Source: Pseudomonas sp. HS6 | GTDB taxonomy: Bacteria > Pseudomonadota > Gammaproteobacteria > Pseudomonadales > Pseudomonadaceae | Assembly: GCF_023375815.1 (NCBI RefSeq) | Contig: NZ_CP067412.1 | Coordinates: forward strand, 3,348,001-3,412,000 | Direction of reading: 5' to 3' | Length of the DNA: 64,000 nt | Position numbers and translations under genes: made by a program | Shown here: positions 1-64,000 of the stretch, in pieces | How the letters are laid out: every line of letters begins with the position of its first letter | How positions within the stretch are numbered: position 1 is the first letter of the stretch | The notes under the pieces: model-generated | The model's input: the letters and a program-made list of their open reading frames with translations, nothing else | Told to the model about the DNA's origin: nothing | The model's database searches: none

Positions 1-1761
1 AACGTCGATTACCTGGCGACGCAACCGCTGATCAAGAACACCGACGACAGCCTCAAGACCTACATGAGCGCCAACGCCGAAAGCGTCCCGCAGGGCGAGA
101 TGGACAAAAAGGTCTTCTCCTTCCTTCAGGATCTGGGCAACAGCCACCCGGCCTACGCCTACGCGATCGTCGGCACCGCTGCCGGCGGTTACGTCTCCTG
201 GCCTGATGATCCCAAGCTGAGCAACTACGATCCGCGCCAGCGCCCCTGGTACAAGGCCGCTCAGGCCAAACCCGGCAAACCGTTCCGCACCGCCGCCTAT
301 TACTGGGCGCAGGACGATGCGACCTACGTCAGCACCGTGCGCACCATCGATAACAAACTCGGCAGCAACGGTGGCGTGGTCAGTATCGACGTCACGCTCA
401 AGCAACTCACCGAGATCGTCAAACAGATCAAACTCGGCGAAACCGGTTACCTGATGCTGCTGGAAAACAGCGGCACGGTGCTGGTCGATCCGAAGCAGCC
501 CGAGCACAACTTCAAGCCCCTCGACAGCCTCGGCGACGGTTACGCGCAACTGGCCAAGGCCGGCAAAGGGCTGGTGGAAGTCGAACTCAACGGCGAGCGC
601 TACATGGCCAACGTCTGGCCGTCGGAGCAACTGGGCTGGACCTTTATCGGCCTGATCAAACAGACCGACGTGATGAGCTCGGCCACTCAACTGACCTGGC
701 TGATCGCGATCATCGCCGCTGTGCTGGCGGTCATCTTCGCCGTGGTCGGCGCCAGTTTCGCCAGTCTGATCGTACGGCCGATCCGCAGCGTCGCCAGCGG
801 TCTGGAAGGCATCGCCCAGGGCGAAGGCGATCTGACCAAAAACCTCGACATCCGTGGCAACGACGAAACCGCGCAACTGGCCAACTGGTTCAACCAGTTC
901 CTGACCGCGATCCGCAGCCTGATCCAGCACATCGGTGGTGCGGCCGGGAAAATCCTCGCCACTTCGCAGAGTTCGACCCGGGTTTCCGGCGACATGGCCG
1001 AAGCGGCCGGACGCCAGCGTGAAGCCGTGGACATGGTCTCGACCGCGTTCCACGAAATGGTCGCCACCGCCAACGAAGTCGCCCGCTCTTGCAGCCAGGC
1101 AGCAGAGTCGGCCGACAGCGGCCAACGCCAGGCCCGCGAAGGTCAGCAGCAGATCGATGCGGCGGTGAACAGTGTCGATCAACTGAGCCAGGAACTGGAG
1201 CAGTCGGCGCAGTCGATGCAACAACTGGAGCGCGACAGCAACGACATCCAGTCGATTCTCGGCACCATCCGTTCCATTGCCGAACAGACTAACCTGCTGG
1301 CGCTCAACGCGGCCATCGAAGCGGCGCGGGCCGGTGAGCAAGGTCGCGGTTTTGCGGTGGTGGCCGATGAGGTTCGCGCACTGGCCAAACGCACGGCGGA
1401 TTCGACGGCGGAGATCGACGGTCTGCTGGGCAACCTCGCCAAGCGCACCAGCGCCGTGACCCAACAGATGCGCGCCAGCCTCGATGTGTCGCAGCAATCG
1501 GTGGCACGCATTGGCGAGGCGCGGGAAAGCTTTGGTCAGATCCGTGAGTCGGTGGATGTGATTCGTGACATGAACACGCAGATTGCTACCGCCGCCGAAG
1601 AGCAGCATCAGGTGGCTGAGGACATCAATCGGCATATCAGCCAGATTCATGGTGATGCGCAGTTGGTGGCGGAGCTGGCGAATTCGGCGCGGTTGGATTC
1701 GCAGAGTCTGGCGGGGTTGTCGAATGAGCTGGATGGGTTGGTGCGGCGGTTCCGCACCTGA
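1..1761 (+). CDS. Methyl-accepting chemotaxis protein, Cache type (5' truncated)
   Basis: The frame is open from base 1, so the start lies outside the window and 586 residues are visible. The N-terminal part is a periplasmic double-Cache sensor: YDPRQRPWY followed by a Tyr-rich stretch and an Asp in VSIDVTL resembles the amino-acid-binding dCache signature (inference). One transmembrane helix follows at about bases 691-771, then a HAMP domain and the cytoplasmic signalling domain with the conserved tip [19 protein letters not shown]. It would pass ligand binding to CheA/CheW and control flagellar rotation. The ligand cannot be fixed from sequence. It ends tail to tail with the thiolase gene, with a repeat pair between them. 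Confidence 0.93.
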
Positions 1762-1771
1762 GTCAAAGTCA

Positions 1772-1975
1772 AAAGCTCCCTCACCCCAGCCCTCCCGAAA
1801 CGTCGGACCGCCCGGAGGGAGAGGGAGCCTACCGAGTTGTCTTTCGCTATTCATCGACCTGAAAGATCGAGTCGATTATGGATTCAACAACGTTCTTTCA
1901 GGTCGGCGGAATTCTGAAGCATCCCCCCCAATCGGCTCCCTCTCCCTCCGGGAGAGGGCTGGGGTGAGGGAAAGC
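1772..1975. repeat. Inverted pair of GC-rich intergenic repeats
   Basis: Two copies of a CCCTCACCCCAGCCCT ... GGAGGGAGAGGGAGCC element lie head to head at about 1772-1829 and 1933-1975, between two convergent genes. Each copy can fold by itself, and the pair can form a longer hairpin. The left copy carries about 16 extra bases in its centre that the right copy lacks. The position suggests a bidirectional terminator or mRNA-stabilising element. It looks like a dispersed Pseudomonas intergenic repeat. Confidence 0.7.
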
Positions 1976-1986
1976 TTTTTGCTCTT

Positions 1987-3264
1987 CTAACGCTCGATAA
2001 TGGCGGTAACACCCTGGCCGCCAGCCGCACAAATCGAAATCAACCCCCGCCCCCGTCCCGCCGCATCCAACAACTTCGCCAGGTTCGCCACAATCCGCCC
2101 ACCCGTCGCCGCAAACGGATGCCCCGCCGCCAATGAGCTGCCCTTGACGTTCAAGCGGCTGCGATCAATCGACCCCAACGGCGCATCCAGCCCCAACCGG
2201 GTCTTGCAGTACTCCGGATCCTCCCAGGCCTTGAGCGTGCACAACACCTGCGCGGCAAATGCCTCGTGGATTTCGTAGTAGTCGAAATCCTGCAAGGTCA
2301 AACCATTGCGTGCCAGCAAGCGCGGTACCGCATACACCGGGGCCATCAGCAGCCCTTCTGCGCCGTTGACGAAATCCACCGCTGCCGCTTCGCCGTCACG
2401 CAGGTAGGCAAGGATCGGCAGACCACGTTCCTTCGCCCACTCTTCACTGCCCAGCAACACCACCGATGCGCCATCAGTCAGTGGCGTGGAGTTGCCGGCG
2501 GTCAGTGTGCCTTTGGCGCTTTTCTCGAAGGCCGGTTTCAGGGTCGCGAGTTTTTCCAGGGTCAGGTCCGGGCGCAGGTTGTTGTCGCGGGTCAGGCCGA
2601 GGAACGGCGTCATCAGGTCGTTGTGCCAGCCTTCGCTGTAGGACGCCGCCAGTTTGTGGTGGCTTTCGAGTGCCAGTTGATCCTGTTCTTCTCGGGGGAT
2701 GTTCCAGGTCTGAGCCATCAATTCACAGTGTTGGCCCATCGACAGACCGGTGCGCGGTTCGCCGTTGCGCGGGAATTCGGGGATCAGGTGTTTCGGGCGC
2801 AATTGCAGAAAGGTCTTGAGCTTGTCACCAGTGGTCTTGGCGCGGTTGGCTTGCAGGAGGATCTTGCGCAAGCCTTCGCTGACGCTGATCGGCGCGTCCG
2901 ACGTGGTGTCGACGCCGCCGGCAATGCCGCAATCGATCTGGCCGAGGGCGATCTTGTTCGCCACCAGCAACGCGGCTTCCAGGCCGGTGCCGCAGGCCTG
3001 CTGGATATCATAGGCCGGCGTTGCCGGCGACAGGCGCGAGCCGAGCACGCATTCGCGGGTCAGGTTCATATCCCGTGACAATTTCAGCACCGCCCCCGCG
3101 ACCACTTCGCCGATGCGCTGGCCATGCAGGTTGTAGCGTTCGATCAGGCCTTCGAGGGCGGCGGTTAGCATCACTTGATTGCTCGCGGTGGCATACGGCC
3201 CGTTGGAACGGGCGAACGGAATGCGGTTGCCACCAATGATCGCGACGCGGCGCAGCTGACTCAT
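1987..3264 (-). CDS. Acetyl-CoA C-acyltransferase (thiolase, FadI-like)
   Basis: A 425-residue thiolase that would cleave 3-ketoacyl-CoA (or condense acyl-CoAs). Visible signatures are the nucleophilic Cys in QQACGTGLEAALL, the GHPFAATGG histidine motif near the C-terminus and the second catalytic Cys in SICAAGGQG. The start at 3264 is chosen because AAGGAG lies about 8 bases upstream and the protein then begins MSQLRRVAIIGG, the usual thiolase N-terminus; the longer open frame to 3840 would run into the divergent gene. It faces away from the FabG-like reductase and MaoC hydratase genes, and together these would give thiolase, reductase and hydratase activities for 3-hydroxyacyl or fatty acyl-CoA interconversion. 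The exact substrate is unknown. Confidence 0.9.
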   Translation of the reverse strand: MSQLRRVAIIGGNRIPFARSNGPYATASNQVMLTAALEGLIERYNLHGQRIGEVVAGAVLKLSRDMNLTRECVLGSRLSPATPAYDIQQACGTGLEAALLVANKIALGQIDCGIAGGVDTTSDAPISVSEGLRKILLQANRAKTTGDKLKTFLQLRPKHLIPEFPRNGEPRTGLSMGQHCELMAQTWNIPREEQDQLALESHHKLAASYSEGWHNDLMTPFLGLTRDNNLRPDLTLEKLATLKPAFEKSAKGTLTAGNSTPLTDGASVVLLGSEEWAKERGLPILAYLRDGEAAAVDFVNGAEGLLMAPVYAVPRLLARNGLTLQDFDYYEIHEAFAAQVLCTLKAWEDPEYCKTRLGLDAPLGSIDRSRLNVKGSSLAAGHPFAATGGRIVANLAKLLDAAGRGRGLISICAAGGQGVTAIIER

Positions 3265-3298
3265 GAAATGCTCCTTATTGATCCAGATTCGTGGAAAT

Positions 3299-3394
3299 CC
3301 CTGTGGGAGCTGGCTTGCCAGCGATAGGGCCGGCACATCCAACATCCTCAGTGGCTGACACTCCGCCATCGCGGGCAAGCCCGCTCCCACAGGG
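3299..3394. repeat. REP pair (BIME)
   Basis: Two inverted REP units, CCCTGTGGGAGCTGGCTTGCC at 3299 onward and its opposite GGGCAAGCCCGCTCCCACAG ending by 3394, are separated by about 40 bases. This is the common Pseudomonas REP sequence. Unusually for REPs, it lies between divergent genes rather than at a 3' end, upstream of the thiolase start. Confidence 0.85.
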
Positions 3395-3543
3395 TAAAGT
3401 GGTGTACTTGCCATCGAGTTCGGCCACAAAAGCGCCGGGGGCAAACTACTCTGCTGTTCTAGCGTAGGCCTTATTGCGTGGATCGAACGATTGATTGCCC
3501 TTCGCAGTCCACACTTTGAACCCCATCTTCTGGAGAGCGTTCC

Positions 3544-4896
3544 ATGTCTGACCGCTATATCGACTTCGCCAACTCGTCCATCGGCCATCGGTTGGTCGGG
3601 GCCCTCGGCCTGCCGTCGCCGGTGCGGCTGGAGCGCTGGCAGGCCGGGCGCCTTCGGCCGGTGGACGGTGCACTGCTGATCGGCGGCGGGCCGCTGGCCG
3701 AACGGGTCGGCGCCTTTGCCAACCGGCTGACTGATGCCATTTATCGCTACGGCGATCAGCCTTCGTCCGCCACGCAGTGGATTCCCGGCCATGGCCCGAA
3801 ACTCAAGGCTGTAATCTTCGACGCCAGCGATTTGCAGCACACCGACCAGCTAAAACAACTGCGCGAGTTCTTCCAGCCGTTGATGAAGAACCTCGACAGC
3901 AGCGCGCACCTGGTGATCCTCGGTCGTGCCCCGGAAACCCTGCGCGAACCGTTCGCCGCCAGTGCCCAACGAGCGCTCGAAGGTTTCTCCCGTTCGCTGG
4001 CCAAGGAGCTGCGCAGCGGCGGCACCCTGCAATTGATTTACGTGGGCGAAGGCGCCGAGGATCAGCTCGAAGGGCCGCTGCGGTTTTTCCTCTCGCCGAA
4101 AAGTGCATTTGTCTCCGGGCAAGTGATTCGTCTGAATCCTTGTGCCACGCCAGTGACCGACTGGACACGTCCGCTGGCCGGGCGCAAGGCGCTGGTCACC
4201 GGCGCGGCTCGCGGCATCGGCGCCTCCATCGCCGAAACCTTGGCCCGTGACGGCGCCGAAGTGATACTGCTTGACGTGCCGCCGGCCAAGACTGATCTGG
4301 AAGCCCTGGCCGCGCGCCTCGGCGGGCGCGCCATCACCCTCGACATCTGCGCCGAAGACGCCGCCGCGCAACTGATCGAACAGCTGCCGGACGGCCTCGA
4401 CATTCTGGTGCACAACGCAGGCATCACTCGCGACAAGACCCTGGCCAACATGACCCCGGAATTCTGGGACGCGGTGCTGGCAGTCAACCTCAACGCCCCG
4501 CAAGTGCTGACCAAGGCCCTGCTCGACAGCGGCACCCTGCGCAATAACGCGCGGGTGATCTTACTCGCATCGATCAGCGGCATTGCCGGCAACCGCGGGC
4601 AGACCAATTACGCGGCGAGCAAGGCCGGGCTGATCGGGCTGGCCCAGGCCTGGGCACCGACACTGCTGGAACGCGGCATCAGCATCAACGCCGTGGCGCC
4701 GGGGTTCATCGAAACCCAGATGACCGCGCACATTCCTTTTGGCCTGCGCGAAGCCGGCCGGCGCATGAGTTCGCTGGGCCAGGGCGGCTTGCCCCAGGAC
4801 GTCGCCGAAGCCGTGGCCTGGCTGGCGCAACCGGGCACCGGCGCCTTCACCGGACAGGCATTGCGGGTCTGTGGACAAAGTGTTCTGGGGGCTTAG
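3544..4896 (+). CDS. 3-oxoacyl-ACP reductase, long FabG-like SDR
   Basis: A 450-residue short-chain dehydrogenase. The C-terminal half (from about residue 208) is the Rossmann SDR with the NADP-binding VTGAARGIGAS, the HNAGITRDK motif and the catalytic Ser and Tyr-x3-Lys in ISGIAG...NYAASKAG. The N-terminal ~200 residues form a second, degenerate Rossmann-like region, as in FabG4-type high-molecular-weight reductases. It should reduce 3-oxoacyl thioesters to 3-hydroxyacyl thioesters. It is followed two bases later by the MaoC hydratase gene, so the pair is one transcript. The divergent thiolase supports a role in acyl-CoA metabolism. Standard FabG is about 245 residues, so the extension is real and characteristic. 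Confidence 0.9.
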   Translation: MSDRYIDFANSSIGHRLVGALGLPSPVRLERWQAGRLRPVDGALLIGGGPLAERVGAFANRLTDAIYRYGDQPSSATQWIPGHGPKLKAVIFDASDLQHTDQLKQLREFFQPLMKNLDSSAHLVILGRAPETLREPFAASAQRALEGFSRSLAKELRSGGTLQLIYVGEGAEDQLEGPLRFFLSPKSAFVSGQVIRLNPCATPVTDWTRPLAGRKALVTGAARGIGASIAETLARDGAEVILLDVPPAKTDLEALAARLGGRAITLDICAEDAAAQLIEQLPDGLDILVHNAGITRDKTLANMTPEFWDAVLAVNLNAPQVLTKALLDSGTLRNNARVILLASISGIAGNRGQTNYAASKAGLIGLAQAWAPTLLERGISINAVAPGFIETQMTAHIPFGLREAGRRMSSLGQGGLPQDVAEAVAWLAQPGTGAFTGQALRVCGQSVLGA

Positions 4897-4898
4897 GC

Positions 4899-5753
4899 AT
4901 GAGCATCGATTGGCACACGTTGCACCGTGAACCGAGTCTGCCGGGGCTGTATGTCCGGGCAGCGACCCGGCGCAAAATCACCGGCACCCACTTGCCCGAC
5001 AGCGGCTTGCGCTGCGGGGTCGATGTCGACGGCAAACGCCTCGCGGCCTATCGCAAGGTCTGCGGTTTTGCCGATGACGGGCTGCTGCCGCCGACTTATC
5101 CACACGTCCTGGCGTTTGCGTTGCAGATGCAATTGCTCACGGCCAGCGACTTCCCTTTCCCGCTGCTGGGGCTGATTCACCTGAGCAATCGCATCCGCAT
5201 TCTGCGGCCGATGGGCGGGATCAGTCGCGCGCAGGCCAGCGTTCGGGTGCATAACCTGCAACCGCATCCGAAAGGCGCGACCTTCGAACTGCTGACCACC
5301 CTCGACGATCAACTCGGTCCGCTGTGGGAAGCCGAAAGTCAGATGCTCTGTCGAGGCGTGAAGCTTGAGGGCGAAGCGCTCGAACAGGCGTGGGAACCAT
5401 CGCTGCCACTGATGCAGGTGGCGCAATGGAAAGCCCCGGCGGACATCGGCCGGCAATACGCCAAAGTCTCCGGCGACTACAATCCGATCCACCTGAGCGC
5501 CGCCAGTGCCAGGCTGTTCGGTTTCCCCACTGCCATTGCCCATGGTCTGTGGAACAAGGCCCGCACATTGGCTGCACTGGCGGATCATCTGCCGAAAGCC
5601 AACCTGGAAATCGCCGTGCATTTTCGCAAACCGGTGCGCCTGCCGAGTGAGGTTTCACTGTTCGCCAGTGCGGCGGGATCCAGCGGCGAGTTGCGTCTGA
5701 TCGGGGCCGGGGATCTGGAACACATGGTCGGTCACTGGCAACCGATTGCCTGA
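4899..5753 (+). CDS. MaoC-family enoyl thioester hydratase
   Basis: A 284-residue double hot-dog protein. The hydratase-2 signature is near residues 190-215: DYNPIHLSAASARLFGFPTA followed by IAHGLW, with the catalytic Asp and His in place. It would hydrate trans-2-enoyl-CoA to (R)-3-hydroxyacyl-CoA, or the reverse. It starts two bases after the stop of the FabG-like gene, which indicates translational coupling. A terminator follows about 85 bases downstream. Substrate chain length is not predictable from sequence. Confidence 0.88.
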   Translation: MSIDWHTLHREPSLPGLYVRAATRRKITGTHLPDSGLRCGVDVDGKRLAAYRKVCGFADDGLLPPTYPHVLAFALQMQLLTASDFPFPLLGLIHLSNRIRILRPMGGISRAQASVRVHNLQPHPKGATFELLTTLDDQLGPLWEAESQMLCRGVKLEGEALEQAWEPSLPLMQVAQWKAPADIGRQYAKVSGDYNPIHLSAASARLFGFPTAIAHGLWNKARTLAALADHLPKANLEIAVHFRKPVRLPSEVSLFASAAGSSGELRLIGAGDLEHMVGHWQPIA

Positions 5754-6062
5754 ATCGATCCGCAGCTGCGGAATATGATTAATTGTGTGTATATAACTTA
5801 AGTTTCTGCCGCCGTTATCCAGCCCCTTGTCAAACATCAAGCCTTGATTTTCAAGGCTTTTTTTTGCGCGTTTATATCCTCGGCATTAGTCGTTAAGCAG
5901 CACGCTCACCGACCTATATAAAGGCGTTAATACCAACTCGAGAATGGTGTGGATCCAACCTTGCGATTGATATGAGCACAACGGACGAAGGCATTGCCGG
6001 CAACAGAATCGGCGGGCCATCGAAGACAACGAACGTTGTGACAGGTGCAAGGAATACCCCTC
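5754..6062. other. Intergenic region with terminator; no gene seen
   Basis: The 309 bases between the MaoC gene and the repeat lipoprotein hold one clear terminator (5839-5865). The right part must contain the promoter of the lipoprotein gene, but no convincing -35/-10 pair can be named. No small ORF with a ribosome binding site was found. Confidence 0.5.
5839..5865 (+). terminator. Rho-independent terminator after the MaoC gene
   Basis: AAGCCTTGA and TCAAGGCTT form a 9-bp stem with a 3-base loop, and the sequence runs into eight Ts. It ends the fabG-like/maoC transcript. Confidence 0.88.
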
Positions 6063-7787
6063 ATGAAAACTCAAGTGTGGTGCAAATCGGCAACAGCGCT
6101 GGCATTGATTCTTTCTCTCGGTCTCTCCGGTTGCAGCAGCGGTGGTGGCGGCCATCACAGTACGTCCGGCAGCTCTTCTCCAGACAGTGCCGCTGCGGGT
6201 ACGGGCGGTACGGGCGCAACTGGCGGCACCGGCGATACGGCTGGCACTGGCGGGACGGGAGGCACCGGCAGCACCGGTGGGACTGGCAACACCGGTGGGA
6301 CCGGAGGCACCGGCGGTAATGGTACGGCTGGCACTGGCGGAACCGGTGGCACTGGCGGCACCAACCCGACCAATCCGACCAATCCGACAAACCCGACCAA
6401 TCCAACCAATCCAACCAACCCGACCAATCCAACGGATCCGACAAATCCAACCAATCCCACCACTCCTTCGCTGGTGACGACCACCCTGGTACAGGATGTT
6501 GGCAAGACCGTCAGCGGTGTGGGTGATGGTGTCAGCCAGGTTGGCGACTCCCTCAGCACGGTTCCGGTGGTGGGAGGTGTGGTGCAAAGCGTCGCCAATA
6601 CCGCCGGCAATGTGGTCGGCACGCTGGGGGATGGTGTGTCCAACGGCATCGGCAAACTGGCCAGCACCCCGAATGGCCTGGGTGTGACCGCATCGTCGGT
6701 CGGCGGTGTGGTGCAGGATGTCGGCAACGGTGTGTCGGATGTCAGCGGCAAGCTGGCGACAGCCACCGGCAGTATTCCGGTGGTCGGCGGGGTCGTGACC
6801 AAAGTTGCGCCACTGCTCGACGGCGTCGGCGAGAAAGTCACCATGCTGGGCGACACCCTCAGTACCGCCACGACCACCGGACCGCTCGGCGGACTCACCA
6901 CGCAGGTCAGTCAGAAACTGGTGCCGGTGATTGCGATGGTTGAAAGCACCACCGACAAACTCGGTAGCGCCACCGGTCTCGGCGCGCCCCTCAACGGCGT
7001 GATCCAGAAAGTCGGCGGTACCGTAGACGGCCTCGGTGACAAAGTGACCGGCGCTGGCAACGGTAATGCCCTGACCAACACGCTGGGCGGCGCGCTGAGT
7101 AATGTCGGCACCACGGTCGGCAAGGCCGGCGGACTGGTGGCCAACGGGACTGGCGGGGACTCGGGCGGCATCGGCGGTGGCCTCGGAGGCACCGGTCTGC
7201 TGCAAACAGTCGGCGGGGCCGTGGCCAATGTCGGTTCCGGTCTGGCGGCAGGTAATGGTTCGCTGAACGCTCCTGGCAATGTGCTGGTGTCGGCGGGCAA
7301 CACTGTGGCCTCGCTCAATACTGCTGTCGGTGGTCCAGGTACAACGATCACGGCACCCACCATGGCGCTGGCCAATGTCGGCAATGTCGTCGGCACGGGC
7401 CTGAGCCCTGTGACCAGCGCAGCCACCAGCCTGACGCAAAACGTCGGCAACGCCACCGGGCTCGGTGGTCCGGTCGCCGGCCTGACAGCGCAAGTGGGCG
7501 GCGCCGTGAGTAATCTGGGTGGCACCCTCGCTGGCAGCACAACCAATCCAGTGGTCACTGCGGTCGGAGGTACTGTCGGCACGGTGGGCAACACTGTGAC
7601 CGCCGTCGGTGGCCTGCTCAACGGCGGTGCCGGCACCCCCGCCACCAATCCGGTCACCACTGTGGTCAGTAACACGGTCAATGCCGTCGGCGGAGTGCTC
7701 GGTGGTGCCACCAATGGCGGCACCGGCACAGGTCTGGGCGGGGTCCTCGGCGGCCTGACCGGCGCTCTGGGCGGCAACAAACGCTGA
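6063..7787 (+). CDS. Gly/Thr-rich and (NPT)n repeat lipoprotein, collagen-like family
   Basis: A 574-residue predicted lipoprotein. The start at 6063 follows AAGGA and gives a signal peptide MKTQVWCKSATALALILSLG with lipobox LSGC. After a Ser/Gly/His linker comes a Gly-Thr tract (residues about 44-100, repeats of GGT, GTG, GAT and GDT type), then eleven NPT units with one DPT variant (about 101-133). The C-terminal ~440 residues are built from degenerate V-G-N/G-rich repeats (VGGVV, VGNTV, GLGGxV). It resembles Pseudomonas proteins annotated as collagen-like triple helix repeat proteins, though the tract lacks prolines typical of true collagen. It is probably a cell-surface structural or adhesive protein. 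A terminator separates it from the downstream TpsB gene. Confidence 0.8.
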   Translation: MKTQVWCKSATALALILSLGLSGCSSGGGGHHSTSGSSSPDSAAAGTGGTGATGGTGDTAGTGGTGGTGSTGGTGNTGGTGGTGGNGTAGTGGTGGTGGTNPTNPTNPTNPTNPTNPTNPTNPTDPTNPTNPTTPSLVTTTLVQDVGKTVSGVGDGVSQVGDSLSTVPVVGGVVQSVANTAGNVVGTLGDGVSNGIGKLASTPNGLGVTASSVGGVVQDVGNGVSDVSGKLATATGSIPVVGGVVTKVAPLLDGVGEKVTMLGDTLSTATTTGPLGGLTTQVSQKLVPVIAMVESTTDKLGSATGLGAPLNGVIQKVGGTVDGLGDKVTGAGNGNALTNTLGGALSNVGTTVGKAGGLVANGTGGDSGGIGGGLGGTGLLQTVGGAVANVGSGLAAGNGSLNAPGNVLVSAGNTVASLNTAVGGPGTTITAPTMALANVGNVVGTGLSPVTSAATSLTQNVGNATGLGGPVAGLTAQVGGAVSNLGGTLAGSTTNPVVTAVGGTVGTVGNTVTAVGGLLNGGAGTPATNPVTTVVSNTVNAVGGVLGGATNGGTGTGLGGVLGGLTGALGGNKR

Positions 7788-7841
7788 ATTGCACCTGGCC
7801 GATTCGACGGCCTAACCTACAGCGCCTACGCTTGGTTGAGG

Positions 7842-7873
7842 GCGGAAGATTCCCACGAGTCTTCCGCTTTTTT
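7842..7873 (+). terminator. Rho-independent terminator between the repeat lipoprotein and the TpsB gene
   Basis: GCGGAAGA and TCTTCCGC form an 8-bp stem with a 10-base loop, followed by six Ts. The TpsB start is only about 50 bases further on, so read-through could still feed that gene. Confidence 0.85.
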
Positions 7874-7921
7874 CTTAGGAGAAACCCTGCCCAGTGCTGC
7901 GGTTTGAACATGGAGTGTCCT

Positions 7922-9592
7922 ATGCGCGTTATGGCATCCCTGCTGTTCCTCAGTCTCAGTTCCACTGCCCTCGCCGACACCCTGCCCAGCTTTCTCAACA
8001 GCAATGAAACCATCCGTAACCTGCCGGTGCCGAACCTGCCCGCCGACGCCTACCGTCCGGGCGCCGCGCCGCTGCAAGTCCCGGAACCCGGTGCCGCTGC
8101 AGCCGAGCCGCTGATGATGGGCACGAAGCTCAACCTGAAAACCGTACAGATCGAAGGCGGCACGATTTACCCGCTCAACGAACTGGCAGAGATCTACAAA
8201 CCCCTGATCGGCCACGAATCCAGCCTCGCCGATCTGATCGAAGCGACGCGCACTATCACCCGTCGCTACCAGAACGACGGCTACCTGCTGTCCTATGCTT
8301 TCCTGCCACAGCAGACATTCGATGACGGCGCGGCGCGGGTAGTGCTGGTGGAAGGTTACGTGCGGGATGTGCAAGTACAGGGTGATATTGGTCGAGTCAA
8401 AGGGCTGCTCGACAAACTGACGGCGAAGATCCAGGCCGAACGCCCATTGACCCGCAAGACCTTCGAGCGCTACACCACGCTGATGACGCGCATTCCCGGC
8501 GTGACGATCCAGGCCCAGGTACCACCGCCAGGCACCACCGACGGTGCAACCACACTGGTTGCCCAGGCCAGTCGCAAACCGTTCACTAGCACCCTGAGCA
8601 CGACCGAAGACAATCGCAACGGCACCCAGGCCTTGCTGGGTGTCAGCAGCAATTCACAGACCTCGATGGGCGAACAGTTGAGCCTCAGCGGTCTGTTTCC
8701 GCCAGGCGATGATCACGAGCATTACTATCGACTGGACTACAACCAGTTCCTCGACGATGAAGGCACGCAACTGAGTCTGTCCGCCTCGCGCTATCGCGCC
8801 GACCCCGGCACCAATGTGCTGCTGAACAACGGTCTGGAACTAAAGCCGCACCGCGAAAACGACCGTTACTCGATCGGTTTCAGTGTGCCGCTGATTGCCG
8901 CATCGAATGAACTGCTGACGGCCGGATCGCGCCTTTACGCGGTCAACGACAAGACCCGCTACAACGTCATCGGCTACCCGCTCAGCGCCGAAGAGCGCAC
9001 CGACATCCGCGCCCTCGCCTTCGAAAGCGACTGGCGCAAGGCCGACGCCCGGCAACTGCGGATTCTCAGTGGCGGGGTTTATCAAGGCTTCGACAGCATG
9101 GGCGCGAAAACCAACAACAGCGCCATCGACCTGCATTTCTTCCGTCTGCGGCTATCGGGGGTACAGAGCGACAAGTTCTTCGACAACTGGCAGGGCGTGC
9201 TATCGGGAGCGTTGTACTGGACCGACGACACCCTGCCCGACAGCGAACGTGCGGTATTCGGCGGGCAGAATTTCGGCCGCGGCTACCCCGACGACCAGGC
9301 GTCCGGCGACAAGGGCTGGGGGGTGGCTTACGAGATCAACTACAGCTTCAACCGCGACGGCAGCTGGGTGCGGATCCTGCAACCCTACGTGGTGCTCGAT
9401 CGCTCGCGCAGCTGGTTCAACCAGTTGCCGGTGCAGGCAAATAGTCTGTCTTCGGCCGCAGTGGGCCTGAGGTTCGGCGATGCCAAGTACTACAACATTG
9501 CGCTGGAAGCGGCCAAGCCGATGTCGGATGAAGCACTGGATACGTTCAATCGCCGGCCGCGTTACAGCATCAGCTTCAGCTATCAGCTGTAA
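7922..9592 (+). CDS. ShlB/FhaC/HecB-type outer-membrane transporter (TpsB)
   Basis: A 556-residue two-partner-secretion transporter. The start at 7922 is preceded by GGAG at good spacing and gives a signal peptide MRVMASLLFLSLSSTALA; an in-frame ATG at 7910 is less well placed. A POTRA domain (about residues 69-145, beginning LNLKTVQIEGG and ending VLVEGYV) precedes a C-terminal 16-strand barrel. The loop-6 motif of the Omp85/TpsB superfamily is visible as NFGRGYP. Such proteins export a large TpsA exoprotein across the outer membrane, but no TpsA gene with a TPS domain is adjacent. The neighbours are a repeat lipoprotein and a self-sufficient autotransporter, so the substrate is unknown. Confidence 0.9.
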   Translation: MRVMASLLFLSLSSTALADTLPSFLNSNETIRNLPVPNLPADAYRPGAAPLQVPEPGAAAAEPLMMGTKLNLKTVQIEGGTIYPLNELAEIYKPLIGHESSLADLIEATRTITRRYQNDGYLLSYAFLPQQTFDDGAARVVLVEGYVRDVQVQGDIGRVKGLLDKLTAKIQAERPLTRKTFERYTTLMTRIPGVTIQAQVPPPGTTDGATTLVAQASRKPFTSTLSTTEDNRNGTQALLGVSSNSQTSMGEQLSLSGLFPPGDDHEHYYRLDYNQFLDDEGTQLSLSASRYRADPGTNVLLNNGLELKPHRENDRYSIGFSVPLIAASNELLTAGSRLYAVNDKTRYNVIGYPLSAEERTDIRALAFESDWRKADARQLRILSGGVYQGFDSMGAKTNNSAIDLHFFRLRLSGVQSDKFFDNWQGVLSGALYWTDDTLPDSERAVFGGQNFGRGYPDDQASGDKGWGVAYEINYSFNRDGSWVRILQPYVVLDRSRSWFNQLPVQANSLSSAAVGLRFGDAKYYNIALEAAKPMSDEALDTFNRRPRYSISFSYQL

Positions 9593-9609
9593 CCCGGCAG
9601 GCTCCGGAA

Positions 9610-12018
9610 TCAGAAGGCGTAACGCACTTTCGCCGTGAAACCGTCAGCATTGAAGCCGCTGGCGGTCACGTAGTTGTACGACCCGCCTACGCTCCATGCA
9701 CCCATGCGATAGTTGGCGCCCAGGCCCAGCTCATAGCTGTCGCGCACCGGTGTCGTGCCACGGCTGGTGAACGAGTCGCCGCCCAACACAAACGAGGACG
9801 TGGTCCCGGTCTTGTCGCCAATCACGTCATGCCAGGCCATCAACTTCGCTTCAGGCTCAAGACTGCCGGCACCCAAATCAAACGCGGCGGCCAAACGCGC
9901 GCCAACACCCATTTCACCGACTTCATAGCGTTGGCTGCCGACATTCAGCGAAGCCGAACTGCCCTTCTCGCGGTAACTGTCCATTTTCACGTTCGCGTAA
10001 CGCGCACCGACCTGCGGTTCAAGCACCACATTTGGCATCAGACGCACGGTGTAACCGGCCAGCGCACTGACGCCGAACACGTTGCTGTCGTAGTCAGCCT
10101 TGGCCCGAGTGCCGGCGATGTAACGCTTGGATTCGTTGTCGTTCCAACCGTACATCAGCGATGAATCGACGAACCAGTTGTCATGGGTCCAGTTGCCGTA
10201 CAGGGTCAGCGCATGCCCGGTCACCTGGGTTTTGTTGCCGCGATCGGATTTCACATCGGTGTCGAGGTAGCTGTACGCCAGACCGACCGCCAGATCGGCA
10301 TTCAACTGGCCATCGGCACCGACGGCGATGCCGTGGCTGTCGGCATCGTAACCACTCACACCACGGCGCTCATCCTGGTTGGCGTCGCTGCTCAAGGCTT
10401 GCAGCCAGACACCTTTGTCCGTGGCTACGCCAACGGTACGGGCGCGGCTGGAGCGATCATTGATGACACCCGACACCAGCGTCTGACTGTTGGTGGCGGC
10501 GTGAATCACCCCACGGCTGACATCGGGGCTGAGGCTTTCGGACAGCCGTGCCAGTTGCGTATCGGTGCTGGCGTTGGCGAATGCCTGGAACACCGGATCA
10601 TGTTCGTCGAGCCGGGACATCAGCGCACTGGAGAGACGACCCACCGCTTTTGCTCCGTTGCTCGAACCGCCAGCATCCAGCGTATTTTCAACCACGGTTT
10701 CTTCCGGCTTGGTGCTGACCAGGGCCTTCACATCGTTGCCTTCGACCCCGTAGCTTTTCACGTCCAGCAAAGCCGAGGTCGACACCACCGTCAGGTTCTC
10801 GCCACCGGTCAGCGTGCCGGAACGGATCAAGGTGTAACGGTTGCCTCCTGCAGCCGTGCGGAAATCGCTCGAACGGGCCTCCAGCTGCAAGTGACCGCCC
10901 GGCTCGATTTCAGTTTTGCCAGTGACGGCAAGGACCGGACGATTGATATCGGTGTCGTTGCCGACCGACATCGCGATCACCGAGTCCGCTTCCTCCATGT
11001 CCAGATCGCCGATGATCGTGGTGTGAGGTTGCACGAGCGTCAGCGTTCCTTCTTGTACGGTGACGTAACCGGACTTGATCGTCGAGCCGGAAAAACGCGT
11101 CTCGCCGTCAATCGTTACACCGGACAGGCCCAGCAGATCGCCCTTTACGTCACCGCCCTGCCAACGAAAATAGGCCTGGCCGTCATCGACCTGAATGGCG
11201 GCTTTGCCCCCTTCGATCAAACCACCGAACTGAATGATATTGAACAAGCCAGCGCCCACGGGTTGATTGCTCACGTGTATGCCGATGCTTTCACCCGAAA
11301 GCGTGCCCATGTTGGCGACACTGCTGGTATTGACGCCGGCCTGGGGAACGAAGCTCGCCCCGTTTATGGTCAAGCCCTCGGCACCGCTGCCGATGGCCTT
11401 GATAGTGCCTTCGTTGTAGACCGGCATGGACTGCGTGGTGTTTTCCAGATAGATGCCACGAGCGCCGGTACCACTGACCGTGATCGAACCATGGTTGGTC
11501 ACGCCATAGGTCAGTTTCACGCCGGTGAGTGAAACCCCGGTGGCCCGATTGCCGCTGACGTTGATCCGGGCATTGCGTTCGTTACTGAAGTTGCCACCGA
11601 TGGTCACGCCCTGAACGAGGAAGCCGGTCGAGTCGCCACTGTCGGCCAGACCGTTGACGTCGATCGTGCCGCGGTTGTACAGGTTGTAATTGAGTTTTGA
11701 CCAGGACACACCACCGGCATACATACCGATGCCGACGCCGTGAGTGGCGCCGTCGATGGTGATTTGCGCCTTGTTGGACACATCATAATTGGCCATTGGC
11801 CGAGTGAACTGTGCGGCGCTGGTGACGGCCGATGGTGAGGTTTGCACTACGTTCGTGGTGCCGACGAGATTCAGGAAGCCATAGTACTGATCGACGCTGT
11901 TCAACGGCCCGCTGCTCAAATCGTAATCGTCGGTGACGGCATGACCGAAAGGCATATGAGTGATGGCGGCAAAAACAGACAGCGCCAACAGCGAGCGGCG
12001 CAGGCAAGAGGTATTCAC
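9610..12018 (-). CDS. Autotransporter (type Va) with beta-helical passenger
   Basis: An 802-residue protein. The GTG start at 12018 is chosen because GAAGGG lies about 9 bases upstream and the product then begins with a signal peptide (NTSCLRRSLLALSVFAAITH...GHA); the frame is open to 12066. The passenger (about residues 30-520) has repeated G-I-x-V/GARGIYLEN-type turns typical of a right-handed beta-helix, with no serine-protease motif, so an adhesin-like role is likely (inference). The C-terminal ~275 residues, from DKGVWLQALSSD, are the autotransporter barrel, ending in VRYAF with the terminal Phe needed for outer-membrane assembly. It converges on the TpsB gene, with 17 bases between the stops. 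Confidence 0.9.
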   Translation of the reverse strand: MNTSCLRRSLLALSVFAAITHMPFGHAVTDDYDLSSGPLNSVDQYYGFLNLVGTTNVVQTSPSAVTSAAQFTRPMANYDVSNKAQITIDGATHGVGIGMYAGGVSWSKLNYNLYNRGTIDVNGLADSGDSTGFLVQGVTIGGNFSNERNARINVSGNRATGVSLTGVKLTYGVTNHGSITVSGTGARGIYLENTTQSMPVYNEGTIKAIGSGAEGLTINGASFVPQAGVNTSSVANMGTLSGESIGIHVSNQPVGAGLFNIIQFGGLIEGGKAAIQVDDGQAYFRWQGGDVKGDLLGLSGVTIDGETRFSGSTIKSGYVTVQEGTLTLVQPHTTIIGDLDMEEADSVIAMSVGNDTDINRPVLAVTGKTEIEPGGHLQLEARSSDFRTAAGGNRYTLIRSGTLTGGENLTVVSTSALLDVKSYGVEGNDVKALVSTKPEETVVENTLDAGGSSNGAKAVGRLSSALMSRLDEHDPVFQAFANASTDTQLARLSESLSPDVSRGVIHAATNSQTLVSGVINDRSSRARTVGVATDKGVWLQALSSDANQDERRGVSGYDADSHGIAVGADGQLNADLAVGLAYSYLDTDVKSDRGNKTQVTGHALTLYGNWTHDNWFVDSSLMYGWNDNESKRYIAGTRAKADYDSNVFGVSALAGYTVRLMPNVVLEPQVGARYANVKMDSYREKGSSASLNVGSQRYEVGEMGVGARLAAAFDLGAGSLEPEAKLMAWHDVIGDKTGTTSSFVLGGDSFTSRGTTPVRDSYELGLGANYRMGAWSVGGSYNYVTASGFNADGFTAKVRYAF

Positions 12019-12236
12019 GACGGGATTCCCTTCCAAAACATCAAAAACAGTTTCAGCAGGGCTCACGTATTCGTTCAGGCTTCCCTACCGACCCTACCGG
12101 GGTGTCCGGTCCGGGCGCGGGGAATGTACACGAGCCATCATTTCGACACCATCAAAAAGTCAAACCGATGGCGTCATTTTTCAGGCTTTTCATTCAAGGC
12201 TTTGCAGTCTGCGGCCGGCGAGCCGCAAGCCAGCAC

Positions 12237-12644
12237 TCAGGAAGCGTTGACCTGGGGCTTGGGGAAAAGATTGTCCAGCGTCTCCAGTAGCCGCACGTGA
12301 TAGATCGGCTTGCGAAACAGATCCAGCACCTGCAACCGCAGCATGTCGCTCACATCTTCCATGTCTGCGTGCCCCGACGTCACAATCACCGGCAGATGCT
12401 GGCGTGAGGTGTGTTCGCGCAGACGCTTGATCAGCGACATGCCACTTTCCTCCGGCATGCGCAGATCGGTGATCACCAGGGCGATATCGGGATGACGGGT
12501 CAGATGATGCAGGGCGAGTTTGACCGACGTCGCGGTATGACAGACGAAGCCCTCGCCCTCCAGCAACTCCGCCAACTCCAGCAACGCATCCTCTTCATCG
12601 TCAACCAGAAGCAACTGTTGGCGGGGCAGCGAGGAAGCAGTCAT
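12237..12644 (-). CDS. Receiver-only response regulator
   Basis: A 135-residue stand-alone CheY-like receiver. The acidic pocket (VDDEED), the phospho-acceptor Asp in VITDLRMPEESG, the Thr/Ser switch in VTSGH and the Lys in FRKP are all present, so phosphorylation should be possible. There is no output domain. It lies 63 bases downstream of the first Flp pilin gene on the same strand with no clear terminator between, so it may be co-transcribed with the pilins. Its kinase is unknown; PprA, encoded in the same locus, is a candidate only by proximity. Confidence 0.88.
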   Translation of the reverse strand: MTASSLPRQQLLLVDDEEDALLELAELLEGEGFVCHTATSVKLALHHLTRHPDIALVITDLRMPEESGMSLIKRLREHTSRQHLPVIVTSGHADMEDVSDMLRLQVLDLFRKPIYHVRLLETLDNLFPKPQVNAS

Positions 12645-12707
12645 TGGGCAATCCCTGAGAAACTGAAGGTGGAACCGAGTGTAGTGCGAGATTCGCTACC
12701 CATCGAA

Positions 12708-12920
12708 TCAGGGTGTCTGCACGGGTGCCGCCGGCGCCGTACCGCCCAAGGCCGTGAGGATGTTGCTGAAGATCGCGTACATCTTGGCACCGACAGGCGT
12801 CACGAACACCACGACCACAATGGCGACCATCGCCACCACAATCGCGTACTCGATGGCCGACGCGGCTTCGGTGCTCGCCAGGAACGACCGGGCACGCACC
12901 ATCAGGTATTCAAAGAGCAT
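12708..12920 (-). CDS. Flp-type IVb pilin, first copy
   Basis: A 70-residue Flp pilin. The start at 12920 has AAGGAG seven bases upstream; the in-frame ATG at 12926 would be too close to it. The prepilin motif is TEAASAIEYAIV followed by a long hydrophobic helix. Glu+5 and Tyr+6 are present, but the residue before the predicted cleavage site is Ala, not the usual Gly. The C-terminal tail is TAPAAPVQTP. It would be processed by FppA and assembled by the Tad machinery encoded on the other side of the intergenic region. Confidence 0.9.
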   Translation of the reverse strand: MLFEYLMVRARSFLASTEAASAIEYAIVVAMVAIVVVVFVTPVGAKMYAIFSNILTALGGTAPAAPVQTP

Positions 12921-13037
12921 GGACATTCTCCTTCATGCCCGGGATCTTCCGGACACCGGAAAGCCTATGATCGGGGCAATGCCTGCACGCTTTCGCTCAA
13001 CAGCAAACAGGCATCGACAGAGGGAGGGGGAACTCGG

Positions 13038-13247
13038 TCAAGGTATGCCGGGTTTGGTCGGGGCCGTGCCACCCAGTGTGGTCAGTATCTGGCTGAAGAT
13101 GTTGAAGACCTTGGTGCCCATTGGCGTCACGAATACCACGACCACTACCGCCACCATCGCCACCACGATCGCGTACTCGATAGCCGAAGCCCCTTCGTCA
13201 CTTTTGAAAAACAGTCGTGCCCTGGCCAGCAGATAATCGAGAATCAT
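13038..13247 (-). CDS. flp: Flp-type IVb pilin, second copy
   Basis: A 69-residue pilin with the canonical processing motif DEG/ASAIEYAIVV and a hydrophobic helix of about 22 residues. AAAGGAG stands 7 bases before the ATG. It is about 118 bases upstream of the other pilin on the same strand and is very similar over the first 50 residues, so the pair is a tandem duplication. With a standard Gly at the cleavage site this is the better candidate for the main pilin subunit. It is divergent from the rcpC-led assembly operon. Confidence 0.92.
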   Translation of the reverse strand: MILDYLLARARLFFKSDEGASAIEYAIVVAMVAVVVVVFVTPMGTKVFNIFSQILTTLGGTAPTKPGIP

Positions 13248-13578
13248 ACGTCCACTCCTTTGCGCTCATGGCGCCGATGTCGCTACAGCGGCAAAGCTTC
13301 CACCGTGCCAATTGAGCATTGTCAACAAACCCTCTCCCAACAACTGTAAGAACGGATTAGTCATAAAGGATTAGTTGTTTCGTCGCGCCCCGTATTTCGA
13401 CTGCTAATTGGCCAACCCCCATACTTTCGTAGGTTTTTTGCCGGCCAGTAATGGCGTTTTGGCTTGATTCAGCTAGCGTGGAAATAGCGAAATAGTTGGA
13501 TGTTCATAGCTGCCTGATTGCGATGTTCCCTTGTTAGGAAGTACGGGCTGGTAGTGCAGCAGGAAAGGGAGAGCCATC
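13248..13578. promoter_or_regulatory. Divergent control region of the Tad locus
   Basis: These 331 bases separate the leftward pilin genes from the rightward assembly operon and must hold both promoters. Within it, GGATTAGT occurs twice as a direct repeat (13354-13361 and 13368-13375, 14 bases apart), flanked by AACAACT (13339-13345) and its inverse AGTTGTT (13373-13379). This is a plausible operator, and PprB, the known regulator of flp/tad in P. aeruginosa, is the natural candidate (inference). No small gene was seen. Confidence 0.4.
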
Positions 13579-14520
13579 ATGAACAGTCGCGTCACCATGG
13601 GCCTTGCCGCGGTGCTTTTACTGGGAGCCATTGTTGTCGGCTATTGGGGCCTGGTGCTCAGCCGGCAACCCGCGCCGGTTGCCGAGGCACCTGTGCCTGC
13701 AGTGGTCACCGTCGAAAAAACCGTCGCTGCCGCCGAAGATCAGACCCGTCAGCCAGTCGTGGTTCTGGTGCGTGACGTTCCTCCGTTCACCCCCCTCACG
13801 GCCGCCGACCTGGCCGTTGAAAAACTGCTCAGTGCGCCTGCCGGCAGCCTCGGCGCAATCGATCAGGCCGTGGGCCGCACACCGTGGCGCCACCTGAGTG
13901 CCGGGACCTGGCTCAACGATGAAAGCTTCGAGGCCGGTGGAACGCTGGCGCGCATGATCCACCGCGATGAGCGTGCGCTGGCGGTGTCGGTCGATGAAGT
14001 GATCGGTGCGGCCGGGCAATTGATTCCCGGGGATTATGTCGATGTGCTGCTGTTCCTGCGCCAGGACGCCAGCAATCCGCAGCAATCGGCACAGATTGTC
14101 GTACCAGCCATGCGTGTGCTCGGCGTTGGCGAACAGTACGGTCTGACCAACGACGGCCAACCGTCCGCTCCCGCATTGAGCGCCGACGACAAGCTCAAAC
14201 AGGACCAGCGCCGGGTCACCGCGCGCACCGTGGTATTGGCGGTGCCTGAGCAATTGTTGAGTCGAATGATGCTCGCTACCCAGGTCGGGACATTACGCCT
14301 GGCCGTGCGCAGCAGCGAAGAACAGCGTCTGGCCAAGTACTGGGCCGGCGAAAGCCAGACACCGGACAAACTGGTGGCAGCCAACAGCCAGCTTTTCCAG
14401 TTCACTCAGCTGGCGCTGGGGTCTGCACCGAAGGCGCCATCGAGCGGCGATCACGCCGGTGCCGTTCGACCCGCCGTGGAAGTGATTCGCGGCAATCAGG
14501 TCAACCAACAAAATCCATGA
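13579..14520 (+). CDS. rcpC: Flp pilus assembly protein RcpC/CpaB
   Basis: A 313-residue CpaB-family protein: an N-terminal transmembrane helix (about residues 8-27), a Pro/Ala linker and a SAF-like domain beginning near VVLVRDVPPFTPLTAADL, followed by the RcpC C-terminal region. The family works in the periplasm with the secretin RcpA. GGAAAGGGAGAG precedes the ATG. It is the first gene of the rightward Tad operon and its stop overlaps the region of the rcpA start. Confidence 0.9.
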   Translation: MNSRVTMGLAAVLLLGAIVVGYWGLVLSRQPAPVAEAPVPAVVTVEKTVAAAEDQTRQPVVVLVRDVPPFTPLTAADLAVEKLLSAPAGSLGAIDQAVGRTPWRHLSAGTWLNDESFEAGGTLARMIHRDERALAVSVDEVIGAAGQLIPGDYVDVLLFLRQDASNPQQSAQIVVPAMRVLGVGEQYGLTNDGQPSAPALSADDKLKQDQRRVTARTVVLAVPEQLLSRMMLATQVGTLRLAVRSSEEQRLAKYWAGESQTPDKLVAANSQLFQFTQLALGSAPKAPSSGDHAGAVRPAVEVIRGNQVNQQNP

Positions 14521-14540
14521 CTGAGCAAGGATCCAAGTGC

Positions 14541-15764
14541 ATGCAGAGTCGTTCCTGGCCGACCTTCAATCCCGTGCTCCGAGCCTTGCTGCTGATGGGA
14601 CTGTCGATAAACGCTGCCCATGCGGCCACCGGCAACTGCTCGGCCCTCGGGCGCTTGCCGCCAGTGATTGAGATCAACGAAGGCTGGCAGCAGGACATGC
14701 AATCACCGGTGGCAATCACACGCCTGGCCGTCGGCAATCCGAAAATTGCCGACGTGCATGCCAACGGCAATTCGTCATTCCTCCTCACCGCCGTGGCCCC
14801 TGGCGCTACCAGCCTGATGGTCTGGACCGGCTGCTCCAGCGAGCCGCGCCAGAGTATGGTGTTTGTCAAAGGTGCTGCCACCTCAGCCCTGACGGTTGCG
14901 GGGACATTGCCCTCGGATGATGCATTGCTGCCTTCACAAGTGCAGACCGACATCCGCTTCGTCGAAGTCAGCCGCACCAAACTCAAACAGGCCTCGGCCA
15001 AGTTGATCGGCACCCGTGGCAATTTCCTTTTCGGCTCTCCCGGGACATTGCCGCCCATTGATGGCGTCCCGCAGCCGCGACTGCCGGTGGACAACTCGCT
15101 GTTCAACTTCTCGTGGATCGGCGGCAATACCATGGCGATCATCAATGCCCTGGAAGGCAGCGGTTTCGCCTACACCTTGGCGCGGCCAAGCCTGGTGGCG
15201 CTGAACGGGCAGAGCGCCAGCTTCCTCGCAGGCGGGCAGATTCCGATTCCGGTGCCCAGTTCCGGCAGCGACAGCGTGTCGATCGAATACAAGGAATTCG
15301 GCATCCGCCTGACCCTCACGCCCACGATCATCAGCCACGACCGCATCGCCCTGAAAGTCGCGCCGGAAGTCAGCGAGCTGGACTTCAGCAACGCCGTGCA
15401 GATCGCCGGCACCACGGTGCCAGCCCTGACCATCCGCCGCACTGACACCAGCATTTCCCTGGCGGACGGCGAGAGTTTTGTCATCAGCGGTTTGATCAGC
15501 ACCACCAACAGTTCCCAGGTCGACAAGTTTCCTGGGCTGGGCGATATCCCGGTGCTCGGGGCGTTTTTCAAAAGCTCGCAGATCAAGCGCGAAGAGCGCG
15601 AGCTGCTGATGATCGTCACCCCGCATCTGGTGCGGCCGTTGTCGGCAGACGCGCAACTGCCCTCGTTGCCGGGTGAAAAACTGCGCAACTACGACCCGAA
15701 TTTCTACCGCATGTTCTTCCTGGAAAACGGCAACTTCGACAAGCGCAGCGGGTTGTCCCAATGA
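14541..15764 (+). CDS. rcpA: Flp pilus secretin RcpA/CpaC
   Basis: A 407-residue type II/III-like secretin that would form the outer-membrane channel for the Flp pilus. The start at 14541 gives a clean signal peptide ending INAAHA and has AAGGA 9 bases upstream; the alternative ATG at 14517 overlaps the rcpC stop but lacks a binding site. An N-terminal pilus-assembly domain (SPVAITRLAVGNPKIADV) precedes the secretin domain, with VPSSGSDSVSIEYKEFGIRL and the near C-terminal FPGLGDIPVLGAFFKS typical of secretins. Its end overlaps tadZ by 4 bases. Confidence 0.92.
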   Translation: MQSRSWPTFNPVLRALLLMGLSINAAHAATGNCSALGRLPPVIEINEGWQQDMQSPVAITRLAVGNPKIADVHANGNSSFLLTAVAPGATSLMVWTGCSSEPRQSMVFVKGAATSALTVAGTLPSDDALLPSQVQTDIRFVEVSRTKLKQASAKLIGTRGNFLFGSPGTLPPIDGVPQPRLPVDNSLFNFSWIGGNTMAIINALEGSGFAYTLARPSLVALNGQSASFLAGGQIPIPVPSSGSDSVSIEYKEFGIRLTLTPTIISHDRIALKVAPEVSELDFSNAVQIAGTTVPALTIRRTDTSISLADGESFVISGLISTTNSSQVDKFPGLGDIPVLGAFFKSSQIKREERELLMIVTPHLVRPLSADAQLPSLPGEKLRNYDPNFYRMFFLENGNFDKRSGLSQ

Positions 15765-16951
15765 GCCAGAGCCTGAGCCAGACCTTTCTCGCCATCACCC
15801 GCAACAGCACCGATCTGGAATGGCTGCAAAGCGCCCTCGCGCCGCTAGGTCAAGTGGTCAGCGCCGGTGCCGGCAGCCTCGATGAATTGCTCGCACTGGT
15901 GGATGTCACCTTCGCCAGCCTCGTGTTCGTCGGCCTCGATCGCGAACACGTGGTGGCTCAGAGCGCGCTGATCGAGGGCGCACTGGAAGCCAAACCGATG
16001 CTGGCAATCGTTGCCCTCGGCGACGGCATGGACAATCAGTTGGTGCTCAACGCCATGCGCGCCGGGGCAAGGGACTTTGTGGCTTACGGCTCGCGCTCCA
16101 GCGAAGTGGCCGGGCTAGTGCGTCGGTTGAGCAAACGCATGCCGCCAGTGACCCACAATACGCAACTGGGTGGTCTGACGGTTTTGTACGGTGTGCAGAG
16201 CAGTTCCGACGGCGCGCTACTGGCCAATCATATGGCGTTGGTGGTGCAAAAGAGCGGGCAGCAGACGCTGCTGCTCGATCTCGGCCTGCCCCGTGGCGAT
16301 AGCCTTGCATTGCTGGGGCTGGAGAGTTCGTTCCACTTCGGCGATGCCTTGCGCCACCTGCGCAGGCTCGACGCCACGTTGATCGACAGTGCCTTCACCA
16401 GCGCGGAAGCGGGGCTGCGGATTCTGGCGTACGCCGACAATGACGAACCGCTGGAGAGCACCAGTGCCGCCGAGCTGTTCATGTTGCTCAGCGCCTTGCG
16501 CCAACACTTCCAGCACATTGTCGTGAACCTCACCGGCCAGCCTGACAGCGAAGCCCTGCGCACCTTTGTCAGCCATTGCGACAAGCTGATCTGGTACACC
16601 GACCAGAATGTTCTCGATTGCCGGCGCAATCTGGCGGTGTTCAATCTGTGGCGGGAAAAAGGCATGAAGCTCGATCACGGACGGCTGTTGGTCGACCGCT
16701 ATCTGAGCAACGTCGCGCCGGATGCAGAAACCCTCGGCAAGACCTTCAATCTGGAAGTGATCGCGGTGCTGGCCTTGAGTCCGGAGCTGCGCATGAATGC
16801 CAAGAATCAGGGAATCAGCCTGTTTGAACTGGCCCCCCGGGAAAAACTCACCCAGAGCCTGCGGGCGCTCGGCGAACGCCTGGCCAAACGCTCCGAAGGC
16901 CTGGCCAAACCCAAGGTCACCTGGTTCGACCGGTTGCGAGGCACCTCATGA
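15761..16951 (+). CDS. tadZ: Flp pilus assembly protein TadZ/CpaE
   Basis: A 396-residue protein with an atypical receiver-like N-terminus and a ParA/MinD-like C-terminal domain. At the expected P-loop (about residues 140-152) the sequence is LYGVQSSSDGALLAN: the Walker A lysines are gone, as reported for other TadZ proteins. LLLDLGLPRGDSLALLGL corresponds to the Walker A' region. TadZ proteins mark the pole and recruit the TadA motor. ATGA overlaps with rcpA and with tadA show tight coupling. Confidence 0.88.
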   Translation: MSQSLSQTFLAITRNSTDLEWLQSALAPLGQVVSAGAGSLDELLALVDVTFASLVFVGLDREHVVAQSALIEGALEAKPMLAIVALGDGMDNQLVLNAMRAGARDFVAYGSRSSEVAGLVRRLSKRMPPVTHNTQLGGLTVLYGVQSSSDGALLANHMALVVQKSGQQTLLLDLGLPRGDSLALLGLESSFHFGDALRHLRRLDATLIDSAFTSAEAGLRILAYADNDEPLESTSAAELFMLLSALRQHFQHIVVNLTGQPDSEALRTFVSHCDKLIWYTDQNVLDCRRNLAVFNLWREKGMKLDHGRLLVDRYLSNVAPDAETLGKTFNLEVIAVLALSPELRMNAKNQGISLFELAPREKLTQSLRALGERLAKRSEGLAKPKVTWFDRLRGTS

Positions 16952-18216
16952 GCCCGGAAAAACTCTTCGGTGCTCCGGCGCGAGGTCAGTCGGGCAACAC
17001 CGACCACGAAGGTCTGAAACTGGTCCTGCATCGCTACATCATCGATGCCATCGAGGAGTCCGGGAAAAACCTGCTGGAAGGTTCGCGGCCATTGCTGGCG
17101 CAGTTCGTCACCGACAAGGTCGCCGAATACATCGCCCGTCTGCACCTGGCGATTTCACGCTACGAGATGGAGCGGCTGGCGGAAGAAATCGTTGATGAAC
17201 TGACCGGATTCGGTCCGCTGGAAGTGCTGCTGCGCGACCCCGCCGTGACCGAAATCCTGGTCAACGGCCCGCACCGGGTATTCGTCGAGCGCGACGGTGT
17301 ACTGCATCAAAGTGATCTGCGCTTTATCGATGCGCATCACGTCGAACGAGTCATGCAGCGCATTCTGGCGCCGCTCGGGCGACGGCTGGACGAGTCTTCG
17401 CCGATGGTCGATGCGCGCCTGCCCGATGGCAGCCGGGTCAACGCGATCATTCCGCCCATCGCCCTCGACGGACCCTGTCTGTCGATTCGAAAATTCCGCA
17501 AGGACATGCTCAAGAGCAGCGACCTGATCGCCATGCAGACCATCGACCTGGCGATTTTCGATTGTTTCCAGGACGCCGTGGGCAAGCGCTGCAACATCCT
17601 GATCAGCGGTGGCACCGGCACCGGCAAGACCACGCTGCTGAACATTCTCAGTCAGCTGATCAATCCCCACGAACGGCTGGTGACCATCGAAGACGTCGCC
17701 GAATTGCAGCTCGGTCACCCGCACGTGGTACGTCTGGAAACCCGGCCGCCGAACGCCGAGGGACATGGCGAAGTCAAGGCCAGCGACCTGATCCGCAACG
17801 CCCTGCGGATGCGTCCGGACCGGATCATTCTTGGCGAAATCCGGGGCGTCGAAGTGCTCGACGTGCTCACGGCGATGAACACCGGTCACGACGGCTCGAT
17901 GAGCACGGTGCACGCCAACAACGCCCAGGATGCGTTGCTGCGTCTGGAAACCCTGGTCGGCCTGACCGGGCGCACCGTGGCCGAACGCACCCTGCGCCAG
18001 ATGATCTGTGCTGCGCTCGACGTGATCATCCAGCTGACGCGCATGCCCGACGGCCGCCGCTGCGTCAGCGAGGTGGTGGAAGTGGTCGGCGTGCGCGAAG
18101 ACGTCTACGTCACTAACACGCTGTTCCGTCTTGATCGACGCACCGGTTTCGGCTTCCTGCGAGAAGCGGTCAACCCGGCCGGCGACAAGTTGCGGCACGA
18201 GTCGAGCCTGGGCTGA
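16948..18216 (+). CDS. tadA: Flp pilus motor ATPase TadA/CpaF
   Basis: A 422-residue secretion ATPase. Walker A is [14 protein letters not shown] (about residues 218-230), Walker B lies in [12 protein letters not shown] (about residue 290), and the Asp and His boxes fall between and after, including STVHANN. The family hexamer drives Flp assembly at the inner-membrane face through TadB/TadC. It starts inside the last codons of tadZ (4-base overlap). Length and motifs are normal. Confidence 0.94.
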
Positions 18217-18234
18217 GCGCATGGAGCTTTCGTC

Positions 18235-19116
18235 ATGATCGGACCGCTGATCCTGATCGTCATTTGCCTGCTGATGCTGGGGCTGTCGATTCGCCTGTTC
18301 CTGCAGGGTGCGCGCAAGACCGCTAATGAACGGGTGCTCTCTCGCCTCGCCGCCGGACAACCGCAAACGGTCGAAAAAACTTCGTGGACCGGGCTGGAGC
18401 GAATGTTTCTGCGGGCGGGTCTCGGCCGTCCGACCGAGCACTTCGGGCTGTGGCTGTCGTTGTGGGTCGTGGCCATGATGCTGGGTTATCTGCTGGCTGA
18501 CTGGATCGGCCTGTTGACCCTGATGCTGGCACCGCCCCTGATTTTGCGGCTGTACATCGCCTGGCTGTACCGGCGCCGGCTCAACCGCATGATCGAACAA
18601 CTGCCGCAGTTGCTGGATCACACAGTGCGCAGCCTCAAGTCCGGCAGGACCCTGAGCGACGCGGTGATGGGCGGCATCGAAACCAGTGACGATCCGTTGA
18701 AGTCGGCGATGGGCCGGGTGCAGCGCAACGTGCAACTGGGAGTCAACCTGCCGGATGCGGTGAGCGACTTCGCCGAGCTCTACGAACAGGACGAACTACG
18801 CATGTTCGCTCTGGGCCTGAAGGTCAATCATCGCTATGGCGGCAACGCCAGCGAATTGCTGGAGAACCTGATCAAACTGATTCGAGAGCGCGACCAGGGG
18901 GCTCGTCAGTTGCGTGCGATGACAGGCGAAACCCGCATGACCGCGTGGGTGCTCGGATCGCTGCCCTTGATCATTGTGAGCTACTTCATGCTGACCAACC
19001 CCGGCTACATGCTCGGTATGTGGAACGACTCCGGGGGCCACACGATGCTGATCATCGCGGTGATATTGCAGGTGATCGGCTGCCTGGCACTGTGGCGCAT
19101 GTTGAGGAGTGTCTGA
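18235..19116 (+). CDS. tadB: Flp pilus platform protein TadB
   Basis: A 293-residue type II secretion F-domain protein with an N-terminal transmembrane helix, a helix pair near residues 75-105, the cytoplasmic F domain (TLSDAVMGGIETSDDPLKSA) and two C-terminal membrane helices. It forms the inner-membrane platform with TadC on which TadA acts. It begins 18 bases after tadA, and its stop is followed one base later by the tadC ATG. Confidence 0.92.
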   Translation: MIGPLILIVICLLMLGLSIRLFLQGARKTANERVLSRLAAGQPQTVEKTSWTGLERMFLRAGLGRPTEHFGLWLSLWVVAMMLGYLLADWIGLLTLMLAPPLILRLYIAWLYRRRLNRMIEQLPQLLDHTVRSLKSGRTLSDAVMGGIETSDDPLKSAMGRVQRNVQLGVNLPDAVSDFAELYEQDELRMFALGLKVNHRYGGNASELLENLIKLIRERDQGARQLRAMTGETRMTAWVLGSLPLIIVSYFMLTNPGYMLGMWNDSGGHTMLIIAVILQVIGCLALWRMLRSV

Positions 19117-19117
19117 C

Positions 19118-20002
19118 ATGGTGATTCTGGCCAGCCTCATGCTGTTGCTCGGCGCCCTGTTGCTGGTCGGCAACCACCTGCTGACCGAGCGCCGCCGGGT
19201 GCGTCAGGTCAACCAGCGTTTGCAGGGCCACCTCGTGCGCGAGAATCGCTTCGGCAACTGGCTGCGGGCACTGGGAAACAGCCGGTTCGGCCAGCGCTCG
19301 GTGAGCATCGACAGCGAAACCCAGACCCTGCTCAGCCGCCTCGGCTGGCGCCGTGCCAGTGAGCGCTCGCTGTTTGCCGCCTGCCAGATCGGTACGCCGC
19401 TGCTGACGCTGGGCCTGGGGCTGTTTTTGCAGGAAGTGTTCTTTCCCCAGGCCCCCAACGGCTGGCTGGTGCCGATGATTGCTACCGGTGCCGGCTATCT
19501 GCTGCCCAAGCGCCTGCTGGCCTATGCCGCTGGCCGTCGGCAGAAAATCATTTCGGTGGAGGTGTCGACGTTCATTCCTTTGCTGCGGATCCTGTTCGAG
19601 TCCGGCATGGCCGTCGAGCAAGCCCTGCGTGTGCTCAGTATCGAGGGGCAAAAGCTGCTGCCGGAGCTGACCAGCGAATTGCGCCTGATTCTGGCCCGCG
19701 TCGACTCGGGTCTGGAGCTCGGGCAGGAACTGAACAAAGCTGCCGCGATGCTGGCGGTGGATGAATTCACCGACACCTGCGTGATCCTGCAACAGCTGAT
19801 TCAGCAGGGCGGCGGCGCGATGAAATCGCTGCTGGCGCTCAAACAACTGCTGGATGACCGACGCCTGACACGCTTGCAGGAATACATCTCGAAGATGTCG
19901 GCGAAGATGTCGGTGGTCATGATGTTGTTTCTGTTTCCGGCCTTGCTGATCGTACTGGCGGGCCCTGGATTTACCGCAATCACCCGGGCGTTTGCGTCCT
20001 GA
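19118..20002 (+). CDS. tadC: Flp pilus platform protein TadC
   Basis: A 294-residue second F-domain platform protein. The ATG at 19118 follows GAGGAG by 8 bases; an in-frame GTG at 19109 lies inside that binding site and is less likely. It has an N-terminal helix, a central helix pair (QIGTPLLTLGLGLFLQEVFF and after) and a C-terminal hydrophobic helix (VVMMLFLFPALLIVLAGPG). It works as the partner of TadB. Confidence 0.92.
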   Translation: MVILASLMLLLGALLLVGNHLLTERRRVRQVNQRLQGHLVRENRFGNWLRALGNSRFGQRSVSIDSETQTLLSRLGWRRASERSLFAACQIGTPLLTLGLGLFLQEVFFPQAPNGWLVPMIATGAGYLLPKRLLAYAAGRRQKIISVEVSTFIPLLRILFESGMAVEQALRVLSIEGQKLLPELTSELRLILARVDSGLELGQELNKAAAMLAVDEFTDTCVILQQLIQQGGGAMKSLLALKQLLDDRRLTRLQEYISKMSAKMSVVMMLFLFPALLIVLAGPGFTAITRAFAS

Positions 20003-20024
20003 CACTGGCGATGGAGAGCGATTG

Positions 20025-20747
20025 ATGAAAGCACTGATGGTCGTGGCAAGTCTGTTGCTGCTCGGCGGTTGCGCAACGGACGGTCAGGCGCCGTGGACGA
20101 CGATGCTGGCGCCGGCCAGTTGCAGCAAGCTGAGCTCCGAACAGGAGCTGTCGCTGAACCTGGCCGATGACCTTGCCAATGACGGCAAGCTGCACGCCAG
20201 CCTGGCCAACCTGCAAGGTCTGCCCGACAACCTCGTCGAGGTGCGGTTGCGCAAGGCCAAGGTCTATCGTTTGCTGGGACGCAGTGAAGCCGAGCCGTTG
20301 TATAGAGGATTGCTCGGCACTTGCCTCAACGCCGACGCCGAACATGGTCTGGGTCAGTTGTATGCCGCGCGCGGTGATAACGGCCAGGCGCAGGCCCACC
20401 TGCAACGGGCTGCGCGACTGGCGCCGACCAATGAAAACATCCGCAACGACCTGGGCGTGGTGTACCTCAATCAGCTGCGACTCGAAGACGCTCGCTTCGA
20501 GTTTCTGACAGCTATCGAGTTGAAACAGAACAATCAATTGGCGACGCTGAACCTGGTCACTCTGCTGATCTACCAGAACAACTGGCAGCAAGCCGCCGAA
20601 GTCGTCAGCCGCGCGCACCTGACCCCGGAACAGTTCACCGACGCCCAGGAACGAGCAGAAAAACTCAAGGCCCCGGCCCCGGCCAAACCCACCGCGAGCA
20701 ATCAGGTAGCGGTGGTGGCTGACCCGCAACCGACGACGATCAAGTGA
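20025..20747 (+). CDS. tadD: Tad pilus lipoprotein TadD (TPR)
   Basis: A 240-residue protein with a lipoprotein signal peptide (MKALMVVASLLLLGGC) and tetratricopeptide repeats in the middle (ALNADAEHGLGQLYAARGDN-like units, then LAPTNENIRNDLGVVYLNQL). GGAGAG precedes the ATG at 20025. TadD is thought to pilot or stabilise secretin assembly. The C-terminal tail (KAPAPAKPTAS...) is low-complexity. The DUF3613 gene follows after 16 bases. Confidence 0.9.
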   Translation: MKALMVVASLLLLGGCATDGQAPWTTMLAPASCSKLSSEQELSLNLADDLANDGKLHASLANLQGLPDNLVEVRLRKAKVYRLLGRSEAEPLYRGLLGTCLNADAEHGLGQLYAARGDNGQAQAHLQRAARLAPTNENIRNDLGVVYLNQLRLEDARFEFLTAIELKQNNQLATLNLVTLLIYQNNWQQAAEVVSRAHLTPEQFTDAQERAEKLKAPAPAKPTASNQVAVVADPQPTTIK

Positions 20748-20763
20748 ACTTCAAGGAGGCGCC

Positions 20764-21036
20764 ATGAACACGTTCAAGACCCTGTGCTGCCTGAGCCTGC
20801 TGAGCCTGCCGCTCGGCGCACTGGCCATCGACGCCGGGCCGGCATCAGCCCAGCAGCAGGAAACCGAAGGCTGGCTGTTACTGCAAAGCCGCAACAAGGC
20901 CGCGTCGCCTGACCCACAAGCGGCCACGGCCACCGAGCGTGAACTGGCGATGCAGCGCTGGCTGAAGAAATACAACTACGACATTCCCGATTTCTATGAC
21001 CCGGATGCCGGGGGCAAGATCGAGACAAAAAACTAG
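20764..21036 (+). CDS. DUF3613 family protein, end of the Tad operon
   Basis: A 90-residue exported protein: a signal peptide (MNTFKTLCCLSLLSLPLGALA), then an acidic and polar region with the conserved GWLLLQSRNKAASP and a C-terminal block AMQRWLKKYNYDIPDFYDPD. I recognise it as DUF3613-like. CAAGGAGGC stands before the ATG, and it sits 16 bases behind tadD, so it belongs to the operon. In P. aeruginosa a small uncharacterised gene occupies the same place. No function is known; a periplasmic accessory role in Flp assembly is an inference from location. Confidence 0.82.
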   Translation: MNTFKTLCCLSLLSLPLGALAIDAGPASAQQQETEGWLLLQSRNKAASPDPQAATATERELAMQRWLKKYNYDIPDFYDPDAGGKIETKN

Positions 21037-21065
21037 TCCGGGAGGGTGCAGAGGGCGCCATCGCG

Positions 21066-21083
21066 GGCAGCCCGAAGGCTGCC
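21066..21083. other. Hairpin between convergent Tad operon and pprB
   Basis: GGCAGCC, a CGAA loop and GGCTGCC form a 7-bp hairpin in the gap between the DUF3613 stop and the pprB stop. No T-run follows on either strand, so it is at most a weak terminator or a 3' stabiliser. Confidence 0.4.
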
Positions 21084-21094
21084 GGGGATCAAGA

Positions 21095-21871
21095 CTAGTG
21101 AGCCGTAACCCGCTGCCGCAAAGCCGCCGCACTCGGTGACAAGGCCAACGCCAGCTGCGTGCGGTTATGCATGTGAGTCAGGCGCAATACCTGTGAAACG
21201 TAAAGCTTCACCGTGTTTTCGGTGATGCCCAGCTCACAGGCAATCTGATAATTGGTCTGGCCCTTGCCCACCAGACGTGCAACGTCCAGTTGCCGTGGTG
21301 ACAACTGATTGAAGATCGCCGGGATCTCCTGCGCATCAGCCTCACTCGGGACCTCGTCACGAACGGGCGTCGGTCCGCGACGAACCTTGTCCAGATCCTG
21401 GTACAGATCATTGATGGACGACGAAAGGTCCTGAAGCTTCTGATTCAAGTGCCCCAGTTGCAGGGTTTTCTGCCGCTCCTGCAGCACCACTTCCTGACGC
21501 TGCAAGCCTTCCAGCAACTCATCCAGATTGACCGGTTTCTGGTAGTAGTCAGCAATCCCTGCGCGCAACGCCTTGATCACGTCCTGCTTGTCGGCGCGTC
21601 CGGTGAGCATGATCGCTTCGAATGCCCGATCTTTACCGGCCAGCCGTTGCAGCGCCTGCACCAGTTGAATGCCGTCCATGTCCGGCATGTGCAGATCGCA
21701 CAGCACCAGGCCGATTGCGGTGTCGTCCGTAAAACGCTCGATCGCCTCTTTGCTGGACTCACACGGAACACAGCGGTAGCCGCTGCTCTCGAGAAATTCA
21801 CAGAGTTCTTCGACGATCAAGGGCTGATCATCGACAACGAGGACTTTTACCGCAGATGTAAGCTTGTTCAC
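21095..21871 (-). CDS. pprB: Response regulator PprB (receiver plus LuxR-type HTH)
   Basis: A 258-residue regulator. The GTG at 21871 is preferred: GGAG lies 6 bases upstream, and the receiver then begins a few residues in (VKVLVVDDQPLIVEEL). The phospho-acceptor Asp is in VLCDLHMPDMDG and the Lys in YYQKPVN. A coiled-coil linker (about residues 135-175) precedes a GerE-type helix-turn-helix, LSPRQLDVARLVGKGQTNYQ ... GITENTVKLYVSQVL. In P. aeruginosa PprB activates flp/tad and other attachment genes. Here it lies between the Tad operon and fppA, with its kinase PprA 1.1 kb away. Confidence 0.9.
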   Translation of the reverse strand: MNKLTSAVKVLVVDDQPLIVEELCEFLESSGYRCVPCESSKEAIERFTDDTAIGLVLCDLHMPDMDGIQLVQALQRLAGKDRAFEAIMLTGRADKQDVIKALRAGIADYYQKPVNLDELLEGLQRQEVVLQERQKTLQLGHLNQKLQDLSSSINDLYQDLDKVRRGPTPVRDEVPSEADAQEIPAIFNQLSPRQLDVARLVGKGQTNYQIACELGITENTVKLYVSQVLRLTHMHNRTQLALALSPSAAALRQRVTAH

Positions 21872-21996
21872 GTGCCACTCCATGCCCAGGCCAAAACTGA
21901 CCATTCCTGTACTGTCAGCCATTGGCTGTATAACCAGTTCATTAGAAAGTAGACGCACTTTCCGACTATGTACATAAGACTAGTGGCGTTTGGCGA

Positions 21997-22467
21997 CTAA
22001 TGGATCCACGGTAGAGTCAGTAAAAACCCGACCAGCACGAACGGCGCAAATGGCAGCTTTTTTGACATCGATGGCGCCATATATCGAACACGATCTCTAA
22101 GCCCTTGACTCATATACTGCCAGACGCGCGGCGCCAGAAAAATCCAGATCACGCTCGCCGCACCGGCACCGATAAACACCCCGAGCAGCAATGTGCCGTC
22201 CGTCGCAAGGCCAAGAGCTGTCATTAATTTCACATCGCCGGCACCCATCCGCCCCATGAAATACCCCGGCAGCGTGAATGCCAGCGCCAACAGACTAGCC
22301 CACCCGCCCTGCCCGGCTTCCGCGCCCATCCACGTGGTGCCGAAATACAACAGATAAACCAGCGCCAAGGTAGCGACACCCAAAGTCAGGGCATTGGCGA
22401 TCCGTCGATGCCGGGCATCCTGTGCCGCGCACACGGTCAACCAGATCAGAAGGGCAAGACTTTGCAT
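21997..22467 (-). CDS. fppA: Flp prepilin peptidase FppA/CpaA/TadV
   Basis: A 156-residue A24-family aspartic prepilin peptidase of the short type, lacking the N-terminal methylase domain of PilD. The two catalytic Asp are in CAAQDARHRRIAN and GAGDVKLM. There are about five hydrophobic helices. It should cleave the Flp pilins and the pseudopilins TadE and TadG. It is upstream of pprB on the same strand (about 125 bases between) and divergent from tadE. Confidence 0.9.
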   Translation of the reverse strand: MQSLALLIWLTVCAAQDARHRRIANALTLGVATLALVYLLYFGTTWMGAEAGQGGWASLLALAFTLPGYFMGRMGAGDVKLMTALGLATDGTLLLGVFIGAGAASVIWIFLAPRVWQYMSQGLRDRVRYMAPSMSKKLPFAPFVLVGFLLTLPWIH

Positions 22468-22542
22468 CCGGTAAAAACCGTCCGTTTTTGCTGAATGATT
22501 CTATGCTGATACTACGCAGTGACTGTCAGGGTAGACGCACGG

Positions 22543-22989
22543 ATGAAAACCGGCTCTCGGAAGGCGCAAAAAGGTGCGGTGGCGATCGAGTTCGCTCTGG
22601 TGTTCGTGATCTTTTTTGCAGTGTTTTACGGTCTGGTCAGCTATGCCCTGCCGTTCATGCTGATGCAGACTTTCAACCAGGCCACCGCCGAAGCGATACG
22701 CCGCGCCGTGGCGGTCGACCCCACGACTCCCAACTATTCAACCGTAGTGGTCAACACTGCCAATGCCGCACTGACCCAGCAATTGTCGTTGACGCTGTCG
22801 TCGCTGAATGTGGTGGTTGGCACTGATACGTCAGCGGTCTATGACCCGACAGCGGGCACGCTCACCGTCAGCGTCAATTACCCCGTCAGTAAGCTGAATC
22901 AGGTCATTCCGTTTCTAGTGTTGCCCGGCATCGGCACCGTACCCAGCCTGCCAACCAACCTGACCGCCAGCTCGAGCCTGAAATTTTGA
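22543..22989 (+). CDS. tadE: TadE-like minor pseudopilin
   Basis: A 148-residue TadE-family protein with the processing motif QKG/AVAIEFALVF and a long hydrophobic helix (FVIFFAVFYGLVSYALPF). The ATG at 22543 is chosen over a GTG at 22519 because the prepilin leader then has the usual short length; the binding site is weak for both. The downstream sensor kinase begins on the last codons (4-base overlap), so this pseudopilin and PprA are translationally coupled. No separate tadF gene was found. Confidence 0.85.
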   Translation: MKTGSRKAQKGAVAIEFALVFVIFFAVFYGLVSYALPFMLMQTFNQATAEAIRRAVAVDPTTPNYSTVVVNTANAALTQQLSLTLSSLNVVVGTDTSAVYDPTAGTLTVSVNYPVSKLNQVIPFLVLPGIGTVPSLPTNLTASSSLKF

Positions 22990-25733
22990 CGACCGGGGAC
23001 AATCTGCTCGGCCGTCTGCTCAAGCGCGCCCCGCTCGCCGGCGACCAGCCGGACGCGCTCGGCTCACCCGCGACGGGCCTGCACGTCCACCTCGATAACG
23101 ACGGCTGTGTGTTGCAAATGGCCGGCCCGCTGCGCCAACTGCTGAGGCAACAGACGCCCCGTGACAAACCGTTGCCACTGCCCGACTACCTGCTGCCCCA
23201 CAGCACACTGGCCATCGAGGGCCGGCCGCAGGACTGGCAAGGGCAACTGCTGGATCTGGACTTTCCCGGCCTGAGCGACCAGACCCTGCACCTGCGAGGC
23301 TGGGTCCAGCCGCTGGGCAATGGCTGGCTGCTGCAACTGATCGACATCGCCGACCTGTTGTCCGAACGCCAGCAGGCCCATCAGCGCGAGTCGTGCCATA
23401 TGCTCGCCGAACAGATCAGCAAGCAGTTGCGCAGTTGCAGCCTGGGACGATTGCCGATGCTTGTCAGCGAACAATTGCAGGTGATCGCCCAACGTTGGCA
23501 AATCCCGAGTCTGGCACTCGCCCTGCTCGACGAACAGGAACAGGGCTGGCAGATCCACCAGCAATTCCACGCCCATGACGCACCGGCGCTGTGGCATGAC
23601 GGCCAGCGTCTGGGCACGCCGCTCGATAGCCTCAATGGCACCGGCCCGCAGCGCCTGGGTGCACATTACGGCCAGTATGAACACTCGCGGGTCCAGGGCC
23701 TGTTCGGCAACGCCGAAGGTTTCGCCGTGCCCTACAGCGATGATCGAGGCGTGATGGCGTGGTTGCTCTGCGGTTTTTACGCGGTGGACAAGACTGCGCC
23801 GTATCTGACCGATCGGGACTGGCTGATGCTGGCCGGGGCATTGGCGGGTCCGCTGCTCGGGCGCCTGCGTGAACAGCAGCATCAACTGCAACTGGAGCGA
23901 TTGGAATCCTTGCAGACATTGCTCGGCACTGGCTGGTGGGAAATCGGCAGTGGCGAGCAGATTCACCTGGCCCCCACGCTGGCCGCCCTCCTGCATCAGG
24001 ACAGACCGACACTGACGCTGGAAAACTGGCTGACGCTGATCCATCCCGCCGACCGCGAAGAAGTCCGCAGCCGCCTGCAAGCCCTGCAACTGCACGGGGA
24101 AGTCCTCGACCTGTGCGTGCGCCTGCATCATCCCGATGCCGGTCAGGTGCCGGCGTGGTATCGCCTGCAGGGGCAAGTCACCGGCACGGGAGATCACCGT
24201 CGGCTGGTGGGTTTCATGCTCGACATCAGCGACATCAAGAACCAGCAGCAACTGGCCGCTGCAGCCCATGCGCGGCTGGACAACCTGATCGCCAGTTCGC
24301 CGGCGGTGATTTACGTCCAGCAGTACATCGAAGGGGCATTGCTGCCGGCGTTTTTCAGCGCCAGCCTGCAACCGTTAATGGGCTGGAGCCTGGAAGACTG
24401 CGACGCCGGCGCCTTGGCCGAGCGGATTCATCCGGATGACCGGGCCCTGTATTTCGAACGAACCCGACAACTGCTGCGCGAAGGCTCGGTGCGCGCCCGT
24501 TATCGGTTGCGCGACCGTCACGGCGATTATCACTGGCTGCTCGACGAAGCCCGGTTGCTGCGTAACGACCTCGGCCTGCCGGTGGAAGCCGTCGGTTTGT
24601 GGCTGGACGTCACCGAGGCAACGCTGGCCGCCGAACAGGTCAGACAGAGTGAAGAACGCTACCGGATTCTGGTGGAAGACTCGCCGGCGATGATCTGCCG
24701 CTATCGCCCGGACCTGACCCTGACATTTGGCAACCGGCCGCTGGCGACTTATCTCGAATGCTCACCGGAAGATCTGGCGGGGGTCGATCTGGGCAGCTGG
24801 ATGTCCGACGCTCAGCGCGCCGCCTTCGTTGAGCGCCTGGCGCAGTTGACCCCTCAATCCCCCGTCAGCACCGCCGAAATCAGCCTGCAATTGCCGGGGC
24901 GCGAGCATGCGTGGTGGGTGTGGTCGGATCGCGGCGTGTTCGATGAGCACGGAAAACTGATCGAAGTGCAGGCGGTAGGCCGCGACAACACCGAGGTGCG
25001 CCGCTCCCAGCAGCAACTCACGCAAAGCGCGAAAATGGCCACCCTCGGCGAAATGGCCACCGGCCTCGCCCACGAAATCAATCAGCCGCTGAACGTCATG
25101 CGCATGGCCATCGTCAACGTCCAGAAGCGCCTGAGCAACGGCGATGTACAGATCGATTATCTGACCGACAAACTCAATCGCATCGACGCACAGGTCCAGC
25201 GCGCTGCGAAAGTGGTGGATCACATGCGGGTGTTCGGTCGCCGTTCCGAGATCGAACAGCAACTGTTCAACCCGGCCAGCGCCATCGAAGGTACGCTGTC
25301 GCTGCTGGCCGAAGGTATGCGTGGCAAAGGCGTGGATTTGCGCATCAGTGAAACTGCATTTGTCGTTCAAGTGCGCGGTTATGTCGATCAACTTGAGCAG
25401 GTGCTGATCAATCTGATGGTCAACGCCCGGGATGCGTTGTTGGGCAAGCGCGAGTCCGACTCAGGGTTCAAACCGTGGATCTCGATCTACGCCGAACGTG
25501 ACGATTCGAAGGTGCGACTGTGGGTCGAGGACAACGGCGGCGGCATCGACCCGCGTCTGCTGGAGCGGATTTTCGAGCCGTTCTTCACCACCAAACCGGT
25601 GGGTGTCGGCACTGGCCTGGGATTGTCGGTGAGTTACGGGATCATCGAGAACATGGGCGGTCATCTCAGTGTGCGCAACTCGGTGGACGGTGCACGGTTC
25701 TGCATCGAACTGCCGATCGCCCCTGATGACTAG
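22986..25733 (+). CDS. pprA: Sensor histidine kinase PprA (multi-PAS)
   Basis: A 915-residue kinase with no obvious transmembrane segment. The N-terminal ~300 residues include a GAF-like region; three PAS domains follow (about 310-415, 430-550 and 560-675). The phospho-acceptor His is residue about 696 in [13 protein letters not shown]. The ATPase domain has the N-box [10 protein letters not shown], the G1 box DNGGGIDP and the G2 box [10 protein letters not shown]. The start is a TTG overlapping the tadE stop; no strong binding site exists, so coupling to tadE is likely. Size and context match P. aeruginosa PprA, partner of PprB. The last base of its TAG is in a CTAG shared with the tadG stop on the other strand. 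Confidence 0.86.
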
Positions 25734-27727
25734 ATGACGAGATACGCCTTCCCGGTCTGGCCGCAGGTCATATTGGCGCCGACGTCCACGTCCATCAGAT
25801 TGATTCCCAGACCCTTGAGCAAATTGTTGAGCAGCGGATCCAGCAACGGGCTTACCAGATTGGTGATCAGCGGTTGCAGGATCGTCGTGACATCGCTGAT
25901 CAGGCTGGCGACGCCGGTGATGATCGAACCCAGTGGATTGCTGCCCTGGGGTTTGTAGACGATCAGATTGATCCCGGCCAGGGTGCTCGCCAGGCTGTTG
26001 ACGATGTTGCTGCTGGGCGCTGCTGAAATCACGCTCGGCGGCAGCTTCAGGTTTGGCGGCGTGGCGAATGGTGTACTGCTGGAAAACACCAGATCCTGGG
26101 TGTTCTGCGCCACGCTGGTGTTGACCATGATCGCGATGCCGCCCGCGCCGTATTGCACGTGGGTGCTCGGATCACAGCTGCCGATTCCCAGGATCTTGTG
26201 GCAGGTCACGGTACCCAGATCCACCAACGGCAATGGTGTGACGGTGGGTTCGGCGAGTGACGAGAACGCGTTGGTCGGGTCGATCTTGCCCAATTTGAGG
26301 TCAGCAACCGAGGTGACAGTACGGGCCGTCAGGCTTTTTGTGCCGGTGTTGCCGGTCGGGCAGCTGTAGTCGGTGACATAACTGATGGCGCCGCCGGCAT
26401 CCAGGCTGATGTCGATTTCCGGCGAGGGCAACAACTGCGGGTCCAGTTGTTCGCAACCGGCACCGAGCAGGCAACCGACCGAATTCAGTGTGGCAACCAG
26501 ATTGAGACTCAGCAGCGCGTTGAGCGTCGGCGTCAGGGTGCCAACCAGCCCCAGCACCGCATTGGTCAGCCCGGTTACGCCGGACAATACCGGCAGGTTG
26601 ATCGAGAGCAGCGTGCGAATCTGCGCGGTACGCACATAAATCCGGTTCGGCCCCAAAGGGTTGGCCTTCGCCAGCGCCGGATCACCAATCGCCGAGAACT
26701 GCGGCGGCTCGATGACTTTGACCCGCACCGTAACATTCGCCAGCCCCAGCACATTGATCGGCAGGGTGGCAGCCACCGCACTTTTGCTGTTGGCCAGCTG
26801 AATGACGCCCTGAACCAGTTGCAGCAACTGCAAATTGGCATCCAGCCCGGCGGCCGTGGTGCCGGTCTGCAGTTGCAGAATGTCGCCGAGTTTCACCGGC
26901 GCGGCATTGATCGCCGCCACTTGCAGCTGGCCCAGCGCAGTTATCACGTCAACGGTTGCGCCGTTGAGCTGGACCGCCGTAATAGCGGCCTGAATCAGTT
27001 GCGTCACCGTGGCCTGGGTATTGAGCAACTGGGTGTAATTGCCGGCGGCCACGTTGAGGTTGATCGCCAGTTGATTCAGGTAGCTGAGCAGGTTGATGTC
27101 GGTGTTGAGCAAACCGTTCCAGCCCACCGCCGTCAGGTTGACGTTGCCGCCGAGCAACCCGGAAAACAGCGGGTTGAGGATGTTCGACTGGGCGGTGTTG
27201 ATGCTGGCCAGGTTGCTGCGGATATTCAGTTGGGCGACGGTCGGCTTTGGCTGGGCGGCCACCGCCGAAGCGTAGAGCACCGTGTTGAGACTGAGCGGGG
27301 TGCTACTGAACAGCGATTGCACGCCACCGGCGAAACTGGTCGTCACAGTACGGTTGGCCGCAACCTTGACCGTCGCCGATTGCGTGGCATCCACCGTAAA
27401 CGTGCGCAGGCCGGTGGCGGCTGTCACCAGGGTTCCACAATCGACCACGATGACGTTGTTGGCATCGGCGGTAAACCCGTTGCGGGTCGCACTTTGCCCG
27501 GCGTAACTGGCGGCGGTGAGGCCCGGCAGGCAATTGCCGCCACGGCTGACGGCTTCGAGGGCGGCGGTGTCCACCAGCCGCTGCAGTTTGCGTTGTTCCA
27601 TGTACAACCGGCCGGTGTCCACCACCAACAGCATCAGTACAAGCGCCAGGCTGAGAGTGGCGGCCGCCATCAAGCCGATCGCCCCTCGCTGCCGGACAGG
27701 CCCGCCGCACTGCGGATGACGCGACAT
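25730..27727 (-). CDS. tadG: TadG-like Tad pilus protein
   Basis: A 665-residue protein. The ATG at 27727 has AAGGAG 6 bases upstream. An N-terminal pseudopilin-like helix (QRGAIGLMAAATLSLALVLM, then DTGRLYMEQRKLQ) marks the TadE/TadG family; Glu+5 is absent, as often in TadG. The large remainder is a periplasmic/extracellular region rich in L-L-x-L-N repeats. TadG anchors or crowns the Flp machine in related systems. It is convergent with pprA, with a 4-base overlap of the two stops. Confidence 0.87.
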   Translation of the reverse strand: MSRHPQCGGPVRQRGAIGLMAAATLSLALVLMLLVVDTGRLYMEQRKLQRLVDTAALEAVSRGGNCLPGLTAASYAGQSATRNGFTADANNVIVVDCGTLVTAATGLRTFTVDATQSATVKVAANRTVTTSFAGGVQSLFSSTPLSLNTVLYASAVAAQPKPTVAQLNIRSNLASINTAQSNILNPLFSGLLGGNVNLTAVGWNGLLNTDINLLSYLNQLAINLNVAAGNYTQLLNTQATVTQLIQAAITAVQLNGATVDVITALGQLQVAAINAAPVKLGDILQLQTGTTAAGLDANLQLLQLVQGVIQLANSKSAVAATLPINVLGLANVTVRVKVIEPPQFSAIGDPALAKANPLGPNRIYVRTAQIRTLLSINLPVLSGVTGLTNAVLGLVGTLTPTLNALLSLNLVATLNSVGCLLGAGCEQLDPQLLPSPEIDISLDAGGAISYVTDYSCPTGNTGTKSLTARTVTSVADLKLGKIDPTNAFSSLAEPTVTPLPLVDLGTVTCHKILGIGSCDPSTHVQYGAGGIAIMVNTSVAQNTQDLVFSSSTPFATPPNLKLPPSVISAAPSSNIVNSLASTLAGINLIVYKPQGSNPLGSIITGVASLISDVTTILQPLITNLVSPLLDPLLNNLLKGLGINLMDVDVGANMTCGQTGKAYLVI

Positions 27728-27833
27728 GGCGCACTCCTTTGCCGGCGTACTGCCGGGCGCAACCTCCATTGGTGGATTTCAGTGTAGACGCGCTGCAACG
27801 ACACTGCTGGCAACGCGCCAGCCGCTTCTCCAT

Positions 27834-27859
27834 AAAAAACGGGAGCCATTGGCTCCCGT
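27834..27859 (-). terminator. Rho-independent terminator of the DUF4136 operon
   Basis: Read on the minus strand, ACGGGAGCCA and TGGCTCCCGT pair with a one-base centre (so the real loop is a few bases), then a run of Ts follows. It sits just past the stop of the second DUF4136 gene and before the tadG start. Confidence 0.85.
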
Positions 27860-27873
27860 TTGTTTGCGCAGGC

Positions 27874-28431
27874 TCAGCGCGGAGGGTAATTCGACAGGAT
27901 CCGGGTCACCGTCTCGCGGATGGCGTTGCTGCGATCCGCCGGGTTCGGCGTGCGGCTGAGCATCTGTTCATCGCTGCCGCGCCACACCAGTTTGCCGTCC
28001 TTGCCGTCAAGCAGGTCGACCTGAATGGTCGCGACCTTGTAGGTGATGTTGCGGGTTTCGTTGTACATCGGCGCGCCCCAGTAACCATTCCACGGGCCAC
28101 CCCAACCGCCGCCGTAGTTGGTGGTCACCTGTTGCTGGCGATCCTCGACGATCAGGTAGGTCTGCACACTCAAGTCACCTTTAGTGCCCGCAGCGGCCGG
28201 GCGCAGGCCACGTTGATCCAGCTGATCGGCGACGGACTGGCGGATGCGCTGTTCGGTCAGGTCGCTCTTGATCCGTGGGTCGTCCGGACGGTATTGCAGG
28301 GCGGGTTCTTTCCAGCTCCAGCTGCGGTAGGCGGCAAAGTCGCGGCTGGCGTCGAAGTCATGATTGACCTGGTTGGCGGCGCAGGCACTGAGCAGCGCGG
28401 CCACGGCCAGTAAAGCGAGACGGCGGAACAT
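27874..28431 (-). CDS. DUF4136 lipoprotein, second copy
   Basis: A 185-residue lipoprotein (MFRRLALLAVAALLSAC, then mature Cys). The DUF4136 signature is seen in [34 protein letters not shown] and the C-terminal VDLLDGKDGKLVWRGS ... AIRETVTRILSNYPP. A Gly/Trp/Tyr-rich loop (GGGWGGPWNGYWG) occupies the centre. The family is found in the envelope of many Gram-negatives and its function is not known. It follows the other DUF4136 gene after 54 bases and ends the operon. Confidence 0.88.
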   Translation of the reverse strand: MFRRLALLAVAALLSACAANQVNHDFDASRDFAAYRSWSWKEPALQYRPDDPRIKSDLTEQRIRQSVADQLDQRGLRPAAAGTKGDLSVQTYLIVEDRQQQVTTNYGGGWGGPWNGYWGAPMYNETRNITYKVATIQVDLLDGKDGKLVWRGSDEQMLSRTPNPADRSNAIRETVTRILSNYPPR

Positions 28432-28485
28432 GGTTTTTCTCCGGTGGAAGACATGAACCTGGGGGAGCTTCTGACTGGCAGGAAG

Positions 28486-29094
28486 CTAACTGGGAGGATA
28501 CGCCGACATTGCCTTTTCGACAGCCTCCCGGATCGCATCTGCACGGTCACTCTGGTTGCCCTGAGTGCCGGTTTCGGCGCTGGCACTCCAGACCGGCTGA
28601 CCGCTGCCGGCATCGAACAGATCGACCCGTACCACCACGACCTGTTCCTGATAAGTGCGTACGATCGGCACCGTGTTGTACATCCCGTAACCCCGGCCGT
28701 AACGGTCATAACCACTGTATCCGCCGTACCCGTAATCGTCCTGGACCTGGCGCAAGCGGGTTTCCAGACTCAGGTTGGCACTGACAAACAGGTCGGCCGG
28801 GCGATTGTCATGCAGCGGGCGCAAGCCACGCTGATCCAGCGCATTGCTGACGGCTTCGGCCACTTGCGCCGAATCCGCCCAGGCCGAGCCCGGCGGCAGT
28901 TGGCCGTTGAGCCACGCCCAACTGCGGTAGCGCCCATAATCCCGAGGCGGAGCCGGATAAGCGCTGCGGTCGAAGGTAGTCGCGGCTTGCGGCGGCGCTG
29001 GCGGCAATGGCCGCGACTGCGCCACATAAGGGTTGCTGCCCTGGCACGCGGCCAACCCCAGACAGATCAGCAGTAACCCAGAATGACCTTTCAT
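28486..29094 (-). CDS. DUF4136 lipoprotein, first copy
   Basis: A 202-residue lipoprotein with signal [17 protein letters not shown]. It shares with its neighbour [25 protein letters not shown] and a final [19 protein letters not shown] ... [15 protein letters not shown], and has a Gly/Tyr-rich centre ([17 protein letters not shown]). It is a diverged tandem copy. It starts 12 bases after the cmoM stop. No function is known for the family. Confidence 0.87.
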
Positions 29095-29106
29095 TTCTCG
29101 CTCCGA

Positions 29107-29856
29107 TCAGATCGGCCGGCAGATCCAGTGCAAGTAGCGCCCAAGCCCGGCGAAGCTTGGGTGACGACGGTGGGCGAGTTCCATCTCGAGCAAATCAATC
29201 AATTCGGCACGGGCCTGGAATTCCACCGGCATGTAATCGTGGAAAACCCGTACCCCGCTCTGAGTTTCGACCTGCCACAACCCGGCGAGTTGCGTCGCCA
29301 GTTCCCGTGGATCGAGCGGTTGCTGCGGGGTCAGGCTCTGCTTCTCGCCGGCCATGTCGTTCTTGCGCATTTTCTTGAAATGGCCTTTGAGCAGGTTCCG
29401 GTAAATCAGTGCATCGCGGTTATAGAACGCCAGCGACAGCCAGCCGCCGGGCTTGGTCAACTGATGCAGCACCGGCAGGATCGCATGGGGTTCGGCCAGC
29501 CATTCCAGCACCGCATGGCACAGCACCAGATCATAGGGTTCAGTGAGCTGGCCGAGCAGTTCCTGCCAGGGCGCCTGAATGAAGGTCGCGGTTTGCCCGG
29601 CTTCGGCAAAACGCTGGCGTGCGCCTTCGAGCATCGGCTCGGCCGGCTCGGTGAACGTCACCTCGTGCCCGCGTTCAGCCAGCCACAGCGACATATGGCC
29701 CAGGCCGCCGCCGATGTCCAGCACCCGCAAAGGGCGATCCGGCAGGGCTTCGGCGAGGTCAGCCTGCAACACTGCGAGGCGAATCGCGCCTTTGGCACCA
29801 CCGTAGATTTTTTCGGCGAAACGGGTCGCCAACTGATCGAAATGACGGTCGCTCAT
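29107..29856 (-). CDS. cmoM: tRNA 5-carboxymethoxyuridine methyltransferase CmoM (SmtA)
   Basis: A 249-residue class I SAM methyltransferase. Motif I is LDIGGGLGHMS, with the acidic motif II in VTFTEPAEPM. The blocks FHDYMPVEF and LGRYLHWICRP, together with CHAVLEWLAEPH, match the E. coli CmoM/SmtA family, which methyl-esterifies cmo5U34 to mcmo5U34 in tRNA. The start overlaps the stop of the MazG-like gene by one base (TGATG). Confidence 0.87.
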   Translation of the reverse strand: MSDRHFDQLATRFAEKIYGGAKGAIRLAVLQADLAEALPDRPLRVLDIGGGLGHMSLWLAERGHEVTFTEPAEPMLEGARQRFAEAGQTATFIQAPWQELLGQLTEPYDLVLCHAVLEWLAEPHAILPVLHQLTKPGGWLSLAFYNRDALIYRNLLKGHFKKMRKNDMAGEKQSLTPQQPLDPRELATQLAGLWQVETQSGVRVFHDYMPVEFQARAELIDLLEMELAHRRHPSFAGLGRYLHWICRPI

Positions 29857-30158
29857 CAGCTGAACCGCCGTTCGCTGTCGGCGAGCTTGCTGCGCACCAC
29901 TTCATTCATGTCCAGCCCCAGCTCGCTGCACAGCAGCAACAGATACAGAACGATGTCGCCGACTTCCTGTCCGGCGTGGGCCAGTTTGTCCGCCGGCAAT
30001 TGGCGGGACTGGTCCTCGGTCAGCCACTGGAAGATTTCCACCAGCTCGGACATTTCCACACTGGCGGCCATGGCCAGGTTTTTCGGGCTGTGAAATTGCC
30101 GCCAGTCATTGCGGTCGCGAATGGCGTGCAGGCGTTCGGTCAGTTCAACAAGGTTCAT
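29856..30158 (-). CDS. MazG-like nucleotide pyrophosphohydrolase
   Basis: A 100-residue all-alpha NTP pyrophosphohydrolase domain. The metal-binding EXXE and EXXD motifs are seen in EMSELVEIFQWLTED and QEVGDIVLYLLLL. The ATG at 30158 has CAGGAG about 7 bases upstream and gives the normal family length (MNLVELTERLHAIRDRNDW). It is the first gene of a four-gene leftward operon with cmoM and the DUF4136 pair. It probably cleans up non-canonical dNTPs; the substrate is not known. Confidence 0.87.
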   Translation of the reverse strand: MNLVELTERLHAIRDRNDWRQFHSPKNLAMAASVEMSELVEIFQWLTEDQSRQLPADKLAHAGQEVGDIVLYLLLLCSELGLDMNEVVRSKLADSERRFS

Positions 30159-30303
30159 CGATTTCTCCTGAAGGCGTATAGCTTCGGGGGGATGCTGCGC
30201 GAAGGCAAGGGGCAGCCACCAACCGGCAAACCCTCTATGCTTGCAGGGAACTCGGCCGCCCCCGGCGCGGCCCAAGGCTCAGCTCTTTCATCAGGATGCA
30301 AAC

Positions 30304-30597
30304 ATGCAGGTAGAAAGCTTTTTCGAATGGCTGGGCCAGGCGCTCGGCGCGATCATCCGCTTCATCGTCGACGGCCTGAGCGGCCTGTTCAACATCTTGG
30401 GCAATGCCGGCGGCAACTTCGTCGACGGGCTGGCGAAGGCCCTGGGCATGGACACTTCGATCATCAGCATCATCGCGCTGATCGTCGGCCTGATGCTGCT
30501 GTGGTCGGCGATCCGCGCATTCATGAACGCGTCGATAATCGCCGGCATCATCTGGCTGCTGCTGGGATTGTGGCTGCTGAGCTGGATCATTCACTGA
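30304..30597 (+). CDS. Small inner-membrane protein of unknown function
   Basis: A 97-residue protein with an amphipathic N-terminus (MQVESFFEWLGQALGAIIRF), a Gly/Asn-rich middle and two C-terminal hydrophobic segments (IISIIALIVGLMLLWSAIRA and IIAGIIWLLLGLWLLSWI). An AGGA precedes the ATG at 30304. It is 37 bases upstream of the MATE transporter gene and could share its transcript. I do not recognise a named family. Confidence 0.7.
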   Translation: MQVESFFEWLGQALGAIIRFIVDGLSGLFNILGNAGGNFVDGLAKALGMDTSIISIIALIVGLMLLWSAIRAFMNASIIAGIIWLLLGLWLLSWIIH

Positions 30598-30634
30598 CCC
30601 CACCCGCTACAATGCCGCTCCCCAAGGAGCCCGC

Positions 30635-31984
30635 ATGTCCAACCTGACCGCCGACTGGCGCGACCGCCCGACCCATCGCCGGGTCTGGGCCCTCGCCGCC
30701 CCCATGATCCTTTCTAACATTTCCGTGCCGCTGGTGGCGCTGGTCGACAGCACCGTCATCGGTCACCTGCCCCACGCCCATCAGCTGGGTGCGGTGGCGG
30801 TCGGAGCCAGTCTGTATACCTTTCTGGCCTGGGCCATGGGTTTCCTGCGCATGGGCACCACCGGGTTCGCCGCGCAGGCCGCCGGGCGCAGCGATGGTGC
30901 GGCGCTGCGGCAGATCCTGCTGCAAGGTCTGTTGCTGGCGATGGGACTGGCGTTACTGCTGGGTGCCGTGGGCGTGCCGCTGAGCGGTGTCGCCCTGCAC
31001 TTCATGCAACCGTCGCCGGAGCTCAATCAACTGACCCGCGACTTCTTCCACACCCGCCTGTTCGGGCTGCCGGCGGCGCTGGCCAGTTATGCGCTGGTCG
31101 GCTGGTTTCTCGGCACCCAGAACGCCCGTGCGCCGCTGGCAATTCTGCTGACAACCAACCTGATCAACATCGTGCTGAACCTGTGGTTTGTCATCGGCCT
31201 GGACTGGGGCGTGGTCGGTTCGGCCCGAGCCTCGGTGATCGCCGAATGGAGCGGCGCCCTGCTCGGTCTGGCACTCACCCGCAAGGCTTTGCGCGCCTAT
31301 CCCGGGCACATCGTCTGGGCGGCACTGAGGTTGTGGCAGAGTTGGCGACCGCTGCTGGGGGTCAACCGCGACATCTTCATCCGTAGCCTGGCGCTGCAAT
31401 CGGTGTTTTTCCTGATCACCGTACAAGGCGCGCGCCTGGGCGACGCTACGGTCGCGGCCAACGCGCTGCTGCTCAACGGCCTGCTGCTGACCGCCCATGC
31501 GCTGGACGGCCTGGCCCACGCGGTAGAGGCCTTGTGCGGGCATGCCATCGGCGCCCGAGACCGTCTTGCGTTGCGTCGTTCGCTGGTGGTGGCTGGCGGT
31601 TGGTCGTTGCTCGCCAGCCTCGGGTTCGCCGCGCTGTTTCTGTTTGCCGGGCACTTGTTCATCGAGATGCAGACCGACATTCAGAGCGTGCGCGAGACCG
31701 CGTTCATCTACCTGCCCTACCTCGCCGTTCTGCCGTTGATTGCAGTCTGGAGCTACTTGCTCGACGGTCTGTTCATCGGCGCCACCCGCGCCCGGGAAAT
31801 GCGCAATGGCATGCTGCTGACGGTCATTCTGCTGCTGCCTTTTGCCTGGGCGTTGAGCGGGTTGGGCAATCACGGACTGTGGATTTCATTCCTGCTGTTC
31901 ATGGTGCTGCGCAGCCTGACCCTCGGCACACTGGCGTGGCGACTGCGGCGTAATGACGGCTGGTTTGCCGGCGCGGCTCACTGA
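30635..31984 (+). CDS. dinF: MATE-family efflux transporter (DinF-like)
   Basis: A 449-residue polytopic membrane protein with about 12 helices and the MATE layout: LAAPMILSNISVPLVALVDS in helix 1 and DGLAHAVEALCGHAIGARDR in the second half, the latter characteristic of the DinF subgroup. It exports cationic compounds coupled to H+ or Na+. GGAG precedes the ATG. Its 3' end overlaps the convergent hydrolase gene by 7 bases. Confidence 0.88.
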   Translation: MSNLTADWRDRPTHRRVWALAAPMILSNISVPLVALVDSTVIGHLPHAHQLGAVAVGASLYTFLAWAMGFLRMGTTGFAAQAAGRSDGAALRQILLQGLLLAMGLALLLGAVGVPLSGVALHFMQPSPELNQLTRDFFHTRLFGLPAALASYALVGWFLGTQNARAPLAILLTTNLINIVLNLWFVIGLDWGVVGSARASVIAEWSGALLGLALTRKALRAYPGHIVWAALRLWQSWRPLLGVNRDIFIRSLALQSVFFLITVQGARLGDATVAANALLLNGLLLTAHALDGLAHAVEALCGHAIGARDRLALRRSLVVAGGWSLLASLGFAALFLFAGHLFIEMQTDIQSVRETAFIYLPYLAVLPLIAVWSYLLDGLFIGATRAREMRNGMLLTVILLLPFAWALSGLGNHGLWISFLLFMVLRSLTLGTLAWRLRRNDGWFAGAAH

Positions 31985-32853
31985 GGCGGCGTGTGCCGGA
32001 TGAAGCCGACAATCTGATCCAATACCGGCGCCAACCACCGCAATGGCCGCGACAGGGTTGCCACCAGCGTCGCGTGGTTTGGCCGGGCATAGTACAAATC
32101 CTGCACCGGCACGCCGGCCTCGCGCAGTGATCGCGCCAACCCGCCGGTATTGCGGGTCGGATCGACCAGACTGTCCCGGCTCGCGGCGATCAGCAGTGCT
32201 GGTGGTGCTCCGGGGCTGACATGCCGGATCGGCTGCGATTGCGGCGGTGAGTCCGGCCAGAAAAACACCGGACGCACCTCGGGATTCTTGATCGGCAGAA
32301 AATCGTAAGGCCCGGCCAGACCGATCCAGCCGCTCAGGTCTGCCGGCGACATCCCGACCGCGCCCAGCAGGCGCGGATCCAGCGCCAGCATCGACGCGTT
32401 ATAGGCCCCGGAGCTGTGCCCCATCAGGTACAGCCGCCGGGGGTCGCCGGAGAATCCATGGATATGGGCCTTGGTCCACGCGACGGCGCGAGCCCCGTCC
32501 TCGAGAAACAGCGGATAACGTACCTGCGGATACAAGCGATAATCCGCCAGCACCGCCACAATGCCCCGTGAGGCCAGCGCCTCGCCGACAAACCGGTAAT
32601 CGCCACGATCACCACTGTTCCAGCTGCCGCCATAGAAAAACACCACCACCGGGGCGTCTTCGAACAGATCGCGCGGCACGTAGACATCGAGCTTCTGACG
32701 CGGGTCCTCGCCGTAGGCAATGTCCGCGGTTTTGACGTAACTGTCCGCGGGCGTCAGGCCGTTGAGCATTTTCAACGGCGAACAACCACCGAGTATCAAC
32801 AGCAAAAAACCAGCGAAAATCGCGCCGAACCAATGCCGTAAAGAGTGGACCAT
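31978..32853 (-). CDS. Lipoprotein alpha/beta hydrolase
   Basis: A 291-residue predicted lipoprotein (signal ... FAGFLLLILGGC, then SPLKM). The alpha/beta hydrolase features are an oxyanion-hole motif FFYGGSWNSGD, the nucleophile elbow MGHSSGAYN, an acidic residue in AASRDSLVDPTRN and a His in ARPNHATLV. It resembles BD-FAE/carboxylesterase-type hydrolases. The ATG at 32853 is used because it directly precedes the signal peptide. It is 17 bases behind the DUF4123 gene on the same strand, so it may belong to a VgrG operon, as an esterase/lipase linked to type VI secretion or as an unrelated passenger. Confidence 0.8.
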   Translation of the reverse strand: MVHSLRHWFGAIFAGFLLLILGGCSPLKMLNGLTPADSYVKTADIAYGEDPRQKLDVYVPRDLFEDAPVVVFFYGGSWNSGDRGDYRFVGEALASRGIVAVLADYRLYPQVRYPLFLEDGARAVAWTKAHIHGFSGDPRRLYLMGHSSGAYNASMLALDPRLLGAVGMSPADLSGWIGLAGPYDFLPIKNPEVRPVFFWPDSPPQSQPIRHVSPGAPPALLIAASRDSLVDPTRNTGGLARSLREAGVPVQDLYYARPNHATLVATLSRPLRWLAPVLDQIVGFIRHTPPQ

Positions 32854-32870
32854 GCGCGCGAAACCTCGTG

Positions 32871-33665
32871 TCAGGATGGGTCGTTCTGCCAGCGTCGACG
32901 CAGATGATCGAGCCGCTCTTGCTGGGTCAATCCTTGTGGCGGTTGCACCAGCTCTGCGCGCGGATGCTGCAAGCGTAGCCACAACCAGTCATCCAGCACG
33001 GCGCGCTCGCTGAAACCCAATGTCAGACCCTGTTCAACGTGGGAGGACAACGTGCGGTAATCGGTTCCCGTCGATTGGCTCCAGCGCCAGATATGTTGTT
33101 CCAGCAGGCAACGGTGCAAGCGTTCACGCTGCTGACGGGTCAGTGCCTGTTCGATCTTCAGTGGCTCGACGGCCAGTCCCGGATTTCGCAGCTGTTGCCA
33201 GCCCAGGCTGCCGCTTGCCCGGTCGCCCCAGGTACCGCCGAACCAGCGCAGCCAACTGATCGGCCCGAGCCAGCGGCTCAACTGGCGGGCATCGCAGGCG
33301 TCGAAAAAGTAGCTGGCGGTCTGCCGGTCGTAGTAGTTGAGCAGCGCACGATGATTCAGGCCGACAGAAACCGTCAGCATCCGTTGCAAATGCTCACGCA
33401 ACGATTCGGTCGAGGCCTCGCTGCCCAGCAGCAACCCGCACCAGGTCTGCGGGTCGGAGTGACACAACGCCGACAGCGCCGGGCAATCACGCAGATCGAC
33501 CAACAACGGCCCCTGCTCGCACACGGGCTGGAACTCCGTGCCATCAAACAACTTCAAGTGCGGTACGCCAGCGAACCCTTGGCGTAATGCACTCAACGCC
33601 TGCGGTGAATGCGCGACATCCAGCAAAAGCCATTGCGCACGTTGCCCCGGCGCCTTGCCGCTCAT
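32871..33665 (-). CDS. DUF4123 protein (type VI effector adaptor-like)
   Basis: A 264-residue protein. The N-terminal part (LLLDVAHSPQALSALRQGFAG, then VDLRDCPALSALCHSD) fits the DUF4123 adaptor domain found next to vgrG genes, where it loads effectors on the VgrG tip. The start at 33665 overlaps the vgrG stop as ATGA; the open frame extends further upstream without a binding site. An adaptor normally sits beside its effector, and the only following gene is the lipoprotein hydrolase. Confidence 0.78.
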   Translation of the reverse strand: MSGKAPGQRAQWLLLDVAHSPQALSALRQGFAGVPHLKLFDGTEFQPVCEQGPLLVDLRDCPALSALCHSDPQTWCGLLLGSEASTESLREHLQRMLTVSVGLNHRALLNYYDRQTASYFFDACDARQLSRWLGPISWLRWFGGTWGDRASGSLGWQQLRNPGLAVEPLKIEQALTRQQRERLHRCLLEQHIWRWSQSTGTDYRTLSSHVEQGLTLGFSERAVLDDWLWLRLQHPRAELVQPPQGLTQQERLDHLRRRWQNDPS

Positions 33666-35005
33666 CGTCCATCGCCCGGGCTGAGCCCCGCAACCAGTCG
33701 ACAACTGCACACCGACTCCCGACAGTATCGATAACTGCCGCCTCCCGGCATCAGACACAACAGCAACAAGGGCTCGCCCGTCGTCAGCCATGGCGCCAGG
33801 CCTTCACTCGCCAGGGTGTCGGGGAGCGGTGGCGGTTCGTCATCCTCATGGCAATCAGTGGTTGCCGCCGGCTGCAGAACACCACTGATCACCGGTTGTT
33901 CCGGATCGCCTTCGAGAAAGCTCACCACCACTTCGACGCCTTCACGCAATGACGTCAGCGCCGTATCCGCCAATGCGGGAGCCAATGGCAGCCAGCAGTG
34001 ACTGGGTTTTGCCCCCTCGCCCTGATAGAGCCAGTCGAACTGCACCGCCACCGGCCGCGAGCAATCCGGTTGCGGCTCGTCGACCGCCACCACCCAGGCC
34101 CGCTGCAGACTGCCCATGCGCAATGCGGAACGTTCGACGACCGGTTCACACACCTGCAAGTGCTCGGCGGCACAGAGGCGGTTGCTGTAGGAGGGTTCGA
34201 GCATCTGATCCGCGCGGTGCTCGATACGGGTCAACAGCCAGTGGGTGTTGCACTCCGCAAACGGCCGTGGTGACAAACTCAGCCAACGACCACAACGCAG
34301 GGTTGGCACATCGGAATGTCCCTGTGCCGTTCGGGCTCGCAGGGCATAATCGGCGGACCCACGGGCCTGTTCCCGCATCAGCCAGCGACGCACCGCCGGC
34401 GCGCGCCCCTCAGCTGCGAAACTCACGCTCCCCGTTTGCGGCAGCAACGCCGGATCATCACCGAATACCAGGCAATGGTTCTCGCGCCCATGCTCGAAGT
34501 GATAGTGGATCCGCGACTGCGTGCACAAGCGCTGCACCAGTTGCAGATCCGATTCGCCGTATTGGGTGCAGAACGTGCGGGACAGGTGGTCGGCCTGCAA
34601 TTCGAACCGACGCTGATGGCCGCTGATGCCGTGCTCCCTGAGCACCTGATCGAGGATCTGCGGCACCGAGCGGCCACTGAAGATCCGCTGGCTATGGCGC
34701 AGGCCCAGACAACTCAGCTTCGGGCCCAGTCGTGCCCGGCATAACCTGGCGCCGCGGCCATGTTCGTGCTGGACCAGGCCCTGTAGCAGTCCGTGCACGC
34801 CGTTGCCCGAAGGCCCGAAGCACAGGCGTGCCGAGCGGTACAGCAAGCCGGCAAGGTCGAGATGAGGATCGTCGATCAACAGATCGATTTCGAACGAAAA
34901 AGGCTCGCTGATCGCCTCGCAACCGGTAAAGGCCAGGACTTCGAGCGGGGCGGACAGACCCGCGACATCGAGACGAAACGACGACTCGTCGGCTGGATCG
35001 AACAT
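33662..35005 (-). CDS. vgrG: Short VgrG, type VI secretion tip protein
   Basis: A 447-residue VgrG. The gp27-like N-terminal domain (FRLDVAGLSAPLEVLAFTG, YGESDLQLVQRLC) and the gp5-like OB region (VEVVVSFLEGDPEQPVISGV) are present, but the protein stops soon after, with a Cys-rich tail (CRESVCSC). Typical VgrGs are 600 residues or more with a long beta-helix spike. No hcp, PAAR or tss gene is in the window, so this is an orphan. It may be a working short tip or a degenerate copy. Confidence 0.83.
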   Translation of the reverse strand: MFDPADESSFRLDVAGLSAPLEVLAFTGCEAISEPFSFEIDLLIDDPHLDLAGLLYRSARLCFGPSGNGVHGLLQGLVQHEHGRGARLCRARLGPKLSCLGLRHSQRIFSGRSVPQILDQVLREHGISGHQRRFELQADHLSRTFCTQYGESDLQLVQRLCTQSRIHYHFEHGRENHCLVFGDDPALLPQTGSVSFAAEGRAPAVRRWLMREQARGSADYALRARTAQGHSDVPTLRCGRWLSLSPRPFAECNTHWLLTRIEHRADQMLEPSYSNRLCAAEHLQVCEPVVERSALRMGSLQRAWVVAVDEPQPDCSRPVAVQFDWLYQGEGAKPSHCWLPLAPALADTALTSLREGVEVVVSFLEGDPEQPVISGVLQPAATTDCHEDDEPPPLPDTLASEGLAPWLTTGEPLLLLCLMPGGGSYRYCRESVCSCRLVAGLSPGDGR

Positions 35006-35237
35006 GGGCGATTCTCTACAGGAGGGGCGGCCGGGGATTCTCGCCGAGAGCCATGGCCGAGTAGAGAGCCGAAGTACAAATTAGGAAATGGCCTACGCGA
35101 AAAGCAGACAACATCACTTTTCTTGTGAGGATGAAGGCCAATTCGCTAGCAGAAAAAGAGAAGTCTCATCAGGTCATCCGAAACTTCCGCTGCGTGCGGA
35201 AAAATTTCAGACAACCTGATGGATTCGGAACCTGACG

Positions 35238-37151
35238 TCAGGAAGACAGGTAGGAGGAGCGGGTCAGACCCAGGCGCAGCGCATCGAGGAACTGGGTGCG
35301 TTCGGTAGCACTGATACGGGCACTGGCGCACTTGTCGCGGTAGTGGGTCATCAGCTCTTCCGGCGACAAGTGCACATAGCGCAGCATGTCTTCGATGGTA
35401 TCGTGGGTTTCGATCCCGGCGTGGTACACGCTGCCGTCGGCGTTCTGGTAGATGTTCACCGAATCGGTGTCACCGAACAGGTTGTGCATGTCGCCGAGAA
35501 TTTCCTGATAGGCGCCCACCAGGAAGATACCCAGCAGGTAATCCTCACCTTCATTCAACCCGTGTACTGGCAGACTGGTCTCGATGCTCTGCTCGTCGAC
35601 GTATTGCTTGATCTTGCCGTCGGAGTCGCAGGTCAGGTCTTGCAGGACAGCACGACGCAGCGGCTCTTCGTCGAGACGGTGCAGCGGCAGAATCGGCAAC
35701 ACCTGGCCGATGGCCCAGGTGTCCGGCAAGCTCTGGAACACCGAGAAGTTGCAGATGTACTTGTCGGCCAGCTTGTCGTTGAGTTCGTCCAGCACCTGAC
35801 GGTGCGAACGCTGACGCGCCTTCAGCGAGTTGTGCAGGCGACGGCACACGGCGAAGTAGCACTGCTCGGCCAGGGCTTTTTCGGCCAGGGTCAGTTTGCC
35901 ATCGGCGTACTGGGTGGCCACGTCGCTCATGTAGTGAGTGGCGCGCCAATAGGTTTCGGTGACCATTTCGATGTCGGTCGGGCCGAGCAGATCAACCAGC
36001 CACTGCACGGTTTCCGGCAGCGACTCCTTGTTCTCGATCTGCGGCACGTCGTCGTTATGCTTCTCGACGTCGGTCACCTGCACTACCAGCATGGCGTGGT
36101 GAGCGGTCAGCGAACGGCCACTTTCGGAGAAAATGTTCGGGTGCGGCAGGCTCTGCGCGTCGCAGAACTCCTTGAGCATGCCGACCACGACACCGGCGTA
36201 GTCATCCATGTCGTAGTTGATCGAACTGGCATTGCGCGAGTGGGTACCGTCGTAGTCGACGCCCAGACCGCCACCGACGTCGATGTGATCGACTGGCAAA
36301 CCAAGGTTGCGCAGCTCACCGTAGTAACGGATCGCTTCCTTGAAGCCGTGCTGGTAGTCCGCGAGGTTGGCGATCTGCGAACCCATGTGGAAGTGCAGCA
36401 GGCGGATGCCCTGATCCAGACCGGCGGCGCGGAAGCGCTCGACCACCGACAGCAGTTGCGCCGCCGACAGACCGAATTTGGATTTCTCGCCACCGGTGTC
36501 CGCCCACTTCGACGACGCCAGCGACGACAGGCGCACGCGCAGGCCGACCTGTGGCTTGACCTTCAGCGAGGCGGCTTCTTCGATCACCAGACCGACTTCG
36601 GACTCTTTCTCGATCACGATGAACACGTTGTGGCCAAGCTTCTGGCCCATCAGCGCCAGACGGATGAACTCGCGGTCCTTGTAACCGTTGCAAACGATGG
36701 TGCCTCCCTTCGGCGCCAGTGCCAGCACGGCCAGCAGCTCAGGCTTGGAGCCGGCTTCCAGACCGATGGAAACGTTCTGGGTCGCGATGATGTTTTCAAT
36801 CACCGCCTCCTGCTGGTTGACCTTGATCGGGTACAGCGCGGTGTACTTGCTCTGGTATTCCAGACGCTCGATGTTCGAGTCGAAAGCACCGGTCAGCTGA
36901 CGCACGCGGTCTTGCAGGATATCGGGAAAACGCACCAGCAGCGGCAACGAAAGGCCGCTCTTGCGCAACTGGTCGACTTGTTCGAACAGGTCGATCGGTG
37001 AACTGCTCGGGCCGTTCGGACGAACTTCGACGCGACCGGCGTCATTGATCGCGAAATACCCGGCCCCCCAATGGCGAATCCCGTAAACACTGCGGCTGTC
37101 CGCAACTGTCCATTGGCTGCCATCGTCTTTGCGTGTGCGTCGTACGGACAT
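35238..37151 (-). CDS. speA: Biosynthetic arginine decarboxylase
   Basis: A 637-residue fold-III PLP decarboxylase converting arginine to agmatine for putrescine synthesis. The PLP-lysine region is [23 protein letters not shown] and [13 protein letters not shown] are conserved pyridoxal-site blocks, and the C-terminal region carries the usual GVYQE-like segment [22 protein letters not shown] stands before the ATG. Length is normal for SpeA. It begins the conserved Pseudomonas series that continues to retS. Confidence 0.96.
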
Positions 37152-37286
37152 CGAAGTCCCCTATAAAGAAGTCATAGTGCGTCGCCTGATGCAGGCCGGC
37201 GCAGTCTAAAGAATGAAAATGACGGTTCGTCAGCGGGGCGGTAGACCGCGCTGACAGCGTTGAGTTTAGAAACCGGTCATGAACAG

Positions 37287-37366
37287 GCTCTGTGAAAACC
37301 ATGGTGACGACGCCGAAACTGATGACAATCAGTGCCGGATCAAGCCGCTGGTGGTTTTCACAGAGG
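37287..37366. repeat. 80-base element with 14-bp terminal inverted repeats
   Basis: CTCTGTGAAAACCA (37288-37301) is exactly inverted at 37352-37365, with 50 bases between, in the gap between the speA start and the sui1-like stop. On either strand it could fold into a long hairpin. It might be a MITE-like insertion or a 3' end structure for the sui1-like gene; no T-run follows. Confidence 0.5.
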
Positions 37367-37369
37367 CTG

Positions 37370-37741
37370 CTAGCCGCCGGACTTCTTCGCCTTGAAACCG
37401 TGCTTGATCAACTCGGCCAAGAGTAGCTCGACATGATCGCCCTGGATTTCGATGATCCCGTCTTTCAACGCACCGCCGGTGCCGCAACGCTTCTTCAACG
37501 TTGTCGCCAGCTCTTTGAGTGCGTCTTCGGCCAGGGGCACGCCGGTGATGGTGGTCACCGTCTTGCCGCCACGACCCTTGCTCTCGCGGCGAACGCGGGC
37601 AATGCCGTCGCCGGCCGGGATCACGGTTTGTCTGCAGATACAGGCGTCCACCGGCTTACTGCATTCCGGGCAATGACGACCTGCGTCGGTGGAAAATACC
37701 AGACCGCCCAGGGCGGCGAAGGATGCGGCTTTTTTGGCCAC
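37370..37741 (-). CDS. Translation initiation factor Sui1/YciH-like
   Basis: A 123-residue SUI1-fold protein. The C-terminal SUI1 domain (VTTITGVPLAEDALKELATT, then GCGTGGALKDG-like block KKRCGTGGALKDGIIEIQGD) resembles eIF1 and YciH. A possible zinc site (HCPECSKPVDACIC) is in the N-terminal part. The GTG at 37741 is preferred: AGAGGA lies 6 bases before it, whereas the TTG at 37747 abuts that site. It may tune start-codon fidelity. Confidence 0.88.
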   Translation of the reverse strand: MAKKAASFAALGGLVFSTDAGRHCPECSKPVDACICRQTVIPAGDGIARVRRESKGRGGKTVTTITGVPLAEDALKELATTLKKRCGTGGALKDGIIEIQGDHVELLLAELIKHGFKAKKSGG

Positions 37742-37928
37742 CGGCAATCCTCTTGGGAGGACAAAGACTGATCGCAGCCTTGGGCAAGGCTATCGACCGC
37801 GAAGCCCCACTCAGGCAGGGGCAGCGCTACTGTGTCGGTTGCTCCTGCAAAGCAGGCCGGCACAGCTTGAAAAGGTCGCGCAGTGTAACGGCAAAAACGC
37901 CGATTGCTAAGTGCCAATCGGCGCCATT

Positions 37929-38486
37929 TTATGAGTTCTTTGCGACGTCGCTTTGCTGAGCCTTCAGATAGCGCTTCAAGGCTGCCAGAGAGTCCGGGCA
38001 ATAAGGCTTCTGCTCGATTTCCAGCATGACCTGATCGACCGGAATGAAGCGTGCTTCGAGCACTTCTTCCGGCTGCAGGATCAGCGGCCCGTCCCATACC
38101 GCTGAAAACGCCGAGCACCACAGACGATTGCCGGTGTCCTCGAAGTAGAAATGGTCATGAGCCGTCAGCTCGACGCCGCTCACCCCCAGCTCTTCTTCCA
38201 GCTCACGGGCCGCCGACTCTGCGTAGGTCTCGTTCGCCTGCACCATCCCCCCCGCCGCCACATCCCAATAACCGGGATAAATGGCTTTACTCAAGGTCCG
38301 TCGGTGGACACAAAGTTCGCCGACGGAGTTGAACAGCATGATGTAGGTGCCACGCCCGATCAGCCCGCGCTCACGCAGGTCGGAACGCACCAGGGCGCCG
38401 AGCAGGTTGTCCTGCTCATCGACCCAGGCGATCTGTTCGGCATCCGAGGCCGCCCGATGGGCAGCCTCTCTGGCGTTGTCGCTCAT
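37929..38486 (-). CDS. NUDIX hydrolase (YfcD-like)
   Basis: A 185-residue Nudix protein. The Nudix box is complete: GGMVQANETYAESAARELEE then ELGV (about residues 78-101). The upstream EQIAWVDEQDNLLG and RGTYIMLFNSVGELCVHRR fit the YfcD/IPP-isomerase-like subgroup. The substrate is unknown. It follows the DUF2333 gene after 3 bases on the same strand, so the two are co-transcribed. Confidence 0.9.
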   Translation of the reverse strand: MSDNAREAAHRAASDAEQIAWVDEQDNLLGALVRSDLRERGLIGRGTYIMLFNSVGELCVHRRTLSKAIYPGYWDVAAGGMVQANETYAESAARELEEELGVSGVELTAHDHFYFEDTGNRLWCSAFSAVWDGPLILQPEEVLEARFIPVDQVMLEIEQKPYCPDSLAALKRYLKAQQSDVAKNS

Positions 38487-38489
38487 GAC

Positions 38490-39557
38490 TCAGCCCTGAT
38501 TGAGCAGTTGACGAAGGTCGATCACGGCGGCGTTGGCCCGGGAAATGTAGTTGGCCATCACCAGCGAGTGGTTGGCCAGTACCCCGAAGCCGCTGCCGTT
38601 GAGGATCATCGGGCTCCACACCGGCTCCTGCGAAGCCTCCAGTTCACGAATGATCTGGCGCACGCTGACCGTGGCGTTCTTCTTCGCCAGCACGTCGGCG
38701 AAATCGACTTCGATGGCACGCAGCATGTGCGACAGCGCCCAGGCCTGACCGCGGGCTTCATAGAACACGTTGTCGATCTGCATCCACGGGGTCTCGACAA
38801 TTTCCTCGTCAACCTGTGGCACTTCACCCACCGCCGGCACTTCGGTTTTCAGCGCGGTGTTGAGCTTGACCCGGCCAACACTGGCCGACAGGCGTTGCGA
38901 CAGCGAACCGAGACGGGTGCCGACATCACCCAGCCAGTTGTTCAGGTTGTCGGCGCGAGCGTAGAACAGCGCGTTCTTTTGCGTCGGGTCAGACAGGCGG
39001 GCCTGATAACGGCTCAGGGAGTTGATGCCTTCCTGGTACTCCGACTCGCTGGACGGCAGAATCCAGCTCTTGTTGTCGAAGTTGAAGCGCGGTTCGGCCT
39101 TGGCCAGATCGGCGTCTTCAGCCGATTGCGACTGCGAGCGGGCGAAGTCCTTGCGCAAGGCACGGGTCAGGTCACGCACCTGCACCAGCACGCCATATTC
39201 CCAGCTCGGCATGTTGTCCATCCACAGGCCCGGCGGGAAGCGGTCGTTGGAAATGTAGCCGCCCGGCTTGTTCAGCAGGGTGCCGGCGACGGTCTTGAGG
39301 GTTTCGACCGTGGTGTAGCCAACCACCATCTGCTTGCCTTCTTTCTCGGCGGCCAGCTGTGCGTTCTGCGCCACCGGGAACAGGGCCGGCTCTTCGCTCC
39401 AGTACCAGCCCAGGCCGATGGTCACCAACAGGTAAATACCGACCAGCGTGGCCAGCGCGCGGCTGAACAACAGGCCGCCAACATAGCTGCGCGCGGCCGA
39501 CTTCGGCTCGGCGGCACGTTCGGGCGCGCTGCCCGCGCGATTCTTCCAGTCCAGCAT
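38490..39557 (-). CDS. DUF2333 family membrane-anchored protein
   Basis: A 355-residue protein with one N-terminal transmembrane helix (FSRALATLVGIYLLVTIGLG) and a large periplasmic region (GLWMDNMPSWEYGVLVQVRD, then a helical C-terminal half). I recognise the DUF2333 family; the function is not known. GAAAGGATATCGCC precedes the ATG. It occupies its usual Pseudomonas place between the NUDIX gene and gcbA. Confidence 0.88.
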   Translation of the reverse strand: MLDWKNRAGSAPERAAEPKSAARSYVGGLLFSRALATLVGIYLLVTIGLGWYWSEEPALFPVAQNAQLAAEKEGKQMVVGYTTVETLKTVAGTLLNKPGGYISNDRFPPGLWMDNMPSWEYGVLVQVRDLTRALRKDFARSQSQSAEDADLAKAEPRFNFDNKSWILPSSESEYQEGINSLSRYQARLSDPTQKNALFYARADNLNNWLGDVGTRLGSLSQRLSASVGRVKLNTALKTEVPAVGEVPQVDEEIVETPWMQIDNVFYEARGQAWALSHMLRAIEVDFADVLAKKNATVSVRQIIRELEASQEPVWSPMILNGSGFGVLANHSLVMANYISRANAAVIDLRQLLNQG

Positions 39558-39974
39558 GGCGATATCCTTTCAATCTTGGGTTCAACGGTTCGACAGCAAC
39601 CATACAACAACGTGCCTCTGACTCGCACCCGTCAATAATGACAGGGGGTGACTCTTTGGGCCTGCCGTCGTGCGCTAAGGGATTCCCTGATACCCGTGGC
39701 CCTGAGAAAACCTTGTCGATGCCGATGGAAAAATTCGTGAACCCTCCCGTTTTCGCATCAGGCCTGCGATAGAAATTGTTTCTTGATAAGCCTTAGAGTA
39801 CCCGGATCCAAGGGACCTCCCCCGACAAACAGGTTCGAATTGAAACCAGCTGGTCAGAAACTGAATGGTGACGCACCGCAGATTATTGACGTACGACACT
39901 CATGTAACCGGAAAGAGGTGCTAGCATAGAGCCACCAGTCGATCTCAGCATGCACCCTAACTAGTAGTCAGGAT
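39558..39974. other. Intergenic region, divergent promoters; no gene seen
   Basis: 417 bases separate the divergent DUF2333 and gcbA genes. It must hold both promoters. A TTGACG on the minus strand (39630-39635) is a possible -35 for the DUF2333 gene, without a clear -10. A 74-codon open frame at 39675-39899 (-) has no ribosome binding site or recognisable product. No terminator, tRNA or clear small-RNA structure was found. Confidence 0.4.
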
Positions 39975-41645
39975 ATGACCGAGCCAGAAGACCCCAGCCG
40001 TGAGCGCCTCAAGCACCACTTTGCCCAGCGGGTAATTCATCAGGCACGTCAGATTCTTGAGATATGGCAGCGCCTGCAACGCAGTGAGTGGTCCACTGCC
40101 GACCTCGCCGAACTGAGCGAAGCCAATCTGCGCCTGCTGCGTTTTGCCGAGCGTTTCGAACAGCCCGAGCACACCCAACTGGCCCATCACATCAGCCAGT
40201 CGCTGGAAGCGGTGGATGCCAATCGCGGGCGCCTGAGCAGTGGCCTGATCACTGACCTCAACCGTTTGATGCAGCGTCTTTCGCGCACCGGCCTGCGCCA
40301 TGGCGATCAGCTCGACCAGACCTTTTTGCCGCCCCTGCGCAAACCGATCTACGTGATGCTTCAGGATCACGACCGCGCCGAGCGGCTGGCCAAGCAACTG
40401 GAGTTTTTTGGTCTGAGCGCCCAGGCGCTGGACAGCGTGTCGGCGTTTCGCTCCTCGATGGTCGAGCGCCTGCCAGCCGCCATCGTCATGGACGTGGACT
40501 TCAGCGGCGCCGGCGTCGGCCTGAAACTCGCCGCCGAGGCCCAGCAAGGTCTGGAAGAGCCTTTGCCGCTGCTGTTCTTCAGCCTGCATGAAACCGACAC
40601 CCCGACCCGCCTCGCCGCCGTGCGCGCCGGCGGTCAGGAGTTTCTCACCGGCACCCTCGAAGCCTCGAGCCTGCTGGAAAAAATCGAAGTCCTGACCTGT
40701 GTCGCACAGTACGAGCCTTATAAAGTGCTGATCATCGACGACTCCCGCGCTCAGGCGATGCACACCGAACGCTTGCTCAACAGCGCCGGGATTGTCACTC
40801 GCACACTGATCGAGCCGATTCAGGCCATGGCCGAGCTGGCGGACTTCCAGCCGGACCTGATCATCCTCGACATGTACATGCCGGCCTGCACCGGCACCGA
40901 ACTGGCCAAGGTCATCCGTCACAACGACCGCTACGTCAGCGTGCCGATCATTTATCTATCGGCCGAAGACGACCTGGACAAACAACTCGACGCCATGAGC
41001 GAGGGCGGCGACGACTTCCTGACCAAACCGATCAAGCCGCGCCACCTGATCACCACGGTGCGCAACCGCGCAGCGCGTGCACGCAATCTCAAGGCACGAA
41101 TGGTCCGCGACAGTCTCACCGGCCTTTACAACCACACGCACATTCTCCAGTTGCTGGAAGACTGCTCGTTCCGTGCCCGCCGCGAAAACAAGCCGCTGAG
41201 TTTTGCGATGCTCGACATCGACCACTTCAAACGGGTCAACGACAGCCACGGCCATCCCATGGGCGACCGTGTGATCAAGAGCTTGGCGCTGTTCCTCAAG
41301 CAACGCCTACGCAAGACCGACTTCATCGGCCGTTACGGCGGTGAAGAATTCGCCATCGTCATGCCCGACACCGATATAGAAGCCGCGCACAAAGTGCTCG
41401 ACGAAATCCGCCAGCGCTTCGCCGAAATCCATTACCCGGCCCAGCCTCACGACCTGTGGTGCACGTTCAGCGCCGGGGTGGTGGAGATGCACGACGATTC
41501 CGACAGCCTGATGATGGCGAGCCAGGCCGACGAGGCGCTGTACCGCGCCAAGGGTGAAGGTCGCAATCGGGTGCAGACCGCGCGGGACTCAAAGCAAAGT
41601 GCCACTTTTTCACCGGAATCCACCGATTCGGTCATAACCCTGTAA
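39975..41645 (+). CDS. gcbA: Diguanylate cyclase response regulator GcbA
   Basis: A 556-residue protein with an N-terminal helical region, a degenerate receiver (about 110-225), an intact receiver (about 250-370; VLIIDDSRAQAM, phospho-acceptor in LIILDMYMPACTG, Lys in LTKPIKP) and a GGDEF domain. The active site is GGEEF (about 455-459) with an RxxD inhibitory site (RKTD) five residues before it, so it should make c-di-GMP and be product-inhibited. Gene order matches GcbA of P. fluorescens and P. aeruginosa, which promotes attachment and is involved in dispersion. AGGA is very close to the ATG, so translation initiation may be weak. Confidence 0.9.
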   Translation: MTEPEDPSRERLKHHFAQRVIHQARQILEIWQRLQRSEWSTADLAELSEANLRLLRFAERFEQPEHTQLAHHISQSLEAVDANRGRLSSGLITDLNRLMQRLSRTGLRHGDQLDQTFLPPLRKPIYVMLQDHDRAERLAKQLEFFGLSAQALDSVSAFRSSMVERLPAAIVMDVDFSGAGVGLKLAAEAQQGLEEPLPLLFFSLHETDTPTRLAAVRAGGQEFLTGTLEASSLLEKIEVLTCVAQYEPYKVLIIDDSRAQAMHTERLLNSAGIVTRTLIEPIQAMAELADFQPDLIILDMYMPACTGTELAKVIRHNDRYVSVPIIYLSAEDDLDKQLDAMSEGGDDFLTKPIKPRHLITTVRNRAARARNLKARMVRDSLTGLYNHTHILQLLEDCSFRARRENKPLSFAMLDIDHFKRVNDSHGHPMGDRVIKSLALFLKQRLRKTDFIGRYGGEEFAIVMPDTDIEAAHKVLDEIRQRFAEIHYPAQPHDLWCTFSAGVVEMHDDSDSLMMASQADEALYRAKGEGRNRVQTARDSKQSATFSPESTDSVITL

Positions 41646-41696
41646 CAGAACCGCAATAAATTCAGGCGCTTACCATTTCTGCCGTTGGTAGCCGTC

Positions 41697-43643
41697 ATGC
41701 GCCTGAAGTTGCTCACCAATCTCAACACACTGTTGTTGGTCGCCGTCTGCGTGGCCCTCGGCGCCACGCTGTGGTGGTCGCAAAAAGCCCTCGAGCGCCC
41801 CTATCTGTTGATGGAGCGCTACCTCGGGCTGTCCCAGCAATTTCAGAATGAAGTCGCGCGTAACGTCGAGGACTACCTCGGCAGCGGCGACGCCCTGCGC
41901 CTGAGCAGCGCCAGCCAGGCCATCGACAGCTTGCAGAAAGAGCTCGGTGACTTGCCGCCGGCACTGGCCGACACCCTGCGTCCAAGCCTGTCGAGCCTCG
42001 AAGAATTCAGCAAGACCGACCTGCTCGCCGCCGGCAAACTGGCCGGCGATCCGCAAGCCTTGCTGTTGCAGGCGGAGCGCGAACTGGGTGCGAGCCTCGA
42101 TCAGCTCAGCACCTACGCCGGCGGCAACTCGACTTACCTGACGCCACTGCTCGCGGCGTCTCAACATCTGGGCAAGTTATCGCTGGCCCGGGACAAACTG
42201 GCCAGCAGCGGGCGCAGTGAACTGGCTGCCGACGTCGAGCGCGAAGTCACCAACATCCGCACCCAGGCTCAGGCAATCGATGCCCTGCCCCTGCTTGGTG
42301 TGGTCACCCGCAGCGAATCCGGCAGCGACGATTTTGCCTCGATGATGGGCATTGAAAGCACTGAAAAAGCCGTCGCCGAAGACGCCGGCGTCGGCCTCAA
42401 ACGCGAACTCAACAGTTTGCTCGGCCGTTACCCGGCAGAACTGGCCCGCACCCGCGACCAGATCCAGAAACGCACCGAGCTCAGCACCGCCACCCACGAG
42501 AAAATCGCTGCGGTGCAACAAGCCATCGCCGGCCTGGAGCCGGTGGTACGCGCCCAACACGGGCAGATCCAGAGCGAAGTGCGCCTGATGCAAGGCGTGA
42601 TGATCGGCCTGATCCTGTTGATCGCCCTGCTGATCGACACCTTGCAGCGACGCTTGGCCCGCACCCTGACCAACCTCGCCCCTGCGCTTTCGACCTGGGC
42701 CGAAGGCGATTTCAGCCGCGACATTCATCTGGGTAAAACCAACCGCGAACTGCACGACATCGAAGCCTCGCTCAATCGCCTGCGTGCCTATCTGGTGGAT
42801 CTGGTCGGGACGATTCGCGGCAATGCCGAACAAGTGGCGGGCAGCAGCCGCACCCTCGCCGAGCTGAGCAATGACCTGCACAGCGGCGCCGAACATCAGG
42901 CCGGCGATACCGCGCTGATCCGCGACTCCCTCAGCGAACTGGAAGCGACCATCCAACAAGTGGCCGGCGATGCGCGCCAGGCCGCAGACGCCAGCCGTCA
43001 TGCGGGACAGGCCGTCGAGCACGGGCAAAAAGTCATCGGCCTGAGCCTCACCGGCCTGCATGCGCTGGTAGAGGAAGTACAAGGCAATGCGCAGATGATC
43101 GAGCATCTGGCGGAAGAGTCGGCCACCATCGGTGGCGTGTTGACGGTGATCCGTTCGATTGCCGACCAGACCAACCTGCTGGCCCTGAACGCAGCCATCG
43201 AAGCTGCCCGCGCTGGGGAAATGGGTCGTGGTTTTGCCGTGGTGGCGGAGGAAGTCCGCTCACTGGCGCAACGCACCGCTGGCGCCACCGCAGAAATTCA
43301 AACCTTGATCGCCGGCCTGCAAACCGCCGCCCGACAGTCGGTCGAAGGTATGCGCGCTCAGGTTGAGCACGCCGAAGCCACAGCCAATCAGGCGCAATCG
43401 GCGGACGGGGCGCTAGACAAGATTGTCGGCGCAATCCAGACCATTTCCGACACGGCAGTGCGCATCGCCGATGTCACAGCGCAGCAAAGTGGCGCGGTCA
43501 GCGAAATCCGCGATCACAGCGAACGGATTCACCAATTGGGCGGCGATAACTTGCTGCGCATCGGCGAAGGACGTGAACAGGGTGAGAATCTGCTGGTATT
43601 GGGTGGGCAACTGCACACAGCGGTTCAGGCGTTCCGCGTCTGA
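41697..43643 (+). CDS. ctpL: Methyl-accepting chemotaxis protein CtpL-like
   Basis: A 648-residue chemoreceptor: TM1 at about residues 8-25, a ~275-residue helical periplasmic domain, TM2 at about 301-318 ([17 protein letters not shown]), HAMP, and a signalling domain with the tip [20 protein letters not shown]. The ATG at 41697 gives the usual short cytoplasmic N-terminus; a TTG 12 bases upstream is possible. By position between gcbA and aroQ it corresponds to CtpL of P. aeruginosa, a receptor for phosphate limitation and chloro-aromatics (assignment by synteny). It ends 175 bases before aroQ; no dsbD/dipZ gene intervenes. Confidence 0.85.
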
Positions 43644-43818
43644 TCGCGATTGTGTCGGGTTTGGCAGCGTGAATGACCGGATCTGATCACTCAGTCACAT
43701 ATTTCGCGCAAACATCGGAGATCGTGCTGGCTATTGCAGAGAACTGGACAGTCACAAAGTCTTTGCGGCATAGTCGCCGGGTTCTGACGAAGGCTCACCC
43801 ATAACAAGGAACACGCAG

Positions 43819-44274
43819 ATGGCAACGCTACTGGTGCTGCACGGCCCCAACCTGAACCTGCTCGGCACCCGCGAACCCGGGACCTACGGGTCGACGACCC
43901 TGGCGCAGATCAATCAGGACCTGGAACGCCGCGCCCGTGAAGCCGGCCATCATCTGCTGTACCTGCAGAGCAATGCCGAGTACGAATTGATCGACCGCAT
44001 CCACGCCGCACGCGGCGAAGGTGTGGACTTCATTCTGATCAATCCAGCGGCTTTTACGCACACAAGTGTCGCATTACGTGACGCGCTGCTGGGAGTGAGC
44101 ATCCCATTCATCGAAGTGCATTTGTCCAACGTGCACAAACGCGAACCTTTCCGCCATCACTCTTACTTCTCCGACGTAGCGGTGGGAGTGATCTGCGGCC
44201 TTGGCGCCAGCGGTTATCGACTGGCCCTGGAGGCTGCACTAGAGCAGCTTGAACAACAAGCTATACGCCCCTGA
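43819..44274 (+). CDS. aroQ: Type II 3-dehydroquinate dehydratase
   Basis: A 151-residue shikimate-pathway enzyme. The N-terminal [20 protein letters not shown] with the catalytic Tyr, the [16 protein letters not shown] block and the C-terminal [17 protein letters not shown] with the catalytic His are all intact. AAGGA precedes the ATG. It sits just ahead of accB-accC, an arrangement widespread in gammaproteobacteria. Confidence 0.97.
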
Positions 44275-44298
44275 CCGACCCTTGGGAGTTGATGATTC

Positions 44299-44763
44299 AT
44301 GGATATCCGTAAAGTTAAGAAACTGATCGAATTGCTGGAAGAGTCCGGCATCGACGAGCTCGAGATCAAGGAAGGCGAAGAGTCCGTACGCATCAGCCGC
44401 CACAGCAAGACCCCGGCGCAGCAGTACTACGCACCGGCTCCGATGCAGGCTCCGGCCGCTGCACCTGTTGCCGCTGCCGCCCCAGTTGCTGCCGCCGCTC
44501 CGGCTGCCGCTGCTGCTCCAGCGCTGAACGGCACCGTTGCCCGTTCGCCGATGGTCGGCACCTTCTATCGCAAATCTTCGCCAACCTCGCCGTCCTTCGT
44601 TGAAGTCGGCCAGACCGTGAAGAAAGGCGACACCCTGTGCATCGTTGAAGCCATGAAGATGATGAACCACATCGAAGCTGAAACCAGCGGTGTGATCGAG
44701 TCCATCCTCGTCGAAGACGGCCAGCCGGTTGAGTACGACCAACCGCTGTTCACCATCGTTTGA
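44299..44763 (+). CDS. accB: Biotin carboxyl carrier protein of acetyl-CoA carboxylase
   Basis: A 154-residue BCCP. An N-terminal helical segment ([20 protein letters not shown]) and an Ala/Pro-rich linker (about residues 46-77) lead to the biotinyl domain with the acceptor Lys in EAMKMM (about residue 120). The stop and the accC start are 17 bases apart, so the carrier and carboxylase subunits are made together. Confidence 0.97.
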
Positions 44764-44780
44764 ACTGCGGAGAGCCTTTG

Positions 44781-46139
44781 ATGACTGCGAAGTTGGAAAA
44801 AGTTCTGATCGCTAACCGCGGTGAGATCGCCCTGCGGATTCTGCGTGCCTGCAAAGAGATGGGCATCAAGACCGTCGCCGTTTACTCCAAGGCCGACAAA
44901 GAGCTGATGCACCTGGGTCTGGCAGACGAATCCGTCTGCATCGGCCCGGCTTCTGCCGCGCACTCTTACCTGCACATCCCGGCAATCATCGCGGCCGCTG
45001 AAGTGACTGGCGCTACCGCCATTCACCCAGGCTACGGTTTCCTCGCGGAAAACGCCGACTTTGCCGAGCAGGTCGAGAACTCCGGTTTCGCTTTCATCGG
45101 CCCGAAAGCCGACACCATTCGCCTGATGGGCGACAAGGTATCGGCCAAGCACGCGATGATCGAAGCGGGCGTTCCAACCGTTCCAGGCTCCGACGGCCCA
45201 CTGCCGGAAGACGAAGAAACGGCGCTGCGCATCGGTCGTGAAGTCGGCTACCCGGTGATCATCAAAGCCGCTGGCGGCGGTGGTGGTCGCGGCATGCGCG
45301 TGGTGCACAAGGAAGAAGACCTGATCGCCTTCGCCAAACTGACCCGCACCGAAGCTGGCGCGGCGTTCGGCAACCCGATGGTCTATCTGGAAAAATTCCT
45401 GACCAACCCGCGTCACGTCGAAGTGCAGGTTCTGTCCGACGGCCAGGGCAACGCCATCCATCTGGGCGACCGTGACTGCTCGCTGCAGCGCCGTCACCAG
45501 AAGGTCCTCGAAGAAGCGCCGGCTCCGGGCATCGACGAGCAGGCCCGCAAGGAAGTCCTCGCCCGCTGCGTCAAGGCGTGCGTCGACATCGGCTACCGTG
45601 GCGCCGGCACCTTCGAGTTCCTGTACGAGAACGGTCGTTTCTACTTCATCGAAATGAACACCCGTGTTCAGGTGGAGCACCCGGTTTCGGAAATGGTCAC
45701 CGGTATCGACATCGTCAAGGAGATGCTCAGCATCGCCGCTGGCAACAAGCTGTCGTTCACTCAGGATGACGTGGTTATCCGCGGTCACTCGCTGGAATGC
45801 CGGATCAACGCTGAAGACCCGAAAACCTTCATGCCGAGCCCGGGCACGGTCAAGCATTTCCACGCACCAGGCGGCAACGGCGTTCGCGTCGATTCGCACC
45901 TGTACAGCGGTTATGCGGTTCCGCCGAATTACGACTCGCTGATCGGCAAGCTGATCACTTACGGCGCCACCCGCGACGAAGCCATGGCGCGCATGCGCAA
46001 TGCCCTGGACGAAATCGTGGTTGACGGGATCAAGACCAACATCCCGCTGCACCGTGATCTGACCCGCGACGAAGGCTTCTGCAAAGGGGGCGTGAACATT
46101 CACTACCTCGAGCACAAGCTGGCTGGCGAGAAGCACTAA
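44781..46139 (+). CDS. accC: Biotin carboxylase subunit of acetyl-CoA carboxylase
   Basis: A 452-residue ATP-grasp carboxylase. The start [20 protein letters not shown] is the family's usual N-terminus. The Gly-rich ATP loop [21 protein letters not shown] and the [14 protein letters not shown] active-site block are intact. It carboxylates the biotin on AccB, the first half-reaction of malonyl-CoA synthesis. A terminator follows 20 bases downstream. Confidence 0.97.
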
Positions 46140-46158
46140 GCTTCAGCCCGCACCTGAC

Positions 46159-46187
46159 AAAGCCGCCTTCGGGCGGCTTTGTTGTTT
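46159..46187 (+). terminator. Rho-independent terminator after accC
   Basis: AAAGCCGCC and GGCGGCTTT form a 9-bp stem with a TTCG-like loop, followed by a T-rich tail (GTTGTTT). It closes the aroQ-accB-accC unit. Confidence 0.9.
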
Positions 46188-46305
46188 CTTAAGGTTTCAT
46201 CTGCTCACACATTACCCGCTCCCACAAAACCATCGCGCTCGCGTAAACTTGCGCGCTTCTCGCAGGCCGCTAGGCTGCAATCAATCTTTTTCACAGGTGC
46301 CCGCC

Positions 46306-47184
46306 ATGCCTTGGCTGCAAGTCCGTCTCGCCATCAGCCCAGAACAAGCCGAAACCTACGAAGACGCTTTCCTTGAAGTGGGCGCCGTCTCGGTGACCTT
46401 CATGGACGCCGAAGATCAACCGATCTTCGAACCGGAACTCAACACCACCCCGCTGTGGGCACACACCCACCTGCTGGCCCTGTTCGAGGGCGGCACCGAA
46501 GCCGCCCCGGTACTGGCCCATCTGGAACTGCTGACCGGCAGCCCGCTGCCCGAGCATCACAGCGAAGTGATCGAAGACCAGGACTGGGAACGCAGCTGGA
46601 TGGACGGTTTCCAGCCGATGCAATTCGGCCAGCGCCTGTGGATCGTGCCGAGCTGGCACGCCGCGCCGCAACCTGACGCAGTCAACCTGCTGCTGGATCC
46701 GGGCCTGGCGTTCGGTACCGGCACCCACCCGACCACCGCCCTGTGCCTGGAATGGCTGGACGGTCAGGACCTGAAAGACTGCAACGTGCTGGACTTCGGT
46801 TGTGGCTCGGGGATTCTGGCCATCGCCGCGCTGCTGCTGGGCGCGAAAGAAGCCGTCGGCACCGACATCGACGTGCAGGCGCTGGAAGCCTCCCGCGACA
46901 ACGCCGGTCGCAACGGTATTGCCGACGAGCTGTTCCCGCTGTACCTGCCGGAGGATCTGCCGCAGGTCAAAGCCGACGTGCTGGTGGCCAACATCCTGGC
47001 CGGCCCGCTGGTTTCTCTGGCGCCGCAACTGTCCGGCCTGGTCAAGTCCGGCGGGCGTCTGGCGCTGTCCGGGATCCTCGCCGAACAGGGCGAAGAAGTC
47101 GCCGCCGCCTACGCGCAGGACTTCGATCTCGACCCGATCGCCAATCGTGATGGCTGGGTGCGCATCACCGGCCGTCGGCGCTAG
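46306..47184 (+). CDS. prmA: Ribosomal protein L11 methyltransferase
   Basis: A 292-residue PrmA. The N-terminal substrate-binding part starts [20 protein letters not shown]; the SAM domain has [18 protein letters not shown] and the preceding [19 protein letters not shown]. The ATG at 46306 is the family-typical start. PrmA trimethylates several amino groups of L11. It follows accC in the conserved Pseudomonas order and is 30 bases before the DUF3426 gene. Confidence 0.95.
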
Positions 47185-47214
47185 AATGACCGCCTGCTCA
47201 ATCCGGATCGCCGC

Positions 47215-48486
47215 ATGACCGACAGCTTCGTCACCCAGTGCCCGCATTGCCAAACCAGTTTCCGCGTCAGCCACACTCAATTGAGCGTGGCACGCGGAGT
47301 GGTTCGTTGCGGCTCCTGCCTGCAAGTGTTCAACGCAGCCAAGCAGTTGCTCGAACAGCGCGCAGGCAAGGAAGCAGTCACGCCGGTAGCGCCAGCCATC
47401 GTCGAACCGGCACCGGTCACAGAAACACCGGTCGTCGCCAGACAACCCGAGCCCATCGAAACGCCTGAGCCACGCGCCATCAGCCAGAAGCAGTGGAGCG
47501 CCGCCGAGCTGGACCTGGACAGCCTGGATCTTGATCAGGAACTGGCCCGCCTCGAGCAACGGGAAATCCAGCCGACCACCGAATTCGGCCGACCGCGCGA
47601 AGAGTCTCTCAGCGCGCGTCGCGACAGCCACGAGCCGGAAGACGAGCCGTGGTCGGACAGCCTGTTCAGCGAACCGGCGGACGAGCGACCAGCCGAGCCT
47701 GAACACGAAACCGAAGTCATCGATGCCGAACCGGCAAAACCGGAACGCACCGAACCTTCGCTATCGCTGGAGCCGGTGGACCTCGATGACGAGCCGCCCA
47801 TCCCGCAATTGCGCCTGCACGACCCGATCGATCATTCCGCTCGCCACGAACGCCTGTCAGCCAGTGACGAGGTGGACGACGATCTGACACCGGTCGAGCC
47901 GCCGCGCAAAAAACGCGAACGCAGCGAGCCCGGCGTACGTGCCGAAGTGTTACAGGACCTGACCGACGACCCGCTGCAACTGGACTGGCAGAAACGCCGC
48001 TCCCCTTGGGGCCGACGCCTGCTCTGGCTGTTGTTGATCCTGTTGGCCGCCGGCGCTCTCGCCGGCCAGTACATCGCCTATCATTTCGATGAGCTGGCCC
48101 GCCAGGATCAATACCGTCCGTGGTTCCAGCAACTGTGCCCGCAGATCGGCTGCACGGTGCCGTCCAAGGTCGATATCGCCAAGATCAAGAGCAGCAACCT
48201 GGTAGTGCGCAGCCATCCGGAATTCAGCGGAGCGCTGGTGGTGGACGCGATCATTTATAACCGCGCACCGTTCTCGCAACCGTTTCCGCTGCTGGAGTTG
48301 CGCTTCGCCGACCTCAACGGTCACCTGATCGCCAGCCGTCGCTTCAAGCCTGGCGAATATCTCAACGGCGACCTCGAAGGCATGGCGGAAATGCCGCCGC
48401 AGACGCCGATCCACATCGCCCTGGACATCCTCGACCCGGGGCCGAAAGCGGTGAACTACAGCCTGAGTTTCCACTCGCCCGAGTGA
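47215..48486 (+). CDS. Zinc-ribbon and DUF3426 membrane protein
   Basis: A 423-residue protein. The N-terminus has an MJ0042-type zinc ribbon (QCPHCQTSFRV ... VRCGSCLQVF), followed by a ~210-residue acidic, Pro/Glu-rich disordered region. A transmembrane helix lies at about 271-290 (LLWLLLILLAAGALAGQYIA), and a C-terminal DUF3426 domain should be periplasmic (CPQIGCTVPSKVDIAKI, FHSPE). The function is unknown. It is in its usual place between prmA and dusB. Confidence 0.88.
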   Translation: MTDSFVTQCPHCQTSFRVSHTQLSVARGVVRCGSCLQVFNAAKQLLEQRAGKEAVTPVAPAIVEPAPVTETPVVARQPEPIETPEPRAISQKQWSAAELDLDSLDLDQELARLEQREIQPTTEFGRPREESLSARRDSHEPEDEPWSDSLFSEPADERPAEPEHETEVIDAEPAKPERTEPSLSLEPVDLDDEPPIPQLRLHDPIDHSARHERLSASDEVDDDLTPVEPPRKKRERSEPGVRAEVLQDLTDDPLQLDWQKRRSPWGRRLLWLLLILLAAGALAGQYIAYHFDELARQDQYRPWFQQLCPQIGCTVPSKVDIAKIKSSNLVVRSHPEFSGALVVDAIIYNRAPFSQPFPLLELRFADLNGHLIASRRFKPGEYLNGDLEGMAEMPPQTPIHIALDILDPGPKAVNYSLSFHSPE

Positions 48487-48671
48487 AACGCTTCACCGCT
48501 CCGCAATTGACGGCAGTTTTCTGACTTTGCACCGCACGACCAAACCGGCGGTAATAACAGAATAACTGTTCAGATTTTGTTCAATTCAGCCTTTATCCAG
48601 TCATCGAGAGCGGGTATCATGCCAACCCTTTTTCGAACTCTCATGATCCGGCCCCACTTCAGGGAAGTCCT

Positions 48672-49682
48672 ATGTCGGCGGTACGCATCGGCCCATATAC
48701 ATTGCAGAACGGCTTGATCCTCGCCCCTATGGCGGGTGTCACCGACCAGCCCTTTCGTCAGTTGTGCAAGCGATTGGGCGCAGGGCTTGTAGTCTCGGAA
48801 ATGGTCACCAGTGACATGAGCCTGTGGAATACCCGCAAGTCGCGCATGCGCATGATCCACGAAGGCGATCCCGAGCCGCGCTCGGTACAGATTGCCGGTG
48901 GCGACGCGCAGATGCTGGCGGACGCGGCCCGGGCCAACGTCGAACTGGGTGCACAGATTATCGACATCAACATGGGTTGCCCGGCAAAAAAGGTCTGCAA
49001 CAAGGCCGCCGGCTCCGCGTTGTTGAAGGATGAAGCGCTGGTTACCGAGATCCTGCACGCCGTCGTGGGTGCGGTTGATGTGCCGGTAACCCTGAAGATC
49101 CGCACCGGATGGGATCGCGACAACAAGAACGGCCTGACCGTGGCGAAGATCGCCGAACAGGCCGGGATCACGGCGCTGGCGGTGCATGGCCGCACCCGCG
49201 CCGACCTGTACACCGGCGAAGCCGAGTACGACACCATTGCCGCGATCAAGCAGGCGGTGTCGATTCCGGTCTTTGCCAACGGCGACATCGTATCGCCGGA
49301 AAAGGCCCGCTACGTGCTCGACGCGACCGGTGCCGATGGCCTGTTGATCGGCCGGGCTGCCCAGGGGCGGCCATGGATTTTTCGTGAGATCGAACACTTC
49401 CTGCGTACAGGCGAAAAACTGCCGGCGCCGGAGCTGATCGAGGTGGAACGCATTCTGCTTGAGCATCTGGCCGCCCTCCACGCCTTTTATGGGGACGTGA
49501 TGGGCGTACGCATTGCCCGAAAGCATGTGGGCTGGTATCTCGCAACCTTGCCGGGCGCCAAGGAGTTTCGCGCCCGTTTCAATCGTTTGGATGGTACGGA
49601 AACACAATGCGCCAACGTTCGGGAGTTCTTCGCCGAACGTTACAAGAGCCTGACAGGGGACGGAGAAGGGGTGGCCGCATGA
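48672..49682 (+). CDS. dusB: tRNA-dihydrouridine synthase B
   Basis: A 336-residue FMN-dependent Dus enzyme. [20 protein letters not shown] binds FMN, and [19 protein letters not shown] carries the catalytic Cys. [12 protein letters not shown] and [10 protein letters not shown] are conserved flavin-site blocks. Its stop overlaps the fis start by 4 bases (ATGA), the dusB-fis operon known from enterics and pseudomonads. Confidence 0.96.
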
Positions 49683-49999
49683 CGATGATGACCGAGACTT
49701 TAGTGAGTGGAACAACACCCGTGAGCGACAACGTGAATTTGAAACAGCACCTCAATACCCCGAGCGAAGAAGGCCAGACCCTTCGCGGGAGTGTCGAGAA
49801 AGCGCTGCACAATTATTTCGCCCACCTTGAGGGCGCAGCCGTCACGGACGTGTACAACCTGGTGCTCTCCGAAGTCGAGGCTCCCCTGCTCGAAAGCGTG
49901 ATGAACTACGTCAAGGGCAACCAGACCAAGGCCAGCGAGCTGCTCGGACTCAACCGCGGCACGCTGCGCAAGAAACTCAAGCAGTACGATCTGCTGTAA
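49679..49999 (+). CDS. fis: Nucleoid-associated regulator Fis
   Basis: A 106-residue Fis. The C-terminal helix-turn-helix is [20 protein letters not shown]. The ATG at 49679 follows GGAGAAGGGG and overlaps dusB by 4 bases; the slightly long N-terminus (E. coli Fis is 98 residues) is usual for Pseudomonas. Expression should be coupled to dusB. Confidence 0.95.
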
Positions 50000-50015
50000 G
50001 CATTCAATCAAACCA

Positions 50016-50049
50016 GAAAGGCGCCCGCGTAAAACCGGTCGCCTTTTTT
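50016..50049 (+). terminator. Probable terminator after fis
   Basis: AAAGGCG ... CGCCTTTTTT can form a stem of about 7 bp around a GC-rich loop, followed by Ts. It lies between the fis stop and the purH start. Confidence 0.65.
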
Positions 50050-50081
50050 GCTGACTTCCCTTGCTTTTGATGGAAATTGAG

Positions 50082-51689
50082 ATGACCGACCAGACTACCC
50101 GCCTGCCGATCCGCCGCGCCTTGATCAGTGTTTCCGACAAGACCGGGATCCTCGAATTCGCCAGGGAGCTGGAAGCCCTGGGCGTGGAAATCCTTTCCAC
50201 CGGCGGGACCTTCAAACTGCTGCAGGACAACGGCGTGGCCGCAGTGGAAGTCGCGGATTACACCGGTTTCGCAGAGATGATGGACGGTCGGGTGAAAACC
50301 CTGCACCCGAAAATCCACGGCGGGATCCTCGGTCGTCGCGGTATCGATGACGCGATCATGAACGAGCACGGCATCAAGCCGATCGATCTGGTAGCCGTCA
50401 ACCTGTACCCGTTCGAAGCCACCATCAGCAAGCCAGGCTGCGACCTGCCGACCGCCATCGAGAACATCGACATCGGCGGCCCGACCATGGTCCGTTCGGC
50501 CGCGAAAAACCACAAAGACGTGGCCATCGTGGTGAATGCCAGCGACTACGCCAACGTCCTGGAAAACCTCAAGGCCGGCGGCCTGACCTACGCACAACGT
50601 TTCGACCTGATGCTCAAGGCGTTCGAACACACTGCCGCCTACGACGGCATGATCGCCAACTACATGGGCACCGTGAACCAGGCCGCTGACACCCTCAGCA
50701 CCGAAGGTCGCAGCGAATTCCCGCGCACCTTCAACAGCCAGTTCATCAAGGCCCAGGAAATGCGCTACGGCGAGAACCCGCACCAGAGCGCGGCGTTCTA
50801 CGTTGAGGCCAAACCAGCCGAAGTCGGCATCGCCACCGCGACTCAGCTGCAAGGCAAAGAACTGTCGTACAACAACGTGGCCGACACCGACGCCGCGCTG
50901 GAATGCGTGAAGAGCTTCGTCAAACCGGCCTGCGTGATCGTCAAGCACGCCAACCCTTGCGGCGTGGCCGTGAGCCCGGACGCCGAAGGCGGCATCCGTC
51001 AGGCCTACGAACTGGCCTACGCCACCGACACCGAATCGGCGTTCGGCGGCATCATCGCCTTCAACCGTGAACTGGATGCCGAGACCGCCAAGGCGATCGT
51101 CGAGCGTCAGTTCGTCGAAGTGATCATCGCCCCGAGCGTCAGCGAAGAAGCCCGCGCCATCGTTGCTGCCAAGGCCAATGTGCGCCTGCTGGCCTGCGGC
51201 GAGTGGTCGGCCGACCGTGCCGCTGCCTGGGACTACAAGCGCGTCAACGGTGGCCTGCTGGTACAGAGCCGTGACATCGGCATGATCGGCGCCGACGACC
51301 TGAAAGTGGTGACCAAACGCGCCCCGACCGAACAGGAAATCCACGACCTGATCTTTGCCTGGAAAGTGGCCAAGTACGTTAAATCCAACGCTATCGTCTA
51401 CGCCAAGAACCGTCAGACCATCGGTGTCGGCGCTGGCCAGATGAGCCGCGTGAACTCGGCACGTATCGCCGCGATCAAGGCTGAACACGCTGGTCTGCAA
51501 GTCGCCGGTTCGGTGATGGCATCGGATGCGTTCTTCCCGTTCCGCGACGGTCTGGACAATGCGGCCAAGGTCGGTATCACTGCGGTGATCCAGCCAGGCG
51601 GTTCGATGCGTGATGCTGAAGTGATTGCTGCTGCCGACGAGGCTGGTATCGCGATGGTATTCACCGGTATGCGCCACTTCCGTCACTGA
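50082..51689 (+). CDS. purH: AICAR transformylase / IMP cyclohydrolase
   Basis: A 535-residue bifunctional enzyme catalysing the last two steps of IMP synthesis. The N-terminal MGS-like cyclohydrolase domain starts [20 protein letters not shown] and includes [13 protein letters not shown]; the transformylase domain has the catalytic KHANPCGVA and ends in [17 protein letters not shown]. The ATG at 50082 gives the normal length. purD lies downstream after a REP pair. Confidence 0.97.
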
Positions 51690-51699
51690 TAAACCGATT

Positions 51700-51790
51700 C
51701 CCTGTGGGAGCGGGCTTGCCCGCGATGCAGCCACCTCGGTTCTTAAGACAGACCGCAGTGATGCTATCGCTGGCAAGCCATCTCCCACAG
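51700..51790. repeat. REP pair (BIME) between purH and purD
   Basis: CCTGTGGGAGCGGGCTTGCC (from 51700) and the inverted GCTGGCAAGCCATCTCCCACAG (to 51790) are two REP units about 35 bases apart. The family is the same as at 3299-3394. It may stabilise purH mRNA or weaken read-through into purD. Confidence 0.85.
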
Positions 51791-51842
51791 AAAAGCGCCC
51801 CTGCGGCGCTCAACAGAATTAGCGTCATCCGAGGTTTTTGAA

Positions 51843-53135
51843 ATGAATGTTTTGATCATTGGCAGCGGTGGCCGCGAACACGCCCTGGCCTGGAAAGTGG
51901 CTCAGGATCCGCGTGTGCAGAAGGTTTTCGTGGCACCGGGCAACGCCGGCACTGCGATTGAAGCCAAGTGCGAAAACGTCGCCATCGACGTGCTGGCCCT
52001 TGAGCAACTGGCCGACTTCGCCGAGAAGAACGTTTCCCTGACCATCGTCGGCCCTGAAGTGCCGCTGGTTGCCGGCGTCGTCGATCTGTTCCGCTCCCGA
52101 GGCCTGGACTGCTTCGGTCCGACCGCCGGTGCCGCACAGCTGGAAGGCTCGAAAGCCTTCACCAAGGATTTCCTGGCGCGCCACAAGATCCCGACCGCCG
52201 ACTACCAGAACTTCACCGAGATCGAGCCGGCCCTGGCTTACCTGCGTGAAAAAGGCGCACCGATCGTGATCAAGGCCGACGGCCTGGCTGCCGGTAAAGG
52301 CGTGATCGTCGCCATGACCCTGCAAGAAGCCGAAGACGCCGTGCGCGACATGCTCGCCGGCAATGCTTTCGGTGATGCCGGTTCGCGCGTCGTGATCGAA
52401 GAATTCCTCGACGGCGAAGAAGCCAGTTTCATCGTCATGGTCGACGGCAAGAACGTTCTGCCGATGGCCACCAGCCAGGACCACAAACGCGTCGGCGACG
52501 GCGACAGCGGCCCGAACACCGGCGGCATGGGTGCTTATTCCCCGGCTCCAGTGGTCACGGCTGACGTTCACCAACGTGTTATGGATCTGGTGATCTGGCC
52601 GACCGTGCGCGGCATGGCCGAAGAAGGCAACGTCTACACCGGTTTCCTGTACGCCGGTCTGATGATCGACAAGGCCGGCAATCCGAAGGTCATCGAGTTC
52701 AACTGCCGTTTCGGCGATCCGGAAACCCAACCGGTGATGCTGCGTCTGCAGTCGAGCCTGGTGTTACTGGTCGAAGCGGCACTGGCCCAGGCGCTGGACA
52801 AGGTTGAAGCGCAGTGGGATCCACGTCCGAGTGTCGGCATTGTGCTGGCGGCCGGCGGTTACCCGGGCGACTACGCCAAGGGCGCGCCGATCAACGGTCT
52901 GGACGCGGCAGCGAGCCTGGAAGGCAAGGTCTTCCACGCCGGCACCGCGCTCAAGGACGGCAATGTCGTGACCGCCGGTGGTCGGGTGCTGTGCGCTACC
53001 GCCATGGGTTCCAGCGTGAGTGCTGCCCAGGAGCAGGCCTACAAACTGGCCAAGGCCATCGACTGGGAAGGCTGCTTCTACCGCACCGATATTGGCTACC
53101 GCGCCATTGCCCGTGAACGCGGCGAAACTCTGTAA
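51843..53135 (+). CDS. purD: Phosphoribosylamine-glycine ligase
   Basis: A 430-residue ATP-grasp enzyme of purine synthesis. MNVLIIGSGGREHALAWKVA is the usual N-terminus; KADGLAAGKGVIVA and the SQDHKRVGDGDSGPNTGGMG block are the ATP- and substrate-binding signatures. Its place after purH is conserved in Pseudomonas, upstream of retS. Confidence 0.97.
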   Translation: MNVLIIGSGGREHALAWKVAQDPRVQKVFVAPGNAGTAIEAKCENVAIDVLALEQLADFAEKNVSLTIVGPEVPLVAGVVDLFRSRGLDCFGPTAGAAQLEGSKAFTKDFLARHKIPTADYQNFTEIEPALAYLREKGAPIVIKADGLAAGKGVIVAMTLQEAEDAVRDMLAGNAFGDAGSRVVIEEFLDGEEASFIVMVDGKNVLPMATSQDHKRVGDGDSGPNTGGMGAYSPAPVVTADVHQRVMDLVIWPTVRGMAEEGNVYTGFLYAGLMIDKAGNPKVIEFNCRFGDPETQPVMLRLQSSLVLLVEAALAQALDKVEAQWDPRPSVGIVLAAGGYPGDYAKGAPINGLDAAASLEGKVFHAGTALKDGNVVTAGGRVLCATAMGSSVSAAQEQAYKLAKAIDWEGCFYRTDIGYRAIARERGETL

Positions 53136-53237
53136 TAAGCTACGCTGTGTTTCCGGCAAGGGCCCTTGGTCCTTGCCGGACTGTTCCGACGCTGCGCATC
53201 GTTATATTCTGGCATCAACCTACGAAGGGATTTCGCC

Positions 53238-56012
53238 GTGCGCTGGCTCAGGATTGCCATAGGCTTCACCGTCACACTGTTGACCTTGCTCTGCATGCTC
53301 CCGGCCCAGGCCGCGCAAGGCAGTGGCTGGTCGGTATTGCTCGACGATCAGGGCAACCTCCAGCTGAGCGACATCCGCTCCGCCCGCTACACCAATCAAT
53401 TCAGCCCTATCGAGCTTGACCGCCTCACCGCGGCCGAACCCGATGGCGCGTTATGGCTGCGCTTCAGACTGGCGCCCGGCAAGCACGAACAAGTGCTGCG
53501 CATCTTCGCTCCCGACCTGTCCCACCTCAATCTGTACGTGCTCGATGGCGACAGGCTGATCGAGCAACGGGAAACCGGCACCGTCCAGGCCCAGGCCGAG
53601 CGCCCACTGCCGAGCAGCGATTTTCTGCTGCCATTACCGCAAAGCGACAAGTCCCTCGACGTTTACCTGCGCCTGGTCTCCGACCATCAGTTGCGTCCAT
53701 ACATCACCCTGCAATCGGCGGTGATGGGCGCGGCCAACCATAATCAGACGCTGATCTACGGCTTGCTGTTCGGCTGCCTCGCCATGCTGATCCTGCACAA
53801 CCTGATCCGCTACGCCTACACCCGCTCGCGCAGCAGCCTGTGGCTGGCGGTGTGTGAAGCGTTGCTGAGCCTGAGCCTGTTGCTGTTGCTCAACCTCGCC
53901 GGTCCTTGGCTGCCGAACTGGCACGCGATCCAGACCCCCGGCGCCTATCTGGCACTGCTGCTGACCGCACCGGCCGGCCTGATGTTCGCCTACCGCTTCT
54001 TCGCCCCGCTCAGCCCGCATCCGCTGAACAAACTGCTGCTGGGCGACATCCTGTTCATCGTGATCTGCAGCCTGCTGCTGTTGTTCGTCAACACCCTGCC
54101 GCTGAACATCATCACCTACGCACTGGTGGCCCTGGCCGGGCTGAGCATGTTGCTGGTAGCGTTCTATCACTGGCAGAAAGGCTACCGCCCTGCCCGTCTG
54201 TTCGTCGCCGCCATGGTGGTGTTCAACATCGGCACGCTGATCATCCTTCCGGCCCTGCTGGGGCTGACCCTGGTGGCGCCGCAAGGCCTGATCATGACCC
54301 TGATGGGCTTCATCTGTATCAGTGGCCTGCTGATGAGCATCGCCCTGGGCGAGCGCCAGCGCAGCATCACCGAAAGCCGTTTCAGCATCAGCCGCGACCT
54401 CGCCGCAAGCAACGCGGAAATCAATGCCAAGGCCGAATTCCTCGCCAAGATCAGCCACGAAATCCGCACGCCGATGAATGGCGTACTAGGCATGACCGAA
54501 CTGCTGCTCGGCACGCCGTTGTCGGTCAAGCAGCGCGACTACGTGCAGACCATCCACAGCGCCGGCAACGAACTGCTGACCCTGATCAACGAGATCCTCG
54601 ACATCTCCCGCCTCGAATCCGGGCAGATCGAACTGGACGACGTGCAATTCGATCTCAACGCCCTGATCGACGATTGCCTGAGCATCTACCGCGCCAAGGC
54701 CGAACAGCAGAACGTCGAGCTGATCAGCTTCATCCAGCCGCAAGTGCCACGGGTCATCAGCGGCGATCCGACCCGTCTGCGCCAGACGCTGCTAAGCCTG
54801 CTGGAAAACGCCCTGAAGAAAACCGAAGAAGGCGAAGTGCTGGTGGTGGTCGCCCTCGATGAACGCAGCGCCAAGCCACGCCTGCGCATCGCCGTGCAAG
54901 ACAGCGGCCAGCCGATGGACCAGGAAGAGCGTGATGCGTTGATGCACGCCGAGTTGCACAGCAAGCACTTCCTGTCGGCCAACCGCTTGGGCGGCAATCT
55001 CGGGCTGGTGATCGCACGGCAACTGATTCGCCTGATGCAGGGTGAGTTCGGCATCAAGAGCGGCGCCACCCAGGGCAGCACGCTGTGGCTGACCCTGCCG
55101 CTGGACCCAGACCGCCTGGAGCACCCGACCTCCGATCTCGACAGTCCGCTGCAAGGCGCGCGGGTGCTGGTGGTCGACGACAACGACACCTGTCGCAAAG
55201 TACTGGTGCAACAGTGCAGCGCCTGGGGCCTGAACGTCAGCGCCGTGCCGTCGGGCAAGGAGGCGCTGGCCCTGCTGCGCACCAAAGCGCACCTGCGTGA
55301 CTATTTCGACGTGGTCCTGCTGGACCAGAACATGCCCGGCATGACCGGCATGCAACTGGCGGCCAAGATCAAGGAAGACCCGAGCCTGAACCACGACATT
55401 CTGCTGATCATGCTCACCGGCATCAGCAACGCGCCGAGCAAGATCATCGCGCGCAACTCGGGGATCAAACGCATCCTGGCCAAACCGGTGGCCGGCTACA
55501 CGCTCAAGACCACACTGGCCGACGAGCTGAACCAGCGCAACCGTGGCCAGGCGGTGTTCCAGCCACAAGCCGTTGGCCCGGCCACGGCAGTCAAAGTCCC
55601 GAGCGATTTCCGCATTCTGGTCGCCGAAGACAACACGATTTCCACCAAAGTGATTCGCGGCATGCTCGGCAAGCTCAACCTGCAACCGGACACCGCGAGC
55701 AATGGCGAAGAAGCCTTGCAGGCCATGAAGGCCCAGCGCTACGACCTGGTGCTGATGGACTGCGAAATGCCGATCCTCGATGGTTTCTCCGCCACCCAGC
55801 AACTGCGGGCCTGGGAAGTCGGCAATCAGCGCATCCGTACGCCGATCGTCGCACTGACCGCGCACATTCTCGCCGAACACAAGGAGCGTGCGCGCCAGGC
55901 CGGCATGGACGGGCACATGGCCAAACCGGTGGAGTTATCGCAGTTACGCGAGTTGATCGAACACTGGGTGGCCCAGCGCGACCAGCAAAACCGAACGGCT
56001 TCCACCTTCTGA
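53238..56012 (+). CDS. retS: Hybrid sensor kinase RetS
   Basis: A 924-residue hybrid. The GTG at 53238 has GAAGGGA 7 bases upstream and yields a signal peptide ending MLPAQA. A periplasmic 7TMR-DISMED2 domain (about 40-180) is followed by seven helices (about 190-390), a kinase core with His about 407 (KISHEIRTPMNG), and two receivers with Asp about 696 (VVLLDQNMPG) and about 841 (LVLMDCEMPI). The ATP-lid motifs are weak: DSGQPMD in place of DxGxG. The family represses GacS and so biofilm and type VI genes. Its place after purD matches P. aeruginosa RetS. Confidence 0.92.
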   Translation: MRWLRIAIGFTVTLLTLLCMLPAQAAQGSGWSVLLDDQGNLQLSDIRSARYTNQFSPIELDRLTAAEPDGALWLRFRLAPGKHEQVLRIFAPDLSHLNLYVLDGDRLIEQRETGTVQAQAERPLPSSDFLLPLPQSDKSLDVYLRLVSDHQLRPYITLQSAVMGAANHNQTLIYGLLFGCLAMLILHNLIRYAYTRSRSSLWLAVCEALLSLSLLLLLNLAGPWLPNWHAIQTPGAYLALLLTAPAGLMFAYRFFAPLSPHPLNKLLLGDILFIVICSLLLLFVNTLPLNIITYALVALAGLSMLLVAFYHWQKGYRPARLFVAAMVVFNIGTLIILPALLGLTLVAPQGLIMTLMGFICISGLLMSIALGERQRSITESRFSISRDLAASNAEINAKAEFLAKISHEIRTPMNGVLGMTELLLGTPLSVKQRDYVQTIHSAGNELLTLINEILDISRLESGQIELDDVQFDLNALIDDCLSIYRAKAEQQNVELISFIQPQVPRVISGDPTRLRQTLLSLLENALKKTEEGEVLVVVALDERSAKPRLRIAVQDSGQPMDQEERDALMHAELHSKHFLSANRLGGNLGLVIARQLIRLMQGEFGIKSGATQGSTLWLTLPLDPDRLEHPTSDLDSPLQGARVLVVDDNDTCRKVLVQQCSAWGLNVSAVPSGKEALALLRTKAHLRDYFDVVLLDQNMPGMTGMQLAAKIKEDPSLNHDILLIMLTGISNAPSKIIARNSGIKRILAKPVAGYTLKTTLADELNQRNRGQAVFQPQAVGPATAVKVPSDFRILVAEDNTISTKVIRGMLGKLNLQPDTASNGEEALQAMKAQRYDLVLMDCEMPILDGFSATQQLRAWEVGNQRIRTPIVALTAHILAEHKERARQAGMDGHMAKPVELSQLRELIEHWVAQRDQQNRTASTF

Positions 56013-56034
56013 GTGATGCCGTGCGGTCATCCTT

Positions 56035-56676
56035 TCAAATTTCAAGTTCTCTCAGGTATTTGCTCGACTGTGACAGTACCGCTTTCTTCACCTTCTCCCG
56101 AAATGTCGCGTAGTGAAGCGTATTGAAGGTGATCGCAGTCAGTTGCTCGATACTCTCGCGCTCAAGCGATTCATTTTTGAGAAACAGGAACCGCGAGATC
56201 TCTCGCTGAATCGAAAACCTGCGATGGTAGACCCCGAGTTCAACCTTGTGCGCGCCGTTCATGACACACGGAATCATCTGAAAACAGCCGACATCGGCCT
56301 CAAGGCTAGTGGACTCAAACACTTCCATCGCCAATAAGTTTCGCTCCAGCTCGGCCATGGCCCGCCTCATGGGCAAGTAGAACTCCTCACCGAGGGAAGC
56401 CTTTATACGCTGCAGGGCCTTGCTGCCCATCGGGGCGACAGGCTCGGGGGAAAACGTTTGAGGTCGTGGCACGTCCCAGCCCAGATGTTTCAGTTTATTG
56501 CAGTAATAGTCGAACCAATCGCCCGATAGTCCATCGGCCATCGCCGCTCGGGTGCTCTGTTGCGCAAAAGCCGTGCTCATGTAAATGTCTTCCCGATGGG
56601 AAGCCGGCAGGCCAGCTGCAAACGACACAACGCTGGCACCGACCACTGCGGATGCAGGTGCAAATACGTCAGTCAT
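56035..56676 (-). CDS. Unknown protein C of a three-gene paralogous cluster
   Basis: A 213-residue protein I do not recognise. The ATG at 56676 has GAGAGG 7 bases upstream. The N-terminus holds a mildly hydrophobic stretch (ASAVVGASVVSFAAGLPAS). GDWFDYYCNKLKHLGWDVP aligns with KEWYMIFREVMTNMGWAPV in the first gene of the cluster and with TLWYDVYSDIIDGFWFRY in the second. ELERNLLAME matches VYERNLLEQG of the first. The last ~60 residues are predicted beta-hairpin plus a basic helix (FREKVKKAVLSQSSKYLREL). It overlaps the upstream gene by 8 bases, so translation is coupled. No signal peptide or lipobox is evident. Confidence 0.7.
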   Translation of the reverse strand: MTDVFAPASAVVGASVVSFAAGLPASHREDIYMSTAFAQQSTRAAMADGLSGDWFDYYCNKLKHLGWDVPRPQTFSPEPVAPMGSKALQRIKASLGEEFYLPMRRAMAELERNLLAMEVFESTSLEADVGCFQMIPCVMNGAHKVELGVYHRRFSIQREISRFLFLKNESLERESIEQLTAITFNTLHYATFREKVKKAVLSQSSKYLRELEI

Positions 56677-57400
56677 TGCCGAGCCTCTCTGGAAGTACAG
56701 CGCAGCAAGACGGGTCGCCCTTCTCCAGCACAGCAACATTGTCTTTGATTCTGCTTTTGATCTTCAGGGCAAGTTCGTGACGCACCGGGACATACTGGGA
56801 TTCCACCAGATTCGCGCGGAAAGCCCGCAAAGTAACAGCGCCTTTCACGTCCTCGGCACGATAACGCTGGAACAGAGGGCTGGGGCCCAGTGCCTGATCG
56901 GTTTTAAGTTCGAAGTACACACTCCGGAACGAAGTGGGTGACTGCGCCACAATCACCATCATGTGCACGTCCTCTGCAGGTGCCGGCACTGGCATCACTA
57001 CATGCTCGGATACTTTCTGCACATGGGTACGCAACATTTTGATGGCGGGAGTCGTATCCGAGATCTTCTCCAATCGAGCCATTACTTCGGCGATTGCTTG
57101 CCCTTCGTCAGCATTCACTTTGGACATCGCAGCCACTACCCAGTCCACTGCGCAAACATCACTGTCTGGAGCAAGAGTCCTGTCCTCTCGCGATTTTTCA
57201 TACCGAAACCAAAAACCATCGATAATGTCGCTATAGACGTCATACCAGAGAGTATCCGGTTCTTTTTCCGTCTGCTTATTCGCCACCAACTGCGCGTACA
57301 ACACGGTGTTGATCACATCATCGTAAATGGTCACATCGTCTGTTTCAGGCACGATCAGGACTGCCGCCCCAACCATCAATACTGTATATAAATCTTGCAC
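56669..57400 (-). CDS. Unknown protein B of a three-gene paralogous cluster
   Basis: A 243-residue protein I do not recognise. The start is a GTG at 57400 with AGAGG 7 bases upstream. Near residue 33, VLYAQLVANKQ is nearly identical to FLYASLVANKQ of the first gene, and it is followed at similar spacing by LWYDVYSDII...FWFRYEKS against EWYMIFREVM...GWAPVTRYYS. A beta-rich C-terminal part (VHMMVIVAQSPTSFRSVYFEL) ends with VRHELALKIKSRI and a short Cys-containing tail (PSCCAVLPERLGND). A hairpin lies 24 bases upstream of its start. Confidence 0.7.
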   Translation of the reverse strand: MQDLYTVLMVGAAVLIVPETDDVTIYDDVINTVLYAQLVANKQTEKEPDTLWYDVYSDIIDGFWFRYEKSREDRTLAPDSDVCAVDWVVAAMSKVNADEGQAIAEVMARLEKISDTTPAIKMLRTHVQKVSEHVVMPVPAPAEDVHMMVIVAQSPTSFRSVYFELKTDQALGPSPLFQRYRAEDVKGAVTLRAFRANLVESQYVPVRHELALKIKSRIKDNVAVLEKGDPSCCAVLPERLGND

Positions 57401-57423
57401 ATCAACACCTCTCTTTTTTGAAT

Positions 57424-57450
57424 AAGGGCAATCGATGCACGATTACCCTT
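57424..57450 (-). other. Intercistronic hairpin in the unknown cluster
   Basis: On the minus strand AAGGGTAATCG and CGATTGCCCTT pair over 11 bp (one G-U pair) with a 5-base loop, between genes A and B. An A-run rather than a T-run follows, so it is probably not a terminator. It could protect or separate the upstream message. Confidence 0.6.
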
Positions 57451-57460
57451 ACTTACTTAA

Positions 57461-58249
57461 TTAGATGTCGTAATCAATCTTCTTGAGAGCGTGCGCCACA
57501 AGTTTGCCCGAGACAAACGCACGAGTGGCTTCAGCAAGAGCATCATTTTTCTCAAACACTGTTTCACCGCTATACAGATCCACATTACGAACATCAACAT
57601 CGACAAACATTACTTTGGTCGATGTATTTCGACGTTTGAAACGCACTGCTCCGATAGCAAAAATAGTTACACCGTTTACTTCTGTGCACGCCCCTGCGGT
57701 GACTCCGCCTACGCCTTGTTCCAACAGGTTTCGCTCATAAACCGTCAGTGCGGTTTCACGTTGTTTCAGAGCGGCGATGGCGTCACCCGCCACTTTCAGC
57801 ATCAATGCAGAAGTCGGGCCTGGCAACGCAACCCCGGCAACGACCGAGCCCAGGATTTGCAGAACCAGTTGGTCCATACGGACACTGGTCCCGCCTACTT
57901 TAAGATCGCTGTAGTATCGGGTGACAGGCGCCCAACCCATATTGGTCATGACTTCGCGGAATATCATGTACCACTCTTTGCCCTGGTGTTCCGCCGGATA
58001 CTGTTTATTTGCCACTAACGATGCATAGAGAAAAGCATTCTGTGCATCTGCGCGGTTAACACCCGAGAGATTACCGCTAAAACTAAGCACACCCTCGCCT
58101 ACAATCGAACCCTTGCTCGGCGTTTCAACATCGTCACCCAGGGAGAACATCCTGCGAGGCGCAACAGCCAACGGCTCGCCCAAATCATACTCTTTCAAAT
58201 TTTTGATGCAGGAATCGATATAAGCCTGGCTAGTAGTATATTTACTCAT
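57461..58249 (-). CDS. Unknown protein A of a three-gene paralogous cluster
   Basis: A 262-residue protein I do not recognise, first gene of the cluster; AAGGA stands 8 bases before the ATG. No signal peptide is seen (MSKYTTSQAYIDSCIKNLKE). FLYASLVANKQ (about 73-83) and EWYMIFREVMTNMGW (about 91-105) are shared with gene B and, more weakly, gene C. A Gly-rich hydrophobic segment follows (ILGSVVAGVALPGPTSALML, about 132-151), then VYERNLLEQGVGG, and a beta-strand region ending in VMFVDVDVRNVDLYSGETVF and a helix LVAHALKKI. It is preceded by a long G-poor (plus strand) leader. Function unknown. Confidence 0.72.
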   Translation of the reverse strand: MSKYTTSQAYIDSCIKNLKEYDLGEPLAVAPRRMFSLGDDVETPSKGSIVGEGVLSFSGNLSGVNRADAQNAFLYASLVANKQYPAEHQGKEWYMIFREVMTNMGWAPVTRYYSDLKVGGTSVRMDQLVLQILGSVVAGVALPGPTSALMLKVAGDAIAALKQRETALTVYERNLLEQGVGGVTAGACTEVNGVTIFAIGAVRFKRRNTSTKVMFVDVDVRNVDLYSGETVFEKNDALAEATRAFVSGKLVAHALKKIDYDI

Positions 58250-58502
58250 GACACTGTCCTTACGTTAATTTAAACAAGTCCCTCATGAACTTGCCGAAAG
58301 AACAATACCCAACCCCATCAACTCCAACAAACCAAAACATGTAACACCATATCCACAAACAACCGACAACAACACTTAGATGCGCACAACCAAGCACCTC
58401 CACAAAGGAAACTAACAAGTAAATAATTCAAGCGCGCCACCCACAGGTAATTGATCGACTGATAGACTTTGTTTCACCTCAATCCGAATGCGAGCCAAAA
58501 CC
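58250..58502. other. AT-rich, G-poor leader/promoter region of the unknown cluster and marC-like gene
   Basis: The gap between divergent gene A and the MarC-like gene is clearly more AT-rich than the rest of the window. From about 58301 to 58380 the plus strand has only three Gs in 80 bases, so a minus-strand leader would be almost free of C. The marC-like promoter must lie at the right end, but no clear site was found. Confidence 0.55.
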
Positions 58503-59096
58503 ATGCTCCACGTGTTGTTCAGCGTTTACCTGAAGATGCTGGTGCTCTACAGCCCGTTCTTCGTGTTGTCCTGCTTCATCAGCCTCACGCGTGGCTACTC
58601 ACGCAAGGAGCAGCGCCGCCTGGCCTGGAAAGTGGCCATCGCCACGCTTGTCTCCAGTGTCCTGCTGTATTTGTTCGGGCGGGTGATTTTCGATGTGTTC
58701 GGGATCACTGTGGATGCCTTCCGCATCGGTGCTGGCAGCGTACTGTTCATCTCGGCACTGGGGATGGCGCAGGGCAAGTCGGCGGTACAGACAGACAATG
58801 TGCAGCAGGATGTGACCATCGTACCGCTGACCATTCCGTTGACCGTCGGTCCCGGCACTATCGGTGCGCTATTGGTGATGGGCGTCAGCCAGCCGCACTG
58901 GGATGACAAGCTGATCGCGATCATGAGTATCGCCCTGGCCAGTTTTACCGTCGGTGTGGTGCTGTATCTGTCAAATCGAATCGAGCGGATTCTTGGCGAT
59001 CAGGGATTGCAGATCGTCAGTCGGCTCATGGGATTGTTCGTTTGTGCACTGGCGGCACAGATCATCTTTACTGGGGTGAAAGGTTATCTTGGCTGA
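58503..59096 (+). CDS. MarC-family inner-membrane protein
   Basis: A 197-residue polytopic protein with about six helices, the same length as E. coli YhgN. IVPLTIPLTVGPGTIGALLV is the MarC/NAAT signature, and the C-terminal RLMGLFVCALAAQIIFTGVKG is typical. The ATG at 58503 begins at the first helix; another ATG at 58488 is in frame, and neither has a strong ribosome binding site. The family's transport role is uncertain. A terminator follows. Confidence 0.87.
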   Translation: MLHVLFSVYLKMLVLYSPFFVLSCFISLTRGYSRKEQRRLAWKVAIATLVSSVLLYLFGRVIFDVFGITVDAFRIGAGSVLFISALGMAQGKSAVQTDNVQQDVTIVPLTIPLTVGPGTIGALLVMGVSQPHWDDKLIAIMSIALASFTVGVVLYLSNRIERILGDQGLQIVSRLMGLFVCALAAQIIFTGVKGYLG

Positions 59097-59114
59097 ACTG
59101 CCACCCCTGAAATG

Positions 59115-59143
59115 AAAAGCGGCTCCGAAGAGCCGCTTTTTTT
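59115..59143. terminator. Bidirectional terminator between the marC-like gene and the cob operon
   Basis: AAAAGCGGCTC, a CGAA loop and GAGCCGCTTTTTTT form an 11-bp stem flanked by A-run and T-run, so it can stop both the rightward marC-like transcript and the leftward cobJ transcript. Confidence 0.92.
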
Positions 59144-59148
59144 ATGCC

Positions 59149-60852
59149 TCAGTTATCAGGTTTCTCGCCATACCAGCGCGGGGTGTACACCCAATCGCCA
59201 CCGCTGGCCCGAGAAAAAGTACAGGTCGTGGAGGACCCGACTAGCACCATGGTGCGCATATCCACCTGATCCGGGGTCAACGCGCCCAACGTGGTGGTGC
59301 GTAGCGTCTGGCCGGGCCTGCCGATGTCACGTCCCAGCACCACCGGCGTTTGCGGCGCGCGATGTTGCGCGACGATTTCCAGCGCTCGCCCCAGTTGCCA
59401 CGGACGGGCACGGGAGATCGGGTTGTAGAACGCCAACGCCAGATCAGCTTCGGCGGCCAGATCCAGGCGTTTTTCGATGATCGACCACGGCTTGAGGTTG
59501 TCCGACAGCGACATCACGCAGAAATCGTGGCCCAGCGGCGCACCGGCCTGAGCGGCGGTGGCGAGCGAGGCGGAAACACCCGGCAGGATTTCCAGATCGA
59601 CGCTGTGCCACGCCTGATCCGTCGACTCGTGCAACGCTTCGAGCACCGCCGCCGCCATGGCGAACACGCCCGGATCGCCGGACGAAACCACAATCACCGA
59701 ACGGCCCTGAGCGGCGAGTCTGAAAGCATGCCGGGCGCGCTGCATTTCTTCGCGGTTGTCGGTGCAGTGCTGCACCTGATCTTCGCGGAAGGGACCGGCC
59801 ATGCGTACGTAGGTTTCGTAACCCAGCACATCGGTAGCCCGGGCCAGTTCGGCCTTCACTGCCGGCACCATCAACTCGGCTGCACCCGGGCCGAGGCCGA
59901 TGACGGCCAGACGACCACGCGGACGACCGACCTGCGAAACATCCAGCGGCTGTTCGGCCACTGCGATGGCAAGGTCGTGGGATGCTGTGATGATTCGAGC
60001 GTCAGGGACTGCATCGCGAGCCAGTTCAACGATGTCACTCGCTGGCGCAACAAAGCGCAGCGGCACCGCCAGTTCAAGCGCAGCTTCACGCAATGCCGGG
60101 CTGGCCATCTGAACATCAGCCGCCACCAGACAGGCCAGCGATTGAATCGCCACACCGGACTGCAGCAACGCATTGCGAATGAAGCCCGACAGGTCAGCCA
60201 CTTCGGAACCGACCACCACCGCCACGCTGCGCGGATAAATCAGCAACTCACTGGCGCTCGCCACACGGGCATCGCTGCCGACATGAATCGAGCGCTGCGC
60301 CTGTGGATCTTCCGGCAATTGCGCCTGCGCAAGCCACGGCGCAGCGCCATCGATGCGCACGCTGTGGCCGGCGAGCAAGTCAGAGACAAAGCGCTTGCCC
60401 TGCTCCAGATCGCCGAGCGCGTAACCGCCGGGCGGGTTGAGCAGGCAGGTGCCGAAGCGCAATTCGCCGCTGGTGGTGATCGCCGCTGCCACTTCAAGTG
60501 CAGCCGCCATCTCACGGGCCATGACATTCACCCCGCCCAGGCCACCAAGCAACGGCACCACAGCGCTGCCGTCTTCAGCCACGGCGAGCACCGGTGGCTC
60601 GACGCCTTTTTCCAGCAGCAGTGGCGCCAATGTACGGATGACGATACCCGCCGCGCACAAGGCAATGATCGGCGTGTCCTGTTGATACAACTCGCGCAGG
60701 GTTGCGCCGAACTCGCTGTAAGTCAGGTCGGCACCTTCGACGCGCCCTTTCAGTCCGTGAATCTGCGCAGCCGGATAGACCTGCTGAAGACGACGGGCCG
60801 TGGCCAGTGCGCCCTGGCCGAGAATGACGATGGCCGGTGTGGATTGGGTCAT
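59149..60852 (-). CDS. cobJ: CbiG-CobJ fusion: cobalt-precorrin/precorrin-3B C17-methyltransferase
   Basis: A 567-residue fusion. The N-terminal ~320 residues resemble CbiG (ILGQGALATARRLQQVYP, GLGGVNVMAREMA, ACLVAADVQMASP). The C-terminal ~245 residues are a SAM methyltransferase of the CobJ/CbiH type: LAVIGLGPGAAELMVPAV, IVVSSGDPGVFAMAA and FYNPISRARPWQL. It would methylate C17 with ring contraction. The start at 60852 overlaps the cobI stop by one base (TGATG). Such fusions are normal in Pseudomonas CobJ. It is the last gene of the operon, next to a strong terminator. Confidence 0.92.
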   Translation of the reverse strand: MTQSTPAIVILGQGALATARRLQQVYPAAQIHGLKGRVEGADLTYSEFGATLRELYQQDTPIIALCAAGIVIRTLAPLLLEKGVEPPVLAVAEDGSAVVPLLGGLGGVNVMAREMAAALEVAAAITTSGELRFGTCLLNPPGGYALGDLEQGKRFVSDLLAGHSVRIDGAAPWLAQAQLPEDPQAQRSIHVGSDARVASASELLIYPRSVAVVVGSEVADLSGFIRNALLQSGVAIQSLACLVAADVQMASPALREAALELAVPLRFVAPASDIVELARDAVPDARIITASHDLAIAVAEQPLDVSQVGRPRGRLAVIGLGPGAAELMVPAVKAELARATDVLGYETYVRMAGPFREDQVQHCTDNREEMQRARHAFRLAAQGRSVIVVSSGDPGVFAMAAAVLEALHESTDQAWHSVDLEILPGVSASLATAAQAGAPLGHDFCVMSLSDNLKPWSIIEKRLDLAAEADLALAFYNPISRARPWQLGRALEIVAQHRAPQTPVVLGRDIGRPGQTLRTTTLGALTPDQVDMRTMVLVGSSTTCTFSRASGGDWVYTPRWYGEKPDN

Positions 60853-61586
60853 CAGCCTTGCCACCGTTCGCCGGGAACAATGATCAGCGAGAAGTACGGC
60901 GACGACATCGGCTCGACCTCATCCAGCGGCACGATCTTCTGATTGGCCATGGTCGCGCGTTCGACGTACAGCGCACGCTCGGCCAGGCCCAGCTCTGCCA
61001 ACACGTCGCGTACTTTCGGGAAGTTGCGCCCCAGCTTCATGATCACCGCCGCGTCGGCATCGGCCAGACGACGTTTGAGCTCTTCGTGAGGCAACACGCC
61101 GGACAGCACCGACAGGCTCTGATTGCGATACACCAGCGGCGCGCCCAGCACCGAAGCGCCACCGAGCATCGAGCAGACGCCCGGCACCACTTCGGCTTCG
61201 TAACGGCTGGCGAGGCGATCGTGCAGGTACATGTAGGAGCCGTAGAAGAACGGATCACCTTCGCAGATCACCGCCACATCGCGACCGGCATCCAGATGCG
61301 CGGCCACTTCCTCGGCCGCGTCATCGTAGAAATCGCTGATCACTTGCTCGTAGGACAGCGGCGCCGGCAGCACTTCGGTGGTCACCGGGTACACCAGCGG
61401 CAGCAGGTTCTGCGCATCTTGCAGGTGCGCCTCGATGATGCCGAACGCGTTGCCCTTCTTGCCCTTGGCCACGAAATACGCCACCACCGGCGACTCGCGT
61501 AGCAGGCGCAGGGCCTTGACGGTAATCAGTTCCGGATCACCGGGGCCGACGCCCAGGCCGATCAAACGTCCTTTGGCCTGCATCAT
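60852..61586 (-). CDS. cobI: Precorrin-2 C20-methyltransferase
   Basis: A 244-residue tetrapyrrole methylase: [20 protein letters not shown] at the N-terminus, [20 protein letters not shown] as the SAM-binding loop, and [15 protein letters not shown] toward the C-terminus. It methylates C20 of precorrin-2. ATG at 61586 (MMQAKG) and at 61583 are both possible, with GGAG upstream; either overlaps the cobH stop, so translation is coupled. Confidence 0.95.
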
Positions 61587-62209
61587 TCGATCTCCGTGGC
61601 GAGGGCATTGACCGCAGCGGCGGCCATGGCGCTGCCGCCGAGGCGGCCCTGCATGATCACGAACGGCACGCCCCGGCTGTTGGCGGCCAGCTCGGCCTTG
61701 GATTCGGCAGCACCGACGAAGCCCACCGGGAAGCCGAGGATCAGCGCCGGTTTCGGAGCGCCGGCGTCGAGCATTTCCAGCAGATAGAACAGCGCGGTCG
61801 GCGCGTTGCCGATCACCACCACACTGCCTTCCAGATGCGGGCGCCACAATTCCAGCGCCGCCGCCGAGCGAGTGTTACCCAGCTCGCGCGCCAGCTCCGG
61901 CACGCTGTCGTCGCGCAGGGTGCAGATCACTTCGTTGTTGGCCGGCAGACGCGCACGGGTCACGCCCTCGGAAACCATCCGCGCATCACACAGGATCGGC
62001 GCGCCGGCGGCCAGCGCATCGCGCCCGGCCTTGCCGGCGCCTTCGGAAAATTGCAGCCCGTCGATGGCCTCGACCATGCCGCAGGCGTGGATCACCCGCA
62101 CCGCGAGTTTTTCCAGGTCGGCCGGGATGCGAGCCAGGTTGGCCTCGCTGCGAATGATCGCGAAGGAGTTGCGATAGATCTCCTGACCGTCGCGGATGTA
62201 ATCAAGCAT
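61583..62209 (-). CDS. cobH: Precorrin-8X methylmutase
   Basis: A 208-residue CobH/CbiC. The catalytic His is in [37 protein letters not shown] and [28 protein letters not shown] are family blocks. It moves the methyl group from C11 to C12, giving hydrogenobyrinate. The start at 62209 ([20 protein letters not shown]) overlaps the cobG stop by 8 bases. Confidence 0.95.
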
Positions 62210-63500
62210 CAAGGGGGCTCCGTGAGCGGGCGGCGAGCAAGGTCGCGGCCGCTTCGATAGTAAGGTTGTGAGCGTGCAGCGCGCCGAAACCGGGCTGTGC
62301 TGCATCGCGAAAATAGAGATCGTAGTGACCGGGAGCGACCGCCAGCAGAGTCACTGCAGCACGGTGCGCGGCGGCGCAGGAACGCGGGCAGCCGGACAGG
62401 TGCACATCCACGGGGTGTGGCAACAGCGTAGCCAGAACGCGGGCATCGTGTTTGGTGTCGGCCAGGCCTTTGCTGCAGCCGTTGGAGCCGGTGCAGGCGA
62501 TCAGGTGCGCTAAGGGATCGTCGACATGGGTCAACAGGTTCAGCTTGCTCAGAGCATCGAGCGCTTTAACCGCATCCGTCTCACGCACATTGGGCAGCAA
62601 CAGACTTTGCCAAGGGGTGAAACGCAGACTGCCGTCGCCGAAGGTTCTGGCCAATTGCGCGGCGCCACGCAACATGTCCGGATCGAGGCGGCCGAGCGCC
62701 GGTGCGGCACCGACATAGACCTGACCAGCCGATTGCTGAGGGTGGATGCTGAGGTGCAAACCCTCTGGTCCGGCTTCGCGCTGCCAATCAGCGACGGCTT
62801 TCAGGTTGATCCGCTGAGCGACTTTTTCCAGGAACACCGGCGCCGGACACTCATCCAGCAGATGACGCATTCGCGCCTGCTCCGGCCGGGCCAGTTCAAG
62901 GAACAGTTCCAGCACCGCCACCACCAGCGCATGTCCGTCCGCAAGCGCCACGGCAGCCAGCGGCCGATCCGTCGGACAACCCGCCAGACCGAACGCCAGC
63001 AGCGTGTCGCCGCGAGCTTCGAATGCCGACAACCACAGGTCATGGGGATGCTCGAGCATCGCCAACGCTTCACCGCCGTCCAGTTGCACGGCGAACTTGG
63101 CGCTCAGCTCATGGAAACGCGGATGGCTTTGCAAGGTCTCGAGGATCTGCCCGGCCAATGGACGGGTATCGAAGCGCATCTGTCGGTCGATGCCGGCGGC
63201 CGGGCTAAGCATCAGGTTGCGCACATCGTCGCCCGCTGCGGTTCGCGGCCCGAGACCGGCGGCCAGCAGGCTGTCGATCAGCGCGGCGGACTGCTCGCCG
63301 ATGCCGCGAATCTGCAGATTGCCACGATTGGTCGCCTCGATCGCTCCACCCGCAAACCGCTCGGCGGCATTGGCCACCGCATCGGCCTGATCGGCCGTGA
63401 TCGAACCGCCATCGAGCTTGATCCGGCAGATCCCGCCATCCAGCGCCTGGACGATACGCAGCAACCCCGGACAGGCCGAGGGGCGTATGGCGTTGGACAT
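62202..63500 (-). CDS. cobG: Precorrin-3B synthase
   Basis: A 432-residue sulfite-reductase-like enzyme of the aerobic cobalamin pathway. The 4Fe-4S/sirohaem ligands are CTGSNGCSKGLADTK and HLSGCPRSCAAAH. The first repeat (GLLRIVQALDGGICRIKLDG) and TNRGNLQIRGIGEQ are ferredoxin-like substrate domains. The ATG at 63500 (MSNAIRPSACPG) is chosen; a TTG 15 bases upstream is less likely. Its presence shows an O2-dependent route. It is first of the operon cobG-cobH-cobI-cobJ. Confidence 0.94.
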   Translation of the reverse strand: MSNAIRPSACPGLLRIVQALDGGICRIKLDGGSITADQADAVANAAERFAGGAIEATNRGNLQIRGIGEQSAALIDSLLAAGLGPRTAAGDDVRNLMLSPAAGIDRQMRFDTRPLAGQILETLQSHPRFHELSAKFAVQLDGGEALAMLEHPHDLWLSAFEARGDTLLAFGLAGCPTDRPLAAVALADGHALVVAVLELFLELARPEQARMRHLLDECPAPVFLEKVAQRINLKAVADWQREAGPEGLHLSIHPQQSAGQVYVGAAPALGRLDPDMLRGAAQLARTFGDGSLRFTPWQSLLLPNVRETDAVKALDALSKLNLLTHVDDPLAHLIACTGSNGCSKGLADTKHDARVLATLLPHPVDVHLSGCPRSCAAAHRAAVTLLAVAPGHYDLYFRDAAQPGFGALHAHNLTIEAAATLLAARSRSPLDA

Positions 63501-63577
63501 CCGGCGTTCGTTCAAGGGCTGGCAGCTCTGTGGGAAAGGCGCTTCGCGGGCGAAGGCGCGGTATTATGCCTGCTTTG

Positions 63578-63607
63578 TCCGACGGCATGAAAAGTCTGCC
63601 CGTCGGA
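63578..63607. promoter_or_regulatory. Palindrome in the cobG/cobL divergent region
   Basis: TCCGACGG and CCGTCGGA pair over 8 bp around a 14-base loop, between the divergent cobG and cobL. TATTAT at 63563-63568 is a possible rightward -10 just ahead, so the hairpin would be at the start of the cobL leader. No B12-riboswitch consensus was recognised. Confidence 0.35.
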
Positions 63608-63644
63608 ACGGCGCGTTTGCGGACACTTTTTTGAGGGGCTACAG

Positions 63645-64000
63645 ATGTCACCCTGGCTGACAGTAGTAGGAATCGGTGAAGACGGCTTCAAGGGCCTGGG
63701 CAAGAATGCCCGACGCGCCCTGCTGGGCGCCTCGCGGATCATCGGCGGTCAGCGTCAGCTGGATCTGTTGCCGGTGTGCATCCGTGGCGAGCGCCAGTTG
63801 TGGCCGAGCCCGTTTTCCCTGGCCCCGGTTCTCGAGCGTCGAGGCGAAGCGGTGTGCGTGCTGGCCAGCGGTGATCCGATGTTCTACGGCGTCGGGGCGA
63901 GTCTGGCGCGGCAGGTTCCGGTGGCCGAGATGCTGGTTCTGCCATCGCCATCCTCATGCTCGCTGGCAGCAGCCCGATTGGGCTGGCCTTTGCAGGACGT
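63645..64000 (+). CDS. cobL: Precorrin-6Y C5,15-methyltransferase (decarboxylating), 3' truncated
   Basis: An open frame that runs off the window end; 118 residues are visible. GAGGGG lies 7 bases before the [22 protein letters not shown] is the CobL/CbiE N-terminus, and [19 protein letters not shown] is the SAM-site GDP loop. The full protein would have CbiE and CbiT domains that methylate C5 and C15 and decarboxylate. It is divergent from cobG, as in other Pseudomonas genomes. Confidence 0.93.

Follow-up and report, generated by a model that had tools for sequence, protein, structure and literature searches.

Known proteins with the cytolysin fold are few: they are insecticidal, of fungal origin or from plant pathogens. 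Volvatoxin, Evf and the bacterial Cyt toxins form three clades that, as Loth and colleagues report, have only recently been joined by structural alignment; the same paper describes four cyt genes in one cluster of Dickeya dadantii, and toxicity to the pea aphid for three of their products (PMC5390079). Evf acts in Drosophila (PMC7315124). The Cyt1Aa N-terminal propeptide has been tied to self-inhibition and is removed by proteolysis, and the protoxin monomer is reported to be still able to form membrane oligomers (PMC7052140). Volvatoxin A1 (VVA1) inhibits volvatoxin A2 (VVA2) through direct interaction (PMC9230820), and in CARD-NLR systems a gasdermin is activated by proteolysis (PMC13236601). 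Here we describe three adjacent Pseudomonas genes whose products, on our main reading, are three subunits derived from one cytolysin-fold protein and form a membrane-acting system, an interpretation to which we assign a probability of roughly 0.5.

The window analysed, a stretch of 64,000 nucleotides from Pseudomonas sp. HS6, holds the three leftward ORFs of the initial annotation at the positions and on the strand it gave. Gene A (57461..58249, minus strand, 262 aa) is the first of the triad, gene B (56669..57400, minus strand, 243 aa, GTG start) the second and gene C (56035..56676, minus strand, 213 aa) the third. The longest ORF for C begins at 56739; the initially annotated start at 56676, with which C overlaps 8 nt of the end of B, was taken for its alignment with relatives. 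The shared motifs were present as quoted, namely LYAxLVANKQ (LYASLVANKQ in A, LYAQLVANKQ in B), its equivalent DWFDYYCNKLKHLGW in C, and ERNLL in both A and C. Pairwise BLASTP matched A with B (E 6e-5), A with C (E 1e-6, 41 of 180 aligned positions identical) and B with C (E 0.004). Profile-profile comparison, a check proposed with that annotation and made here on alignments of relatives of each gene, matched all pairs, with probabilities of 99.9% for A-C (E 1.9e-34, 211 columns), 99.4% for A-B (E 1.3e-21, 215 columns) and 99.0% for C-B (E 4.5e-18, 210 columns). Iterative HMM searches of the ORFs of 40 wider loci and the window ended on one identical set of 98 ORFs whether seeded with A, B or C; these loci were those first fetched, chosen from matches of the C protein. 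All three kinds of similarity exceed chance, confirming that the genes are paralogues of one another.

We defined a tandem triad as three family genes on one strand with gaps below 400 nt, and found 21 of them (20 loci and the window). An IQ-TREE phylogeny of the 63 triad proteins over 225 trimmed columns resolved three position-specific clades, each containing 21/21 of the genes expected there: position 1 with no intruder (UFBoot 97), position 2 (UFBoot 100) and position 3 (UFBoot 94). The triplication therefore predates the split of the triad genomes, and the A-B-C order is fixed. Since the clade profiles also match over most of their length, the proposed descent of A, B and C from one ancestral protein has good support. 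When pairs, singles and other phyla were included in a FastTree tree, position 2 was coherent and position-1 genes did not form one clade. Genes 2 and 3 abut or overlap in most triads, the gap being −74 to +14 nt in 20/21, with large negative values due in part to the start choice of a mechanical ORF caller. Fixed order, short or overlapping junctions and co-inheritance would fit a three-component system.

A, B and C are under purifying selection. Against three relatives, dN/dS was 0.17-0.20 for A, 0.26-0.36 for B and 0.13-0.21 for C, and in the same comparison 0.05-0.08 for RetS, 0.05 for PurD and 0.02-0.03 for TspR, synonymous sites being near saturation in several of these comparisons. B was the fastest-evolving of the three genes. 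Identity to the window's proteins in loci L032-L035 was 46-69% for A, 30-53% for B and 46-69% for C, and 88-95% for RetS, 96-97% for PurD and 95-98% for TspR.

A and C, each modelled alone by AlphaFold2, matched the same known fold. The model of A (45-row alignment) had a pLDDT of 72.2 and a pTM of 0.74, that of C (32-row alignment) a pLDDT of 89.7 and a pTM of 0.87; both are alpha/beta with long strands, and in both a beta-rich part is followed by a terminal helix, as had been claimed. A Foldseek search of the PDB with the A model returned seven chains at E ≤0.001, five of Cyt1Aa and two of Evf. The VIA ranking placed Cyt1Aa (8.7), Cyt2Ba (8.1), 1cby (7.9), VVA2 (7.7-7.2) and Evf (6.6) above the next entry (4.0) for A, and VVA2 (9.9-9.2), Cyt1Aa (9.2), Cyt2Ba (8.7), 1cby (8.3) and Evf (6.4) above the next (3.9) for C. 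The top ten entries were identical for the two models, all of the cytolysin fold and with a clear gap below; Dickeya CytC scored 3.5 and 3.3. Neither gasdermins nor other pore-former families appeared among the structural matches listed for A or C. Tripartite alpha-helical pore-forming toxins of the ClyA type have an all-helical, elongated fold, which the two models do not show. A and C are thus predicted by modelling to have the Cyt/volvatoxin/Evf cytolysin fold, and the A/B/C family would be a further clade beside volvatoxin, Evf and Cyt.

The three proteins differ in layout. In the A model an N-terminal helix (residues 8-20) and a low-confidence linker (28-44) precede the cytolysin-fold core, while C consists of the core alone. 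Such an N-terminal stretch precedes the core in A and in single-gene relatives, where the A5 alignment gives the consensus FIxxLELxxP, and is absent from the window's B and C. Of the 45 aligned rows for A, at least 90% keep Cys188, and of the 32 for C, at least 90% keep Pro136 and Cys137; the conserved cysteine is kept neither in B, which also lacks an N-terminal extension, nor in the A5 group. No signal peptide was recognised in A.

The initial remark that no family came to mind holds for Pfam, NCBIfam, PADLOC and PDB sequences, but not for the fold, which the A and C models identify as a known one. The A/B/C family had no match in Pfam or NCBIfam. Even at E ≤10, the Pfam Cyt family matched none of A, B, C, the 45 members of A1 or the 26 of A5. 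Profile searches of the PDB with A1, A2, A4 and A5 returned no Cyt chain, nor any volvatoxin or Evf structure, and PADLOC anti-phage profiles gave 0 families for 7 family proteins at E ≤1. The integron-cassette protein VCH_CASS14 (E 0.12 and 0.02, 1/45 members) was treated as a chance match. Among the matches listed, the titles and opening lines of abstracts on Cyt-like toxins, bacterial immunity and caspase/TPR-S systems did not describe the family. Compared with the described toxins, Cyt proteins of Bacillus thuringiensis (Cyt1Aa, Cyt2Ba) align structurally with A and C at just 7-11% identity, with no profile match, and are one protein where the window has three paralogues. Volvatoxin A is fungal, from Volvariella volvacea, whereas A, B and C are bacterial, and VVA1, at 44.8 kDa, has about double the size of VVA2, against 262, 243 and 213 residues for A, B and C. 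No sequence similarity to Evf of Pectobacterium/Erwinia was found. A parallel in organisation is the D. dadantii cytABCD cluster (PMC5390079), which likewise groups several cytolysin-fold paralogues; such a tandem is present in 21/21 triads, with the fold predicted for A and C.

On the C side the triad is flanked by a RetS-type hybrid sensor kinase gene (53166..56012, plus strand; Pfam 7TMR-DISM, HisKA, HATPase_c and receivers), and on the A side by a MarC-family gene (58488..59096, plus strand; Pfam MarC, E 1.1e-40) and then a cobalamin gene, so that both neighbours named in the initial annotation were correctly recognised. The window's marC gene is likely the counterpart of tspR (PA4857) of P. 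aeruginosa, a MarC-like gene described as lying directly downstream of retS and as a negative regulator of RsmY and RsmZ (PMC4729953). A RetS-type kinase adjoins the family genes in 31/40 wider loci, as does purD (also 31/40). The site beside retS is therefore long-standing, and the term 'inserted', with its implication of recent arrival, was not borne out. For the same reason we rejected a recent mobile island between retS and marC as a full account; the low GC of the cluster remains (about 47-56% against 57-65% around it, in 700-base steps). Where marC was called, it lay between the 3′ end of the family genes and retS in 18/24 loci, with a cobJ-like gene on the opposite side; in five (L032-L035 and L069) the set lay between retS and marC as in the window, and L062 had a different arrangement. 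In the window (53166-59096) and five close relatives, a local rearrangement has parted retS from the tspR (marC) counterpart.

Other sites recur in Pseudomonas. By eye, tandem family genes, mostly pairs, lie beside dipeptidase/carnitine-type genes in L111-L119, where a dipeptidase-like gene recurs and where L118 has two separate single family genes, and beside a LysR-type gene in L110, L120 and L122. Inspected by eye, the genes that recur around the 40 Pseudomonas loci included none of recognisable caspase, CHAT or trypsin type.

A leader hairpin upstream of A (58275..58293, minus strand), with a 7 bp stem and a 5-nt loop, lies 13 nt before a Shine-Dalgarno-like AAGGA at 58257-58261. It was drawn from an alignment of 13 A leaders, those of the window and 12 of 16 extracted relatives, the divergent G020, G125, G093 and G055 being left out. 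The stem was shared by all 13, with 96.6% of cells paired and both-side changes in 5/7 pairs, and its covariation score was 0.473 against 0.301 in shuffles; shuffles scored as high in 0/500 cases on four of five measures and in 3/500 on the fifth. The best slid version of the stem reached 59.8% pairing and 0.262 covariation, a comparison that favours the stem because it was drawn by eye from the same 13 sequences. The hairpin was the sole match that its covariance model reported in the window's genome at E ≤10, and Rfam gave nothing at E ≤1 in 55900-58600. Because RetS adjoins, we considered control of the hairpin by RsmA/RsmE; by eye a GGA stands in the loop in just 3/13 leaders, and we do not claim such control. 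Promoter- and terminator-like scans gave counts close to the shuffled mean and no usable site.

Among 149 Pseudomonas genomes sampled, the window's included, 54 had a match to the C protein and 97 a match to the A profile, which also collects B- and C-type members. Outside Pseudomonas the family is rare, with 2/320 other genomes of the class matching, and a C profile run over the phylum found 1 non-Pseudomonas genome among 398. In the class of a more distant carrier, genome G686, the only match in 385 genomes was G686 itself, and 2/100 genomes of its family matched. Protein databases added relatives in Streptomyces, Phycisphaeraceae, Blastocatellales, Microcoleus, Clavibacter, Sphingomonas, Klebsiella and others (one set being the best 120 of 266), and those named among the matches listed were all labelled hypothetical or uncharacterised. 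A plasmid search with one relative gave 65 records, 60 of them Sinorhizobium. Phage cargo was considered and rejected: A had no match in a phage collection, and A5 and P0134 had no relative in viral contigs. Relatives P0205, P0206, P0293 and P0300 are longer (364-387 aa), with extra N-terminal parts lacking a Pfam match; in P0205 and P0206, from a Phycisphaeraceae MAG and a metagenome, this part is about 110 residues. The long ORFs of L053 (419 aa) and L054 (501 aa) had no Pfam domain and by eye carry an in-frame upstream extension before a better start. The A-B-C order is fixed in 21/21 triads, but the three genes are not always together: other loci carry one gene or a pair, either A+B or A+C where no ORF for B was seen, and pairs and single genes occur both in Pseudomonas and elsewhere. 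Of the two observations that the initial annotation had named as counting against a common system, unrelated folds were not seen for A and C, whereas homologues apart from one another were.

We inspected the nine non-Pseudomonas loci that could be reached. In 4/9 a peptidase lies beside, or is fused to, a single family gene or domain. Genome G686 (L086:8808-12194, minus strand) encodes a 1128-aa protein combining a GDSL lipase, a caspase C14 domain, a peptidase M15 domain and, at 906-1127, a family domain; it is the sole caspase C14 match in that genome. A papain-like identity for the 738-aa neighbour in L086 was set aside, its motif having been seen by eye only and Pfam having found nothing. 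In G232 the family gene has a Trypsin_2 gene next to it, the genome having 5 Trypsin_2 matches in all; the contig of G356, a relative of G232, stops at that point. On pSfreNXT3a of S. fredii a GDSL-Amidase_3-M15 gene and a Trypsin_2 gene come after the family gene, a similar arrangement being annotated in S. meliloti RCAM1115, and on pRL31b3 of R. leguminosarum it stands among CHAT/TPR-S, GH108 and TIR-nSTAND1-WD40 genes. By eye, the C14 domain of G686 and the trypsin domain of G232 keep the usual catalytic motifs.

No such peptidase was seen at four pair loci: the common Sinorhizobium pair, a Buttiauxella MAG, a Curtobacterium plasmid and Qingshengfaniella. In the Curtobacterium and Qingshengfaniella pairs the second genes matched the family HMM weakly (E 3e-7 and 4e-4). 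Second genes of non-Pseudomonas pairs grouped with Pseudomonas B (FastTree, 22-member group, support 0.77), although the first gene of Qingshengfaniella also fell inside the group, and carnitine-type Pseudomonas pairs had their second genes outside it. On the Sinorhizobium plasmids of L094 (pHRC017) and L095 a response-regulator gene lies upstream of the pair, the first gene of which recurs on many Sinorhizobium plasmids. Pseudomonas and Vibrio also have single family genes that no peptidase accompanies; that of Vibrio parahaemolyticus has a metallophosphoesterase gene about 1.2 kb on. At a sample size of nine loci, it is no more than suggestive that peptidases accompany single genes but not pairs or triads. 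Beside the window triad itself, where the neighbours are the RetS-type kinase and MarC, no activating peptidase was found. The likeness to bacterial gasdermins and CARD-NLR systems is one of working only, a predicted membrane effector standing beside or fused to a trypsin-, caspase- or CHAT-type peptidase at the 4/9 loci; unlike in those systems, the best structural matches of A and C are cytolysins and the window triad adjoins no peptidase.

We weighed several alternatives to a membrane-acting set of three subunits. That the structural match is a coincidence of modelling and the family has another fold is highly improbable, since two models from separate alignments reached the same ten entries, with drops from 6.6 to 4.0 and from 6.4 to 3.9, and the C model is confident. 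A more serious alternative, though still an unlikely one, is a multi-part toxin, exported or released by lysis, against insects, amoebae or other eukaryotes, in the manner of Cyt, Dickeya cytABCD or Evf. Many Pseudomonas live with plants or insects, the fast divergence of A, B and C suits a host-facing protein, and the predicted fold of A and C is that of Cyt and Evf; in D. dadantii, three products of the four-gene cyt cluster harm the pea aphid (PMC5390079). However, A has no signal peptide that we could see, and members occur also in Streptomyces, in Phycisphaeraceae and on Sinorhizobium plasmids. Some relatives, moreover, have caspase, CHAT or TIR genes as neighbours, a context that speaks for action inside the cell.

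Two further readings were weighed. The retS gene beside 31/40 loci and the leader hairpin, reported at the A operon only, would suit non-lytic regulators or scaffolds that keep the fold, bind lipids or fatty acids and are perhaps tied to RetS/TspR (MarC) signalling; Evf binds palmitate covalently via a cysteine and a lipid cavity has been proposed for Cyt proteins (PMC5390079), and A and C have the conserved Cys188 and Cys137. We consider this improbable: neither B nor the A5 group keeps the cysteine, the link to retS is not general because family genes recur at other Pseudomonas sites (by eye, the dipeptidase/carnitine-type and LysR ones), and A, B and C diverge fast while RetS, PurD and TspR are 88-98% identical in the same five genomes. 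Rather less improbable, but doubtful, is a division of roles as in toxin-antitoxin or immunity systems, with one paralogue, most likely B, doing no more than neutralise the other or others, as VVA1 inhibits VVA2 (PMC9230820). B is indeed the fastest-evolving gene, and partners of B type are found repeatedly in pairs, in two phyla. Against this, Pseudomonas has A+C loci where no B ORF was found, as well as single A-type genes, so that a genome can apparently carry A or C without B.

The Cyt1Aa, volvatoxin and CARD-NLR precedents, together with the N-terminal stretch, lead us to infer how a membrane-acting set might work. A, which at least would be made without a recognisable signal peptide, would be the membrane-active subunit, and its N-terminal helix and flexible linker would help to keep it inactive, like the Cyt1Aa propeptide. 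Its paralogues B and C would be partners that hold A in check, in the way volvatoxin A1 does volvatoxin A2, or that form an assembly with it, and on a trigger the set would disrupt a membrane. Its most likely use would be as a lytic effector inside the producing cell, in defence or programmed lysis, in the manner of gasdermins. Gating would fall to the partners in Pseudomonas, and probably to proteolysis by a neighbouring or fused peptidase in the single-gene relatives elsewhere.

In its most extended form this reading is tentative, and we think it unlikely to hold in every part: the family would be a fourth, apparently undescribed cytolysin-fold lineage of several bacterial phyla, an intracellular gasdermin-like membrane-lysis effector gated by caspase, CHAT or trypsin-type peptidases where genes are single and by its own paralogues (B, then C) in pairs and triads, with the triad long established next to retS in Pseudomonas. 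The family's predicted fold is a known one; a protease- or partner-gated bacterial lysis effector is the bolder reading and a plausible mode of action. A cytolysin fold is predicted here for a conserved multi-paralogue set that has no match in Pfam, NCBIfam or PADLOC, and some of its relatives elsewhere adjoin peptidases of the types that set off programmed death in bacteria. The triad may thus represent an unrecognised kind of bacterial membrane-attack system. If so, the protease-gated membrane effectors of bacteria would gain a further fold, and a common hypothetical locus beside the much-studied regulator retS would be explained.
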